64,000 nucleotides of DNA from Conchocele bisecta (taxonomy: Eukaryota; Mollusca; Bivalvia; Lucinida; Thyasiridae): the NCBI GenBank assembly GCA_029237695.1, contig CM055272.1, positions 35,102,791 to 35,166,790 of the forward strand, read 5' to 3'. The position numbers and the translations under genes were made by a program. Below, in pieces: positions 1 through 64,000 of this stretch; position 1 is the stretch's first letter; every line of letters starts with the position of its first letter. The notes beneath the pieces are model-generated. The model saw only the letters and a program-made list of their open reading frames with translations, did not search any database and had not been told where the DNA came from.

Positions 1-330
1 TTTCAATATTTATATGAGTTTGTCTCATACTACGTCCTATTTATTTTGTGTATGTAGTAATTGGGTTTACACATGATGTCATGGGCGTCTTCAGACCGTA
101 TTTTTAGTGGGCCGTTATGTGTTAAATGTTTCGATCCAATGTAGGAGACTCTAATTTGTTGGTGTAACTTTGTTTGTTTACACCCATTTCTTGATTACGG
201 GTAATGCGATTGAGTGGTTGTATTGGAGATAGCATATAAATAAAAAAAGTTAGTATTATACTATGGTGGTTCGTTGATGGCGTATTATGGCTAAACATGA
301 TTCTGGACTTAGTAGGTATGCGAGAAAAAG
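1..330. other. no gene seen
   Basis: AT-rich sequence. I see no credible coding frame, RNA gene or obvious repeat on either strand. Confidence 0.5.
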
Positions 331-437
331 TATTCCAGATATACTCCGGTGTGTGACTAAGGATATTCCACCCTCGTGGTCAGAATATGTCGTCGGGTGG
401 AATATCCTTGTCACACACCGGAGTATATATGGAATAC
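331..437. repeat. fold-back palindrome, ~42-bp arms
   Basis: Near-perfect inverted arms (about 331-373 and 395-437) face each other across about 21 bases. The inner arms share GGATATTCCACCC and its complement, and the outer arms share TCCGGTGTGTGA. It has the size and shape of a short fold-back MITE. I cannot see a target duplication. Short open frames here come from the palindrome and are not genes. Confidence 0.8.
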
Positions 438-474
438 TCTTACTCTCACACCAGTGCATATGATGGATATTTTT

Positions 475-727
475 CGACCCCTATTTAGAACATATTTGCG
501 AATCTCAAAATATTTATCTGACCCAGAATAATACACCAACTTTTTATTCGCTGAATTTATTAGACTTTTGATATGTTCAACGTGCTCGTCATGTCAACAA
601 AACATCAAAACTTTGTTTTAACCCACGAATTGGATGCTAATACCAGTTCAATGGATCGTTACAAATTATTATTAAATTAATGTGCAATGTCATCACCATT
701 CAGCCTTCACGTGACTATTACTCCTGG
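475..727. repeat. left half of an interrupted dispersed repeat
   Basis: This stretch matches about 39925-40145 in inverted orientation; both share, for example, CCAGTTCAATGGATCG and its complement. The other half of the same repeat resumes at 5279, so the element at 728-5278 was inserted into a copy of it. The 39838-40150 copy shows roughly what the unoccupied site looked like. Confidence 0.7.
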
Positions 728-1045
728 CCCTGCTCATAACCCCGTATACATTTCATCCACAAGAGATTTTGAAAATTGATTTGAGCTATTGGACCATTTA
801 CATTTAAAAATCACACAGGTGCTTTTTCGAAACCGGCTGCGAATGGCCGCCAGGACTGTAAATCCAAGATGGCCGCCGGTAACCTATTGAAAATCTAACT
901 TTTGAATCATACAATGTAGAAGTAAGTGGAATGCCTCGTTTTATAGGTTTTTGGGCGTGGGAAATCCATTTGTGGCATCTTATTCGTGATTGGAGGTCAA
1001 GGTCACATGCTAAGGTCAAGGTCAAAAATCACCAAAAACGGTAGA
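728..1045 (+). repeat. left terminal inverted repeat
   Basis: Pairs with 4965-5278. The arms diverge by scattered substitutions and small indels, so the insertion is not recent. They include the AGGTCAAGGTCA-type blocks at the inner end. Confidence 0.7.
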
Positions 1046-1474
1046 CTGACGAATTGTTCACTTATGAAATTGAACACACAATCCGAAAATTAGGAAAGAC
1101 TACATTCAAACCCGTGGTAAAGGCCACCGGCCTTTATTAATTTGCGCTGATATGAGCATATGACTTAAGCAGCCACTGTTCTAGGTCAGCGGCAGTATAT
1201 TTACTATATGTATATAAGTGTCTCCTGTTTAGCAGCCATCTAATTTAAAATGCCAATTTTGTTGCATCATGTTGTGGATGTTTTAGACATGTTTAACTAT
1301 AGCTACATAGTAGTGCCAAGTAATACCTGCATATATGCCACATTCCCTATAATTATGACGAAACGTGAACGTTATGCGAGTCAGCTATCCGTTCTGACGA
1401 AAGTGCAAATGGGGTATCTGGGTATATGTTTATTTATTTGCACAGATCAGCTGAACGACCTTCTTGGTAGTAGA

Positions 1475-4400
1475 TCACACACATAACATCTGCTGCTTTG
1501 CAAGAACAGCGCTTGAGTTGCATTTTCCATTACAGCCACACATGGTAGGAATTTTGACAGGGACCGGTTTTAGCGACTTAAGTGGCAGTAGGGTTCCGTT
1601 TTGGTTGATCCAACCATAATCAATGGGGTCCAACTGACTGGCATCAGCTAATAAGGCAAGAGCATTGCGGAGCACTTAAAATAATCTCCTCAAATATCAT
1701 CGGATGACGCTGGATGTGGGTGGTAGTCCCTCTAACCCTATAACTGAATGCCTGTGGACGTCAAGTCGCAATTGGTCAAATTCAGTTGCAGTGGTTGTGC
1801 TTGTCGCACCGGCCCATACACGGGCGAGATATTTTTCCGCCTGATGTAGCACAGGATACTCACCGAAGCTGGAGAGAAGCATTGCTGGTCTGCATACGAA
1901 TGAGTGCAGCATGTTTTGTGCCCACTTTGCTGTGTGCATCGTCCCCAGTCGTGACATGTGCCTTGATGAGTACACGGCATAACTCCTAGTCTGAGGTACA
2001 TGACATGAAGCGGAATCATCCGTCGCTTCTCTCCAGCCCCGTACTGAACCCAAAACTCCTGCAAACAGCAAACAACCCTCTTTGAACACACTAAGGTAGC
2101 GCAGGAGAAGAATTACAGTATCCGTGTCATTAGACACTACAATAGCTCACTCGCAGCTCCTTCCGACTGCCGAGTGCACGTGAGATATTATGCGACAGTT
2201 TGAAAGATCACTCGCATGTGATCCAGACAGCTTCAGTCTCGCAGATATTAACTCTTCATTGATCACCATTTCACTCAGAACCACGTCCTGTATATCCTGT
2301 TTGTTGAGACTAGATGCCCAGAACTTGTCCAGCTGGTGTGAAATATGCACAGACTCGTCCACGACGGCCAAATCAACAACGCTATCCTCACCAGCTCTAC
2401 GGTTCCGTTCACCCTCCTTGATGCTCAATTCATTGTAGCTATCGAATACTATGTGAGTCATTTCCAGTGTTCGACAAACTGGACGGGCACTCTTCAAAAT
2501 TTCTTGGATGATTTCAACAACGTTTGTAGATATAGACTGGAGATTTGGAAATTTTCGTATTTTCGTCATAAATTCAAGCAAAACGTGTGTTGCTTGTGGA
2601 CTGTCTCGGGTGAATTGGTAATCATCTGAAGTAAGATTAGTTTCCAGCTCAGTGACCATGTTTGCTTTGTCAGGCTTTGTTGTGATTTCGCCAACAAATA
2701 GTTGGGTCGATTGCAGAAGGTCATGCGAATACAGCTCTTCTGGCGACATTCCACGCAGTGTAGCAATTTCTGCCTTCCTCTGTGCAGATGTGATGTCCTG
2801 TGTGGAAACGGTAGTCTTGGTTGGAACAGTATTGGTCTTCGTTGTACACTGTGTGTCAAAGGCCGGAAGATTCGCCTTAGATATGGTGACGCTAAGTTTC
2901 TTAGACCTGACCACGTACCGCTCATTACGGAATTGCCAGTATGCTATGTCACCGTTCTCCAACGCCTTCAGAAGTCTCGCCTTTACGAAGTCATTGACAA
3001 TGTGCTTTGTCACGATGTTGTGGATTGGCACATTTGGCGCCAGAACAATGAAGGGGTTTTCCCGCGCCTTTACAAAGTCCAGCAATCGTGACACATTTCG
3101 GTCGAATACCAAACCCTTTCGGCCATCGTCCTCATGCTGTATTGTCGTTTCCATGTGAGCCATGGGTCGAGCATTGGTGATTAACTGGAAAAGAATGCTG
3201 ATCGCAAGGATCTCATGAAATAGAAGTCCAAACTCGGCTACAACAGCAGCATCTCCAGCGCTCCCAACAATCACGTGTCCACCTGGACCCTGTGAGAATA
3301 TGTTATGTGACTGTTCCTGCTTCATATCCCCTGCCACAGCAGCAAATACCGCACCCGGTCGGTCGATCACAACAAACTGGCCAATACAGAACCGGTTGAG
3401 TGTGGAATAGGTGACCTCCAGAACATGAATGCTCTCCAAGTACCATGATGCGTACCGCAGATAATTGACAGCATCAAACTCACGTAGGATCCCCATCTTC
3501 ACTGTTCCGACATGCAATGGCCAGTTGCTATCACGGTCTGCAACAATCAGCTGTTTGATGATTGCAACGATCTTCCGAAAGTTCATGAAATAATGACACA
3601 ATTCCGAGTTCTCCTGGCACCCTTAAACAAATGTGTTAAATTGTTGACGGAGATCAGCAGCATCAGTGGATACTGCTCAAAATTGGGGACACACCCCTCC
3701 CGCTTCTTCGATTGCAATACATCATTGAGCCCAATGGCTGACTGGACAAAGGGTACAGACGTGTGATCATTGGACTGTCAGAATGCATTCCACATGAGAG
3801 AAACAAGAACCTCTGATACAATAAGCATTCCTGTCAATGACCTGAAGTACTGGCCACCAGAGAGCACAGTTGAAACTGTTTATGGTCCAAAAACCTCACT
3901 TGCAATGAGGGCATCGCTCATATCACTGCGACTTATGTACCTTCCTGCACATCGCAGAAGTACCTTTATGTTAGCAAAGTGAAACATTCCCAACATTGGA
4001 AAAAGGTCATCGAAAGTGTCCGGCTCACTCATGACTATATCAACAACAATGTGATACACACCCTCATCAGAAACTATGGCCATAGTATATTGATTCAACT
4101 GGCGCCGGGATACCTGGAAAGTGGTCAGTGCCTGCGAACAGTGGCATATTCTGTCACAGGAGAAGGGATAACAGGAAGGAAACCAACTCTCATCAGTGGC
4201 ACGTTTGCTGTCGTGACCAGTGCATGAATGTCACCCCAAGGAGGTAGATCGCCAGGAGCAGCAGCTGAGTATGGGAGTCCACAGCGAATAAGTTATATGA
4301 GGAATTCGGTATTGGCTGACTGCTCTACAGCTTCCTCGGCATCCGATAAATGTTCAGTCCATGTTTTCACGGGTTTGTGGTGAGAGATATTTTGAGAAAT

Positions 4401-4718
4401 TCGTGCTTGATACGGACGATTTTCACTTAGCTGGCGAAGTGGTCTCCTGTTAGAGCGCCTGCGCTGTATAATGTTTGCCTTGGATACCGGGAATGGAGGA
4501 ATTATCTTCGAAATCTTCATTCTCAAAGGCACCAAATTCCCAGCCATCATCAGAAAAATGGCTTGGAATGGGCACCCCAGTGACCTCTGATGACTCTATT
4601 GTGTAAACACACATGAGACACCGTGATCGCTGCACTTCGTTATAGCTGGCAGATGTCCCTACTCTGTTTAGTTTTGTGAGTATCTCCCTGATGCGTGTCT
4701 TTCCATACGTGTCCTAGC
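1475..4718 (-). pseudogene. decayed multicopy invertebrate protein with DTD nuclease-like motif
   Basis: Read on the minus strand from about 4718, the conserved blocks of an uncharacterised family (many copies in cnidarian, mollusc and fish genomes, from memory) appear in order: SYNEVQRSRC and PIPSHF (4690-4560); FENEDFEDNSSIPG; RRRSNRRPL; LMRVGFLPVIPSPVTEYATVR (as separate pieces, 4215-4130); DEGVYHIVVDIV and PMLGMFHFANIK; NYLRYASWYLE; GDMKQEQSHN; GLVFDRNVSRLLDFV; FDSYNELSIKEGERNRR and LDKFWASS; VVSNDTDTVILLLRY (about 2140); RMIPLHVMYLRLG; EKYLARVW; LDPIDYGW and a Cys-rich tail (1650-1480). In-frame stops are at 4293-4295, 4125-4127, 3880-3882, 3778-3780, 3583-3585 and 2147-2149, with frameshifts near 4110, 3590, 2050 and 1900. 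The longest intact stretch is 2147-3601 (about 484 codons). The SNDTD motif after a HV.H.AV block resembles the acidic core of PIN/FEN1-type nucleases, which is inference only. It lies wholly inside the 728-5278 element. Confidence 0.75.
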
Positions 4719-4907
4719 ATTGTGTGGAGTGGAGTATTTCTGGTGAATATGGTTATATGTCATCTGGAAATGACAGTTAAGTTTTGAATGCCGATTTTTC
4801 ATAGCTCATCTATCCTATGCATTGGCTTGTGTATATATGATGTATATAAATTAAAGAGCTGTCCTCGACGATATATGAGGGGATGGACAGGGGGCGCGAG
4901 GTGACAT

Positions 4908-4942
4908 AGTGTGTGTGTGGGGGGGGGGTGGTGGGGGGGGAG
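4908..4942. repeat. G-rich simple sequence
   Basis: A GTGTGTG tract runs into several runs of G separated by single T residues. It could form G-quadruplexes on the plus strand, and its exact length is probably unreliable. Confidence 0.6.
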
Positions 4943-4964
4943 AATGTGCGTGAAACTGCATTTT

Positions 4965-5278
4965 TTGCTTTTTTGATGATTTTCGACCTTGACCTTGACC
5001 TCAGTATGTGAAGTTGACCTCAAATCATGAATATGATGTAAGAAATTGATTCCCTACACTCTAAAACGATGTATTTCACAAACTTCTAAGGTGTGTGTTT
5101 TAATATTTACATTTTCAATATGTCTATCGGCGGCCATCTTGGATATACACCCCTGGTGGCCATTCGCAGCCGGTTTGGAAAAAGCACCTGTGTGATTTCT
5201 GAAGGTGAATGGTCCAATAACTCAAATCAAGTTTCAAAATCTCTTGCGGATGAGTTGTATACGTGGTTTTATGCAGGG
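4965..5278 (-). repeat. right terminal inverted repeat
   Basis: Reverse complement of 728-1045 with moderate divergence. It ends in GCAGGG at 5273-5278, matching CCCTGC at 728-733. Confidence 0.7.
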
Positions 5279-5345
5279 ACTATATATGGATATCCTTATC
5301 TCAGGTCACCTGGTGGGCCAAACAAAATGAATACATATTTACATA
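5279..5345. repeat. right half of interrupted dispersed repeat
   Basis: Matches about 39838-39905 in inverted orientation (GGTCACCTGG, then an ACATATCCGT block). It continues the repeat that breaks off at 727. Confidence 0.65.
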
Positions 5346-6162
5346 TCCGTCTTTGTATGAATAATAACTGAAATCAAACTAGTCGACGATAGTTTCGGAG
5401 TACCTCGGAGTGTTTATTTCCGGTATTACGGATTACTCGGCTTTATTCATTCAGTTTGCCTTCGTCAACAATGAACCAATGATGATTATTGCGAACTGTA
5501 TATTCTGCATAAATCGGTGTATTACAAGCATTTCACTATGTAAGTTCAACATAATTACACAGAAATAGATACTTTAATATTTTATTAATCATTTAATATT
5601 CATAAATTTAGATAATATTTTTATTTTATGAGGTTCCAAGTCATTCCGACGCTGTTCGTCCCGAAATCGGCCTGTAAATTATGACATGTGCATGGTGGCA
5701 CGAACTATCAGAACATATCTCAAATATGTCCAACTATAACTAAATAAATGTTTAACTGATTATTATATTCACTCAGTTAATAAATAAGTAAATAAATAAA
5801 TAATCAAATTATTGTCTGGAATCCTGTTGTGTAGCAGTTTAAGACGCAGGTAACAGCGCAACACTAAATATTACCCCACCCACTTGAACCCACATTAAAG
5901 ATTTACAATGTGAATGCATGCGTATTGACTTGAACGCTGAATACAATGAACTTATTTTAGTGGCCATGTGGTTTAAGCAGGTCATGAATGACATGATTTC
6001 AAGTCAAGTTGAATTTAGCTTAGATAATCTTGGCTATGCGGATAAGACTTTTACTACTTCATCTGTCTTGTATGCTTTCTGTATCCTAGCTGAGACACTA
6101 CTGTGTTTTTTATTTTGTCACAATAAACAGCTTATTCTTTCTCCCGTTATTCTTTCTCCCGA
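5346..6162. other. AT-rich, no gene seen
   Basis: Contains short AT-rich runs (a TAAATAAATAAA stretch near 5785). An 84-codon frame at 5918-6172 has no recognisable motif. Just before the satellite, a short TTCTTTCTCCCG repeat occurs twice. Confidence 0.5.
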
Positions 6163-9100
6163 AGACTTGTAAAAAAGTATGTTCTATACCGGGTAAGTAA
6201 AAAAATAACTCGAAACTGGACAATGGTGACCCCAGGACCCCTATTGCCACCCCTTAAGGGGAATGTGACGGCATGAACGCCCGTCTATGTTATCTAGTAT
6301 ATATGTTCTCAATAAACAGGAATTCACTATATATTGAGTGGGGCACTTCTCCCGAAGCACTTGCAAAAAAGTATGTTTTATCCGGGTATGACATAAATAA
6401 CGCGAAAATGGGCAACTGGTGACACAGGATCCCCATATGGACCCCTTAAGGGGAATGTGACGGCACAAAACTCCCGTTATGTTGTCTAGTATACATGTCC
6501 CAAACAACAGGAACACACGATTGAGTGGGGACTTCTCACGAAGCACTTGTAAAAAATATATTTATCAGGGTATGACAATAACTCGAAAATGGCCAACTGG
6601 TAACCCCCAGGACCCTATTGCGACCCCTTCAGGGAATGTGACGGCATGAACCCCGTCTATGTTGTCTAGTATACGTGTTCAAACAACTGGAACACACGAT
6701 TGAGTGGGGCACTTCTCCCGAAGCACTTGTAAAAACGTATGTTTTATCCGGGTATGACAAAAATAACGCGAAAATAGCCAACTGGTGACCCCAGGACCCC
6801 TATTGCGACCCTTAAGGGGAATGTGACGGCATGAAACCCCAGTCTAGTTGTAGTATACGTGTCCCAACAACAGGAACACACGATTGAGTGGGGCATTCTC
6901 CGAGCACTTGTAAAAAACGTATGTTTTATTTTTTCCGGGTATGACAAAAATAACGCGAAAATAGCCAACTGGTGACCCCAGGACCCCTATTGCGACCCCT
7001 TAAGGGGAATGTGACGGCATGAAACCCCGTCTATGTTGTCTAGTATACGTGTCCCAACAACAGGAACACACGATTGAGTGGGGCACTTCTCCCGAAGCAC
7101 TTGTAAAAACGTATGTTTTATCCGGGTATGACAAACATAACGCGAAAATGGCCAACTGGTGACCCCAGGACCCCTATTGCGACCACTTAAGGGGAATGTG
7201 ACGGCACAAACTCCCGTCCATGTTGTCTAGTATACATTTCCCAACAACAGGAACACACGATTGAGTGGGGCACTTCTCCCGAATCACTTGTAAAAACGTA
7301 TGTTTTATCCGGGTATGACAAAAATAACGCGAAAATGGCCAACTGGTGACCCCAGTACCCCCATATGGACCCGTTAAGGGGAATGTGACGGCATGAATCC
7401 CCATCTAAGTTGTCTAGTATACATGTCCCAACAACAGGAACACACAATTGAGTGGGGCACTTCTCCTGAAGCACTTGTAAAAAATATATTGATCAGGGTA
7501 TGACAAAAGCAACTCGAAAATGGCCAACTGGTGACCCCAGGAAACCTATTGCGACCCCTTAAGGGGAATGTGACGGCATGAACACCCGTCTATGTTGTCT
7601 AATATACATGTCTCAACAACAGGAACACACGATTGAGTGGGGCACTTCTCCCAAAGCACTTGTAAAAAATATATTTATCAGGGTATGACAAAAATAACTC
7701 GAAAATAGCCAACCGGTGACCCCAGGAACCCTATTGCGACCCCTTAAGGGGAATGTGACGGCATGAACCCCCATCTATGTTGTCCAGTATATGTCTCAAC
7801 AATAGGAACACACGATTGAGTGGGGCACTTCTCCCGAAGCACTTGTAAAAAATATATTTATCAGGGTATGACAAAAATAAATCGAAAATGGCCAACTGGT
7901 GACCCCAGGACCCCTTAAGGGGAATGTGACGGCATGAACGCCTGTCTATGTTGTCTAGTATACATGTCCCAACAACAGGAACACACGATTGAGTGGGGCA
8001 CTTCTCCCGAAGCACTTGTAAAAAATATATGTATCAGGGTATGACAAAAATAACTCGAAAATGGCCAACCGGTGACCCCAGGAACCCTATTGCGACCCCT
8101 TAAGGGGAATGTGACGGCATGAACCCCCGTCTATGTTGTCTAGTATACATGTCCCAACAACAGGAACACACGATTGAGTGGGGCACTTCTCTGAAAAAAC
8201 ACTTGATAAACAAGTATGTTTTATCCGGTGGTATGACAAAAATAAAGCGAAATAAAAATGGGCAATGGTGACCCCAGTACCCCCATATGGGACCCCTTAA
8301 GGGGAATGTGACGGCATGAATCCCCCAATCTAAGTTGTCTAGTATTACATGTCTAAACAATAGGAAACACACGGTTGAGTGGGGCATTCTTTCCCGAAGC
8401 ACTTGTAAAAAATATATTTATCAGGGTATGACAAAAATAACTCGAAAATGGCCAACTGGTGACCCCAGGACCCTTATTGCGACCCCTTAAGGGGAATGTG
8501 ACGGCATGAACCCCCGTCTATGTTGTCTAGTATACATGTCCCAACAACAGGAACACACGATTGAGTGGGGCACTTCTCACGAAGCACTTGTAAAATAATA
8601 TGTTTTATCCGGGTATGACAAAAACAACCCGAAAATGGGCAACTGGTGACCTGTGGACCCCATTGCGACCCCTTAAGGGGAATGTGACGGAATGAACCGC
8701 GTTTTATGTTGTCTATTATACATGTCTCAACATTAGGAAAACACACGATTGAGTGGGGCACTTCTCCGAAGCACTTGTAAAAACGTATGTTTTATCCGCG
8801 TATGATAAATATAACTCGAAAATGGGCAACTGGTGACCACAGGACCACTATTGCGACCCCTTAAGGGGAATGTGACGGCATGAACCCCAGTCTATGTTGT
8901 CCAGTATATATGTCTCAACAATAGGAACACACGATTTAGTGGGGCACTTCTCCTGAAGCACTTGTAATAACGTATGTTTTATCCGGGTATGATAAAAATA
9001 ACTCGAAAATGGCCAACTGGTGACCCCAGGACCCCTATTGCGACCACTTAAAGGGAATGTGACGGCATGAACCACCGTCTATGTTGTCCAGTATATATGT

Positions 9101-9411
9101 CTCAACAACAGGAACAAAGGATTGAGTGGGGCACTTCTCCCGAAGCACTTGTAAAAAATATATTTATCAGGGTATGACAAAAATAACTCGAAAATGGGCA
9201 ACTGGTAACCACAGGACCTTCATTGCGACCTCTTAAGGGGAATGTGACGACATGAACGACCGTCTAAGTTGTCTAGTGTATATGTCTGGATAATAGGAAC
9301 ACACGATTGAGTGGGGCACTTCTCCTGAAGTACTTGTAAAAAAGAATGTTTCTATGGAAAAATAATTCGAAAATGGGCAACTGGTGACATGAGGACCCCT
9401 ATTGCGACCAC
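6163..9411 (-). repeat. ~187-bp satellite array, first orientation (about 17 copies)
   Basis: Tandem monomers of about 187 bp each carry GTGGGGCACTTCTCCCGAAG, GACAAAAATAACTCGAAAAT, CCCCTTAAGGGG and GGAACACACGATTGAGT. Successive CACTTCTCCC blocks recur every 185-188 bases (for example 7084 and 7270). The array opens with a degenerate monomer and fades out near 9411. Every 75-100 codon frame here repeats the same meaningless peptide because the monomer is nearly a multiple of three; none is a gene. The orientation is opposite to the array at 11641-21605. Confidence 0.95.
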
Positions 9412-9519
9412 TGGACCTTGGCTACATAGAGTACGTGACATTAAGGAAATCCCATTCTTTTGCAAAAGCAGCATTTCAAATTTCTGGTAGTCAATGACTA
9501 TTGGAAATGTTTGTAGCAA
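9412..9519. other. unique spacer between repeats
   Basis: About 100 bases between satellite and minisatellite with no recognised feature. Confidence 0.5.
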
Positions 9520-10620
9520 CACTTTGTCATAGGTGGCCGGGGTACATAGTGTGATATCGACCTTGTACAACATGTCACATAGTGTTCCCGCGGGCTGTAC
9601 TCCTCCCGTGTCGCAGAACATATACATGTCACATAGTGTGCCCGCGGGCTGTACTCCTCCCGTGTCGCCGACCTATACAGCATGTCACATAGTGTGCCCG
9701 CGGGCTGTAGGCAGACCATACTTATCCCGTGTCCCCGTCATTTACAACATATACCGTAGTGTACCAACGTACCGTACTCCTCCCATATCGTACTCCTCCC
9801 ATATCACCGACATATACAATATATCACATAGAGTACCGACGTACCGTACTCCTCCCGTGTCGCGGACATGTACAACATGTCACATAGTGTACCGGCGGAC
9901 CGCACTCGATATGTACCACATGTCACATAGTGTACTGGCTGGCCAAGTCACATAGTGTACCGGCGGGCCAAGTCACTCAGTGCTTACCGATGGGCCGCTC
10001 TTCCCCTCCACACTGTGTCCCCGACCTATACAACATTACAACATGTCACATAGAGTACAGGCAGGCCATACTTATCCTGTATCCCCACCGTCATTTACAA
10101 CATATAACGTAGTGTAAGAACGTACCGTACTCCTCCCGTTATCGCCGATATATACTAATATATCACATAGAGTACCGACGTACTGTACCCCCACCCCCAC
10201 CCCGTGTCGCGGGACATATACAACATGGCACATTAGTGTACCGGCAGACCGTACTCTTTCCGTGTTGCCGACATATACGGCATGTCACTTAGTGAACGGC
10301 GGGACGTACTCTTTCAGTGTTGCCGACATATACACATGTCACATTAGCGTACGGCGCGCCGTTCTCCTTCTGTGTCCCCGCCCTGTACACCATGTCACAT
10401 AGTGACCGGCGCGCCGTACTCCTTCCGTGTTGCCGACATATACAACGTGTCACCGTGTCTCTGACATATACAACATGTCACATAATGTACACTCAGTCGT
10501 CACCCTTCCCCCTGTCCCCGTCATGTACAACATTATCACAGTGTACCAATGTACCGTACCCCTCCCGTGTTCCTGACCTGTACATTATGGACAATAGTAA
10601 TCTACCGGCAAACTTTAATC
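9520..10620. repeat. ~55-bp GC-rich minisatellite
   Basis: Irregular tandem units contain ATGTCACATAGTGT, CCGGCGGGCCGTACTCC and CCCGTGTCGCCGACATATAC, repeated about 18-20 times with frequent indels. It is GC-rich compared with its surroundings and unrelated to the satellite on either side. Open frames across it are repeat artefacts. Confidence 0.9.
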
Positions 10621-10689
10621 ATTTTTTACAGACCCTTTATTAAAATGACATAGTATTGGATTTAACAATGTTGTGTTTATCGGTTGTGT

Positions 10690-10763
10690 CAGGCTTTGTA
10701 GTGCAGCGGCTAGCATACTGGTATTCGTACTAGTAACCTGGGTTCGAGTCCCAGTTGGGCCCA
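10690..10763 (+). tRNA. tRNA-like sequence (tRNA pseudogene or SINE head)
   Basis: A tRNA-like order is visible: an A-box-like TAGTGCAGCGGCTAGC, an arm ACTGG...CTAGT closing an oversized 8-nt loop, and a good B box GGTTCGAGTCC inside a T-arm CTGGG...CCCAG. The acceptor stem (GGCTTTG with TTGGGCC) pairs poorly. The loop size and weak acceptor suggest a decayed tRNA or a tRNA-derived SINE promoter. The isotype cannot be assigned. Confidence 0.4.
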
Positions 10764-11092
10764 TTCTCGTTAAACAAGCATTGTTATTTTCAATTCTACT
10801 CTGCTAGACATATTGAATGGTGCTTTTTCTCTGCATCTGCCTGTGTATTGTGTTATAGCCCGCTTCTCTGACGGAATGCACACCATAGCTTGTACCACAA
10901 TAACTACTGCGGTGTACATTAGAAACTGAAGTTATTGTTTATACTTTTAGCTAGCCATGATCTTTACCTATGTATTTTTTATGCTCAGTCGTTTCAACAA
11001 ATTTTAATTTCCTTCCAAGATAAACTTGGAGACTGTCTCAGATGATGTCTCAAATATCCAATATGTGTTTTTTCTCTCATGCACAGTAACTG
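10764..11092. other. no gene seen
   Basis: AT-rich unique sequence between the tRNA-like element and the degenerate satellite block. It may include the body of a SINE if the upstream tRNA-like part is a SINE head. Confidence 0.4.
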
Positions 11093-11640
11093 GACATTTT
11101 AAATCAAGCACATGAAGCCCTGTCTATGTTGTATAATACATATATCTGAATAATAGGAACACATGATTGAATGCGACGGTGTGATCTCAGGATCCCCATT
11201 GCGACATATTAAGGGGAATGTGAAGGCATGAGCCCTGTCTATATTGTCTAGTATAATCATCTCAATAACAGGAACACATAACAGCACTTCTCCCGTAGCA
11301 CCTGAAAAATATTGTTTTATGCGTGGTTGGCAAAAATAACACGAACATGGGCAACTTGTGAACCCTAGTCTATGCTGTTGAATATATACAGCTGAATAAG
11401 GAGAACATAAAAATCAGTGGTCACTTCTCCCGACGCGCATGTAACATATTATGTTTTATCCGGGTATGGAACAAATAACACGAACATGGGCAACTGGTGA
11501 CCTGAGGACCCCATTGCGACACCTTAAAGGGAATGTGACGGCATGAACGCCCGTCTTTTTTGTCTAGTATATATCATTAACTGTGTGAGTATAACAACAC
11601 AGGATTGAGTGGGGCATGTCTCCTGAAGCACACCCCGTCT
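11093..11640 (-). repeat. degenerate satellite block, first orientation
   Basis: About three highly diverged monomers lie in the same orientation as 6163-9411 (ATTAAGGGGAATGTGAAGGC, GGAACACATGATTGA). Divergence is far higher than in the main arrays, as expected at an array edge. Confidence 0.8.
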
Positions 11641-12369
11641 ATGTTAACACAATTCTTTACAAGTGCTTCGGGAGAAGTGCCCCACTAAACAGTGTGTTCC
11701 TATTCATTCAGACATATAAAAAACGACAATATAGACGGGGGTTCATGCCGTCGCATTCCCCTTAAGGGGGAAGGTCGCAATGGGGTCCTCATATCACCAT
11801 TTGCCCATTTTCCCGTTAATTGTTGTCATATCCGGATACAAAATATTTTTCGGGAGACGTGCCCCACCACTCAACCGTGTGTTCTTGTTATTCAGACATA
11901 TATACTGGACAACATAGACGGGGTTTCATGCCGTCACATACCCCTTAAGGGGTCGCAATATGGGTCCTGGGGTCATAAGTTGCCCATTTTCGGGTTATTT
12001 TTGTCATACCCGGATAAACATATTTTTTTTACAAGTGCTTCGTGAGAAGTGCCCCACTCAATGGTGTTTTCCTATTATTCAGACGTATATATTAGACAAC
12101 TTACACGGGGCTTCATGCCGTCACATTCCCCTTAAGGGGTCCATATGGGGATCCTGGGGTCACCACTTGCCCATTTTCGCGTTATTTTTGTCATACCCGG
12201 ATAAACATATTGTTTTACAAGTGCTTCTGGAGAAGTGCCCCACTCAATCGTGTGTTCCTATTGTTGAGACATGTATACTAGAAAATATAGACGGGGGTTC
12301 ATGCCGTCACATTCCCCTTAAGGGGTCCATATGGGGATCCTGGGGTCACCACTTGCCCATTTTCGCGTT

Positions 12370-14200
12370 ATTTTTGTGTCATACCCGGACATAAACATAT
12401 TGTTTTACAAGTGCTTCTGGAGTAAGTGCCCCACATCAATCGTGTGTTCCTAATTGTTGAGACATGTATTACTAGACAATATAGACGGGGGTTCATGCAC
12501 GTCATTCTTAATTCCCTTAAGGGTCGCATATGGGTCCTGGGGTTCACAAGTTGCCTATTTTCGACTATTTGTGTAGTCGGATGAAACATACTTTTTTACA
12601 AGTTCTTCGGGAGATAGATGCCCCCCCCCACTTAATCGTGCGTGTTTGTGTCATCCTTTTGTTGAGAAATATATACTAGACACACAGACGGGGGGTTCAT
12701 GCCGTCACATTCCCCTTAAGGGGTCGCAATATGGGTCCTGGGGTCACAAGTTGCCCCTTTTCGGGTTATTTTTGTCATACGGGATTAAACATATTTTGTT
12801 TGCAAGTGCTTCGGGAGGGAGTGCCCACTCAATTGTGTTTTCCCCATTATTCAGAGTAATACAAGACAACTTAGCTTATGCGTCACATTCCCCTTAAGGG
12901 GTCCATGGGGATCAGTCCCAGTTGCTATTTTCGCGTTATATAGTCTATAAAACATAATTTTTTACAAGTGCTTACGGGAGAAGTGCCCCACTCAACGGTG
13001 TGTTCCTGTTGTTGAGCTATGCAGTACATTCCCCTTAGACAACATTTACGGGGGGTTCATGCCGTACATTCCCCTTAAGGGGGTGCAATATTGGGTCCTG
13101 GGGTCTTCTAGTTGCCCCTTTTCGGGTTATTTTTGTCATACCCGGATTTTAAATTATGGGTTTTTTTTTTCAAGTTGCTTCGGAAGAAGTGCCCACTCAA
13201 TTGTGTTTTCCTATTATTCAGAGTATATACTAGACAACTTACACGGGGCTTCATGCAGTCCATTCCCCTTAAGGGGTCCATATGGGGATCCTGGGGTCAC
13301 CCATTGCCTAATTTTCGCGTTATTTTTGTCATAGTCGGATTTTTTTTAAAAACATAATTTTTTTACAAGTGCTTCCGGGAGAAGTGCCCCACTTCAATAG
13401 TGTGTTTTCCCTGTTGTTGAGAAATATATATAAAGGAAACATATACTGTGGGTCCGGGAAACCGTACCACATTTTTTTTTTCCCCTTAAGGGGTAAAGGG
13501 GCAAAATGATTGCCCCCCCATAAAGGGTGGGCCCCCCCCCTAGGTGTCACAGTTGCCCCCCCCTTTATTCCCTCGGGTTTTTTTTATTTTTGTGGGGGTT
13601 CATACCCGGATAAAAGAACATAATTTTTTTTACAAGTTGCTTCGGAAGAAATGCCCCCCCCACTCAATTTGTGTTTTTCTATTAATTGAGAAACGTATAT
13701 ATAGACAACTTATACGGGGGCTTCATGCCGTCACATTCCCCTTAAGGGGTCCATTATGGCGATCCTGGGGTCAAACCATGTTTCCTATTTCTCGCGTTAT
13801 TTTTGTTTCATAGGTCGGATAAAACATACTTTTTTTTACAAGTGCTTCGGGAGAAGTGCCCCACTCAATCGTGTGTCCTGTTGTTGGGACATGATACTAG
13901 ACAACTAGACGGGGTTCTTCATGCCGTCACATTCCCTTAAGGGGTCGTAAATAGGGGTCCTGGGGTCACCAGTTGGCTATTTTTCGCTATTTTTGGTATA
14001 GTCGATAAAACATACTTTTTTACAAGTTTTCGGGGAGGAAGTGCCCCACTCAAACGTGTGTTCCTTTGTTTGGGGAGTAAATACTAGGACAACATAGGGG
14101 GAATTTTTTGGTTAAGGGGGGTTCAATGCCTGTCACCATTCTTAAGGGGTCGCAATAAATGTCCAATCACAAGTTGCCCCTTTTCGGGGGACCCCTTAAT
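12370..14200. other. low-quality-looking stretch of the satellite
   Basis: Monomers here are broken by inserted runs of C, G and T (for example around 13440-13570 and 14090-14190), partial duplications and missing segments, unlike the clean copies further right. Consensus errors over a collapsed tandem array are the simplest explanation; genuine edge decay is the alternative. Confidence 0.55.
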
Positions 14201-14641
14201 CGTGTGTTCCATTGTTGAGAAATATATACTACAACTAGATGGGGGTTCATGCCGTACATTCCCCTTAAGGGGTCGCAATATGGGTCCTGGGGTCACAAGT
14301 TACCCCTTTTCGCGTTTTTGTTGTCATACCCGGATAAACATATTTTGTTTACAAGTGCTTCGGGAGAAGTGCCCCTCAATTGTGTTTTCCAATTATTCAG
14401 GACGTATACAGACAACTTACACGGGCTTCATGCCGTCACATTCCCCTTAAGGGGTCTATATGGGGATCCTGGGGTCGCCAGTTGCCTATTTTTGCGTTAT
14501 TTTTGTCATAGTCGGATAAAACATACTTTTTTACAAGTGCTTCGGGAGAAGTGCCCCACTCAATCGTGTGTTCCTATTGTTGGGACATGTATACTAGACA
14601 ACATAGACGGGGGTTCATGCCGTCACATTCCCCTTAAGGGG

Positions 14642-17600
14642 TCGCAATAGGGGTCCTGGGGTCACCAGTTGGCTATTTTCGACTTATTTGTGTCATAGTC
14701 GTATAAAACATACTTTTTTACAAGTGCTTCGGGAGAAGTGCCCCACTTAATCGTGTGTTCCAATTGTTGAGAAATATATACTAGACAACATAGACGGGGG
14801 TTCATGCCGTCACATTCCCCTTAAGGGGTCGCAATATGGGTCCTGGGGTCACAAGTTGCCCCTTTTCGCGTTTTTTTGTCATACCCGGATAAACATATTT
14901 TGTTTACAAGTGCTTCGGGAGAAGTGCCCCACTCAATTGTGTTTTCCAATTATTCAGACGTATATACTAGACAACTTACACGGGCTTCATGCCGTCACAT
15001 TCCCCTTAAGGGGTCCATATGGGGATCCTGGGGTCACCAGTTGCCTATTTTCGCGTTATTTTTGTCATAGTCGGATAAAACATACTTTTTTACAAGTGCT
15101 ACGGGAGAAGTGCCCCACTCAATCGTGTGTTCCTGTTGTTGGGACATGTATACTAGACAACATAGACGGGGGGTTCATGCCGTCACATTCCCCTTAAGGG
15201 GTCGCAATAGGGGTCCGGGGTCATTTCAGTGGCTATTTTCGACTTATTTGTGTCTAGTCGGATAAAACATACTTTTTTACAAGTGCTTCGGGAGAAGTAC
15301 CCCACTCAATCGAGTCTTCCTATTGTTGAGAAATATATACTAGACAACATAGACGGGGGTTCATGCCGTCACATTCCCCTTAAGGGGTCGCAATATGGGT
15401 CCTGGGGTCACAAGTTGCCCCTTTTCGGGTTATGTTTGTCATACCCGGATAAACATATTTTGTTTACAAGTGCTTCGGGAGAAGTGCCCCACTCAATTGT
15501 GTTTTCCTATTATTCAGACGTATATACTAGACAACTTACACGGGGCTTCATGCCGTCACATTCCCCTTAAGGGGTCCATATGGGGATCCTGGGCCGTCAC
15601 CAGTTGCCTATTTTCGCATTGTCATTTAGTCATAGTCGATAAAAACATACTTTTTTACAAGTGCTTCGGGAGAAGTGCCCACTCAATCGTGTGTTCCTGT
15701 TGTTGGGACATGTATACTAGACAACATAGACGGGGGTTCATGCCGTCACATTCTTAAGGTTCGCAATAGGGGTCCTGGGGTGGGTCACCAGTTGGCTATT
15801 TTCGACTATTTGTGTCATAGTCGGATACATACTTTTTTACAAGTGCAATCGGGAGAAGTGTCCCCACTTAATCGTGTGTTCCTATTGTTGAGAAATATAT
15901 ACTTGACAACATAGACGGGGGTTCATGCCGTCACATTCCCCTTAAGGGGTCGCAATAGGGGTCCTGTGTCACCAATTGCCCATTTTCGCGTTATTTTTGT
16001 CATACCCGGATAAACATATTATTTTACAAGTGCTTCTGGAGAAGTGCCCCACTCAATCGTGTGTTCCTATTGTTGAGACATGTATACTAGATAACATAGA
16101 CGGGGGTTCATGCCGTCACATTCCCCTTAAGGGGTCGCAATAGGGGTCCTGTGGTCGCCAGTTGCCGATTTTCGCGTTATTTTTGTCATAGTCTGATAAA
16201 ACATACTTTTTTACAAGTGCTTCGGGAGAAGTTCCCCACTCAATCGTGTGTTCCTGTTGTTGGGACATGTATACTAGACAACATAGACGGGGGTTCATGC
16301 CGTCACATTCCCCTTAAGGGGTCGCAATAGGGGTCCTGGGGTCACCAGTTGGCTATTTTCGACTTATTTTTGTCATAGTCGGATAAAACATACTTTTTTA
16401 CAAGTGCTTCGGGAGAAGTGCCCCACTTAATCGTGTGTTCCTATTGTTGAGAAATATATACTAGACAACATAGACGGGGGTTCATGCCGTCACATTCCCC
16501 TTAAGGGGTCGCAATAGGGGTCCTGGGTCACCAATTGCCCATTTTCGCGTTATTTTTGTCATACCCGGATAAACATATTATTTTACAAGTGCTTCTGGAG
16601 AAGTGCCTCACTCAATCGTGTGTTCCTATTGTTGAGACATGTATACTAGATAATATAGACGGGGGTTCATGCCGTCACATTCCCCTTAAGGGGTCGCAAT
16701 AGGGGTCCTGTGGTCGCCAGTTGCCCATTTTCGCGTTATTTGTGTCATAGTCGGATAAAACATACTGTTTTACAAGTGTTTCGGGAGAAGTGCCCCACTC
16801 AATCGTGTGTTCCTATTGTTGAGACATATATACTAGACAACATAGACGGGGGTTCATGCCGTCACATTCCCCTTAAGGGGTCGCAATAGGGGTTTGTGGT
16901 CACCAGTTGCCCATTTTCGAGTTATTTGTGTCATAGTCGGATGAAACATACTTTTTTACAAGTGCTTCGGGAGAAGTGCCCCACTCAGTCGTGTGTTCCT
17001 ATTGTTGAGACGTATATACTAGACAACATAGACGGGGGTTCATGCCGTCACATTCCCCTTAAGGGGTCGCAATAGGGGTCCTGGGGTCACCAGTTGCCTA
17101 TTTTCGACTTATTTGTGTCATAGTCGGATAAAACATACTTTTTTACAAGTGCTTCGGGAGAAGTGCCCCACTTAATCGTGTGTTCCTATTGTTGAGAAAT
17201 ATATACTAGACAGCATAGACGGGGGTTCATGCCGTCACATTCCCCTTAGGGTGTCGCAATATGGGTCCTGGGGTCACAAGTTGCCCCTTTGCGCGTTATT
17301 TTTGTCATAGTCGGATAAAACATACTTTTTTACAAGTGCTTCGGGAGAAGTGCCCCACTTAATCGTGTGTTCCTATTGTTGAGAAATATATACTAGACAA
17401 CATAGACGGGGGTTCATGCCGTCACATTCCCCTTAAGGGGTCGCAATAGGGGTCCTGGGTCACCAATTGCCCATTTTCGCGTTATTTTTGTCATACCCGG
17501 ATAAACATATTATTTTACAAGTGCTTCTGGAGAAGTGTCCCACTCAATCGTGTGTTCCTATTGTTGAGACATGTATACTAGATAACATAGACGGGGGTTC

Positions 17601-20600
17601 ATGCCGTCACATTCCCCTTAAGGGGTCGCAATAGGGGTCCTGGGGTCACCAGTTGGCTATTTTCGACTTATTTGTGTCATAGTCGTATAAAACATACTTT
17701 TTTACAAGTGCTTCGGGAGAAGTGCCCCACTTAATCGTGTGTTCCAATTGTTGAGAAATATATACTAGACAACATAGACTGGGGTTCATGCCGTCAGATT
17801 CCCCTTAAGGGGTCGCAATATGGGTCCTGGGGTCACAAGTTGCCCCTTTTCTCGTTTTTTTGTCATACCCGTGGATAAACATATTTTTTGTTTACAAGTG
17901 CTTCGGAAGAAGTGCCCCACTCAATTGTGTTTTCCAATTATTCAGACGTATATACTAGACAACTTACACGGGCTTCATGCCGTCACATTCCCCTTAAGGG
18001 GTCCATATGGGGATCCTGGGGTCACCAGTTGCCTATTTTCGCGTTATTTTTGTCATAGTCGGATAAAACATACTTTTTTACAAGTGCTTCGGGAGAAGTG
18101 CCCCACTCAATCGTGTGTTCCTGTTGTTGGGACATGTATACTAGACAACATAGACGGGGGTTCATGCCGTCACATTCCCCTTAAGGGGTCGCAATAGGGG
18201 TCCTGGGGTCATCAGTTGGCTATTTTCGACTTATTTGTGTCATAGTCGGATAAAACATACTTTTTTACAAGTGCTTCGGGAGAAGTGCCCCACTCAATCG
18301 AGTCTTCCTATTGTTGAGAAATATATACTAGACAACATAGACGGGGGTTCATGCCGTCACATTCCCCTTAAGGGGTCGCAATATGGGTCCTGGGGTCACA
18401 AGTTGCCCCTTTTCGGGTTATGTTTGTCATACCCGGATAAACATATTTTTTTTACAAGTACTTCGGGAGAAGTGCCCCACTCAATTGTGTTTTCCTATTA
18501 TTCAGACGTATATACTAGACAACTTACACGGGGCTTCATGCCGTCACATTCCCCTTAAGGGGTCCATATGGGGATCCTGGGGTCACCAGTTGCCTATTTT
18601 CGCGTTATTTTTGTCATAGTCTGATAAAACATACTTTTTTACAAGTGCTTCGGGAGAAGTGCCCCACTCAATCGTGTGTTCCTGTTGTTGGGACATGTAT
18701 ACTAGACAACATAGACGGGGGTTCATGCCGTCACATTCCCCTTAAGGGGTCGCAATAGGGGTCCTGGGGTCACCAGTTGGCTATTTTCGACTTATTTGTG
18801 TCATAGTCGGATAAAACATACTTTTTTACAAGTGCTTCGGGAGAAGTGCCCCACTTAATCGTGTGTTCCTATTGTTGAGAAATATATATAGACAAACATA
18901 GACGGGGGTTCATGCCGTCACATTCCCCTTAAGGGGTCGCAATAGGGGTCCTGGGTCACCAATTGCCCATTTTCGCGTTATTTTTGTCATACCCGGATAT
19001 AAACATATTATTTTACAAGTGCTTTCTGAAGTTCCCCACATCAATCGTGTGTTCCTATTGTTGAGATCAGTGTATACTAGATAACATAGACGGGGGTTCA
19101 TGCCGTCACATTCCCCTTAAGGGGTCGCAATAGGGGTCCTGTGGTCGCCAGTTGCCGATTTTCGCGTTATTTTTGTCATAGTCTGATAAAACATACTTTT
19201 TTACAAGTGCTTCGGGAGAAGTTCCCCACTCAATCGTGTGTTCCTGTTGTTGGGACATGTATACTAGACAACATAGACGGGGGTTCATGCCGTCACATTC
19301 CCCTTAAGGGGTCGCAATAAGGGTCCTGGGGTCACCAGTTGGCTATTTTCGACTTATTTTTGTCATAGTCGGATAAAACATACTTTTTTACAAGTGCTTC
19401 GGGAGAAGTGCCCCACTTAATCGTGTGTTCCTATTGTTGAGAAATATATACTAGACAACATAGACGGGGGTTCATGCCGTCACATTCCCCTTAAGGGGTC
19501 GCAATAGGGGTCCTGGGTCACCAATTGCCCATTTTCGCGTTATTTTTGTCATACCCGGATAAACATATTATTTTACAAGTGCTTCTGGAGAAGTGCCTCA
19601 CTCAATCGTGTGTTCCTATTGTTGAGACATGTATACTAGATAACATAGACGGGGGTTCATGCCGTCACATTCCCCTTAAGGGGTCGCAATAGGGGTCCTG
19701 TGGTCGCCAGTTGCCCATTTTCGCGTTATTTGTGTCATAGTCGGATAAAACATACTGTTTTACAAGTGTTTTGGGAGAAGTGCCCCACTCAATCGTGTGT
19801 TCCTATGTTGAGACATATATACTAGACAACATAGACGGGGGTTCATGCCGTCACATTCCCCTTAAGGGGTCGCAATAGGGGTTCTGTGGTCACCAGTTGC
19901 CCATTTTCGAGTTATTTGTGTCATAGTCGGATAAAACATACTTTTTTACAAGTGCTTCGGGAGAAGTGCCCCACTTAATCGTGTGTTCCTATTGTTGAGA
20001 AATATATACTAGACAGCATAGACGGGGGTTCATGCCGTCACATTCCCCTTAGGGTGTCGCAATATGGGTCCTGGGGTCACAAGTTGCCCCTTTTCGCGTT
20101 ATTTTTGTCATAGTCGGATAAAACATACTTTTTTACAAGTGCTTCGGGAGAAGTGCCCCACTTAATCGTGTGTTCCTATTGTTGAGAAATATATACTAGA
20201 CAACATAGACGGGGGTTCATGCCGTCACATTCCCCTTAAGGGGTCGCAATAGGGGTCCTGGGTCACCAATTGCCCATTTTCGCGTTATTTTTGTCATACC
20301 CGGATAAACATATTATTTTACAAGTGCTTCTGGAGAAGTGTCCCACTCAATCGTGTGTTCCTATTGTTGAGACATATATACTAGACAACATAGACGGGGG
20401 TTCATGCCGTCACATTCCCCTTAAGGGGTCGCAATAGGGGTTTGTGGTCACCAGTTGCCCATTTTCGAGTTATTTGTGTCAGTCGGATGAAACATACTTT
20501 TTTACAAGTGCTTCGGGAGAAGTGCCCCACTTAATCGTGTGTTCCTATTGTTGAGAAATATATACTAGACAGCATAGACGGGGGTTCATGCCGTCACATT

Positions 20601-20612
20601 CCCCTTAGGGTG
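14642..20612 (+). repeat. higher-order repeat, ~2.99 kb (16 monomers), two copies
   Basis: Rare monomer variants recur about 2,985-2,990 bases apart: AGTCGTATAAAAC at about 14698 and 17685, CAATCGAGTCTTCC at about 15308 and 18296, and GAGAAGTTCCCCACTC at about 16226 and 19217. The second copy lacks one monomer near 19.9 kb, so downstream spacing drops by about 187. A smaller four-monomer repeat (about 744 bp) follows (GGGGTTTGTGGTCACC at 20437 and 21179). Confidence 0.75.
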
Positions 20613-21605
20613 TCGCAATATGGGTCCTGGGGTCACAAGTTGCCCCTTTTCGCGTTATTTTTGTCATAGTCGGATAAAACATACTTTTTTACAAGTGCTT
20701 CGGGAGAAGTGCCCCACTTAATCGTGTGTTCCTATTGTTGAGAAATATACTAGACAGCATAGACGGGGGTTCATGCCGTCACATTCCCCTTAGGGTGTCG
20801 CAATATGGGTCCTGGGGTCACAAGTTGCCCCTTTTCGCGTTATTTTTGTCATAGTCGGATAAAACATACTTTTTTACAAGTGCCTTCGGGAGAAGTGCCC
20901 CACTTAATCGTGTGTTCCTATTGTGAGAAATATATACTAGACAATCATGCGGGGGTTCATGCCGTCACATTCCCCTTAAGGGGTCGCAATAGGGGTCCTG
21001 GGTCACCAATTGCCCATTTTCGCGTTATTTTTGTCATACCCGGATAAACATATTATTTTACAAGTGCTTCTGGAGAAGTGTCCCACTCAATCGTGTGTTC
21101 CTATTGTTGAGACATATATACTAGACAACATAGACGGGGGTTCATGCCGTCACATTCCCCTTAAGGGGTCGCAATAGGGGTTTGTGGTCACCAGTTGCCC
21201 ATTTTCGAGTTATTTGTGTCAGTCGGATGAAACATACTTTTTTACAAGTGCTTCAGGAGAAGTGCCCCACTCAGTCGTGTGTTCCTATTGTTGAGACATA
21301 TATACTAGACAACATAGACGGGGGTTCATGCCGTCACATTCCCCTTAAGGGGTCGCAATATGGGTCCTAGGGTCACAAGTTGCCCATTTTCGCGTTATTT
21401 TTGTCATACCCGGATAAATCATATGTTTTTACAAGTGCTTCGGGAGAAGTCCCCCACTCAATGGTGTGTTCCTATTATTGAGACATATATACTGGACAAC
21501 ATAAACGGGGCCCGGGTTCATGCCGTCACTCACATTCGCCTTAAGGGGTACAATTGGGGTACCTCTTGGGGTCACTAGTTGCCCATTTTCGTTTTATTTT
21601 TGTAT

Positions 21606-21847
21606 TTTAATATTTTTGAAGTTCTGTTTTCCAAGTGTAACTTTCTATTATATTACTATTATCTATACAACAAATTCTTCACAGTCCGTTGTGTGATCTT
21701 GTTCCTTGTATCCTTGTATAATACACGCTTGGTCCGTTATAAACTATTGCTAATGGGTCCGAAAGTTATCGCTAGCGGGTTATTGCTAGCTGGAGTTATT
21801 GCTAGTGCTTATTGCTAGCGCTTATCGCTAAGGTTAAAGAGCTTGAT
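21606..21847. other. array flank with short TTATTGCTAGC repeat
   Basis: The satellite stops abruptly at about 21605. At 21764-21832 a short motif, TTATTGCTAGC or a variant (CGCTAGC, GCTAGTGC), recurs about five times. No gene is seen. Confidence 0.5.
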
Positions 21848-22122
21848 GTTAGCTGAATAATATAGTCTAGAATTACAGGATCCGGACCCGGATACGAATA
21901 GCAAAACATCTGATCGAATATTAAAGGAAGAAACTATTTTTAGTTGAAATTAACATGAGAATAAGACACACTACACTTCTGTGTTATTTTTCATAGGTTA
22001 TGTTCACGACCATGACTATTTGAAAAGCATGTTAACAAACACCTAAAGGAGTGTGTAAACAAGTACAAACTGCTACGTGACATTTCGAAAATCTCATTCT
22101 TGCCACGCTTTGTGGACTTTAA

Positions 22123-22399
22123 AGGCACATGCCCACTCAGTAGGCACAAAATGTTCTTTATATCAGAGACATCATCTTTGACATTTTCTGGCAAAATAAA
22201 CATTCATTCACCATTACCCCACGTATTGATTGGCATTATTATACATTTTATATCCGACGTAAATTTACACAATGATATCAGGGGCGATAACCGTGTTTCA
22301 CTAAAATGTTAATGGAAATTACTATTTATTCTCTGTATTTTATTTGTTGATGTGCAATGATCATACTTTATAATATGTCAACTGAGTGGGCATGTACCT
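22123..22399. mobile_element. TTAA-flanked MITE, family B
   Basis: Ends are AGGCACATGCCCACTCAG and the complement of AGGTACATGCCCACTCAG, flanked on both sides by TTAA (22119-22122 and 22400-22403). It is 277 bp and non-coding. Other copies are at 31511-32067 and, truncated, 39350-39555. A TTAA target suits piggyBac- or Kolobok-type transposases. Confidence 0.8.
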
Positions 22400-22403
22400 T
22401 TAA

Positions 22404-23345
22404 GGTAGTAGGTCATAGATAGATACACTTAGCTTCAATTATAATTGCTTCATATGATGTGATGTGATATATGAATATAACATATGTAAATATTGTCTTG
22501 TTACTGTATACTATATGGTACATTGAGTTGCCATCTCCGCCTTCTTTGTATGTACAAGCCATCGTACACTTTCACCACTTCGTGCGTTTAACACATACAG
22601 CAAATAATATGACAGTAAACCAAGTACAATTTGGTGCAATACATCATAGACAGATATGACTACGGCATGCTATAAATTTTGTGCCAGGAAACTATACAAA
22701 AGACGAGATACCTGAGCATTTCTCCAATCAATCTCAAAATAAATTTTGATGTGTAAACTTTTCAATCTGATGAACAGCCTATTGTTAGTGCACATGTTAT
22801 CCATAGGTAAAGCCATATTTACTCGCATATTAGGTGAGTAGACACCAGGGACAATACACGCAGGTAACTGCTTAAATGTCACTGAATTTGATAGATAATA
22901 CCAAAGTACAATAGTGGGTATATATTGTATTTGTTGTGTGTTTTGCCAGGTAAAAGTGATACACTGTGCGAAATTATGTGTATGAGGCTATTACTAATGG
23001 TGGTTCATGTTGTTAAAAACACAGGCACAAACCTGTCCAGAATACTGACATATTTTACAGTTTGGTGTAATATAATTGATAGGAGTCCGTTCTCTTGGGT
23101 TTTCTGCATGTGATTAGCTACATTATACCATATGTTCTACTTCACATTTTACGCTTTGTGTCAAACGCCAGAAGAGGTGAAAGTGGCTGATGGCTTGAAC
23201 ACACAATATGCCGAGTTCACCATTCCATGTGCCGTATAGGATACAGTGACGAGGCAGTGTTGACATATATGTTATACATATATTCCATCACATTTACGAA
23301 GCAATTATCTTTGAATCAAAGGATGATCAGGTATAGAATGGGTCC
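22404..23345. mobile_element. TTAA-flanked long-TIR MITE, family A
   Basis: A 942-bp segment bounded by TTAA at 22400-22403 (shared with the family B copy) and 23346-23349. The two halves are imperfect inverted repeats: the left GGTAGTAGGTCATAG... and right ...TATAGAATGGGTCC ends are related, followed inward by matched CAATTATNNTTGAA and CTTGTTACTGTAT blocks. It has no coding capacity. Copies: 38441-39345, and part of 29041-30555. Confidence 0.75.
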
Positions 23346-24506
23346 TTAAGAAAGCTTTTGACCTGGTAGATCACACTGTATTACTGCAAAAATTGAAAAT
23401 CTATAAATTCAAAATAGCATCACTTAACTGGTTGTCATCGTATTTAACGGTGGTATCTCTTCCGATTTCGCTAATGTCATAGCTGGTGTTCTTCAAGGAT
23501 TAATTCTTAGACCAACGTACTCTATTTCTTTTATTTATAAATGGTTTGCCTTTATTAAGTAACAACTGATATATTTGCATACAACAATTCATACATCAGG
23601 TAGCGATCCAGTTATCATCCATACTAATCTACAAGCAGATCCAAGTGCTATTGAGAATTGGTGTGACCAAAACAAAATGGTTATTAACGCAAACAAGACT
23701 ACAAGTATGATAATTAGCACCAGACAAAACTTGCAGCTGTATCTGACTTGAGATTAACTTTTTGTGAATCTGCTATTGAGTCTGTAGCTTGTTTTAATGG
23801 GCTGGAAACCCGGAGGTCCCGGAAAAAAACAACAGACAAAACAGTCGGGATATAACTCAGAACAAATACCGCGAGACATTGGTTGTTGTTCAGCCATCGT
23901 AGAGCTTCAAGACTTGGCACAGAAGTAAATTCTGCAAACAAACTAAGTATTTATGATATAAATTCATATGCAAATATAAAATGGCAAAGCCCCGTACATT
24001 AAGACCATAGGTATTAAGGTGTATACCGATATAATTCATGTGCAAACTGTAAAAAACAGTATATATTTAAAGCTATTCTTTGTGTCAGTATTATAGCCTA
24101 TCTATAATATAGGCCAATATTTGAAGATGAAATCCTAAAAATAAATGAGGCCAAAAAAAACGAGGAGGCAACCTCCTCGTGCCTCAGTGTAGTTACGGCC
24201 CTGATAATATGAGACGCATGTCCCGTTAAATATCCCATAGTTAGTACAGTATATCCCTTTCCAATAACCAGCCAGTTTCACACACTTGTAAATGCATCAA
24301 TAAATTACCATAGATCCAATGACTTAGAACTACATAACACTATCCAGTGTTATTGTATGCGTCAGTCTATATGATAAATCAAACAAATGCATGTATTAAC
24401 CTAGCTTACATGTAAGTTAACCTAGCATGGGATGAATTTGATGGTGATAATTTATATTATTACACACATTCAGTTGATGACAATTACTTACCTTTATAAA
24501 CAGGGT

Positions 24507-24695
24507 GTCCGGTTTAGAGAGGTTTCACTCTAGAACAACTTCCACCAATAACAAAAGAGTCATCCTCCCCAAAAAACATTTATTTGATGAAATGCCATCA
24601 AATGTTGATTTTATTGCGATTGTTTGAAGACAAAATTTGAATTTGTTGACAGATTTTCAAAATCCAACTTGTTTTCTTAGTTACATCATTTCCAA
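24507..24695. repeat. dispersed repeat shared with 34768-34935
   Basis: The two loci share GGGTGTCCGGTTTAGAGAGG-like and CTCCCCAAAAAACATTTATT blocks and TTGTTTTCTTAGTTACATC. This copy keeps only one side of the pogo-like palindrome seen complete at 34727-34795. Confidence 0.7.
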
Positions 24696-24699
24696 GATA

Positions 24700-25449
24700 T
24701 CTAGCCATAGGCCGTCAGCCAGAAATGGAAACCCTCCACCCCCCACCCCCCCTGTGGGATTTTTGCAGACATTTTTTTCTGAAACTACATTCAATTACGA
24801 GTTCTATGCCGTATGTCTGCTGATACTGATATGGCAGTTTTGTATGTTTTTTTATGTGTTCATAACTATACAATGGAATAATGTTCGATTAAATAATATC
24901 TGCTAATTCAGATGAAGAATTGTGCACGTTTTGTTACCCCACCCACTGAATTTCAATGGCAAACACCTACCTTAATAACTCCATAAAAGTATGGTACTTT
25001 TGTATTTTCTTCATGTCAATGGTACCTAGTAGTGTTCATAAATTGTTAAATGCATATGCAACTGCTTAGGCACTACTGATAGCTATCCGTGCACACTTCA
25101 GATACAGTGTGTCCGAGTGTTCGTCCGTCTGCCAGTGTCCGTCCGCTTCGCATTTGCTTAGTGATGGTAATAACTACGCTATATGTCTCATTATGCAAAT
25201 CTCTCTCGGTTTCTACTGATTGTATCAATGGTAATTGTACTTACTAGTGTTTTCAATATATAGTGGATGCCCATATTCTGATTACATAATGTCTATAGCA
25301 GATGATTCAATGTTAAAACAAAGTAGTTACAAAGTAATATTCCCCACCCACTGAATTTACAATGACCATTTTACATGTAATAATTTGTCTTGCTTTATAC
25401 GCTGCCAGATACTTATTAAAGGTTCATATGAACGTGTAGCTACTAACAC
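24700..25449. other. no gene seen
   Basis: AT-rich. It contains two short copies of a CACCCACTGAATTTC phrase (about 24943 and 25346) and a short CCACCCCCCACCCCCC run. No gene is recognised. Confidence 0.5.
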
Positions 25450-25699
25450 ATGTATATGTGGCTGTGACTGGAAAAATGGGGCTTATGGGTTTTGTGACCA
25501 ATGTAGATCCCGATCAGCCTGTGTATGCGTACAGTTTGTTCAGGATATGCACTGTTCGCCATTCCATCAGTGAAACACCCATCATGCTTCTAACAAGCAT
25601 AATATATCGTTATCAGGGTACAGGAGTTTGCTATTTGATCAGGAGCCACACTGGTCGCTAATCCCGTGAGCCCCATTTCTCCAGTCACAGCCACATATT
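25450..25699. mobile_element. fold-back element with TGTGGCTGTGACTGG ends
   Basis: The left arm ATGTGGCTGTGACTGG plus a GGGGCT block is mirrored at 25669-25699. The interior has GATCAGCCTGTGTATGCGT, similar to the SINE-like palindromic core elsewhere in the window. A single-arm relative lies at 57226-57320. Confidence 0.65.
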
Positions 25700-26558
25700 A
25701 GTTATCCACACACATTTCAGATGACCGTCATCCATTACCAGTGTAAGTGCACACCAGTCACGAGTGCATGCATTACGGTCATTACCTAATACATGCAGGT
25801 ATATTGCTCCATCAGTCTTATTTGAGAGGCACCCTTTACGATATTGTATTTTGTAAGTGAGGCGTTGTAAGTAAATATTTAACCAGGATGTCATAATAGT
25901 AACATTTGATAACATAATTTTCATATAAACAAAGACATTGAAGGTGCATGATCTTTCTAAAAGCATGAATATTCTACTTCAAATATAATCCCGACATACG
26001 CATACATAACATTTTGTCCAACAACATTCGGTGTTCTTAATTATAGCACACGTGTTATTCTACAACTGTTGTGTCAAATTACCAATATTTACTATATATA
26101 CAAACCAATATTAGTATGTCATAGGCGTAGGAGCAGGGGTGGCCAGGGGGGGGTGGTGGTGGGGGGGGGGGGCCAGCCCCTCCCCCCCTATATTGAGAGT
26201 GGGGGGGGGGGGGGGGGCCAGAGTATGTTTTGGCGATCTGGCATTTAACAATTTCTGTATCCGCGCCTGAATCTTAGTTGCAGCCAAATTTGTAGTAAGT
26301 AATTACTTAGACTATTTGCATACAAGATAACATAAGACAAGGATTATCTGTCAGCTTTATAACAATAATAGTAAACTTGAACATGTGTTGATAGAACACG
26401 GATGCGACGTCACGTGGGGCTAATGTAATGAACTGGGATATAAACGCAATAAGTTGAATGGGCGTTTCCATTATGAATTTAAGGACAGTGTAAATATTAT
26501 GAATTTGACGTGGTCAAGCAGTCACGTCTGGAGACATTTCTTGTCTGGACCATCTTAA
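25700..26558. other. no gene; G-rich tract inside
   Basis: No gene is recognised. At about 26140-26220 the plus strand has several runs of 8-20 G, with a CCCCTCCCCCCC run between them. It is quadruplex-prone and probably length-variable or miscounted. Confidence 0.55.
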
Positions 26559-26738
26559 CCCTTAGACCGCTACGCACAACAATTGTCGTCTGCTGTTACT
26601 TTTATATCTTGCCTTATTTCTCAGTAAAAACATGTTTTGACAGCACTTTGCATGATGTTGTAAATTATTCTAAAGTGCTGGTGATAAAACTGGAAAATAA
26701 ACAACAGACGACAAAATATTAAGATAGCGGTGTAAGGG
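26559..26738. mobile_element. TTAA-flanked MITE, 180 bp
   Basis: TTAA at 26555-26558 and 26739-26742 bounds TIRs of about 40 bp: CCCTTAGACCGCTA at the left and the complement of CCCTTACACCGCTA at the right, followed by matching TTGTCGTCTGCTGTT-type blocks. No gene is inside. Termini differ from families A and B. Confidence 0.8.
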
Positions 26739-27129
26739 TTAAGTTGAATAGCGTGTGCAATATTTTAATAAAACTTCACACACGCATAGAAGATATTGAG
26801 TCAAAGGCGTGTCGTACGCAAGAATGACTATTCTAGCATCGCTAATTTGGATAATTTCATCGTTATTTTTTAGTTATTGCTCTTTTTCTTTTTTTCTTCT
26901 TTATTTCTTGTCCAGAGCATAAGTTGAATATCATATGGAATATTTAAAAAAAAAAACTTCACACATTCATAGATATCGTGTCAAAGATGTGAGATTTGTC
27001 TTTTGGAGTTATGTCCAATTGTTTCTTTTTACATAGGATGTCTACAGCCTGTGTTATAGTTTCGTTCGTGTGAACCAGATCGAAGAACTACTTTTTGTGG
27101 AGATTCGGATGAATATTTTCAATGACCTG

Positions 27130-27365
27130 TTTTTAGCTCGCCTGTACGAAGTACGGAAGAGCTTATGCCATACCCCCGGCGTCGTCGGCGTCCACAAACT
27201 TAACCTAGGGATAAATTTATTATAACTTCTGTTTCCTTTCATGGAACACTTTGCTATTTCATACATGCATTCCTCAGATGGCCCTCCATCGTGCTGAAGC
27301 AAATCCATGTCCCAGCACTCAACCCTTACCCCAAGGTCAAGATCACAAACAAAGTCTCAGGTACG
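27130..27365. repeat. dispersed repeat related to the 60.4 kb tandem array
   Basis: Starts TTTTAGCTCGCCTGTACGAA and includes GAGCTTATGCCATACCCCCG, GTCGTCGGCGTC, TTATAACTTCTGTTTCC and CCCCAAGGTCAAGATCAC. The later part is the same unit that is tandemly repeated at 60427-61255. I recall this as a very common bivalve repeat, which is not checked. Confidence 0.65.
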
Positions 27366-29040
27366 TTTTTATCTTTGGCTCTGTTGTTACCTGGGAGTTG
27401 AATTGATTTATTGCCCATTATAAAAGTAGTAAGATTATTACTGATCCTACTGCTTTTTGGAGGGGGCCAAGTGATTCTGGTCTGGCGAGGACCTGGCACC
27501 AGATCAGGATTATTCTGATTTCAGGGTTGAATATATAGTTTTTTATTGCTATGCCCCGCCACCGAAATGGATGAGGCGGGGGCATATAGTGTTACCGGCG
27601 TCCGTACGTCCAGCACATAAAAGGAATACAAATGGTCTTGATATTTTATCGGATAATAAAACATATATGTTTATTATATATGTACATTTGTTTGACATTG
27701 AAACACAATGGAAAGTAAATTGTGACTGTCAATATTTTACCATATTGATCAGTGCCAGAATTACTTTTCACATTGTATAATAGTTCCTTCTGAATCATCA
27801 GTAATTTGTTCACTTCATTTATAGTTTGTATATATTTAGGCGCATCTTAGTTGTGAGTGATTTACATATATTATAAAAATGTTACTTGATTTGTATGTGG
27901 ATATAATTGCCACTCTTTCCGACTAAAGTCGCACAATATCGCATGCTACGTAGCTCGTGCATATATCCACATATAGAAAACATAATAACCTATAAGTACT
28001 GTACATATATCTATAAACGAACCCCGTCCTTATGATAATCATTGTAAATGTATGAGGCTTTAGATTGTATGAAGATTTTCAAAGGAAATTATTTCCAATA
28101 TCTGCAATACGCGACCTTAAATTATGTCAACACAATGATTCTAATTTTAAATCATCAATTATGAATAAAGATGAATATCGTTTTTGACGGCCGTTGCGTC
28201 CACATGTATCAAATTTCTTAAAGAGGGGTCGTCGCGTGTAACCAAACACGCGTACGTCGCTTGTATTGTTTCGGTACCGGTGTGCCCTTCGTTCGCGGCT
28301 GACAGCATGCTCAATACACGGTCTACATTTGGATGTATTCACTACTGAGACTTAGAGAACAAAACTAGCCAACATATAAAAGAAACGCATGTAGGACATG
28401 TTTTATCCAACGGATTTATACACACGTTTAACAATTACAGTTTCGTATAATTTTGAATCAACTGTCGATGTAAACAGGACAATAAACTATGTGATAGTTA
28501 AATGTGTTTTACCAGACCTGGGTTGTCATGTCCGCATGATTGCAATACACATACACCTTTATGAGGTAGGGTCGATCATACACGGAGAATTAGACTAAAT
28601 AAAGAGGTGGGATTATTTAACTTTTCTCTAATTACCCGTAAGTTTTCCGCCGCCGTAGTCCAATTCTATCCTACCGCCCAGATGAGCACACCTGCATGTT
28701 GTTTTATGTACGAATTGTCTTGAGAACGACGTGAGCGACCAGTGGTAAAAAAAGGCAAAAAAAGGAAACTACGTTCTTTGTTGCCGATTTATTAAACACA
28801 GGTATATTTTCATACATATATAGGTATTTTTTTATTGTCAGAAACATTTACTGTAGTACCCGCTTTCTTCGAAATAAAATAAAAGAACAAAGTAGGCGTA
28901 TTTATGGAAATAAATAAAAAATATACATATACGCGACAATGACGCTAAGTGTGACGTTTACTTTGTCAAAACCGAGCGGAAATTACTCCATCTTTGTAAC
29001 GTTATAACTCGTTACGTCACGTTTTCCGATAAGTGAGGTT
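27366..29040. other. no gene seen
   Basis: AT-rich, no convincing coding frame. It includes GCCCCGCCACCGAAATGG...GGCGGGGGC near 27553, which resembles the start of another repeat copy (CGTCCGTACGTCC). Frames of 60-70 codons here look random. Confidence 0.5.
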
Positions 29041-30555
29041 TTCGCTTTGCATGTTACATATGTGAATACTGCCTTGCTACTGTATCCTATACGGCACATG
29101 GAATGAATGGCCAAATCTGCCGGCCATCTTTGTGTGTTCTAGCCATCAGCCCGTTTTACCTGTTCTGCCGTTTGACAAAGAACTCAAACTGTGAAGTAGA
29201 ACATATGGTATAATGTAGCTAATCACATGTAGAAAAGCCATGAGAACAGACTCCTATCAATTATATTACACCAAACTGTAAAATATGTCAGTTTTCTGGA
29301 CAGGTATGAGCCTGTGTTTTTAAAAACATGAACCACCATTATAAATACCCTGATACACAGAAAATCGCACAGTGTATCACTTTTACCTGGCTGGCCAACC
29401 ACACAACACATACCATATATACCCACAAAACACACACCATATATACATGTACCTACTACTGTACTCTGTTATTAGCTATCAAATCCAGTGATATGTAAGC
29501 AGTTACCCGAGTGTTTTGTCCCTGGTGTCTATGGCTTTACCTATGTATAATGTGTACACTAACAATATGCTGTGCATCAGATTGAAAAGTTTACGCATCA
29601 AAATTTATTTTGAGATTGATGAGAGTAATGCTCAGATATCTCGTCTTTTATACAGGCATTATATTTATAGCTTGGCATTGTCACATCTGTCTATTATGTA
29701 TTGCATTATATTTTATTTGGTTTACTGTCATATTATTTGCTGTATGTGTCAAACGCACAAAGTGGTGAAACTTTACGATGGCTTGTACACACAAAGATGG
29801 CGGAGATGGCAACTCAATGCTCCATATAGATACAGTAACAAGACAATATTCATATGTTATATTCATATTGGTGCAATACATAATAGACACAAATGACAAC
29901 GGCAAGCTATACATATTATGCCAGCAAATTATACAAAAGACGATATATCTGAGCATTTTTCCCATCAATATAAAAATGAATGTAAACTTCTCGATCTGAT
30001 GCGCAGTCTATATTATTGTACAGGCTACCATAGGTAAAGCCACATTTACTTGCATAGTAGGTGAGTAGACACCAGGGACAATACACTCAGGTAACTGCCT
30101 AAATGTCACTGGATTTGATAGCTAAAAACAGAGTACAGTAGTGGGTATATATGGTATGTGTTGTGTGGTTTGCCAGGTAAAAGTGATACACTGTGCGATT
30201 TTCTGTGTATGAGTTATTTATGATGGTGGTTCATGCAGTAAAAATACACGGGCACAAACCTGTCCAGATAACTGACATATTTTACAGTTTGGTATAATAT
30301 AATTGATAGGAGTCCGTTCTACTGGCTTTTCTACATGTGATTAGCTACTTTATATCATATGTTCTACCTCACATTTTGAGTTATTTTTCAAACGGCAGAA
30401 CAGGTGAAACTGGTTGATGGCTGGAACACACAAAGATGGCCGATTTGGCCACTGCCGTATAGGATACAGTAACGAGGCAATATTCACATATATTCTATCA
30501 TATTTACGAAGCAATTATCTTTGAATCAAACGATGATCAGGTATAGAATGGGTCC
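29041..30555. mobile_element. compound family A element with inverted halves
   Basis: The left part (29041-29680) carries family A sequence in reverse orientation (CTATCAATTATATTACACC), and the right part (30030-30555) carries it forward, ending GAATGGGTCC then TTAA at 30556-30559. The centre (about 29680-29990) holds the other family A half (CACAAAGTGGTGAAAC, GATGGCGGAGATGGCA). It looks like two nested or recombined copies forming a large hairpin. Confidence 0.65.
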
Positions 30556-30559
30556 TTAA

Positions 30560-31510
30560 GGTTTTGTACCTATCCATTTGGCAGGTTTTTCTAGCAGGAT
30601 TGCTGCTCAAAAGCTAATCAAAATAGAATAACGTATCATTGTCACAAAACATCTCACTCGGGCACCAATTCATTACAATGTACCCTCTCGGTATGTCATA
30701 CATTGACCAATGTCAAAGCCTGCAAACGTTTATTCATCCAATAATGTAACGTTAGAAGGAATTACAATCATTTTATGTACGTAACTGATAATGTGTATAA
30801 AGCCATCGGTATTTTACAAAATAAAAAAGCTTACATTCTCTGTATTTTTGGAGTGTAAGTGTAAGCTGACCATTTTCACGCCTTATCTTATTACGGGTTA
30901 TGTAAAATTGTACTCTGTATTTCTGGTTACATGTTACGCTATTATAAGGGCATAACATAAAAATAACACAATCATGCGGTATATTTAATTGCATCACTAC
31001 AGCATGTATATCTTTCCTATATATACATACATGTAGTACAGGACAGTGTACTGTAGCATATTAAGCAAAGACATACCGAACATGTATACATTTTTTGAAA
31101 TCTATCGCATTTCCTGCGTTCTGGCGCATTTTGGATTAAAAATATTGACACTGTCACAGTATGTTTAGACATGATTTTTTATTGAAAACGTTTAAATTTT
31201 GAAACAATTAGACAACGACCGAACAATGCATGGAATTTATGGCACTTGGCATGAAACGTGCCTTGTAACTTGTAAAAAATATTTACTCGGCGAATTTTAG
31301 GGTGGGGGGGGGGGTGGGGGGGGGGGGGGCGCGCGCCTGTCCCCCCCCCCCTTGAATCAGCCCATGGTGACGATAGAAACTTGAGCTGTGTTGGTGACGA
31401 TCATATGAAACATAATTGAATAACCACACGAGTCATATATCGTGGATGCGATGGATGTGGTGGTAGGATATTTCGTGTCTTCATTATTACATCGCGTTGA
31501 GACATACTAA
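30560..31510. other. no gene; G/C homopolymer tract inside
   Basis: AT-rich without recognised genes. At 31302-31350 a G-run, a GCGCGCGC core and a C-run form a self-complementary tract whose sequence is probably unreliable. Confidence 0.5.
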
Positions 31511-32067
31511 AGGTACATGCCCACCCATTAGGCACACAATGTTCTTTATAGGATTTATATAAGTGTATAATTGTGTCACTATTCCACTAGTTCTAAAAAT
31601 TGCGAGTGCCCCCTATACAGATATAATCATTTAGTAATGTGTATTTTACTGACAGTGACGCGCGGTGGTATCAGGCTATTTTCATATGCAAATGAGGCAT
31701 GATATTTTTTAATTATTTATGAGGCATGATATTTTTTAATTATTTATGAGGCATGATATTTTTTAATTATTTATACTAATTAAATGCGTCACCTGAAAAA
31801 AAAATATTTTCGACAGATTATAAAGTATGATCATTGCACATCAAAAAATAAATACAGATACTAAATAGTAATGTCCGTTAACATTTTAAGGATACACGGT
31901 TATCACCCCTGATGTCAGTTTGGACATTTCCGTCTGATATAAAATGTATAATAATGCCAATCAATACATGGGGTAGTGGTGCATGAATGTTTAATTTGCC
32001 AGAAAATGTCCGAGTTGATGTCTCTGCTATAGAGAACATGTTGTGTCTACTGCGTGGGCATGTACCT
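31511..32067. mobile_element. family B MITE, long copy
   Basis: Ends are AGGTACATGCCCAC and its complement. The right flank is TTAA (32068-32071); the left flank is mutated to CTAA. It is 557 bp, longer than the 22123 copy because of internal sequence that includes a triple 27-bp repeat. Confidence 0.75.
31693..31773. repeat. 27-bp tandem repeat, 3 copies
   Basis: Three identical units begin TGAGGCATGATATTTTTTAA at 31693, 31720 and 31747. They lie inside the family B element; the 39.4 kb copy has only one such unit. Confidence 0.85.
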
Positions 32068-32301
32068 TTAAGCACCTTAAATTTCGTGCAATCGTTTCTA
32101 TGGCGCGGAAACTAAATGTGAAAACATTAACGTCCGTTGCTTCCTTTCTAAATGCGTAGATACGACAATAAAGAAGCTTAATTAAGAAACGAAATGAAAG
32201 GATTTAAATTACGATTCGTATTCATCGTCTCTACGCGGCGTAGAACCGGATTAATCAAAATTAAGGCTTTTAATTTTCATCACTTGGCGGCTTATGAACG
32301 A

Positions 32302-32351
32302 GGAAAATCTGTTTAATGGCTCCGCTAGCGCGTCGCCATTAAACAGATTTT
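32302..32351. repeat. 19-bp perfect hairpin upstream of the GPCR
   Basis: GGAAAATCTGTTTAATGGC is repeated in reverse complement after a 14-base spacer. It ends about 70 bases before the chosen GPCR start, so it could be in a 5' UTR or, if translation starts at the ATG at 32294, in the coding region. Confidence 0.8.
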
Positions 32352-32421
32352 CCGACCTATCATTTTCTGATATACGCCGCAAATTTGAAAATTACAATAC
32401 AGTTAACCCTATAGTGAAACA

Positions 32422-33611
32422 ATGGCGATTGTTACAACAAACTCGGTGGAATCCCACCGACTCGCCGAGGAAATGACCAGCGAAATGACATATGCCGTCC
32501 TACCTGTTACCGTGTTCGTGGGAATCGAGACGTTTTTCGCCTTCTTTGGAAACCTATTGATCCTATACGTGTTCCTGTGGAGATACCATCGGTGTAATTT
32601 CAAGTATTTCGTGATTTGTTTGTCTGTGATCGACCTCACAGGTAGTCTGACCACCATGCCGGGAGAGATTGTGACACAAACACACTGGTATGTCTATCCA
32701 TCCCGGATGCTTTGCAAAGTGAAATCGTTCTGCAACATACTCACTGTTACTGCGTCAGCGATGTGCTTGTTAGTGATATCAGTGGACAGGTATTTGAAGG
32801 TGTGTCGCCCGTTCGGATGGCAAATCAGCACTAGGATAGCAATAATACTATGTCCGGTGATTCTATTACTTTCGGTGTTTATTGCTGTTCCATGCGCCAT
32901 CTTTTGGGGTACCCACAACGAAAAACTTGTGTACAAAGACACAAACATCACCGTCACTGTATGCGAGATTGACCGCGATTTCTTGCATACCAACGGTCCG
33001 TTGATATACATAGTGATAGTTTCTGTAGTGGTCTTAATAGCGATGATCACAATGTCGGTATTGTACGGGTTCATCGTGAAGAAAATGTTTAAAGAGATAA
33101 TTCCAAAAATGAAAGCTCAGTCGTATGAAATACCTAAGGTTATTTCCAGTGACAATGAGTTAATGGATACAAATGTACCAGCTCGTCCACAAGCAACACC
33201 AAGGATGCGTATGTTTGTTCCAGTGGGGACGGCGATGTATCTGGTAGTAATACAACCGATGAGACAACCGCTACATCGGGGCCGAAGCTGGCGTGCAAAC
33301 GGACGACAAAGCAGCGAAATGTCTTTGTAAGACAGAAGACCATTATAATGCTGGTGTTGACTATAGTGTTTGTTGTAACCACAGTTGTATACTTATGTTT
33401 ACTTGCTGTTATCACTACAGACGTGTTGACTGGTATGTCGAATGCGGGAAAGTCCGTATACTTCTTTTTCTTCCGGCTCAACTTCATAAACCACGTGGTC
33501 AACCCATGGGTATACGGGTTTCTAGATCCACTTTTCCGCCAAAATATTAAAGAATTTAAAAATAAGATTGTATCAATATGTTCTGCGTGTCGCAGCCAAA
33601 CACGTAGTTAG
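32422..33611 (+). CDS. rhodopsin-type (class A) GPCR, single exon, one frameshift
   Basis: Seven-helix receptor for an unknown ligand, expected in the plasma membrane and coupled to G proteins. Frame 1 (32422 to about 33180) covers TM1 with GN at residues 43-44, TM2 with Asp71 (LSVIDL), TM3 with Cys98 and a full DRY at 122-124, TM4 with a proline, ECL2 Cys181 and TM5 ending YGFIVKKMF. A second frame (open from 33159) continues ICL3, TM6 (IIMLVLTIVFVVTTVVYL), TM7 with NPWVY and helix 8 (DPLFRQNIKEF), stopping at 33609-33611. One base lost or gained between about 33159 and 33185, in the variable third loop, reconnects them; protein length would be about 395 aa. TM6 lacks the usual CWxP. The start is the ATG before a short N-tail; an upstream frame from 32294 (with an NGS site) might be the true N-terminus after another shift. 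An orphan receptor of a mollusc-expanded type is likely. The frameshift may be real or a consensus error. Confidence 0.8.
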
Positions 33612-33736
33612 GCTAGTATACAGTTATTTCATGACCATTTAGGGAACAATACAAATCAATGCCACGAGGTTCTGTGGACGACCCAAGTCACTATTGCACT
33701 AGGCCGTATAGTTCTTAGCACATAACTACAATAATT

Positions 33737-33901
33737 CAGAGCTCCAGTTCAGGTGCGTAATTTGGAGTTGGCAAGTTGGGAGTGCTTTAGAATCGTCTCA
33801 TTGAGACGATTCTAAAGGACTCCCAACTTGCCATTTTTGATGAAGAATTAACAAAATTTCAACCCAAGTTGGTGAAATTACGCACCTTAACTGGAGCTCT
33901 G
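33737..33901. mobile_element. fold-back MITE ending CAGAGCTCCAGTT
   Basis: A 165-bp palindromic element. Both ends read CAGAGCTCCAGTT(C/A)AGGTGCG inward, and the centre is a near-perfect hairpin (TTAGAATCGTCTCA and complement, flanked by CTCCCAACTTGCCA and complement). It lies about 125 bases after the GPCR stop codon. Confidence 0.85.
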
Positions 33902-33920
33902 TAATTACAATTCATTACTC

Positions 33921-34083
33921 ATAAACTCACATAATAAAGTGTGTATTAGTAAAATTCTTAGGTCTCTCACCACGAAGTAGAAAGTAAACAAATAACGCGT
34001 TTAAAGCGTTCTTTGTTTACTTTCTACTTCGTGGTGAGAGACCTAAGAATTTTACTAATACACACTTTATTAGGTGAGTTTAT
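33921..34083. repeat. near-perfect long hairpin, ~75-bp arms
   Basis: The arms ATAAACTCAC...AAAGTAAACAAA and their reverse complement match almost base for base over about 75 positions, around a short AACGCGTTTAAAGCG centre. The 5-base difference near the outer end (CATAATAAAG versus CTTTATTAGG) is the only clear divergence, implying recent origin. Confidence 0.85.
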
Positions 34084-34726
34084 GATACTATGTTTGTCTC
34101 ATATTGTCGAATTTTCTCTCAACAACAATATCGTGAAGTATGAACGTCAACTCCCTGCAGGTCTTTTCTATATTTTAGTGCGCGAAGTGTAAATGATATT
34201 ATGGCCATGACCTAATTGTTGTGTATGTAACAAAATGGGCAATCATAGTGTAATAACACAGCTTGTAATACAAATCATAATACAGTAGTGTAATAAATAT
34301 GCAAATTAGCTCATATGCAGATAACAGGTGTGGTGACCAATACAGCTGCAATGTATGATGACGTGCTTATGCAATAAATATAATCTAATATTTGTGATGA
34401 TTTAATATTGTATTTATTAAACATGTTTACTAGATATAGCCTCGTTTCTTATGAAATCAGTAAACTCGTTTAATAAATAGCATATTAAATCATCACTCAT
34501 GTAAGATCCTCTATATATTACCCAAGCTGTCTTGTAAATAGGTAACGTAACCTGGAAAATCACGAGCAACGTCATAATACAGTGAAACGTGTCTAAGCCG
34601 GTCACCAAGAACACACCTGTGGTCTTATTCTTGATGAGTTTCTTGGTCATTTATCTCAGGTGATAACATCTGTTCGCGATCGCATAGCACACAACAATGG
34701 CTCAGAATTATCAAATGTCTGATTTA
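34084..34726. other. no gene seen
   Basis: AT-rich, no gene. ACAGTGAAACGTGTCTAAGC at about 34580 resembles a diverged end of the pogo-like MITE that follows. Confidence 0.45.
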
Positions 34727-34795
34727 CAGTGAAACCTCTCTAAACCGGACACCCTGGGGATCTCCCAGGGTGTCCGGTTTATAGAGGTTTCACTG
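34727..34795. mobile_element. pogo/Tigger-like mini-MITE with TA target site
   Basis: The 69-bp palindrome CAGTGAAACCTCTCTAAACC...GGTTTCACTG is flanked on both sides by TA (34725-34726, 34796-34797). CAGT-type ends plus a TA duplication are typical of the pogo branch of Tc1/mariner. A half copy is at about 24507. Confidence 0.8.
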
Positions 34796-35389
34796 TAGAA
34801 CAACTTCCATCAATAAGAAAACAGTCACCCTCCCCAAAAAACATTTATTTGATCAAATTCCATCAAATATTGATTTTGACGGATTTTAAAAGTCTAACTT
34901 GTTTTCTTAGTTACATCATTTCCAAGCTATCTAGCCAGGTTTCGGAGCCATTTTCCAAATGTTTTCGTTTTTCGACCCTTCTTTCTACTCATCGCCTCTT
35001 TTTTACCCCATGTTAAATTCCCATAGATTAATCGTTTGTTTAGCAATAAAATCAATAGTTGATGGAATTTCATCAAATATAAACAATCTGGGGAGCGGGA
35101 CTTTTTATTATTGAAATAAATATTGTTTATATTTAATGTCTTCAATAGCTGAAAGTTCGTCGGCAGCAAAACGTGAACAGACAGTAGTAACATTTATGGA
35201 ATATACATAGTTCTTCGGGTCGTCCACAGCTCTGAAGGGCAATATGTTTTGACTGTTCCCCGAAATGACCATGAAATAATATTTCAACCTGTAAACAGTG
35301 TATGTGACGTGGGGTACATCGACTGACTGATCACAATTACGTTGAATTAATCATGACGTAATCTTCGACAAAAATTCAGTGGTAAAATA
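34796..35389. other. repeat shared with 24.5 kb, then no gene
   Basis: 34796-34935 matches 24530-24695 (AACATTTATTTGATNAAAT, TTTCTTAGTTACATCATTTC). The rest is AT-rich with no recognised gene. Confidence 0.55.
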
Positions 35390-35459
35390 GTTTTGACTTG
35401 CCTGGGCACGCGGAACTATTGCACCGGCAAACTGAAGTATTGCCCAGGCACGTCAAAAC
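35390..35459. repeat. hairpin, ~19-bp arms
   Basis: GTTTTGACTTGCCTGGGCA is mirrored by TGCCCAGGCACGTCAAAAC across about 33 bases. Confidence 0.7.
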
Positions 35460-35689
35460 CCAGGAAATTAGTCTTAACTATGGACTATCAACTTATATAG
35501 GGAGTTGGATAATACTATCAATTACATGTATACAAGATATGCGGTAATATTAACTGTAAGTATTATGTGCTTACCAAGAAATATAATCTACCGCTTGTGC
35601 CAATGTAATAACATAGATATAACATAACTCGTTGACTGATTTCATTAAAAACTCAGCATAGCCACGTTTCTTTTTAAATCAATGACTGA

Positions 35690-35762
35690 ATGGCGAACAG
35701 CGTAGGCCCTGATCAGACTGTGCGGATGCACAGGCTGATCTGGTACTACGTTGGTCGCAAAC
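35690..35762. repeat. SINE-like palindromic core
   Basis: CCCTGATCAGACTGTGCGG and its partner CACAGGCTGATCTGG form a hairpin, framed by TGGCGAACAGCGTAGG and CTACGTTGGTCGCAAAC. Related cores are at 36148-36200, 54609-54682 and 56161-56235. I recall such short elements as widespread in bivalves. Confidence 0.6.
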
Positions 35763-35854
35763 AAATTTATGAGATACCGCAGATCATCTTCCGTACATTT
35801 GATAGTTTCTGTATTGTTGTGCTTGTTTTACTTGTACTTGTATATATCGTTGAA

Positions 35855-36040
35855 CATTTCATGAATTTTCGACGTCAATTACGGAAAAAAATATCATCAA
35901 CTTTCGACGTCATTTACGGAAAAAAATATTTTCATCAACTTTCGGCGTCATTTATTGGGAAAAAAACATTTCATCAACTTTCGACGTCATTTAAGTAAAA
36001 AAAACATTTCATCAACTTTCGACGTCATTTACGGGAAAAA
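35855..36040. repeat. ~35-bp minisatellite, about 5 copies
   Basis: The unit ATTTCATCAACTTTCGACGTC plus an ATTTACGGAAAAAAA stretch is repeated about five times with A-run length changes. The open frame across it is a repeat artefact. Confidence 0.85.
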
Positions 36041-36519
36041 TTGTATTTTTTGTAAATATAATTCCCGAGAAAGCGCACAATCTTCTTAGGTACAAAAGAA
36101 CACTCCCAGTAAATGACGTTGAAAATTGACTAAGAAAATTCAGAGTTCATATGCCCATTTGTCGATGCACACACTGATCTGGGACTACGTTGGCGGTTCA
36201 AGTTTACCCGGTCACGTAGCATCGTGACTACCCGTGACATAGTTTCGTAACATCGTGACCATTCCGTTGTTAGCAGTTCGGTCACGACTGAAATTTTGGA
36301 TCACGTCGATGCGATACGTACATATAGTATAGATGGACAACAAAGCATGAATGTTGTAAGATCGCCATGGGACGGGCGAGTCCAAGTTTAGCAAGGGCGG
36401 ATTCACGTTGGGGAAAAGCCGCCCCCCCCCTCCCCCCTCCCCCCCTATAGTTTGGCGAGTAAAGATATTTTTGCTCTAAAATGCGCCATAACGCAGCAAA
36501 ATGGGGTGTAGTTATCAAC

Positions 36520-36673
36520 AATATTCCGGAGGGCATACCGCTGGACCCACAAAGCAGTCTCCCCAGCTCCGCTTGGTCGACGAACAAACGGTGCTAGTTC
36601 GAAAATATAGTAAACTATTTCAATTAAGTCCCAACCATCCCCCCTAACCTGAAATCCTGGATCCGCCCCTGTT
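36520..36673. repeat. dispersed repeat shared with 59519-59665
   Basis: Both copies share ATTCCGGAGGGCATAC, CAGTCTCCCCAG, GACGAACAAACGGTGCTAGT and CTGAAATCCTGGA, and end CCGCCCCTG after a C-rich run. No coding capacity is recognised. Confidence 0.75.
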
Positions 36674-37344
36674 TAGGGGGAGATACCATACAATGACACG
36701 CGTGGTGTTAACCGGAAGGTTGCGAGTTGGTACCTCCCAACTGCCAGAAATGTTTTTTTTAATAATAATATTCATTAAAGAGGAAGGTGCGGTAAGGCCC
36801 TGAAATCGCATCCGGTTTTGCCAAAATTTCATTTTCTCAAACATATATAAATTTTATTCGTTTTGTTAAATACAACATCTCATCTCTTTAAAAAATATAA
36901 TTTTGATCAGTTTACATCATGCGATGACGTCATGACAGCGCGTGGCGTGACGTCATGAAACAGGAAATTTGCCTTTTCTTGACATTTTCTTCCTTACGTT
37001 CATGAATTTAATACCCAGACCAACCGTGTACAAAGTTAATATTTTCAATTTAAATTACCTCTGAAGTCATAAACCTACTGTAGAAATTAAAACTTGTTAC
37101 ACGCGTGGGCTGGTAGCTAACTTTTGATTTGAAAAAATAAAAATTGGCCCTATTTTCCCTACCCAACCCACTTGCCAACCACAGCTGTCTGGTTATTTTG
37201 ATAGCGGCGTTTATTCCGATGTAAGATATCTATATATATATTTCTATACAACAACATACCTTGTGTATTCACTGAAAAAGTTTATTTCATGCATTGATAG
37301 CCAAATATAAGTAATACAAATTGAAACAGTTGAGCCTTCAAAGT
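36674..37344. other. no gene seen
   Basis: AT-rich sequence with no gene recognised; a short GATGACGTCATGA palindrome lies at about 36922. Confidence 0.45.
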
Positions 37345-39845
37345 TTGTTTATAAAGGGAAGTATTAAACTATCATCAACTGAATGTGTTTAATGATATAA
37401 ATTATCGCAATCAAATTCAACCCATGCTAGGTTAACTTACACCAATACATGTATTTGTAGACTAACACTGGCTAGTGTTATGTAGTTCCAAGTCATTTAA
37501 TCTATGTTAATGTATTGATGCATTTACAAGTGCGTGACAATGGTTGGTTATTGGAAAGGGATATACTGTACTAGCTATCGGATATTTAAAGGGACTGCGT
37601 CTCATATGATCAGGGCGATAACTACACTGTGATTGGCCTCATTTATCTTTAGGATTTCAGCTTCAAATATTGGCCTATATTCTAGATAGGCTATAATACT
37701 GACACAAAGTGTAGCTTTAAATAGATACTGTTTTTACAGTTTACCCATGAATTATATCGGTATACACCTTAATACATATGGTCTTAATGTTTTGCCATTT
37801 TATATTTGCATATGAATTGATATCATAAAAACTGAGTTTGTTTGAAGAATTTACCCCTGTGCCAAGTCTTCAAGCACTACGATGAATGAACAACAACCAA
37901 TGTATCGAGGTATTTGTTCTGAGTTATGTCCCGACGGTTTTGTCTGTTGTTTTTTCTCCGGGCCCTCCCGTTTTCCACCCCATTAAAAACAAGCTACAGA
38001 CTTAATAGCAGATTCAGGTCAGATACAGCTGCGAGTTTTGTCTGGTGATAATTATCATACTATTAGTATTGTTTGCGTTAATAACCATTTTGTTTTGGTC
38101 ACACCAATTCTCAATAGCACTAGGTCTTAGATCTGCTTGTAGATTAGTATGGATGATAACTGGATCGCTACCTGATGTATGAATTGTTGTGTCATCGGTA
38201 TCAGTTGTTAATTAATAAAGGCAAATCATTTATAAATAAAAGAAATACAGTATTTTGGTCCAATAATTAATCCTTGAGGAACACCAGCTATGACATAAGC
38301 GAAATCGGAAGAGATACCACCGTTTTGCTTACGGTCAGTTAAATACGATGAAAACCAGTCAAGTGATGTAATTTTGAATTTACAGATTTTCAATTTTTGC
38401 AGTAATACAGTGTGATCTACAAGGTCAAAAGCTTTCTTAAGGACCCATTCTATACCTGATCATCGTTTGATTCAAAGATAATTACTTCGTAAATGTGATG
38501 GAATATATGTATAACATATATGTGAACACTGCCTCGTTACTGTATCCTATAGGGCACATGAAATGGTGAACTCGGCATATTGTGTGTTCAAGCCATCAGC
38601 CACTTTCACCTCTTCTGGCGTTTGACACAAAGCGTAAAAGAGAACGGACTCCTATCAATTATATTACACCAAACTGTAAAATATGTCAGTTTTCTGGACA
38701 GGTTTGTGCCTGTGTTTTTAACAACATGAACCACCATTATAAATAGCCCCACACACATAATTTCGCACAGTGTATCACATTTACCTGGCAAACCACACAA
38801 CAAGTACAGTATATACCCACTACCGTACCCTGCTATTATCTATCAAATCCAGTGACATGTAAGCAGTTACCTGCGTGTATTTTCCCTGGTATCTACTCAC
38901 CTACTATGCGAGTAAATATGGCATTACCTATGGATTGGATAACGTGTACACTAACAATAGGCTGTGCATCAGATTGACATGTTTACACATCAACATTTAT
39001 TTTGAGATTGATGGGAGAAATGCTCAGGTATCTCGTCTTTTGTATAGTTTGCTGGCATAATATGTATAGCATGCCGTAGTCATATCTGTCTATGATGTAT
39101 TGCACCAAATTGATTTTGGTTTACTGTCATATTATTTGCTGTACATGTATGTGTCAAACGCACGAAGTGGTGAAATTGTACGATGGCTTGTACATACAAA
39201 GAAGGCGGAGATGGCAGCTCAATGTACGTACCATATAGTATACAGTAACAAGACAATATTTACATAGGCTATATTCATATATCACATCACGTCATATGAA
39301 GCAATTATCATTGAAGCCAAGTGTATCTATCTATGACCTACTACCTTAAAGGTACATGCCCACTCAGTAGGCACAAAATGTTCTTTATAGGAATTAAATA
39401 AGTGTATAATTGGGTCACTATTCAACCAGTTCTAAATATTACGAGTGCACGCTATTCATATGCAAATGGATAATATTCTTTAATTATGTATATTAATTAA
39501 ATGCGCCACCTGAAAACAATATATTTTCGACATATTATAAAGTATGATCATTGCACATCAAAAAATAAAATACAGAGAATAAATAGTAAGAGATTTTCGA
39601 AATCTAGATTGGGTTGCATGTAGCAGTTTGTACTTGTTTACACACTCCTTAGGTGTTTGTTAACATGCTTTTCAAATAGTCATGGTCGTGAACATAACCT
39701 ATGAAAAATAACACAGAAGTGTAGTGTGTCTTATTTTCATGTTAATTTCAACTAAAAATAGTTTCTTCCATTAATATTCGATCAGATGTTTTTCTATCCG
39801 TATCCGGATTCAGATCCTGTAATGACATACGATATTATTCAAACA
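37345..39845 (-). repeat. arm 2 of the ~2.5 kb inverted duplication
   Basis: Reverse complement of 21848-24500. It contains an RT remnant at about 37990-38436 and 39625-39715 (minus strand; KAFDLVDHTVLLQKL, SYLTDRKQ, AGVPQGLIIGP, TDDTTIH, IENWCDQNKMVINAN, and upstream KYKLLHATQSRFRKS), a family A MITE at 38441-39345 between TTAA sites (38437-38440, 39346-39349) and a partial family B MITE at 39350-39555. This arm keeps the RT better than arm 1, with the DD motif still present. Confidence 0.8.
38441..39345. mobile_element. TTAA-flanked family A MITE inside arm 2
   Basis: About 905 bp between TTAA sites, reading GGACCCATTC at one end and CCTACTACC at the other. It is the inverted counterpart of 22404-23345 and interrupts the same RT codons. 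Confidence 0.75.
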
Positions 39846-40150
39846 AAAACGGATATGGAAATGTGTATTAATTTTTTCTCGCCAACCAGGTGACCTGAGA
39901 CGATGATATCCGTAGTCACGCGCGGGCTGAATGGTGATGACATTGAACATTAGTTTAATAATAATTTGTAAACGATCCATTGAACTGGTATTAGCATCCA
40001 ATTCTTGGGTTACACTAATCCTTGGGTTAAAACAAAATTTTGACGTTTTGTTGACATGGCGAGCACGTTGGACATATCAAAAGTCGCATAAATTGTGTAT
40101 TATTCTCGGACAGACAAATATTTTGAGATTCGCAAATATGTTCTATATAG
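39838..40150. repeat. uninterrupted copy of the repeat hit by the 728-5278 element
   Basis: In inverted orientation, it joins sequence matching 5279-5345 directly to sequence matching 475-727, with GTAGTCACGCGCGGGCTG at the junction. It approximates the empty site for the 4.55 kb element. Confidence 0.65.
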
Positions 40151-40189
40151 GGGCGAGAAAAAGGTTCAGTACGTCCTTCCATCCGTACG

Positions 40190-40610
40190 TCCGTACGTCT
40201 GTCCGTGTAAATTTACGTCAAAATGTGTATAAGAGTTATTCCAACATGTAATATCGTCAATATTACGATAAAGCATTGCTTCAATACTTGGACAATTGAA
40301 TCACCTGAACATTTGTCACACACCCGCGCCACCATTAACACGACTTTCACATTTGTCACCTTCCAACTGTCACTGAAACACTTAGCCATTGTGTTACGTC
40401 GAAAAGTTTGTACGAGTTTCGCCAACATGTAATATCTTCAATATTACATGAAGGATTGCTTTAATATTTTGACAGTTCATTAACCTGAATATGTGTGATG
40501 CAATCACATCACCAATGACATTACATTTTGTGACCTTCAAAATGGTGCTGAAACAATTAGCCATTTTCTTACGTCAAAAAGTGTGTAGGGCTTTCTCAAA
40601 TGACTTTGAA
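40190..40610. repeat. ~180-bp tandem duplication
   Basis: ACGTC(A/G)AAA(A/T)(G)TGTGTA-like starts recur at about 40214, 40395 and 40571, with the shared blocks CCAACATGTAATATC and TTAGCCATT in each unit. Two diverged units and part of a third are present, preceded by short CCGTACGTC repeats. Confidence 0.75.
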
Positions 40611-40689
40611 ATTTTTTCAAATTAAAAAAAAAATATTTTGACACACAATTTCTAGTTAGAGTCCAGTATGCCATGGGGGCATATCAATG

Positions 40690-40776
40690 TTTTACAAACA
40701 TAATTTCTAGTTGTGTATAAGAAACATAATTTAATTTCTAGTTGTGTATAAGAAACATAATTTCTAGTTGTGTATA
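40690..40776. repeat. ~25-bp minisatellite
   Basis: AATTTCTAGTTGTGTATAAG with AAACAT spacers is repeated three to four times. Confidence 0.8.
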
Positions 40777-41079
40777 CATTGAGGTTCCAAATAAATCAAT
40801 TTAGTTATTATTATTTCCAGATTTCGAATTTGCACCATTAGTGGAGAATCAATATGTGGATTCGAATCCCAATGCAACGTACAATTTTTATTTCCGAAAA
40901 ATATCTCATTTTCCAAACACAACATTGCCGTATGTATCTTTAACGGTGTGATAGAATAGCACTGAAACAAATATGATTGCGACATATGTCATTCGAAAAT
41001 AAGCTTTACTTGAAGTTGAACTGGTTTACTCGATTAACCCGAGTTAATTCGAAAGTTTCAACAAAGCCATGTAGACACA

Positions 41080-41140
41080 GGTGAGCCAATTCATAACGAG
41101 CCGTGTCATCAGAATCTGCTCTATTTGTAAGTATATTTAG
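41080..41140. repeat. ATGAGCC/GAGCC hairpin repeat
   Basis: GTGAGCCAATTCATAACGAG, then CCGTGTCATCAGAATCTG and a TTTGTAAGTA tail. Better copies are at 53035-53110, 58317-58380 and 62017-62080 (GAGCCGGCTCGTAACGAGCC), and an inverted copy is at about 41755-41830. A G-rich tract follows at 41190-41215. Confidence 0.6.
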
Positions 41141-41329
41141 ATTTTATAATACTGAAATACTCGTAATTTACATTCCGTGTGTGGGTGGAGGGGGGGGGGG
41201 GTGGGGGTGGGGGCATGACCCCTCCCTCCTCGTGCTTGGCTTCCTGGTTATGGCCCTGATGATGTGTCAGGAACTTTATATCTTTTTTTCGCCTTCCATA
41301 ATGCAAATTTTCTATTTATAATATCACAA

Positions 41330-42759
41330 TGCACATTATTGTATTCGATCAAAATCCGAGGACTTTGTATTTTATTTTACTTGATATGTATACTATAATA
41401 GACTATGATAAACAGGGGAGATACTTCATAAATTAAATGAGTTAAACGCCAGTAATCACACGTTGTGCATGTGTGGATGGTCAATCCATCCACCCGTCTG
41501 TGCATGTCCATGACCAACTGCACAGTTAATCGACCAAGAATTTGACATTCCGAAGATTCCTGTGGATAGGATATTAGATTTCTAAATGTTTGTCCATACT
41601 GCTATTTTTTGATTGACAATGCTGCTACAACCTATGACGATTAGCACTTTCACCTCTAAGTAACTGAAATGAACTGTTTCATGTTAAGTTTGAGACTTTC
41701 ATTATGCAGAAAAGGGGGATTTTGCAAAAAAAAAATGAAAATATGCTCAAGTGGTGCATATCTTGAATGAGACGGCTCATTACGAATCGGTTCATCAGGA
41801 TAGATACACTGTTTGCAAGGCCATAACCAGAGGTGAATATCAGACGAGGCGAACCAAGTCCCAATATGGGGGTCAGGGAACATTCTTCCCGCCACCTCCC
41901 CGGGGATTTGTTTAATTACTAGCAACAACAAAAAATCGGCAAAATAAATGATAAGGCGACTTCCTCGTCTGCCTCAATCCTGGTTACGGTACTGAGAGGT
42001 CTCTAGTGTTGAAAGGGGTAAACACAGATTTGAGTCGAGAACTTGACTATCTTCTTTACTGAGCAAAGGACGACAATAATTAATTCCTGTATAAATGTTT
42101 AATTCTCCGCTGTGGGGCGGTTGGGGATGGGGTGTACACAACAAATTAGATCAAAATCAAAATGTGTTGAGGTAAGAATTCGATAGTCAAATAATTATTT
42201 GTCACGTAATGTTATATTTTCATCGGTTGTACAGGCAAATTCTACTTTCAACAGCCCCATACATGGGAATTAGACACGAATTTATTTATGAGAGACATGG
42301 ATTAAATAGCTTTGATTTACATAATTAGTAATTACCTAGTGTGAAGGACACATTGCTAGGTGCATACGTATGTAGGATGTGTGTGCGTCTCAAGTCATAC
42401 AACAAGTACAACACATATATATATGTGTGGCAATCTGGCCACACTACAAGAACAGTATTGATCATTTGTCTAATTATGTATAAATTCATTTTTTACTGAC
42501 AATTATATTGTAGTGTGAAATTATACGCAGAATTTTAGATACAGATGTTACTTCCTTGAATATAATAAGAAACGCGTGTTTGGTGCTTACACATGCGAAA
42601 ATAATTAGAGGTGGAACAGTGTCACTAATATGATATAATTCGTAGTTATTGTATACATATACAGGGACGGATCTAGAGGGCGGGGGGTCCGGGGTTGCAA
42701 CCCACTTCCCCCGTTCAGCCACGTACTTTACATAGATCTAAACTACTTTGAATAAGTCA
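41330..42759. other. no gene seen
   Basis: AT-rich. It includes a GACGGATCTAGAGGGCGGGG fragment at about 42665 that resembles the tail of the CCTGGATCCGCCCCTG-type repeats, plus the inverted hairpin repeat near 41.8 kb. No gene is recognised. Confidence 0.45.
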
Positions 42760-43090
42760 CAAGGTGTATCATCACGTTGTACTAACAACAACAACAAGTA
42801 CCGATTCAAAGTACGTATTATTTGATAGTGTCCTTATTACGTAACGGATTTTGGATGAAATATGGTGCATCAAACGTGTCTTGTTAAGCTGCATTTGGAA
42901 ATCTATTATTCGCAAAAACGATATAAGTCTGTGCCAAACTCCATAGACCACCAAATGCAGCTCGTGAAGACCCGTTTGCTGCGCCATATTTCATCAAAAT
43001 CCGTTGCAGATTAAAGAAACTATCAAATAATACTTACTTTGGAGTCGAGGCGACGTTGTTGTTGTTGTAACCACGTGATCATGTACCTTG
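42760..43090. mobile_element. MITE family C, complete copy (331 bp)
   Basis: Ends are CAAGGTGTATCATCACGTTG and the complement of CAAGGTACATGATCACGTGG, followed inward by (AAC)n and TTCAAAGTACGTATTATTTG-type blocks on both arms. The centre has TCGCAAAAACGATATAAG. Non-coding. Relatives are at 52632-52995 and 62640-62973. Confidence 0.8.
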
Positions 43091-43358
43091 AGTCATATGG
43101 TGTCCATTGAGTCATATGGTGTCCATAGTTTACCACCAGTTTGAGTCCGAATTTAAATGCCGTAAGACACAGGAAAGTGCATTTCCGGACATCTAGAATT
43201 CAAAAAATGTCCAGTGTGTTGGAGGTAGCTCGAAGATAGGACAACCCCCCCCCCTTCCCCAAATGCTGGATGCGCCCCTGATACATGTATCCGACAACAC
43301 AAAATAATCTAGGACAAATTGGGAAGGATTAACGTTTGAAATAAAATAAACGTAACAT

Positions 43359-43367
43359 ATATAATAT
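43359..43367. repeat. left target-site duplication ATATAATAT
   Basis: Nine bases identical to 51419-51427, immediately outside the terminal repeat structure. The length is that expected for Mutator-like elements. Confidence 0.7.
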
Positions 43368-43400
43368 GGCTGGGTCTGCTGACAATTAATTGAATTATTT

Positions 43401-43570
43401 GTCAGCAGCGAAAAAACGACGAAATCGCTGGTGACAATTAATTGTCAGCAGCGAAAAAACGACGAAATCGCTGGTGACAATTGATTGTCAGCAGCAAACA
43501 ATCGGCGAAATCGCTGGTGACAATTGATTGTCAGCAGCGACAAATCGGCGAAATCGCTGGTGACAGTTGG
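43401..43570 (+). repeat. left TIR: four 43-bp tandem units
   Basis: GTCAGCAGCG begins at 43401, 43444, 43487 (GTCAGCAGCA) and 43530, an exact 43-base period. Each unit has GTCAGCAGCG, a (AAAAAACGACG)AAATCGCTGG core and GACAATT(A/G)ATT. Confidence 0.9.
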
Positions 43571-44438
43571 TGCATGTACGGGTGGGCATTGACTCGCTTT
43601 CCTACCCTATTAACATACTACTATTGGCAGTCATATTCTTACAATTTCTGCATTTCAACGGAAGAATATTTTTGCGATTCGTCCGCATGCTGTACTGTGT
43701 ACGATGTTTTGAAAAACTGTACCAGAAAAGCTAGAAAAGTAGGCTGACCCCCAACAAATTTGCAACACAAGGTTTTGTGACTGTTTGAGTACAGTTATAA
43801 ATGTAGAATAACATATCCAAAGTTTTTGGAAATATTCCTGCCAAAACATAAGTATAGACACCAAAATAATGTTCCTATCACAATCCAATACAAAGTTCTA
43901 GCCCTTGACCTACATTCATGGCGGCCATCTTGTATTTATGCAAATTAGGCACTTTCCCCAGGGGTGATTTTTGGGGAATTTTTTTCTGGGTAACAGCACA
44001 CCTATATGAACTTATCTGAGCCCAAACTTGCTTATTATTGAAATGTCTGGGTCTTCGTCAATTTCTACTGTACTATCAATAAAGTTGAAACAAGAAATAC
44101 AATTTTATTATTTCATAAAAATCTATTTCGTCTGCATTTCAAATACCATTACTCCGCCAATATAACTATATACATGTACGTATACTGTATGATGAATTCT
44201 CCACACAACAGAGGCGATATAAATTACAATTAATTATCTCACAAACATGACGTAATAATATGTTCAGTTCTCAACGGAACACGATGTACAGGTAAATATG
44301 AATGATGTGTCGCCTCGTATTTTCTGTCTTTGGTTGCTTTCGACACAATCAGTGTGGAACCATGCTAAACAATTGGCGCATTTAACCATGTCACTGTTGT
44401 ATAAACATCTACAGTCACAAAATATATCAATTATTTAT

Positions 44439-44963
44439 TTACACACTGTCCAAAGGCGAAATTCGTAAACGATGTTTCCGCATGTCCAGCTGATCGAATT
44501 TCATTCTGCACGGATCATTCCCAAGACAGATGGCAACCGCGTAGGCTATTGAATAAAGTCCACAGTCAGACATACCTATTTGTTTTGGAACAGGCATGTA
44601 ATTAATTTTGAGTGAATCTCCGGAATATTTCAAAATTGTACAAATCTGTAATTGTGATTCCATATCTAAAGAACTATAGTAGCTGTCGTAGAAATTAATC
44701 TCTCCAAGTTTGCATCCTACAGTCGAAACGGCGAACCAGTGTCCTTCATTAATACATCCACGAAATAAAATCTGCACCATATCTGTACTCATTTGTTTGA
44801 AGTGTCTCATATTTTCCCTGTAACAAGGTGGCTGAAATCCATTTGTGTTGATAAACTGTTGTTTTAACATATTTTGAGCGCCTTCAATGATGTCGTCTGT
44901 CAACATGTGCCCATTCACGATATCAGACTTGTTCTTACGCGTTAATTCAAATTTGGTGAGTCG
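44439..44963 (-). CDS. Ulp1/C48-type SUMO-protease domain
   Basis: An open segment of 175 codons that ends the composite gene. Ulp1 blocks in order: LTDDIIEGAQNML helix, GHWFAVST (catalytic His), EINFYDSYYSS (Asp), then PKQIGMSDCGLYSIAYAVAI with the oxyanion Gln and the catalytic Cys six residues later, and a MRKHRLR tail. All four catalytic positions are present. Ulp1 enzymes cleave SUMO-like modifiers. Mutator-like elements carrying Ulp1 domains are known in plants (Kaonashi type, from memory). It could be the C-terminal domain of the transposase polypeptide or a separate downstream frame; the coding-like linker at 44964-45372 favours fusion. Confidence 0.85.
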   Translation of the reverse strand, partial: RLTKFELTRKNKSDIVNGHMLTDDIIEGAQNMLKQQFINTNGFQPPCYRENMRHFKQMSTDMVQILFRGCINEGHWFAVSTVGCKLGEINFYDSYYSSLDMESQLQICTILKYSGDSLKINYMPVPKQIGMSDCGLYSIAYAVAICLGNDPCRMKFDQLDMRKHRLRISPLDSV

Positions 44964-45371
44964 TCATTACTTACTAACTGCTTCCTGTTGTTTTGGTTGC
45001 TTATTGTCAGAGGTTTCTATGCCAGTTTCTGGTGATTTGCGTTTTTTTTTCATTATTTGGCGTTGTTTCGATTTACCAGAAAATTCCCAAAAAGGTTTAT
45101 TGGACCCTTTGGTCTACCTCGTCGCGATTTAACGGGTATCAACACTATTCTGTTTCGCATTTCTTCAAATGTCGGAGTTGGAACCACCTCAGTATCGATG
45201 GTAGTGGTTTCAGTTTTAATTTAATTTGCATGTGTCTCTCCATCGCGCGGCAGGTTTCTCACATCCTCCGAATCATCACTGACAATTATTTCAGTTTTAA
45301 TTCCATCGTAATGTACTATTTCATCACTGTTGTCAGGTGTTTTGTTTGTATGGTGTTCTATCGTGACACTA
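44964..45371 (-). pseudogene. broken linker between transposase and Ulp1
   Basis: Three pieces in changing frames read as a charged linker: NSDEIVHYDG and VSDDSEDVRNL, then TAA (45221-45223), EVVPTPTFEEMRNRIV and KSRRGRPKGP (AT-hook-like), a shift in a T-run near 45093, and KKKRKSPETGIETSDNKQP before TGA. The basic and acidic composition argues for former coding function, not an intron. Confidence 0.65.
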
Positions 45372-47003
45372 TTATCGAGATTTGGAGTCTCTATTTTGGA
45401 ATTCTATTTTTTCAAACAGTTCCTTTTCACCACAGGTTGACAGAAATGATGCTACATCCCTGCAAGTAGTGTACGCAAAGTTAAATTTTTCAACCGGTGA
45501 CATGTTGCCCATTTTCTTTGGTTTTGATTGTTTGAATTTGATATTCTTTGGGAGTGTATCAGAAAGAACAGGCGTTTGGTCACTGTCCTTTTTCCACCTG
45601 TCCGGAATTAGACTTGATTCGAATATTGGTAAATGGTGGAACTTTCTGCATACGAAAATGTGACGACAGGGTAATAAGAAATTGCAGTACGTAATACATG
45701 TGCACTTTGCAAAGTCAGATGATACAGTGTTACTGACAGATCCAACACAAACAGTAAAGTCATTATCATTTTTTGTCACCTCATATTCATGTGTTTTCAT
45801 TAGATTTACTTCTTCGTTGAGAATGCTGAATCCCTTACCGTTGCACAGCAGTGAATACTGAACAGCATCTTTGTCCTGGTGATGTACATTTTTTTTTATC
45901 TTCAGGTTCAGATATTGGTTGTATGCAGTTTTAGCAAAAGTGTCTTCAATGAAACGCTGTAAATGTTCTATTGATTCTGGTAGGTCCATGTGTTTTGATA
46001 CATAATGCTTAATCTTTTCATTGTGGCACTCCAACTTGTTGTTAGTGTTGTTATCGTGTGTTTGCAAGCTTTTCCGAAAACGCATCACCCACAGTGCTTG
46101 ACAGTTGTCCCAGTTTCTGTTGAAATATTGAACAAATGTTTCGTCACACTGTGTAAGTTCATCATATGTGTTGTCGTATTCCTCCTGGCTATTGGCATTT
46201 ATTATCCGTTTCACGAGATCAGCGAGGTGAATTTTATCATCGCGTTTAATGTCTAAATCGCTAATCACTTTCTTCAAATATTTACTCACGTGAAACTTAA
46301 ACAATAGAATATTTGCGTGTGGAAATTTTGATCTTATAGATCCAAGTTCGTTCATGTCCTTGTCCACCATGACAATTATTATAGGAGTGGTATCGTTGTG
46401 TTGACAAAAGTAATCCAGTGTTTTGTCAAGATTATCTTTCGTTTCAGACCGTTGGTAACAATATGCAACTGGTATACCCCTACCCTCGTTATCCTCTGTC
46501 ATAATAGTGACTAATGAATATCCCTCTATGTTGGTGTTATATTTGGCGTCCATGAACACTATTTCTGGATATGATTTAAACATGTCTCTCATTTCAGCGG
46601 TTTGTATGAATACTAGTTGAACATGGTCATTTGCATCTACATCTATTATTGTTGTGGCGTCTTCGTGTATCGTTATTTCCTTTAAAACGTCTGTCAGTAT
46701 TTGGCCCTGACTACGACCAGCTTCTTTATCGCGTACAGCATCGTTTTTTATATTATTTATATCTTTTGTTTGGACGGCTTTTCCTGTCTTTTCGCGAATG
46801 AACGACTTAATATTTTTCACACACACTTGTAAATCTAAGAGTGGTTTAACATGCTCCTTTTCAGTGGTCGCTAGCTTCCGGTTTGACACGTAATGTTTAA
46901 ACTCTCCCTTTGACGTGGAATGATTATGTTCGCTTACAAGTTTTGAAATTTTATATTTCATTGTTGATCTGTCCCACTTTAGTCGTACAACTACAGGACA
47001 CAA
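45372..47003 (-). CDS. MULE transposase core with SWIM zinc finger (543-codon open segment)
   Basis: Cuts transposon ends by DDE chemistry. Counting from the first codon of this uninterrupted segment: end of the FAR1-like region with EHNH (25-28); helical region; MULE core with Asp152 (IVFMDAKYNTN), Asp214 (IIIVMVDKDMNE) and Glu325 (NNKLECHNEKIK); and a SWIM finger CTC...PCRHIF (Cys434, Cys436, Cys446, His448). Upstream, 47004-47087 continues in the same frame (FSCKHAVKPRIRGDGKRP), separated from 47091-47327 only by one TAA codon. The order resembles animal ZSWIM and plant FAR1/FHY3 proteins, both derived from MULEs. Catalytic residues are intact although the full gene is broken. Confidence 0.9.
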   Translation of the reverse strand: MCPVVVRLKWDRSTMKYKISKLVSEHNHSTSKGEFKHYVSNRKLATTEKEHVKPLLDLQVCVKNIKSFIREKTGKAVQTKDINNIKNDAVRDKEAGRSQGQILTDVLKEITIHEDATTIIDVDANDHVQLVFIQTAEMRDMFKSYPEIVFMDAKYNTNIEGYSLVTIMTEDNEGRGIPVAYCYQRSETKDNLDKTLDYFCQHNDTTPIIIVMVDKDMNELGSIRSKFPHANILLFKFHVSKYLKKVISDLDIKRDDKIHLADLVKRIINANSQEEYDNTYDELTQCDETFVQYFNRNWDNCQALWVMRFRKSLQTHDNNTNNKLECHNEKIKHYVSKHMDLPESIEHLQRFIEDTFAKTAYNQYLNLKIKKNVHHQDKDAVQYSLLCNGKGFSILNEEVNLMKTHEYEVTKNDNDFTVCVGSVSNTVSSDFAKCTCITYCNFLLPCRHIFVCRKFHHLPIFESSLIPDRWKKDSDQTPVLSDTLPKNIKFKQSKPKKMGNMSPVEKFNFAYTTCRDVASFLSTCGEKELFEKIEFQNRDSKSR

Positions 47004-47090
47004 AAAAGCTAGATAACTTTGTACTGGGCGTTTTCCATCCCCACGAATGCGCGGTTTTACTGCATGTTTACAAGAAAAGACAATTAATTA

Positions 47091-47954
47091 AAAAGGAAAG
47101 TAGTCATTAGAACCTCCTTCTTTCGTACTGCAAGTTATTTTCATTGGGTGGTTATTCAGTTTGGTCCATACAGAGAACGATTCCTGGAATGAGTTATACG
47201 TTTTGAACTCTTGTGTTTCGTAAGTGTCACCAACGGCGTCGTCATTGTTATATTGGTTTAGCAATGCAATTAGTTCGTTCACTGAATAATTATTATCATT
47301 TATATCTCCAACGTGTTTCGGTTTCACAGGTGAAGAAGTTTCAATTTTCTCTTTGGATTCGTCGTTTTTTTAGCATCATTTATAATTGAGTCGGTTTCCT
47401 GCATTAGCGATTTGCTCGTATCATCTGAATTTGTGTTAACAGCACTGATACTCCAGTCAATTTGACGTTGTTCAGTGTTATTTAAAGTGCTTTCGTGTGT
47501 AGTTGTTGATATATCAATCCCGTTGGTTAGATCATTGTCCCATATTATCGTCGAGTTGTTTACTTTCTTCCGGTTAGATATCGATTTTGATTTTCCACCA
47601 CCATGCATTTGCTTTGCAAATGTTAGTTTCATTGGCCGGTTATTAACAGTTTCAAATGATGATGTTACTACGTCTGTATTACAATCAGCTTCAGAATCGG
47701 AGTTGTCCATATCAGCATCCACAGTCAATGGTGAAAACTTATTGTATTCTACAAATGTGGGAATGAGATAGCACTTCTGGTGTGTACGTTTGGGTTTCTT
47801 ATTCTCGTTAACTGATGTGGCAGATACATGTCTCTGTTTTAACTTTTCGCCACGTTTTACATTGCGCCCGATGAGTGTTTGACCGTTGTCTATGCGCATA
47901 TGAGGATTGGAGGTTGGAGACACACGAGTGACACACGGAACGTGTACGGAATGT

Positions 47955-47995
<41 letters not shown>

Positions 47996-48040
47996 ATGTG
48001 GTTTGGAGATGGGGGACACATGAGTGGTATTTCCTGTTTC
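47091..48040 (-). pseudogene. N-terminal linker and start of FAR1-like region, one homopolymer frameshift
   Basis: From the hexanucleotide repeat onward: SPTSNPHMRIDNGQTLIGRN, a Ser/Asn/Asp-rich stretch, then SIINDAKK, where a run of seven A shifts the frame (about 47366). Adding one A gives DESKEKIETSSPVKPKHVG and joins the next frame to 47091: YETQEFKTYNSFQESFSVW and LNNHPMKITCS, the usual opening of a FAR1/ZSWIM DNA-binding region. The single-base loss in a homopolymer is a likely sequencing or consensus error. Confidence 0.7.
47955..48000. repeat. hexanucleotide repeat (GTCGGC)n in coding sequence
   Basis: About seven to eight perfect GTCGGC units. On the minus strand all three frames are open: (Pro-Thr)n in the transposase frame, poly-Arg or (Asp-Ala)n in the others. 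It sits between the SGNH part and the rest, next to a frameshift near 48040. Confidence 0.85.
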
Positions 48041-48334
48041 CTAACTTCCTTCACTATCGACTCGATATTCCGAACCACAGTTTCAGTACCCACAAAACTC
48101 AAATGTAATCCATCAAGTGCCAACAGTTTTGTATTGATGCTTCCATTGTTGCGAACAAACTGGGAATGGTCCATGAATGTTAGGTCTTTAGTGATATACT
48201 GAGCTCTTCGAAGTGCCGCATTCACAACATTGATTTTCCCTGTGATGTCCCGGTGCTCATCGTATGTGTCGTGGGTGCCGGTTTGTCGCTTGCTTGGAAG
48301 TCTGGGTAGAATGCTGGATATGACGACATGGGCC
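48041..48334 (-). CDS. SGNH hydrolase domain, exon 3 part
   Basis: After the acceptor TTTCAG, the frame continues AHVVISSILPR (the usual strand after block III), VNAALRRAQ, a FVRNNGSINTKLL segment and LALDGLHLSFVGTETVVRNI, where the Asp and His of DGLHLS are the catalytic pair. It completes the fold begun by exons 1 and 2. SGNH enzymes are esterases or lipases; such domains are known in ORF1 of CR1/L2-type retroelements, so transposon association has precedent, but I know of none fused to a MULE. Confidence 0.75.
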
Positions 48335-48699
48335 CTGAAATGATAGAACTTGTTAATCCGAGTGTACATGTATAAGTGTAGACCAGGAAGTCCGTCCGCC
48401 CAATTACTTCCGTCTTTGTAGCCATTGTATTATTTATTTATATGTAATCATTGGTAATAAATATAGAGCCAATAAATATTTGTTTTGCAGGTTTGGAGTT
48501 GTGCACAATCTTGTCAACACCTGTATCTTGGTGGCCATCTTGAATTAAGTATTACATCTGTGTCTAAGGAGACAAACAACATAGAACACCACTATAAATC
48601 AACACTATTTTGGACAAAATTAGGGTGGGACCGGTGGGCAATTCGCAATATAATGGACATGCAGAATGTTGACACCGTGACGGTGATTTGAAAACGCAC

Positions 48700-48806
48700 G
48701 TTGGATTAACGTCTTTGATCCCATAAAACAACTTCTCAAATCCCTCGAGGAGATCGCCTACTCGGCTGGTTGGAATGTCATTTGTACCACAAAGTACAAC
48801 GATTAC
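48700..48806 (-). CDS. SGNH hydrolase domain, exon 2
   Basis: Acceptor TTCTGTTTCAG, then VIVVLCGTNDIPTSRVGDLL and EGFEKLFYGIKDVNP; donor GTGCGT leaves phase 2. GTNDI is SGNH block III with the conserved Asn. Joining to exon 3 recreates one Thr codon. Confidence 0.75.
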
Positions 48807-49226
48807 CTGAAACAGAATTAACATAAATTAGTATAGGATGTGATATGTGAAATAAAGACACAAGCTCTATCTCAAAATCCAAAATGGCGGCCATCTTGGA
48901 TTAAAACAAAAAGTGCCATCGGGTAGAATTTTGCACACCCACCTAAAATTATCATCTTACACCCTTCTGAACAAAAACAAGTAAACTGAGAAAACAACTT
49001 TATACTCCGTTTCCACCCTCCCGATATAATGACCAATATTCATCCTGACTATCAGGATCTAATCTGTTTATTTGTTATAATTTGTCTAAATCGTTAATTA
49101 CGAAGAGTCCAGGGTAACCAAATCTGCGGATTTGTCAGTTTTCTGCGGATTTTCACCCATAAAACGGATCTACGGATCAACTTTACAATCTACGGATTTT
49201 TAAATATAATTCAAATATTTACGACA

Positions 49227-49315
49227 TTTTTTTCTTATTTCTCTGCAAAAATGTATATATTGCGACCCCCATGGGGTTGCAATATATACTTTTTGTGGAG
49301 AAATAAGAAAAAAGA
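49227..49315. repeat. hairpin inside intron 1 of the transposon gene
   Basis: TTTCTTATTTCTC(T/C)(G/A)CAAAAA and TATATATTGC arms mirror each other over about 40 bases around CGACCCCCATGGGGTTG. It may be a MITE nested in the transposon. Confidence 0.75.
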
Positions 49316-49982
49316 AATAGTTGTTTGTGGCTCAGTAACTTGTAATCATTTTAGTCTTGGGAAGTGAAAAATTCAGCTCTGAATATACAATTGAATCTAA
49401 CATTCAAACAATGTCTGTACAACTGTACTTTTAAACTTTATACTTATAAAGTACATCATACTACATGTATAGCATTTACGATCTTAGTATGGTACTGGGG
49501 CATCGAAATGGTTGTCCATTCATTACAGTTATATAACACATACCACACTGGACTGTGTATTCTTAATGGGGGTCAGACTGTCTGCTGCTAGCGGATGTAC
49601 CCTGCTGATCTGACTGATAAGACCTTGTACAACTGGCTTCCCGGGAGTAGGCATATAGGCATATTGCAATCACAGAGTTTTACAGATATGATAATCTACG
49701 TAGTCGGTTCAGGCTCGGAACAATTTAAGTAGCATAGATAAGTATCATAAAGCGCAATAATTATTTACGACAAGACAACCAAATATCATCGAAAATCCAG
49801 ATGTATGGATAAAATAGATGACGTGTATTTGTAGACCAGCATAGGCCCTGACCAATTCAACATATTCAAGAGCCATTGATGTGCAAGCTCTGAATATATC
49901 TGCAAGAAAGACAAGTAGGATTTATCATAAAAAAGGACAATAGTCATTGATTGCTGTGTGAATAACTAGGATAACTACTTAC

Positions 49983-50135
49983 CGAAGCTGCAGCTACTTC
50001 TTTCTGGACTGCGTCAAACCCAAGCAAATCGTTCACTTTGCACCCGGAGAAACATAGCGATTTAGTTTTGTCAACAGTGACATACTCCTTAAAGTATCTG
50101 AATTGACTATGTCCGATGATTAAGGTGTTTTCCAT
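49983..50135 (-). CDS. SGNH hydrolase domain, exon 1 with start codon
   Basis: ATG at 50135-50133 opens MENTLIIGHSQFRYFKE, SGNH block I with the nucleophile Ser in GHS (usually GDS), followed by FSGCKVNDLLGFDAVQKEV. It ends at a consensus donor GTAAGT after exactly 51 codons. The intron to exon 2 is about 1.18 kb. Confidence 0.75.
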
Positions 50136-51268
50136 TGTTGATATAGACTAATAACTTACAAAAGTCCAAATTATATGTATCCACACAAAATATGAAAGAA
50201 AATCACAAATTATAAAGCGATATAACATTAAATTCAATTTAACTATTGTGAAACAACAACTAAAAATATCTTTATAATGCATACGTGGGAGGGTCTAATA
50301 TTGCCTGATTGCCAATTACATTCTTAAAAATCGCCAATTGAACTACATCATATTGTTGGTGCAACATTGGCCACACTTTTACTCAAATTAGATAATTAAT
50401 GGTCTCTTTTTGATTAGCAGAAGCCACACTGTACGAGCAGGCTGTCCAATTAGCTGGGATCACAGATCAACGTGATTTGCAACATTGTGTTGCGAAACTG
50501 TATGGTATCATGTAATCAGACTTTTAACTACATCATGTGAATGGAAGTGTGTATGAAATACCCCGCTCCCTCCACAGCGGGTGATAGACGACGTGTATGG
50601 AGGAACCGGGATTGTTAATGTATAGACCAGATCAATATGTGGAATCACTGAACTGCATCTGCTTTGGTGGATTATATCGAATGTTAAGATCATACGAAAT
50701 GATACATAATTATTATTATTATATCGTCGAATTCTCACTTGTCCGGCGGCAGCTCTACATATATTCTCCTGATATCGATATAATTGCTGATGGAGGTGCT
50801 CTTCAGATGGCACAATGTCACAGGAGCTGTCACCTGTATATACATGTATTATTGTTTGTATGTCAATTTGTTTTCTGTATTATTATGTTTGTTGTATGTA
50901 CATAACTATGCTCTGAGCTCTCCTATTTGGAGGAAATAAAGGAATATATATATATTCACAGATAATTACTGTCTATTCTTTTGTTCGCACTCACAATAAA
51001 TACAAACGTCTAACTCGTCAAATAAGTAATGGTTCCTAATTAAATGCCCGTGTGTAATAGACTAAGAAACAGACAAAAGACAGTAAACATCAAACTAATG
51101 CTACCGCCACTTTTAACACCTGCTTAAACAATTTTTAGGATATGACTATGTTCATGGATTGATTGAATAGGGGTTAACGTCCAATTTTCGGACACCGAGG
51201 TCAAATGGGTCGAATCCCGTATTCACACATAGGGAGGAGTAAATCCAAAAATCAGAGCTCAATATTTA
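50136..51268. other. 5' non-coding part of the transposon
   Basis: Presumed promoter region of the minus-strand gene; no clear TATA/Inr pair can be assigned. A plus-strand frame of about 100 codons (50597-50905) is followed by AATAAA at about 50935, but the peptide has no recognisable features and I do not call it. Confidence 0.45.
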
Positions 51269-51412
51269 CAATTGTCACCAGCGATTTCGTCGTTTTTTCG
51301 CTCCTGACAATCAATTGTCACCAGCGATTTCTTCGTTTATTCGCTCCTGACAATCAATTGTCAGCAGCGATTTCTTCGTTTATTCGCTGGTGACAATTAA
51401 TTGTCAGCAGCC
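51269..51412 (-). repeat. right TIR: three 43-bp tandem units
   Basis: CAATTGTCA(C/G)CAGCG begins at 51269, 51312 and 51355, and TAATTGTCAGCAGC at 51398, again spaced by 43 bases. These are the reverse complement of the left units, with AAATCGCTGG appearing as CCAGCGATTT. Confidence 0.9.
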
Positions 51413-51418
51413 ACTCCG

Positions 51419-51427
51419 ATATAATAT
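51419..51427. repeat. right target-site duplication ATATAATAT
   Basis: Identical to 43359-43367. Confidence 0.7.
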
Positions 51428-51808
51428 ACAATAAATCGAATTACTGCTGTCTTGACAGCTTGGCAAACATTTAAAATCACCGCAATATCTTGCTTACACG
51501 AATCCCAACATTGACAACTGTTATGTATGTCGAAAATAAAACTTTTATATATATAATATATGTGTTTGTTATTAGTTTTCTTTTAATTAGTTTATGTTTT
51601 TGTAAGCAAAACTTCAATAAATAACGGTTTTATTTTCTATCCGCACCCCTCTTTTTCGGAACCGGCCATCATTACTTATTTGTTACCACCTCACCGATTG
51701 TTGTCCATCTATATCGTAACCAATCTTGACATGTTCAAGTTCACGTGACGCGTAGTATCGTGACTACTCTATACATCGCTCGAGTGGTTCATTTTCACGT
51801 GAGAAGCT

Positions 51809-52045
51809 GGGGACCGTTTCACTAAACTTCATACGACTAAAATGTTCGTAAGTGCAAACTTGTGATTGTCTGTAAATTTGACATTAACAATGCTTTCTTG
51901 TAAACAATTACTGGATTTACATTTATTGAGCATAGGCTGCATATGCTGCCTATGCTCAATAGATGTAAATCCATCAATTTTCAGACGATCATAAATTTGC
52001 ACTTACGAAAATTTTAGTCGTACGAAGTTTAGTGAAACGGCCCCC
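51809..52045. mobile_element. MITE family D, complete copy
   Basis: Long palindrome: GGGGACCGTTTCACTAAACT, CGACTAAAATGTTCGTAAG and TTACATTTATTGAGCATA, mirrored with few changes and ending GGCCCCC. Relatives: 57806-57967 and 63236-63464, plus one arm only at 53465-53510. Confidence 0.85.
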
Positions 52046-52106
52046 GGTAATGTAAACGTCGGAAATATGGTACGGGTGAGTGGGAACCACGTCTGGTGCG
52101 AAAGAC

Positions 52107-52392
52107 CAGTAACTGATTTCATCAAAATTGTAAAGTATACTTATCTAGCAATGTGTACTTTGAGGGAGTAATTATTTACATTTCTTGAAATGCATTATTT
52201 CGTATAGAACTAGCGACTGCATATATTTGATGATTAAACGTATGCAGAATTTGTATACTGAATGTACTACATTATCATAGCCAAAATTCAGTATAATAAA
52301 ACTTAAGACATTTATCATTAAATTGAAAATTTCTCCCTCAAGTGTACTTAGCAAAATAAGTATACTTGCAATTTTAGTGAAATCAGCTACTG
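52107..52392. mobile_element. MITE family E, 286 bp
   Basis: TIRs CAGTAACTGATTTCATCAAA and the complement of CAGTAGCTGATTTCACTAAA continue through AGTATACTTAT and TGAGGGAG blocks on both sides. The interior is AT-rich and non-coding. Confidence 0.8.
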
Positions 52393-52631
52393 ACCTTCAA
52401 TGTCCACGAACGCGCATTAGCTAGGGTATACAAGTCAGCTATGTACACGACATGGACGCAGATTAATCTATAAATAAACGACCTTCACATTCTAAAATAA
52501 ATCAACACGCCACCCGCATCCCACTATTGATATGATATGATATTCAGGCACGTCACGCAAATTACGCAAATTAGCCACGCCAATTTAGGCGACTTAGCTA
52601 TCACGTTCTCACGTTATGTTTATGGCATATT

Positions 52632-52995
52632 CAAGGTGTATGATCACGTGGTTACAACAACGACAACAAGTACTGAAACTCCCAGAAGCCCTCCGATTCA
52701 AAGTACATATTCATTTTATTTTGTCCTTATTATGCAACGGACTTTAATGAAATATGGCGCATCAAACGCGACTTGTTAAGCTGCACTTGGTGGTCTCTGT
52801 ACTTTGGCCCAAACTTATGTCGTTTTTGCGAAGAATCGATTTCCGTGTCGGTATATTCTTCGCAAAAACGACATAAGTATGTGCCGAACTCCCGGGACCA
52901 CCAAATGTAGCTTAGGAAGACGCGTTTGCTGCGCAATATTTCATCAAAATCCGTTGCATATTAAGGAAGATATCAAATTTGGAGTGGGCGAGATT
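52632..52995. mobile_element. MITE family C, right end truncated
   Basis: Starts CAAGGTGTATGATCACGTGG and GTTACAACAACGACAAC. The centre hairpin TCTTCGCAAAAACGACATAA and complement is complete; the right arm stops at GGAGTGGGCGAGA before the final TIR. Confidence 0.75.
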
Positions 52996-53034
52996 TAATC
53001 CTTTGAACCCGAAATCCCGCTATAGAGGTTTATG

Positions 53035-53110
53035 CAAAAAGTGCAGATCCAGATGAGCCGGCTCGTAACGAGCCGTCTCATCAGAATCTACACGTTTTGC
53101 AAGTAATTTT
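53035..53110. repeat. GAGCCGGCTCGTAACGAGCC hairpin repeat
   Basis: AGATCCAGATGAGCCGGCTC, GTAACGAGCCGTCTCATCAG and AATCTACAC; the same order occurs at 58317-58380 and 62017-62080. The hairpin core is conserved better than its flanks. Confidence 0.7.
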
Positions 53111-53606
53111 AATATTTTTTAGAACAAAAACACCCCCTTTTCATAAATGGACTAATCTGAAAATCATTTTGTAACGATTGATTTGGTCGGAAAATTAACA
53201 TATCACAGTCCATTACAGTTACTTAGGGTTGAAAGGGTTAAACACTTTCAGCTATTACTCGTGCATCATGATATTGCTCCACGATAACATTTACAACTGG
53301 CGTAGTTATATCCCCACCTACTATACTCAGGTTATCACGGAAGTTTAGTATTACAGAAGTAAATCGGTACGGAAGTTTATTATGGACAATACCTGGCCAA
53401 CTTTGGACTAGTGCCAAGTAAGGGGAATTCTCAGTCACGAGGACCCTTTCACGCCTAAAGATCTGGGGACAGTTTCACTAAATTTCGTACGACTAAAATG
53501 TTCGTAAGTCTAGCTCCGATGTGCAATTGTGAGATGAAAATGGGGACCTATCTCATTTGCACCCAGTCCAGCTATTTGGGTGCATATTTCATTTGCGCCC
53601 ACTCTT

Positions 53607-53969
53607 ATGGTGTACGAACAGGTTGAAAACTAAACTCACAGGTGCAGCTATAAAATTATACAGGTGCACCTGCATGTTTTTCAGCTGCACCTGTAAATGT
53701 ATAGCTGCACCTGTACATGTATAGCTGTACCTGTAAAAAATACGCAGCTGCCCCTGTAAGTTTAGTTTTTACCCCGTTCACGAACGGGATCAAAACTAAA
53801 CTGTATTTTGTTCAGGTGCAGCTGTATTTTTACAGGTGCAACTGTATTTTTACAGGTACAGCTGTATTTTTACAGGTTTTTACAGGTGCAGCTGTATTTT
53901 TTACAGCTGCACCTGTTTATTTTTATAGCTGCACCTGTATGTTTAGTTTTGACCCCGTTCGTACACCAT
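53607..53969. mobile_element. TIR element filled with CAGGTGCAGCTGTA repeats
   Basis: Outer ends ATGGTGTACGAACAGG and the complement of ATGGTGTACGAACGGGG are followed inward by AAAACTAAAC. The interior alternates ACAGGTGCAGCTGTATTTTT and AGCTGCACCTGTA, so CAGGTG and CAGCTG E-box hexamers occur many times. A smaller palindrome, CCCCGTTCACGAACGGG, lies at about 53772. Frames through it are repeat artefacts. Confidence 0.8.
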
Positions 53970-54608
53970 CCAGTCTTGCCCACTGATACGTGACTGGATA
54001 AGTGGGGCTTACGTCATTTGCCGCCAGTCTGTTTCATTCGCCGTGACTGGAGAAATCTTTGAATAACTGCCTAATATAAGTGACGTCACGGGGTCTCGTA
54101 ATTGTACCAATTGTGGCTAGTGTAGTTCCTGATCTGTGATTGCAACTGGATACGTGGGCTTATAACATGCGAGGCCAGTCTAGCTCCTAGCAATTACTAA
54201 GCATACTTATCACATGAAATCATTGTTATGCCGTGTTTTAACTCATTTCATAAATGTGGTATGACACCTGGATAATAACACATGGAGCGCATTTGATTGG
54301 CTGGCCGAATCACCCTAATTACGTATTCGTATTAGGCGCATACGTTATGAAAATTAATAAAATAGAGACGTTCCAAATGACGTCCGTAATGGCGCGACAA
54401 AGCACTGGTGTTTTGACTTTGACGTCACCATGTTTTAGACGTCATTAGAAGCGTCCGTGACTCATTAAAATTACTGCAATTGTCAGAATGAGCTCCCGTT
54501 TGGTAGTATGAAGTGTTTACAAAGAACAAGAACCTGTTATATGGCATATTTATACTTATTGTATTGCTATGATTAAAACTAGTTTTCTTTATGGAGATTT
54601 TCACTAAA
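53970..54608. other. no gene; short repeat fragments
   Basis: Contains TGACTGGATAAGTGGGGCTT- and TGACTGGAGAAATC-like fragments related to the 25450 fold-back ends. No gene is recognised. Confidence 0.45.
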
Positions 54609-54682
54609 TGTCAAACATTTCGGACCCTGATCAGCCTCACGTATTCACAGACTGATCTGGCTTTACTCTTGTCGCAAACACA
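54609..54682. repeat. SINE-like palindromic core
   Basis: CGGACCCTGATCAGCCTCAC, CACAGACTGATCTGGC and TTGTCGCAAACAC; same family as 35690 and 56161. Confidence 0.55.
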
Positions 54683-54908
54683 GGGTCCTGAAGAATGGTT
54701 CATATTTCGGTATATCTGGTGGTTTGGGTGCATTGTTACCAATTTACAATTTACGTCACCTCCCGCGAGTTACACGTATAAGTACGGTAACTTTGTAGGT
54801 ATTTTGACAGTATAACAGGGGTCCGAAAGTTCGGAACGCTGAATATGTACATAATTGACGATGTCTGTCTTGTGTAATGATTTAGCATTCGTACTTGCAT
54901 AAGACTAT

Positions 54909-55260
54909 ATAATTCCAGCACAAAAATATTCACACAATTCCATAACATTTGATTGGTCCGTTGCAAGTCTCCGTCCAAAATTTATATCCCAGTAAACTCC
55001 ATGCCGAACTACTTTCCGTAACCGTCAGGCGCAGTTAAAATAATTCTTAAGAAAACGGAAAATAAACACATTTTCTTAATGAATTTATCTTAAATGCTGT
55101 AATTATAAGGAATGAATGGCATTTTTGTTGAATTTATCGGGGATATAAACTTGGAAAAGTCGCGGGAATACTGGACGATGCCTTCCGGCCTTCGTCCAGT
55201 ATTCCCGCGACTTTTCCAAGTTTATACCCCGATAAATTCCACAAAAAGGCCATTCATTCC
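54909..55260. repeat. dispersed repeat with long fold-back, copy 1
   Basis: Matches 63655-64000 nearly base for base (TAATTCCAGCACA, CATAACATTTGATTGG, GTAACCGTCAGGCGCAG). It includes a palindrome at about 55128-55246 with arms of about 60 bases (AACTTGGAAAAGTCGCGGGA and complement) around GCCTTCCGGCC. Confidence 0.85.
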
Positions 55261-56160
55261 TATAGTAAATTACCCAAAACCAACGAATTCCACCAAAATC
55301 TACACAAAATCCACCAAAATACCCGTATGACGATACAGAACATACTGTGGTCGCAAATGACATAAGCGCCATGTATCCAATCGCACACATTTATAGGAAA
55401 GAGGCAACCAATTGATTTCCTATAGACCCACATTCACACAAACATGACAATCGCAAACTAACTGGACAAAATCAATTTTGTTACTTCCATTCCTGGAGTC
55501 AGTGACCTAACCCAGTTCTAGATACATGACAAACACGTGGTTATGCGGGTTGATTTCCATGAGTTATTTCCCCTCTTTTGACGGAACCGTCTACTTTCAC
55601 TTTCGAAATCTCTATCTCACCCCCATCAAGTCGCACACAGAAAATTTAGCCTGCATGCGTAGAGCATGCAAATAATATAATAAAATGTTTGCCATAGACA
55701 TACATTTCCTGCAGCATCTATTTTAATTATCTCTCTGTCATAATAATAACAGTCAATGCCGTTGTCCTGAGAATTTACTCCTTGTTGCTAAGCTGGACCA
55801 GGACTGGTTTACGGTCACATTATTTATTGGCCGACTGGTTCCTATACATTAGCGGCGCATTTATATTGCATACACTGAATGGTGAATTGTGCAGGCGCTC
55901 ATCTGATCACTCTTGGTCTACACGGATCATACCTTCCGTACACCACATTTTACCATGGTATAGCACGCATGGATTATACAATTAATTAATTAACGAACTA
56001 TATCTCCATCGTCACAAACGGGTAAGCAAGTCAGTCAATTGAGACGTACATAGGTTCATAATCACCGCTGGCCTCTCAACTTTGAACCTGGAGTCACCGA
56101 ACTAGTCTGGCACAGTGACCGTGTCAATACTCACCCAATACTCGGGATAATAGGGCAACT
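55261..56160. other. no gene seen
   Basis: Mixed unique sequence with no recognised gene or repeat. Confidence 0.45.
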
Positions 56161-56235
56161 TGCGTTAGCAAACAGTGTAGCCCCAGATCAGCCTGCGCAT
56201 CCGCGCAGTCTGATCTGGGGATACACTGTTCGCAT
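56161..56235. repeat. SINE-like palindromic core, best copy
   Basis: TGCGTTAGCAAACAGTGTAG, CCCCAGATCAGCCTGCGCAT, then its mirror ending TGATCTGGGGATACACTGTT CGCA. The whole 75 bases fold back on themselves. Confidence 0.65.
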
Positions 56236-56384
56236 TGTGATGCGAGAATTTCATGATGATTATAATGATGAAGTTGGGTCGGTATCAAGATGAATGAGCA
56301 TGTTAACTGATCGGAGACTACACTTGTTAAATGCTGCATTCGCCCGTTTCGTTACTACGGAGCCCCACAGGGGACATGGATTCT

Positions 56385-56590
56385 TTTTATCAATTCGTTC
56401 CCACGAAATAACAATTCGTTCCCTCGAATTAACAATTCGTTCCCACGATATAATAATTCGTTCCCTCGAATGAACAATTCGTTCCCACGAAATTAAAATT
56501 CGTTCCCTCAATTTAACAATTCGTTCCCTCGAATTAACAATTCGTTCCCACGAATTAAGGCAACTAATTGTTATTTCGTGTGAACGAATT
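56385..56590. repeat. ~21-bp minisatellite, about nine units
   Basis: AACAATTCGTTCCCTCGAATT and variants (CCCACGAAAT, CCCACGATAT) repeat with a 20-21 base period. Open frames through it repeat RERIVISWERI-like peptides and are not genes. Confidence 0.9.
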
Positions 56591-57225
56591 AATAAAAAAA
56601 AGAATTATGCGTCCCTTGCGGGGCTCAGTACGTACCGACGGCCAACGCAGTGATAATACATATTGTAATTGCAAATCGAGTTCGTTATAGCCGTATACCC
56701 TGATCATGCAGCTGCGTGAAGTTGATCAATGCATCATCTTTGAATAACTGCCTAAGTACAGATTTATTCTGAAACCTTGATCAGACAACGCGATAATTGG
56801 GTCACTCCCATGGAAAAGTAGTCCGAAGGAAACCGGTTCAAACACGGGTTCAAAGGTGGCTATATAGGTCAAATGCATGTTATCGTCACAGCAATCCGCG
56901 ATGACGAAGATAAAAAGCAAATGTACGTCCGCCAGACTATGAGATATTCAGCTACACGAATCACTAGAAGACGAGAAAATGTCGAAACCGCCAGCGTCGA
57001 TAAATACGTATCAGTGCTTGTGGTGTGTAAATAATTGGGTGGGGTATGGATAAAGGGTGAGCTGTGCATGCGTATGTTGGATATACGTTGTGATGAATTG
57101 GTATTAGCGAATTGTAGAATATAGTATGCCCAGGCCAACATGTACCCGAATTTTGTGGCTGACACGAAGGTCAACGTACACGTAATAAGACACGCAGCAT
57201 GACAGCCAGAACATCCCCGTTAAGT

Positions 57226-57320
57226 AATTGTGGCTGTGACTGGAAACATGAGCCTCGTGGCATTTGTAACCAGTGTATAGCCAGCTCAGCCTGCAGCACT
57301 GATCGCAATTCAGTCAGGGA
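57226..57320. repeat. single-arm relative of the 25450 fold-back
   Basis: TTGTGGCTGTGACTGGAAAC, GGCATTTGTAACCAGTGTA and CAGCCTGCAGCACTGATCGC follow the order seen at 25452-25560. Confidence 0.55.
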
Positions 57321-57640
57321 AGTACACGAGAAAACACATACACTGGTGAAAAAAGTATATAGTTTTATCATGCACTGGAATGCGCCAGCAGATCATGATC
57401 TAAACTGGTAAAACACATAAATATGGGTTATTTGCTTTGTATGTGGATATATGCACGAGTTCTGCAGCGTGCCATATCGCGCGACTTTAGGAGCGCAATA
57501 TCGTTTCGCGGCGGAACAAGTGGCATACAAATCAAATAACCTTAACCAAATTAGTGGTGGTTTACTATTTTACGAGGTTAAACGTAGTTCCGGCACTGAC
57601 CAATATGAGATCACGAAACCAAGGTGTATGATCACGTGGT

Positions 57641-58095
57641 ACTCAGCTGTGGATCTTTGACATATTTTACGGTGAATGTCCGCATATGCCACCATGTGAT
57701 AATGACCCGATTGCTCGCAATCCTCTTTGATGGGAATGACATCGTCGAAAATGGATCACTGTCAGTGATGGAAGTTCGCCGGTGCCATTACATAATGGCA
57801 GACCAGGGCTCTTTTCACTAAACTTCGTACGACTAAGATGTTCGTAAGTGCAAATTTAGGATAGTCTGGAAATTTAAATTGATGGATTTACATTTATTGA
57901 GCATATGCTATCATAATTGTGCACCTTACGAAAATTTTAGTAATACGAAGTTTAGTGAAAAGGCCCCCTGAATTGTGTTAATCTGTCCATTTACATTGCT
58001 ATAGTGTTGCCTCATACAATTACGCTATTTACATTCTCTTCATGCTACTGAGTAAAATAAAGCATTTTGTATTCTATTGTGGTATTGTATTATAC
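57641..58095. repeat. dispersed repeat (copy at 63070-63590) carrying MITE D
   Basis: Both copies share TCAGCTGTGGATCTT, AATGACCCGATTGCTCGCAA, GTTCGCCGGTGCCATTACAT and GTAAAATAAAGCATTTTGTA. A family D MITE sits at the same place in both (57806-57967 here, shortened centrally), so it was present before the repeat spread. Confidence 0.85.
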
Positions 58096-60384
58096 CGACT
58101 GTTTCCTGAGCCTTGCCAGATATTTTTTTTCCATTCACGGCACTAACCTACTATTCTCTATACCCATTCACACAGTGACATTAATTAGAATTGCTTCTAC
58201 TTGCTAACGGTATTCGGTATACTATATTAAGTCAGCGTATACCATGAACAGGGTCATTAACGGGACCAGGTTTAACCCTGTCAACCTTACATACCATAAA
58301 GCCAACATTTGCAAACACTGTAGATACAGATGAGCCGGCTCGTAACGAGCCGTCTTATCAAAATCTACAGTATTTTCCAGAACTTTTCAGATACATATGG
58401 GCCGCGCTCTGTGAAAACCGGCCTTAATGACAAAATTTTCGATTTGCATTTTTTTACATTTTCTGATGCGGACACCTTTCAAAAACAATATTCTGAAAAG
58501 AAAGTGCAATCATGTTTAATAGTTTTTGTTTTTTCTCACTTGTTGTAGCACCATGTGAGTCACGCCAGAAAAAAAACGTAACATCATAGAGAAAATGACG
58601 TTATTGAAACGGCGACGTTTGTACAATACAACTCAACAGCCTACAGTAGAAATGAGTGTTCATAGACTCATTGATTGTGCTTGCTGTAAACTGTATTTGC
58701 TGATAAGTTACACTAAATGTATCTACAAGTGTTAGTATGTATACTATCAAACATTCATCAGAATAAAACTATGATATGTACATGTAGTGAACAAAACAAA
58801 CGCACAACTATCGATTTTAAATCTATAATTAGCCGACCTGTGGCTTCATAATTTGCCACCATCGCCATAATAGATTCATATACGTGTGTCGTCAGAAAGA
58901 TACATTGTAATTATTTCAGAATTGACGTCATTTACAGTTAATTGTGACGTCATTTATTGATTTAGACAATACGTCACCAAATACCAAAAAAAAACTAAAC
59001 GGCATTCCTGGTTTTGGAAATTGTAAATTATATGCACATCGTATCGGTGATTGAAACAAATGCATTGTATTTCTGTAGAAATGAATGACCAGAATCTGGA
59101 TAGGCCTACGGCTGCACATATCAATGACTTCAGCGCCCGATGGGGTCTAGAGGGTAGTCGGACACCCTCGGGCATTTTTAAACAAAATAAAAATCGACTG
59201 TCCATTTCCCAACTCTTGGAATTAAATTTACATCTCAGAAAGCGGGAAGAACATTTTCCTGTGTAGCCAATATGACTGGCGGACGGGCTAATGTACATGT
59301 ACCCCGTACTAGCAGGTAGCAGGTCTATGAGCAAATGCTGCGCGCTGACCCCCACTCCCTCGACTGGCCACCACCGCCACTGCCGGGAAAATGTGGAGAT
59401 GGTTGTATAATTGTTACATGTCCCGATAAAAATACCGGCAGTATATTCTCTCGTCGGGAATAATTAATTTGAAAATGAAATTAATTTGAAATTTGAAAAT
59501 GAAATGTAAATGTCAAACATATTCCGGAGGGCATACTGCCGGACCCACCTAGCAGTCTCCCCAGTCTCTCGACGAACAAACGGTGCTAGTTCGAATGTAT
59601 AGTAAACTATTTCAATTAAGAAGTCCCCCCCCCACCCTAACCTGAAATCCTGGACCCGCCCCTGAAAAGCACCGTGGCGTACGTACATGTATTTTGCATA
59701 ACTGCACACTATAACACAGTATTGTTTTTGTTGAAATGACACTCTGACACCCTGCGACTATTGTTCGAAGCGGCTCATTTGAATTTAGACGCGTTTAATG
59801 TGTTCATGTGCGTTTGCTTTATATTATTTACACGCCTCCGACTAGAAATGCCCTTTGATAACAAACAAAGCACGCAGACGTGCATTATTTAGTACAATGT
59901 AGTATAATGTAAGAAAATTAACAACAATCTGGCAAAGTCTGACTTCTTAAATATGTAAATCTTGGAGACCTGTGCATCTGTGCAATCTGATCAGTGTCTG
60001 CAATTATTGCAAATATACTAGTAAAATTACTATACATTCATATAACCATATTTACAAGTGGTCATTTTAAAGAATATTTACATTGTTATCAAACGGCAAT
60101 CGTACGGCTGATTTAATGTGATATTTTTGAAAGTCGCTAAATATTACGTGACACCGTACACGTAAGTGGTAGCAGATACAGATATAAATCAGTAGGCTAC
60201 GTCCTTGGTGGCTACAATTATGTATTACAATTATCATGATTATTTTGTCGCAGTAAATATGCATGTAACACAATACCAACACACTAAATACTAAAACATG
60301 TTTGGCCCAGTGTCACCATGATGCGATATGCCAGGAGCGGCGTATATTTTGGCACTATCATAATTATATATATACTGGAGTCAG
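58096..60384. other. no gene; several repeat fragments
   Basis: Holds a GAGCCGGCTCGTAACGAGCC copy at 58317-58380 followed by GGGCCGCGCTCTGTGAAAAC at about 58400, whose mirror is at about 61820 next to TTAA, and the repeat at 59519-59665. A 71-codon frame at 59051-59266 has no recognisable motif. Confidence 0.5.
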
Positions 60385-61255
60385 GTTGTCCGTCCGTCCG
60401 TCCGTCAGTGCGTGCGTCCGTGCGTCCGTAAACTTAACATCAGAGAAATATTGTTATAACTTCTATTTCCTTCATCTAAAATGCTTAATATTTCACACAT
60501 GCATACCTGTAAGGCTCTACTAACATGCTGTGCCAAATTCACGACCGTCCAACCCCCGCTGATCCCAAGGTCAAGGTCACATACTTAGTCTGTTTACAAA
60601 AAATAACATCAGGGAAATATTGTTATAACTTCTATTTCCTTCAACTAAAATGCTTAATATTTCACACATGCATTCCTGTAAGGCTCTACTACCATGATGT
60701 GCCAAATCCACGACCATCTAACCCCCGCTGGTCCCCAGGTCAAGGTCAAATACTTGGTCGCTTTACAAAACTTTACATCAGAGAAATAAGTTATAACTTC
60801 TATTTCCTTCATTGAACATTCTTAATATTTCACTCGTCCATTCCTCTAAGGTTGTACTATCAGGCTGTGACAAATCTACGACCCGTCCAATCCCCCGCTG
60901 ATTCCAAGGTCAAGGTCACATACGTTGTCTCTACAAAACTTAACATCAGAGAAATATGTTATAACTTCTATTTCTCTCATCGAAAATTCTTAATAGTTCA
61001 TGCATGCATTCATCTAAGGCTCTACTATCATGCTGTGACAAATTCCCACTGATTTCGAGGTCATGGTCACATATAGTTAGTCTCTTTACAAAACTTAACA
61101 TCAGAGAAATCGGTTATTACTTCTATTTCCTTGCTCGGATCTGCTTCACATTTCACACACGCATTGCTCCAATGGACGTCTACCACCCTGTCACAAATTC
61201 ACGTTCATGCCCAGAGTCAAGGTCACAATCCCACGCACTTGGAAAATTTTACATA
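60385..61255. repeat. ~169-bp tandem array, about five units, with (CCGT)n leader
   Basis: CATCAGAGAAAT recurs at about 60438, 60607, 60777, 60945 and 61098. Each unit has TTATAACTTCTATTTCC, ATTTCACACATGCAT and CCAAGGTCAAGGTCACATA. It starts with GTCCGTCCGTCCGTC at about 60389. It is the local amplification of the dispersed repeat seen once at 27130-27365. Confidence 0.9.
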
Positions 61256-62139
61256 TTTTAGGGGTACATGGGCCCACGTGGGGGGTATTCCGTAAGCCTC
61301 GCTTACTGACCGATCTAATTATACATCTGTGATACGCTTATTTTTCTGAAAATTCCAAATCGTATTTTTATTTAGATTTTTGAAACATTCGACATGCGAA
61401 ACAGTAAGTTAAACGAATTAAACCCTGTGCCCAGTTCTATTTGTTACATAATACTGATTCTGTGATGGTGTTATCTAAACATTACCGATTGTATGGTTAT
61501 TTAGTTTCAAATGTCAGGGCACAAGTCGTCCATATATTCTAAAAAATAATCGACAAAATCACTACGTGTTTCCTTGAAGGAAACCGAAAAAACAGACAAC
61601 TGTCTGAAGCACTATGGAAACAACTGTACAATTCTGCTACGCTTATCCAGAGTTAAAATGTTTGTGAGTCACAAATAGTAAAGCGTACGGTTATAAATAG
61701 GACAACATCAACTTATTCCAATTACGCAACTATTTCAAGTGTCAAAATCCGACGTGACGTTGGTAAATTTAAGCGTAACTTTGCGACGTCATTTTCAGGC
61801 TTTCATGACGTTGTCATTAAGGCTAGTTTTCACAGAGCGCGGCCCATATATATTTTTTATAAAAATATTCACCATCTGATTAATGTCGAAAAATCAGCAT
61901 GCTAGAGCAAGTCAATTCTAGTTATTATGTTAAGGGCCATGTATTCAAACGACAATACATGCATTTAACCTGTCAACACTATTTCCCTCTATAGCGGTGT
62001 TTGCAAATACATGTAGTGTAGATCCAGATGAGCAGGCTCGTCACGAGCCGTTAACTCAGGATCTGCACTTTTTGCATGTAATTTTCATTTTTTCAGAAGA
62101 AAGCACAATCTTGTCTTAAATGGACTAGTTTGACATTGT
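61256..62139. other. no gene; hairpin repeat near the gap
   Basis: TTAAGGCTAGTTTTCACAGA, then GCGCGGCCC at about 61817, is the mirror of 58400-58433. The GAGCCGGCTC-type hairpin appears at 62017-62080 (here GAGCAGGCTCGTCACGAGCC). No gene is seen. Confidence 0.5.
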
Positions 62140-62639
62140 NNNNNNNNNNNNNNNNNNNNNNNNNNNNNNNNNNNNNNNNNNNNNNNNNNNNNNNNNNNNN
62201 NNNNNNNNNNNNNNNNNNNNNNNNNNNNNNNNNNNNNNNNNNNNNNNNNNNNNNNNNNNNNNNNNNNNNNNNNNNNNNNNNNNNNNNNNNNNNNNNNNNN
62301 NNNNNNNNNNNNNNNNNNNNNNNNNNNNNNNNNNNNNNNNNNNNNNNNNNNNNNNNNNNNNNNNNNNNNNNNNNNNNNNNNNNNNNNNNNNNNNNNNNNN
62401 NNNNNNNNNNNNNNNNNNNNNNNNNNNNNNNNNNNNNNNNNNNNNNNNNNNNNNNNNNNNNNNNNNNNNNNNNNNNNNNNNNNNNNNNNNNNNNNNNNNN
62501 NNNNNNNNNNNNNNNNNNNNNNNNNNNNNNNNNNNNNNNNNNNNNNNNNNNNNNNNNNNNNNNNNNNNNNNNNNNNNNNNNNNNNNNNNNNNNNNNNNNN
62601 NNNNNNNNNNNNNNNNNNNNNNNNNNNNNNNNNNNNNNN
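62140..62639. other. assembly gap, 500 N
   Basis: Exactly 500 undetermined bases, a standard scaffold placeholder. It begins near a hairpin repeat and ends inside a family C MITE, so repeats probably broke the assembly. Confidence 0.99.
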
Positions 62640-62973
62640 ATTCAAAGTACGTATTATGTTATATTGTCCTTATTACGATTTTGATGAAATATGGCGCATC
62701 AGACGTGTCTTGTTAAGCTGCATTTGGTGGTCTTTGTATGTTCGCCCAAACTTCTGTCGTTTTTGCGAATAATCTATTTCCGTGTCTCGATTCTTCGCAA
62801 AAACGACATAAGTCTGTGTCGAACTCCCTGTAAGACCATATGCAGCTCATGAAGACGCGTTTGCTGTGCCATATTTCATCAAAATCAGTTGCATATTAAT
62901 GAAAATATCAAATAATACTGACTTTGGAGTGGGCGACGTTGTTGTTGTTGTAACCACGTGATCATGCACCTTG
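62640..62973. mobile_element. MITE family C, left end lost in gap
   Basis: Begins within the left arm (TTCAAAGTACGTATTATG), keeps the central hairpin TTCTTCGCAAAAACGACATA and the complete right end GTTGTAACCACGTGATCATG, ending CACCTTG. Confidence 0.75.
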
Positions 62974-63069
62974 CCATGTATCCAGTAAGAACCACAAACA
63001 CATGTAAGCGCTGTGTGCGTTGTTCACCGTGCATAACCGTGCTCGAGAATATGGTCATTTCTTTATGAG

Positions 63070-63590
63070 AAGTCAGCTGTGGATCTTAGACATATTTTAC
63101 GTTGAATGTCCACATGCGCAACCATGTGATAATGACCCGATTGCTCGCAATCCTCTTTGATGGGAATGACATCGTCGAAAATTGAACACTCTCAGTGATG
63201 GAAGTTCGCCGGTGCCATTACATAATGGCACACCAGGGCTCTTTCACTAAACTTCGTACGACTAAAATGTTCGAAAGTGCAAATTTAGGATCGCCTGGAA
63301 ATTTCAATTGATGGATTTACATTTATTGAGCATAGGATATGCTCAATAACTGTATATCCAACAATTGTTTACAAGAAAATATTATTTATGTGCAATTTAC
63401 AGACTATCATAATTGTGCACTTTACGAACATTTTAGTCGTACGAAGTATAGTGAAACGGCCCCCTGAATTGTGTTAATCTGTCCATTTACATTGCCATAG
63501 TGTCGCCTCATACAATTACGCTATTTACATTCTCTTCATGCTACTGAGTAAAATAAAGCATTTTGTATTCTAATAATTATATTGTGTTAT
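63070..63590. repeat. second copy of the 57641 repeat, with full MITE D
   Basis: Same order as 57641-58095; the family D MITE inside (63236-63464) is longer than in the other copy, with its TTGAGCATAGGATATGCTCA centre intact. Confidence 0.85.
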
Positions 63591-63654
63591 TGTATTTTAC
63601 CGACTGTCAAGCTTACAACGAATGCAGATCCTGATTAGCATACCCATTCACACA

Positions 63655-64000
63655 GTCATAATTCCAGCACACAAACATTTACACAATTCCCTAACATTTG
63701 ATTGGCCCGTAGCAAGTATCTGTCCAAAATGTATATCCCAGTAAACTCCCATGCCGAACTACTTTCAGTAACCGTGAGGCGCAGTTAAAATAATTCTTAA
63801 GAAAACAGAAAATAAACACATTTTCTTTATGAATTTATTCCAAATGCTGGAATTATAAGGAATGAATGGCCTTTTTGTGGAATTTATCGAGGATATAAAC
63901 TTGGAAAAGTCGCGGGAATACTGGACGAGGCCTTCCGGCCTTCGTCCAGTATTCCCACGACATTTCCAAGTTTATACCCCGATAAATTCCACAAGAAGGC
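63655..64000. repeat. fold-back repeat, copy 2, cut by window end
   Basis: Matches 54909-55250 including the ~60-base palindrome arms around GCCTTCCGGCC (centre about 63942). It runs off the right edge of the window. Confidence 0.85.

Follow-up and report, generated by a model that had tools for sequence, protein, structure and literature searches.

The stretch of DNA analysed here, hereafter the window, comprises 64,000 nucleotides of Conchocele bisecta contig CM055272.1. It contains a decayed MULE transposon of 8,051 bp, which extends from 43368 to 51418 on the minus strand. A first-pass annotation of the same DNA had placed a single transposon gene, fusing SGNH hydrolase, FAR1, MULE transposase, SWIM and Ulp1 protease domains, at 44439..50135. 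This interval proved too narrow for the element, and the list of domains, which ended at Ulp1, had overlooked a PHD finger at about 44267-44425. That the named domains lie in this order on one strand of one element is borne out by profile matches and by tblastn searches with related proteins. The features are as follows, in window coordinates:

43359..43367, no strand: left 9-bp target-site duplication, ATATAATAT, read from the sequence
43368..43569, plus: left terminal inverted repeat of 43-bp tandem subunits (repeat families D1 and D2; inverted pairs I1-I4)
44104..44109, minus: AATAAA motif, a possible poly(A) signal about 160 bases past the PHD stop
44267..44425, minus: PHD finger at the C-terminal end of the gene (PF00628)
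44439..44963, minus: Ulp1/C48 protease domain with His, Asp, Gln and Cys (profile and alignment)
45100..45130 (approximate), minus: RRGRPKG, which we take to be AT-hook-like (motif reading)
45650..45710 (approximate), minus: SWIM-type CxC..CxH motif (motif reading)
46305..46667, minus: MULE RNase H-like transposase domain, first Asp in FMDAKYN (PF21056/PF10551)
46890..47222 (approximate), minus: FAR1/ZSWIM3_N-like DNA-binding region (weak profiles), with an in-frame stop at 47088
47370..48040, minus: linker with a CGACGC/TP repeat tract (sequence reading; readthrough from SGNH in sister copies C2 and C7)
47594..47608, minus: M-H-G-G-G, proposed Ulp1 cleavage site (linker comparison)
48040..48334, minus: last SGNH exon (exon 4), with ILPR, the Asp-His block DGLH and acceptor ttcag (sequence reading and tblastn)
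48700..48806, minus: next SGNH exon after exon 1, with the Asn block GTND, acceptor cag and donor gt (sequence reading)
49983..50135, minus: SGNH exon 1, with ATG, the Ser block GHSQ, the Gly block FSGC and donor gtaagt (sequence reading)
51269..51418, minus: right terminal inverted repeat of 43-bp subunits (repeat analysis)
51419..51427, no strand: right 9-bp target-site duplication, ATATAATAT, read from the sequence

The element is a MULE, with an RNase H transposase, a 9-bp target-site duplication and long terminal inverted repeats. In the window copy, these repeats measure 150-202 bp and are built of the 43-bp subunits. Target duplications of MULEs are given as 8-11 bp, mostly 9, in the accessible part of a published account (PMC6446971). 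A search of the same genome yielded at least 19 match rows, which we read as at least four family copies, the window copy included, together with divergent relatives. The left and right outer ends are common to four copies in the genome, namely the window copy, C2, C7 and C9. An exact 9-bp duplication flanks the window copy and also C2, which has its own, and the two flanks agree at 7 of 9 bases in C7 and at 5 of 9 in C9.

None of these four copies is intact. In the window, several stops and frameshifts interrupt the gene, so this copy is not an intact gene. C2 carries an insertion within the last SGNH exon and falls out of frame further along the linker; C7 shows frameshifts among the linker repeats and, shortly upstream of the GG motif discussed below, a stop; and C9 has an insertion in Ulp1. 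Changes among sister copies bear no mark of purifying selection (16 nonsynonymous and 2 synonymous in SGNH; 118 and 19 in the transposase), as expected because the copies are dead. We read the copy in the window as the dead remnant of an autonomous Mutator-like DNA transposon, whose single gene would encode a polyprotein.

Among the domain identities proposed earlier, those of MULE and Ulp1 stand above profile cut-offs in the window, whereas SGNH falls below its cut-off, FAR1 is weak and SWIM is a motif reading only. The MULE domain matches PF21056 (4.6e-31, 107.9 bits, cut-off 27.2) and PF10551 (3.8e-9, 37.3 bits, cut-off 27.6). MULE transposases have a CxxH motif between the second Asp and the Glu; this region reads LLCKFHV in the related protein P0001 and in C9, and LLFKFHV in the window copy. 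FAR1 reaches 0.06 with PF03101 and 0.014 with ZSWIM3_N in the window, and is above the cut-off in the relative P0006 (2.2e-6). The SWIM profile PF04434 has no match in the window frame and sub-threshold matches in P0001 (0.024) and P0002 (0.0014). Ulp1 is recognized by PF02902 (1.8e-6, 28.4 bits, above the cut-off of 20.7), and its His-Asp-Gln-Cys residues are invariant across six aligned rows. A structure model of this domain matches Ulp1, SENP and NEDP1 proteins in Foldseek, with 1euv in first place, its nearest counterparts being proteases of SUMO and NEDD8. The PHD finger is above the cut-off of PF00628 (1.6e-5).

The SGNH coding part consists of three exons, whose blocks follow in the order GHSQ, FSGC, GTND and DGLH, block I being GHS rather than GDS. 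The exons joined at GT/AG give 2.9e-6 and 28.3 bits with PF13472, below the cut-off of 32.9. The tick protein P0010, in which SGNH is complete, exceeds that cut-off (34.3 bits), and no match to PF13472 was obtained in P0001, P0003, P0006, P0007 and P0008, where only the C-terminal half of SGNH is present. The best sequence match of the window SGNH in the PDB is the ZfL2-1 ORF1 esterase, 4c1b (phmmer 1.8e-4). An AlphaFold model of P0010 leaves the SGNH fold unresolved, with pLDDT blocks of 27-54 across this region. Exon 1 occurs in all four copies (98% in C2; 96% of residues in C9 and C7), and the GTND exon is 99-100% identical in C2, C7 and C9, its donor in C2 being gtgagt. A frame at 49899-49700 was considered as a further SGNH exon and rejected; it is not needed, because exon 1 joins the GTND exon in phase.

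The gene runs in the order SGNH, linker, FAR1-like/MULE/SWIM transposase, AT-hook-like motif, Ulp1 and PHD. The same domain order was recovered when proteins of other genomes were aligned to the window with tblastn, the last SGNH exon being found by five of them (P0003 1.7e-15, P0008 5.6e-15, P0001 1.6e-11, P0006 1.2e-8 and P0007 5.0e-8), Ulp1 by six and PHD by five. On the test that the first-pass annotation had itself proposed, its claim of a single gene is sustained by the frames of sister copies and by the joins in relatives. Continuity of the frame was established stepwise, each sister copy covering its own part and no single copy spanning the whole gene. In C2 and C7, the last SGNH exon reads into the linker without a stop. 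In C9, an open frame of 1,026 aa connects the linker with the AT-hook, and another, of 125 aa, begins late in Ulp1 and continues through PHD to the stop codon. C7 is open from upstream of the AT-hook through Ulp1 into PHD, which is in frame with Ulp1 in C9, in C2 and, for most of its length, in C7. The window differs from C2 and C7 by a gap in the linker repeat tract; an intron removing this tract was rejected, as C2 and C7 read through it without a stop.

One could also envisage two genes or transcripts, in which a separate SGNH gene lies upstream of an ordinary MULE-Ulp1-PHD gene and the two are fused only by gene predictors. In C9, as in the window copy, the SGNH and linker frames do differ, as such an arrangement would have it. 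Against this stand the readthrough in C2 and C7 and the absence of AATAAA or ATTAAA on the gene strand between the last SGNH exon and the transposase. Moreover, SGNH is predicted to be joined to the transposase in seven relatives: P0001, P0003, P0006, P0007, P0008 and P0010, and P0004 from just past the Asp-His block. P0006, a protein of 1,445 aa from another genome, runs from the C-terminal half of SGNH through to PHD. Only in P0010 does one predicted protein unite an entire SGNH with the transposase; this protein stops short of Ulp1 and could be a spliced gene model. P0012 extends upstream of FAR1 without a recognizable SGNH. A scan with a bacterial promoter model, which is uninformative on animal promoters, found 3 sites against 3.6 expected. 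We consider two genes highly improbable, and the frames and predicted joins indicate that a single fused MULE gene from SGNH to PHD is very probable.

The same distribution bears on whether SGNH is a fragment of a host gene taken up by chance, with no role in transposition. MULEs are known to pick up gene fragments (PMC6446971, accessible part), and a Helitron-mobilized SGNH gene has been reported (PMC4021074, accessible part). However, the SGNH-transposase join is seen again in proteins whose SGNH is 23-42% identical to that of the window, and all seven rows retain the Asp-His block. In L023, a divergent family within this genome, exon 1 occupies the same element end (51%, tblastn 5.5e-9). 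The other SGNH exons were not found in L023, and no credible SGNH was found in L024. Chance capture thus seems very unlikely. As distant relatives retain the join, it is probably useful to the element.

Linkers of the fused gene are poorly conserved overall, yet a GG motif is present in all 10 examined. GG[GC] occurs in nine of nine linkers against 0.6 expected from composition, a count that is not a probability because the rows share ancestry, representing about three lineages. Of 84,000 AB[CD] patterns, no other is present in all nine; the motif had been picked by eye before this control was run. The adenain pattern (M/I/L)XGG-X fits eight of the nine linkers, or nine of 10 with the held-out family L023, in which MIGG, followed by S, is the sole GG of the linker (5% chance by shuffling). 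In the two tick linkers the full motif has about 5% chance each, and extra GG pairs are also present. P0006 departs from the pattern, with Q at P4, and the decayed C2 reads MHGWG. The GG motif stands at a variable distance, 24 to 186 residues, from the FAR1 Trp. AlphaFold gives low confidence over linker residues 173-560 of P0010, which end at GGG.

SENP/Ulp1 enzymes cleave after GG in SUMO precursors. By analogy with these and with adenain, which cuts at (M/I/L)XGG-X, Ulp1 may cut its own chain after the conserved linker (M/L/I)xGG and so free SGNH from the transposase, a step that we regard as quite possible, if just short of probable. Judging from their families, the FAR1-like region and the AT-hook would bind the 43-bp subunits of the element ends, and the RNase H-like domain would cut and paste the element. 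For SGNH, our best guess is that it may bind membranes or acyl groups, an activity reported for the esterase of L2 ORF1. That the PHD finger recognizes a histone mark, and in this way steers insertion or expression, seems less likely than not. Taken as a whole, the explanation by a fused MULE polyprotein gene, cleavage step included, appears narrowly probable.

The same fused gene would be compatible with Ulp1 acting in trans on host SUMO or ubiquitin, in repair or silencing, and with GG as a turn or binding motif conserved for unrelated reasons. Such a role was proposed for transposase Ulp1 and OTU domains by Bao et al. (2010; PMC2836005, accessible part), and the closeness of the Ulp1 model to SUMO and NEDD8 proteases fits it. 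This alternative, which we hold to be possible but less than probable, leaves unexplained why GG persists, at varying positions, in linkers that are otherwise poorly conserved. Moreover, the two roles are compatible, and adenain is described as performing both (PMC7464072, accessible part). The first-pass annotation suggested that the protein could couple transposition to deSUMOylation and to lipid or ester hydrolysis, which would be conceivable; as the primary role of Ulp1 we prefer processing of the polyprotein that the element itself encodes. Tentatively, the element could represent the first self-cleaving polyprotein DNA transposase, in which Ulp1 would free the N-terminal SGNH at (M/L/I)xGG, in the manner of viral polyprotein processing. 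The esterase would then act at a distance from the nucleus-bound transposase, its targets perhaps being membranes or acylated proteins.

Parts of this architecture are already published. The first-pass annotation knew Ulp1 in MULEs from plants, but Mutator elements of hydra and lancelet carry it as well (Bao et al., 2010; PMC2836005), and a figure of that report (Fig. 1e) presents alignments of the Ulp1 and PHD domains from Mutator and Ginger1 transposases. Those animal Mutator elements share the MULE transposase, Ulp1 and PHD with ours; the accessible part of the report describes no SGNH and no GG cut site in them, a distinction of description rather than of sequence. Ginger1 has a C-terminal Ulp1/PHD module, with PHD in one, but a core like the Gypsy integrase according to the same source, whereas the window core is MULE by Pfam, with no integrase profile among its matches. 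The L2/CR1 ORF1 esterase (ZfL2-1, 4c1b; PMC3905857) likewise places SGNH in the first protein of an element, which is, however, a retrotransposon, with no transposase or Ulp1 described in the accessible part. Rehavkus resembles our element in being MULE-like, with 9-bp duplications, a PHD finger and a minisatellite near one end (PMC6446971). Its PHD is described in the transposase domain and its minisatellite before the 3' inverted repeat, and the accessible description, on which alone the two are compared, mentions no Ulp1 or SGNH; in our element PHD is C-terminal of Ulp1 and the repeats form the ends themselves. Adenain has an Ulp1-like fold and cuts proteins of its own virus at (M/I/L)XGG-X, but is portrayed as a viral maturation protease without transposase fusion (PMC7464072, accessible part). 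The platyfish SGNH gene, also on a DNA transposon, is a captured gene on a Helitron (PMC4021074, accessible part). An SGNH-MULE fusion was not found in the literature searched, from which Repbase reports and most subscription journals were absent.

With our results, an esterase joins the known components of cut-and-paste transposons. They also offer a concrete reason for the presence of Ulp1 in transposases, namely cutting the element's own protein. If true, this would link virus-like polyprotein processing to DNA transposons. Relatives were found neither among viral contigs nor among contigs of prokaryote genomes. An alignment-based protein search, whose yield the repeat-rich linkers may have lowered, returned P0006, P0007 and two distant proteins.

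The minus-strand open frames that run in series from 50135 to 44267 belong to a decayed Mutator-like (MULE) transposon. Its coding order is SGNH esterase, linker, FAR1-like/MULE/SWIM transposase, AT-hook-like motif, Ulp1 protease and PHD finger. The following features delimit the element and its first domain in the window:

43359-43367 and 51419-51427: identical 9-mer ATATAATAT flanking the inverted repeats
43393-43569 and 51269-51418: inverted repeats composed of 43-bp subunits
50135-49983, 48806-48700 and 48334 onward, minus strand: three exons carrying SGNH, with GT and AG at the junctions

Because the copies of ATATAATAT sit outside both inverted repeats, the element measures 8,051 bp; a 9-mer match arises by chance at a frequency of 1e-5 (200,000 random position pairs in the neighbourhood of the element). 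Three sister copies from elsewhere in this 1.89-Gb genome, C2, C7 and C9, have the same outer ends, give or take a base or two. C2 is flanked by its own exact 9-bp duplication, ATATAAATT, and the flanking 9-mers agree at 7/9 bases in C7 and 5/9 in C9; hence, an exact target duplication accompanies two of the four copies. Immediately outside the element, two inverted 70-nt arms (51809-52045; 90% complementary, 97 nt apart) are perhaps another small transposon.

The first-pass annotation had proposed one gene fusing SGNH, FAR1, MULE, SWIM and Ulp1. Profile searches were clear for MULE (PF21056, 4.6e-31; PF10551, 3.8e-9) and Ulp1 (PF02902, 1.8e-6) in the window, but less so for the other domains: the spliced SGNH protein matched PF13472 under the curated cut-off (2.9e-6), FAR1 was weak in the window and passed its cut-off in the related predicted protein P0006, and SWIM stayed under its cut-off in the scanned relatives. 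The spliced SGNH protein also matched the esterase of ZfL2-1 ORF1, an L2 retrotransposon protein (phmmer, 1.8e-4). Moreover, a PHD finger lies downstream of Ulp1 (PF00628, 1.6e-5, over cut-off). A palindromic hairpin within SGNH intron 1 (49228-49313) is retained in the sister copies.

The window copy is dead. A frame shift separates SGNH from the linker, an A-run near 47367 contains another, a stop follows at 47088, and further shifts and stops occur from 45390 to 44420. No intact copy exists among the four. Nonsynonymous and synonymous differences among them number 16 and 2 in SGNH (exon 1 from C2 only), 31 and 13 in the linker, and 118 and 19 in the transposase; no selection is visible in these counts, as expected of dead copies. 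Functional constraint is argued solely from the sequences of distant relatives.

Read together, the sister copies support a single gene that joins SGNH to the transposase. SGNH exon 4, the last SGNH exon, runs into the linker without a stop in C7, and likewise in C2 until the frame is lost further along the linker; upstream, an insertion interrupts exon 4 of C2. In C7 the frame slips and recovers within a repeat tract, and a stop directly precedes the GG motif. An open frame of 1,026 aa in C9 extends from the linker across FAR1, MULE and SWIM to the AT-hook-like motif; C7 is open from upstream of the AT-hook across Ulp1 and most of PHD. A 125-aa frame of C9 covers late Ulp1, PHD and the stop. 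SGNH and linker are in different frames in C9, through a lesion other than that of the window. SGNH exon 1 is present in all four copies, separated from the following exon by extra intron 1 sequence in C7 and C9. These two copies have in common about 2 kb of it, 96-99% alike and located at window 48986/48987 (loci L020/L028 and L022/L029), which holds one additional insertion per copy, different in each; that of C9 contains, by eye, a reverse-transcriptase-like frame on the opposite strand (L020, 7066-9934). The linker tract corresponding to window 47900-47971 is expanded to 60-72 bp tandem repeats in C2 and C7. The P0006 linker is also repeat-rich, with an unrelated repeat.

Other genomes provide the same arrangement. 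A second protein search gave 14 proteins (query counted), eight of which extend upstream of FAR1. P0001, P0003, P0006, P0007 and P0008 start within the C-half of SGNH, P0004 starts directly after its Asp-His block, and P0010 (LOC142784443, an uncharacterized protein from the tick Rhipicephalus microplus; 72 member sequences) contains a complete SGNH (PF13472, 34.3 bits, over cut-off). P0012 also extends upstream of FAR1, though with no recognisable SGNH. P0006 continues from the SGNH C-half as far as PHD. In tblastn, the relatives matched the window in corresponding parts and order: SGNH exon 4 by the five proteins starting within SGNH, Ulp1 by P0002, P0005, P0006, P0009, P0011 and P0013, and PHD by the same proteins except P0011. 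The P0010 SGNH gave no tblastn match to the window. Since P0006 and P0007 begin with FRAQ where the window has a 3' splice site (translated FRAH), this intron is probably common to all three. L023, a divergent family of the same genome whose transposase shows about 47-52% identity, carries SGNH exon 1 at the corresponding end (E 5.5e-9), and one frame unites its linker, FAR1 and the beginning of the transposase; none of the other SGNH exons was found there. A poly(A) signal between SGNH and transposase had been named as evidence against a single gene, and neither AATAAA nor ATTAAA occurs on the gene strand from SGNH exon 4 to the transposase of the window copy. Elsewhere on that strand these signals lie in introns, within the transposase and Ulp1 parts, and once about 160 bases past the PHD stop.

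Linkers between SGNH and FAR1 are weakly conserved and differ in length. GG followed by G or C, a candidate cleavage site, nevertheless occurs in all nine (the window and the eight proteins extending upstream of FAR1), against 0.6 expected by composition. Of the 84,000 patterns that combine two fixed letters with a two-way choice, it is the sole one in 9/9 linkers; the runner-up reaches 8/9, with 3.4 expected. The motif was spotted first and tested afterwards, and the rows are not independent, as the tree gives about three lineages. M or L stands two residues ahead of GG in eight linkers, and Q in P0006. Adenain, the Ulp1-like adenovirus protease, is described as requiring (M/I/L)XGG-X (PMC7464072). 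The L023 linker, held out from motif discovery, has KMIGGS as its only GG (such a motif appears in 5% of shuffles), so that 9/10 linkers fit (M/I/L)XGG. At the motif, the window, C7 and C9 read MHGGG; decayed C2 reads MHGWG. From the motif to the FAR1 Trp there are 24-27 residues in P0006, P0007, P0010 and P0012, 92 in L023 and 144-186 in the remaining linkers. The two tick linkers contain additional GG pairs, including LVGG, and the site is thus not unique there. By eye, a SYADVVRF-like motif and N[RK]FSxL lie upstream of the GG site in P0001, P0003, P0004 and P0008, the latter also in the window near 47735 as NKFSPL.

The predicted fold of the window Ulp1 frame has the Ulp1/SENP/NEDP1 shape (pLDDT 77.6; top match yeast Ulp1, 1euv), and six aligned rows all keep His, Asp, Gln and Cys. 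Ulp1-type enzymes cleave after Gly-Gly. A fused protease and a GG site on one chain are, from sequence, most simply read as self-processing: Ulp1 would cleave the chain, and SGNH and transposase could then act separately. By analogy with the MULE family, the transposase would bind the 43-bp subunits of the ends, excise the element and reinsert it, producing the 9-bp duplication. The PHD finger may read histone H3, given that the best PDB matches of the P0005 PHD are chains of Pcl, PHF8, a JmjC demethylase and PHF2. SGNH was not resolved in a structure model of P0010. The only direct guide to its possible role is the ZfL2-1 esterase, for which acidic lipid binding and ester hydrolysis are described (PMC3905857).

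Bao et al. (2010) reported Ulp1 from hydra and lancelet Mutator elements, and their alignments compare the Ulp1 and PHD domains of transposases from Ginger1 and Mutator (PMC2836005). The extra domains tabulated by Dupeyron et al. in their survey of MULEs include PHD, SWIM, FAR1, OTU and SET, and the available text lacks the words GDSL, C48 and peptidase (PMC6446971). GDSL esterases are described from retroelements (PMC5408684, PMC6431247). No SGNH-MULE fusion was found in the literature searched. Hence, Ulp1 with PHD in Mutator was already known, and the SGNH join is a variant for which a bolder, testable mechanism, self-cleavage, is proposed.

Elsewhere in the window, a 491-aa open frame (2147-3622, minus strand) had no Pfam match at 0.01. 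A rhodopsin-type receptor gene (32407-33611, plus strand; PF00001, 2.4e-28) extends across two overlapping frames, split through either a frameshift or an intron.
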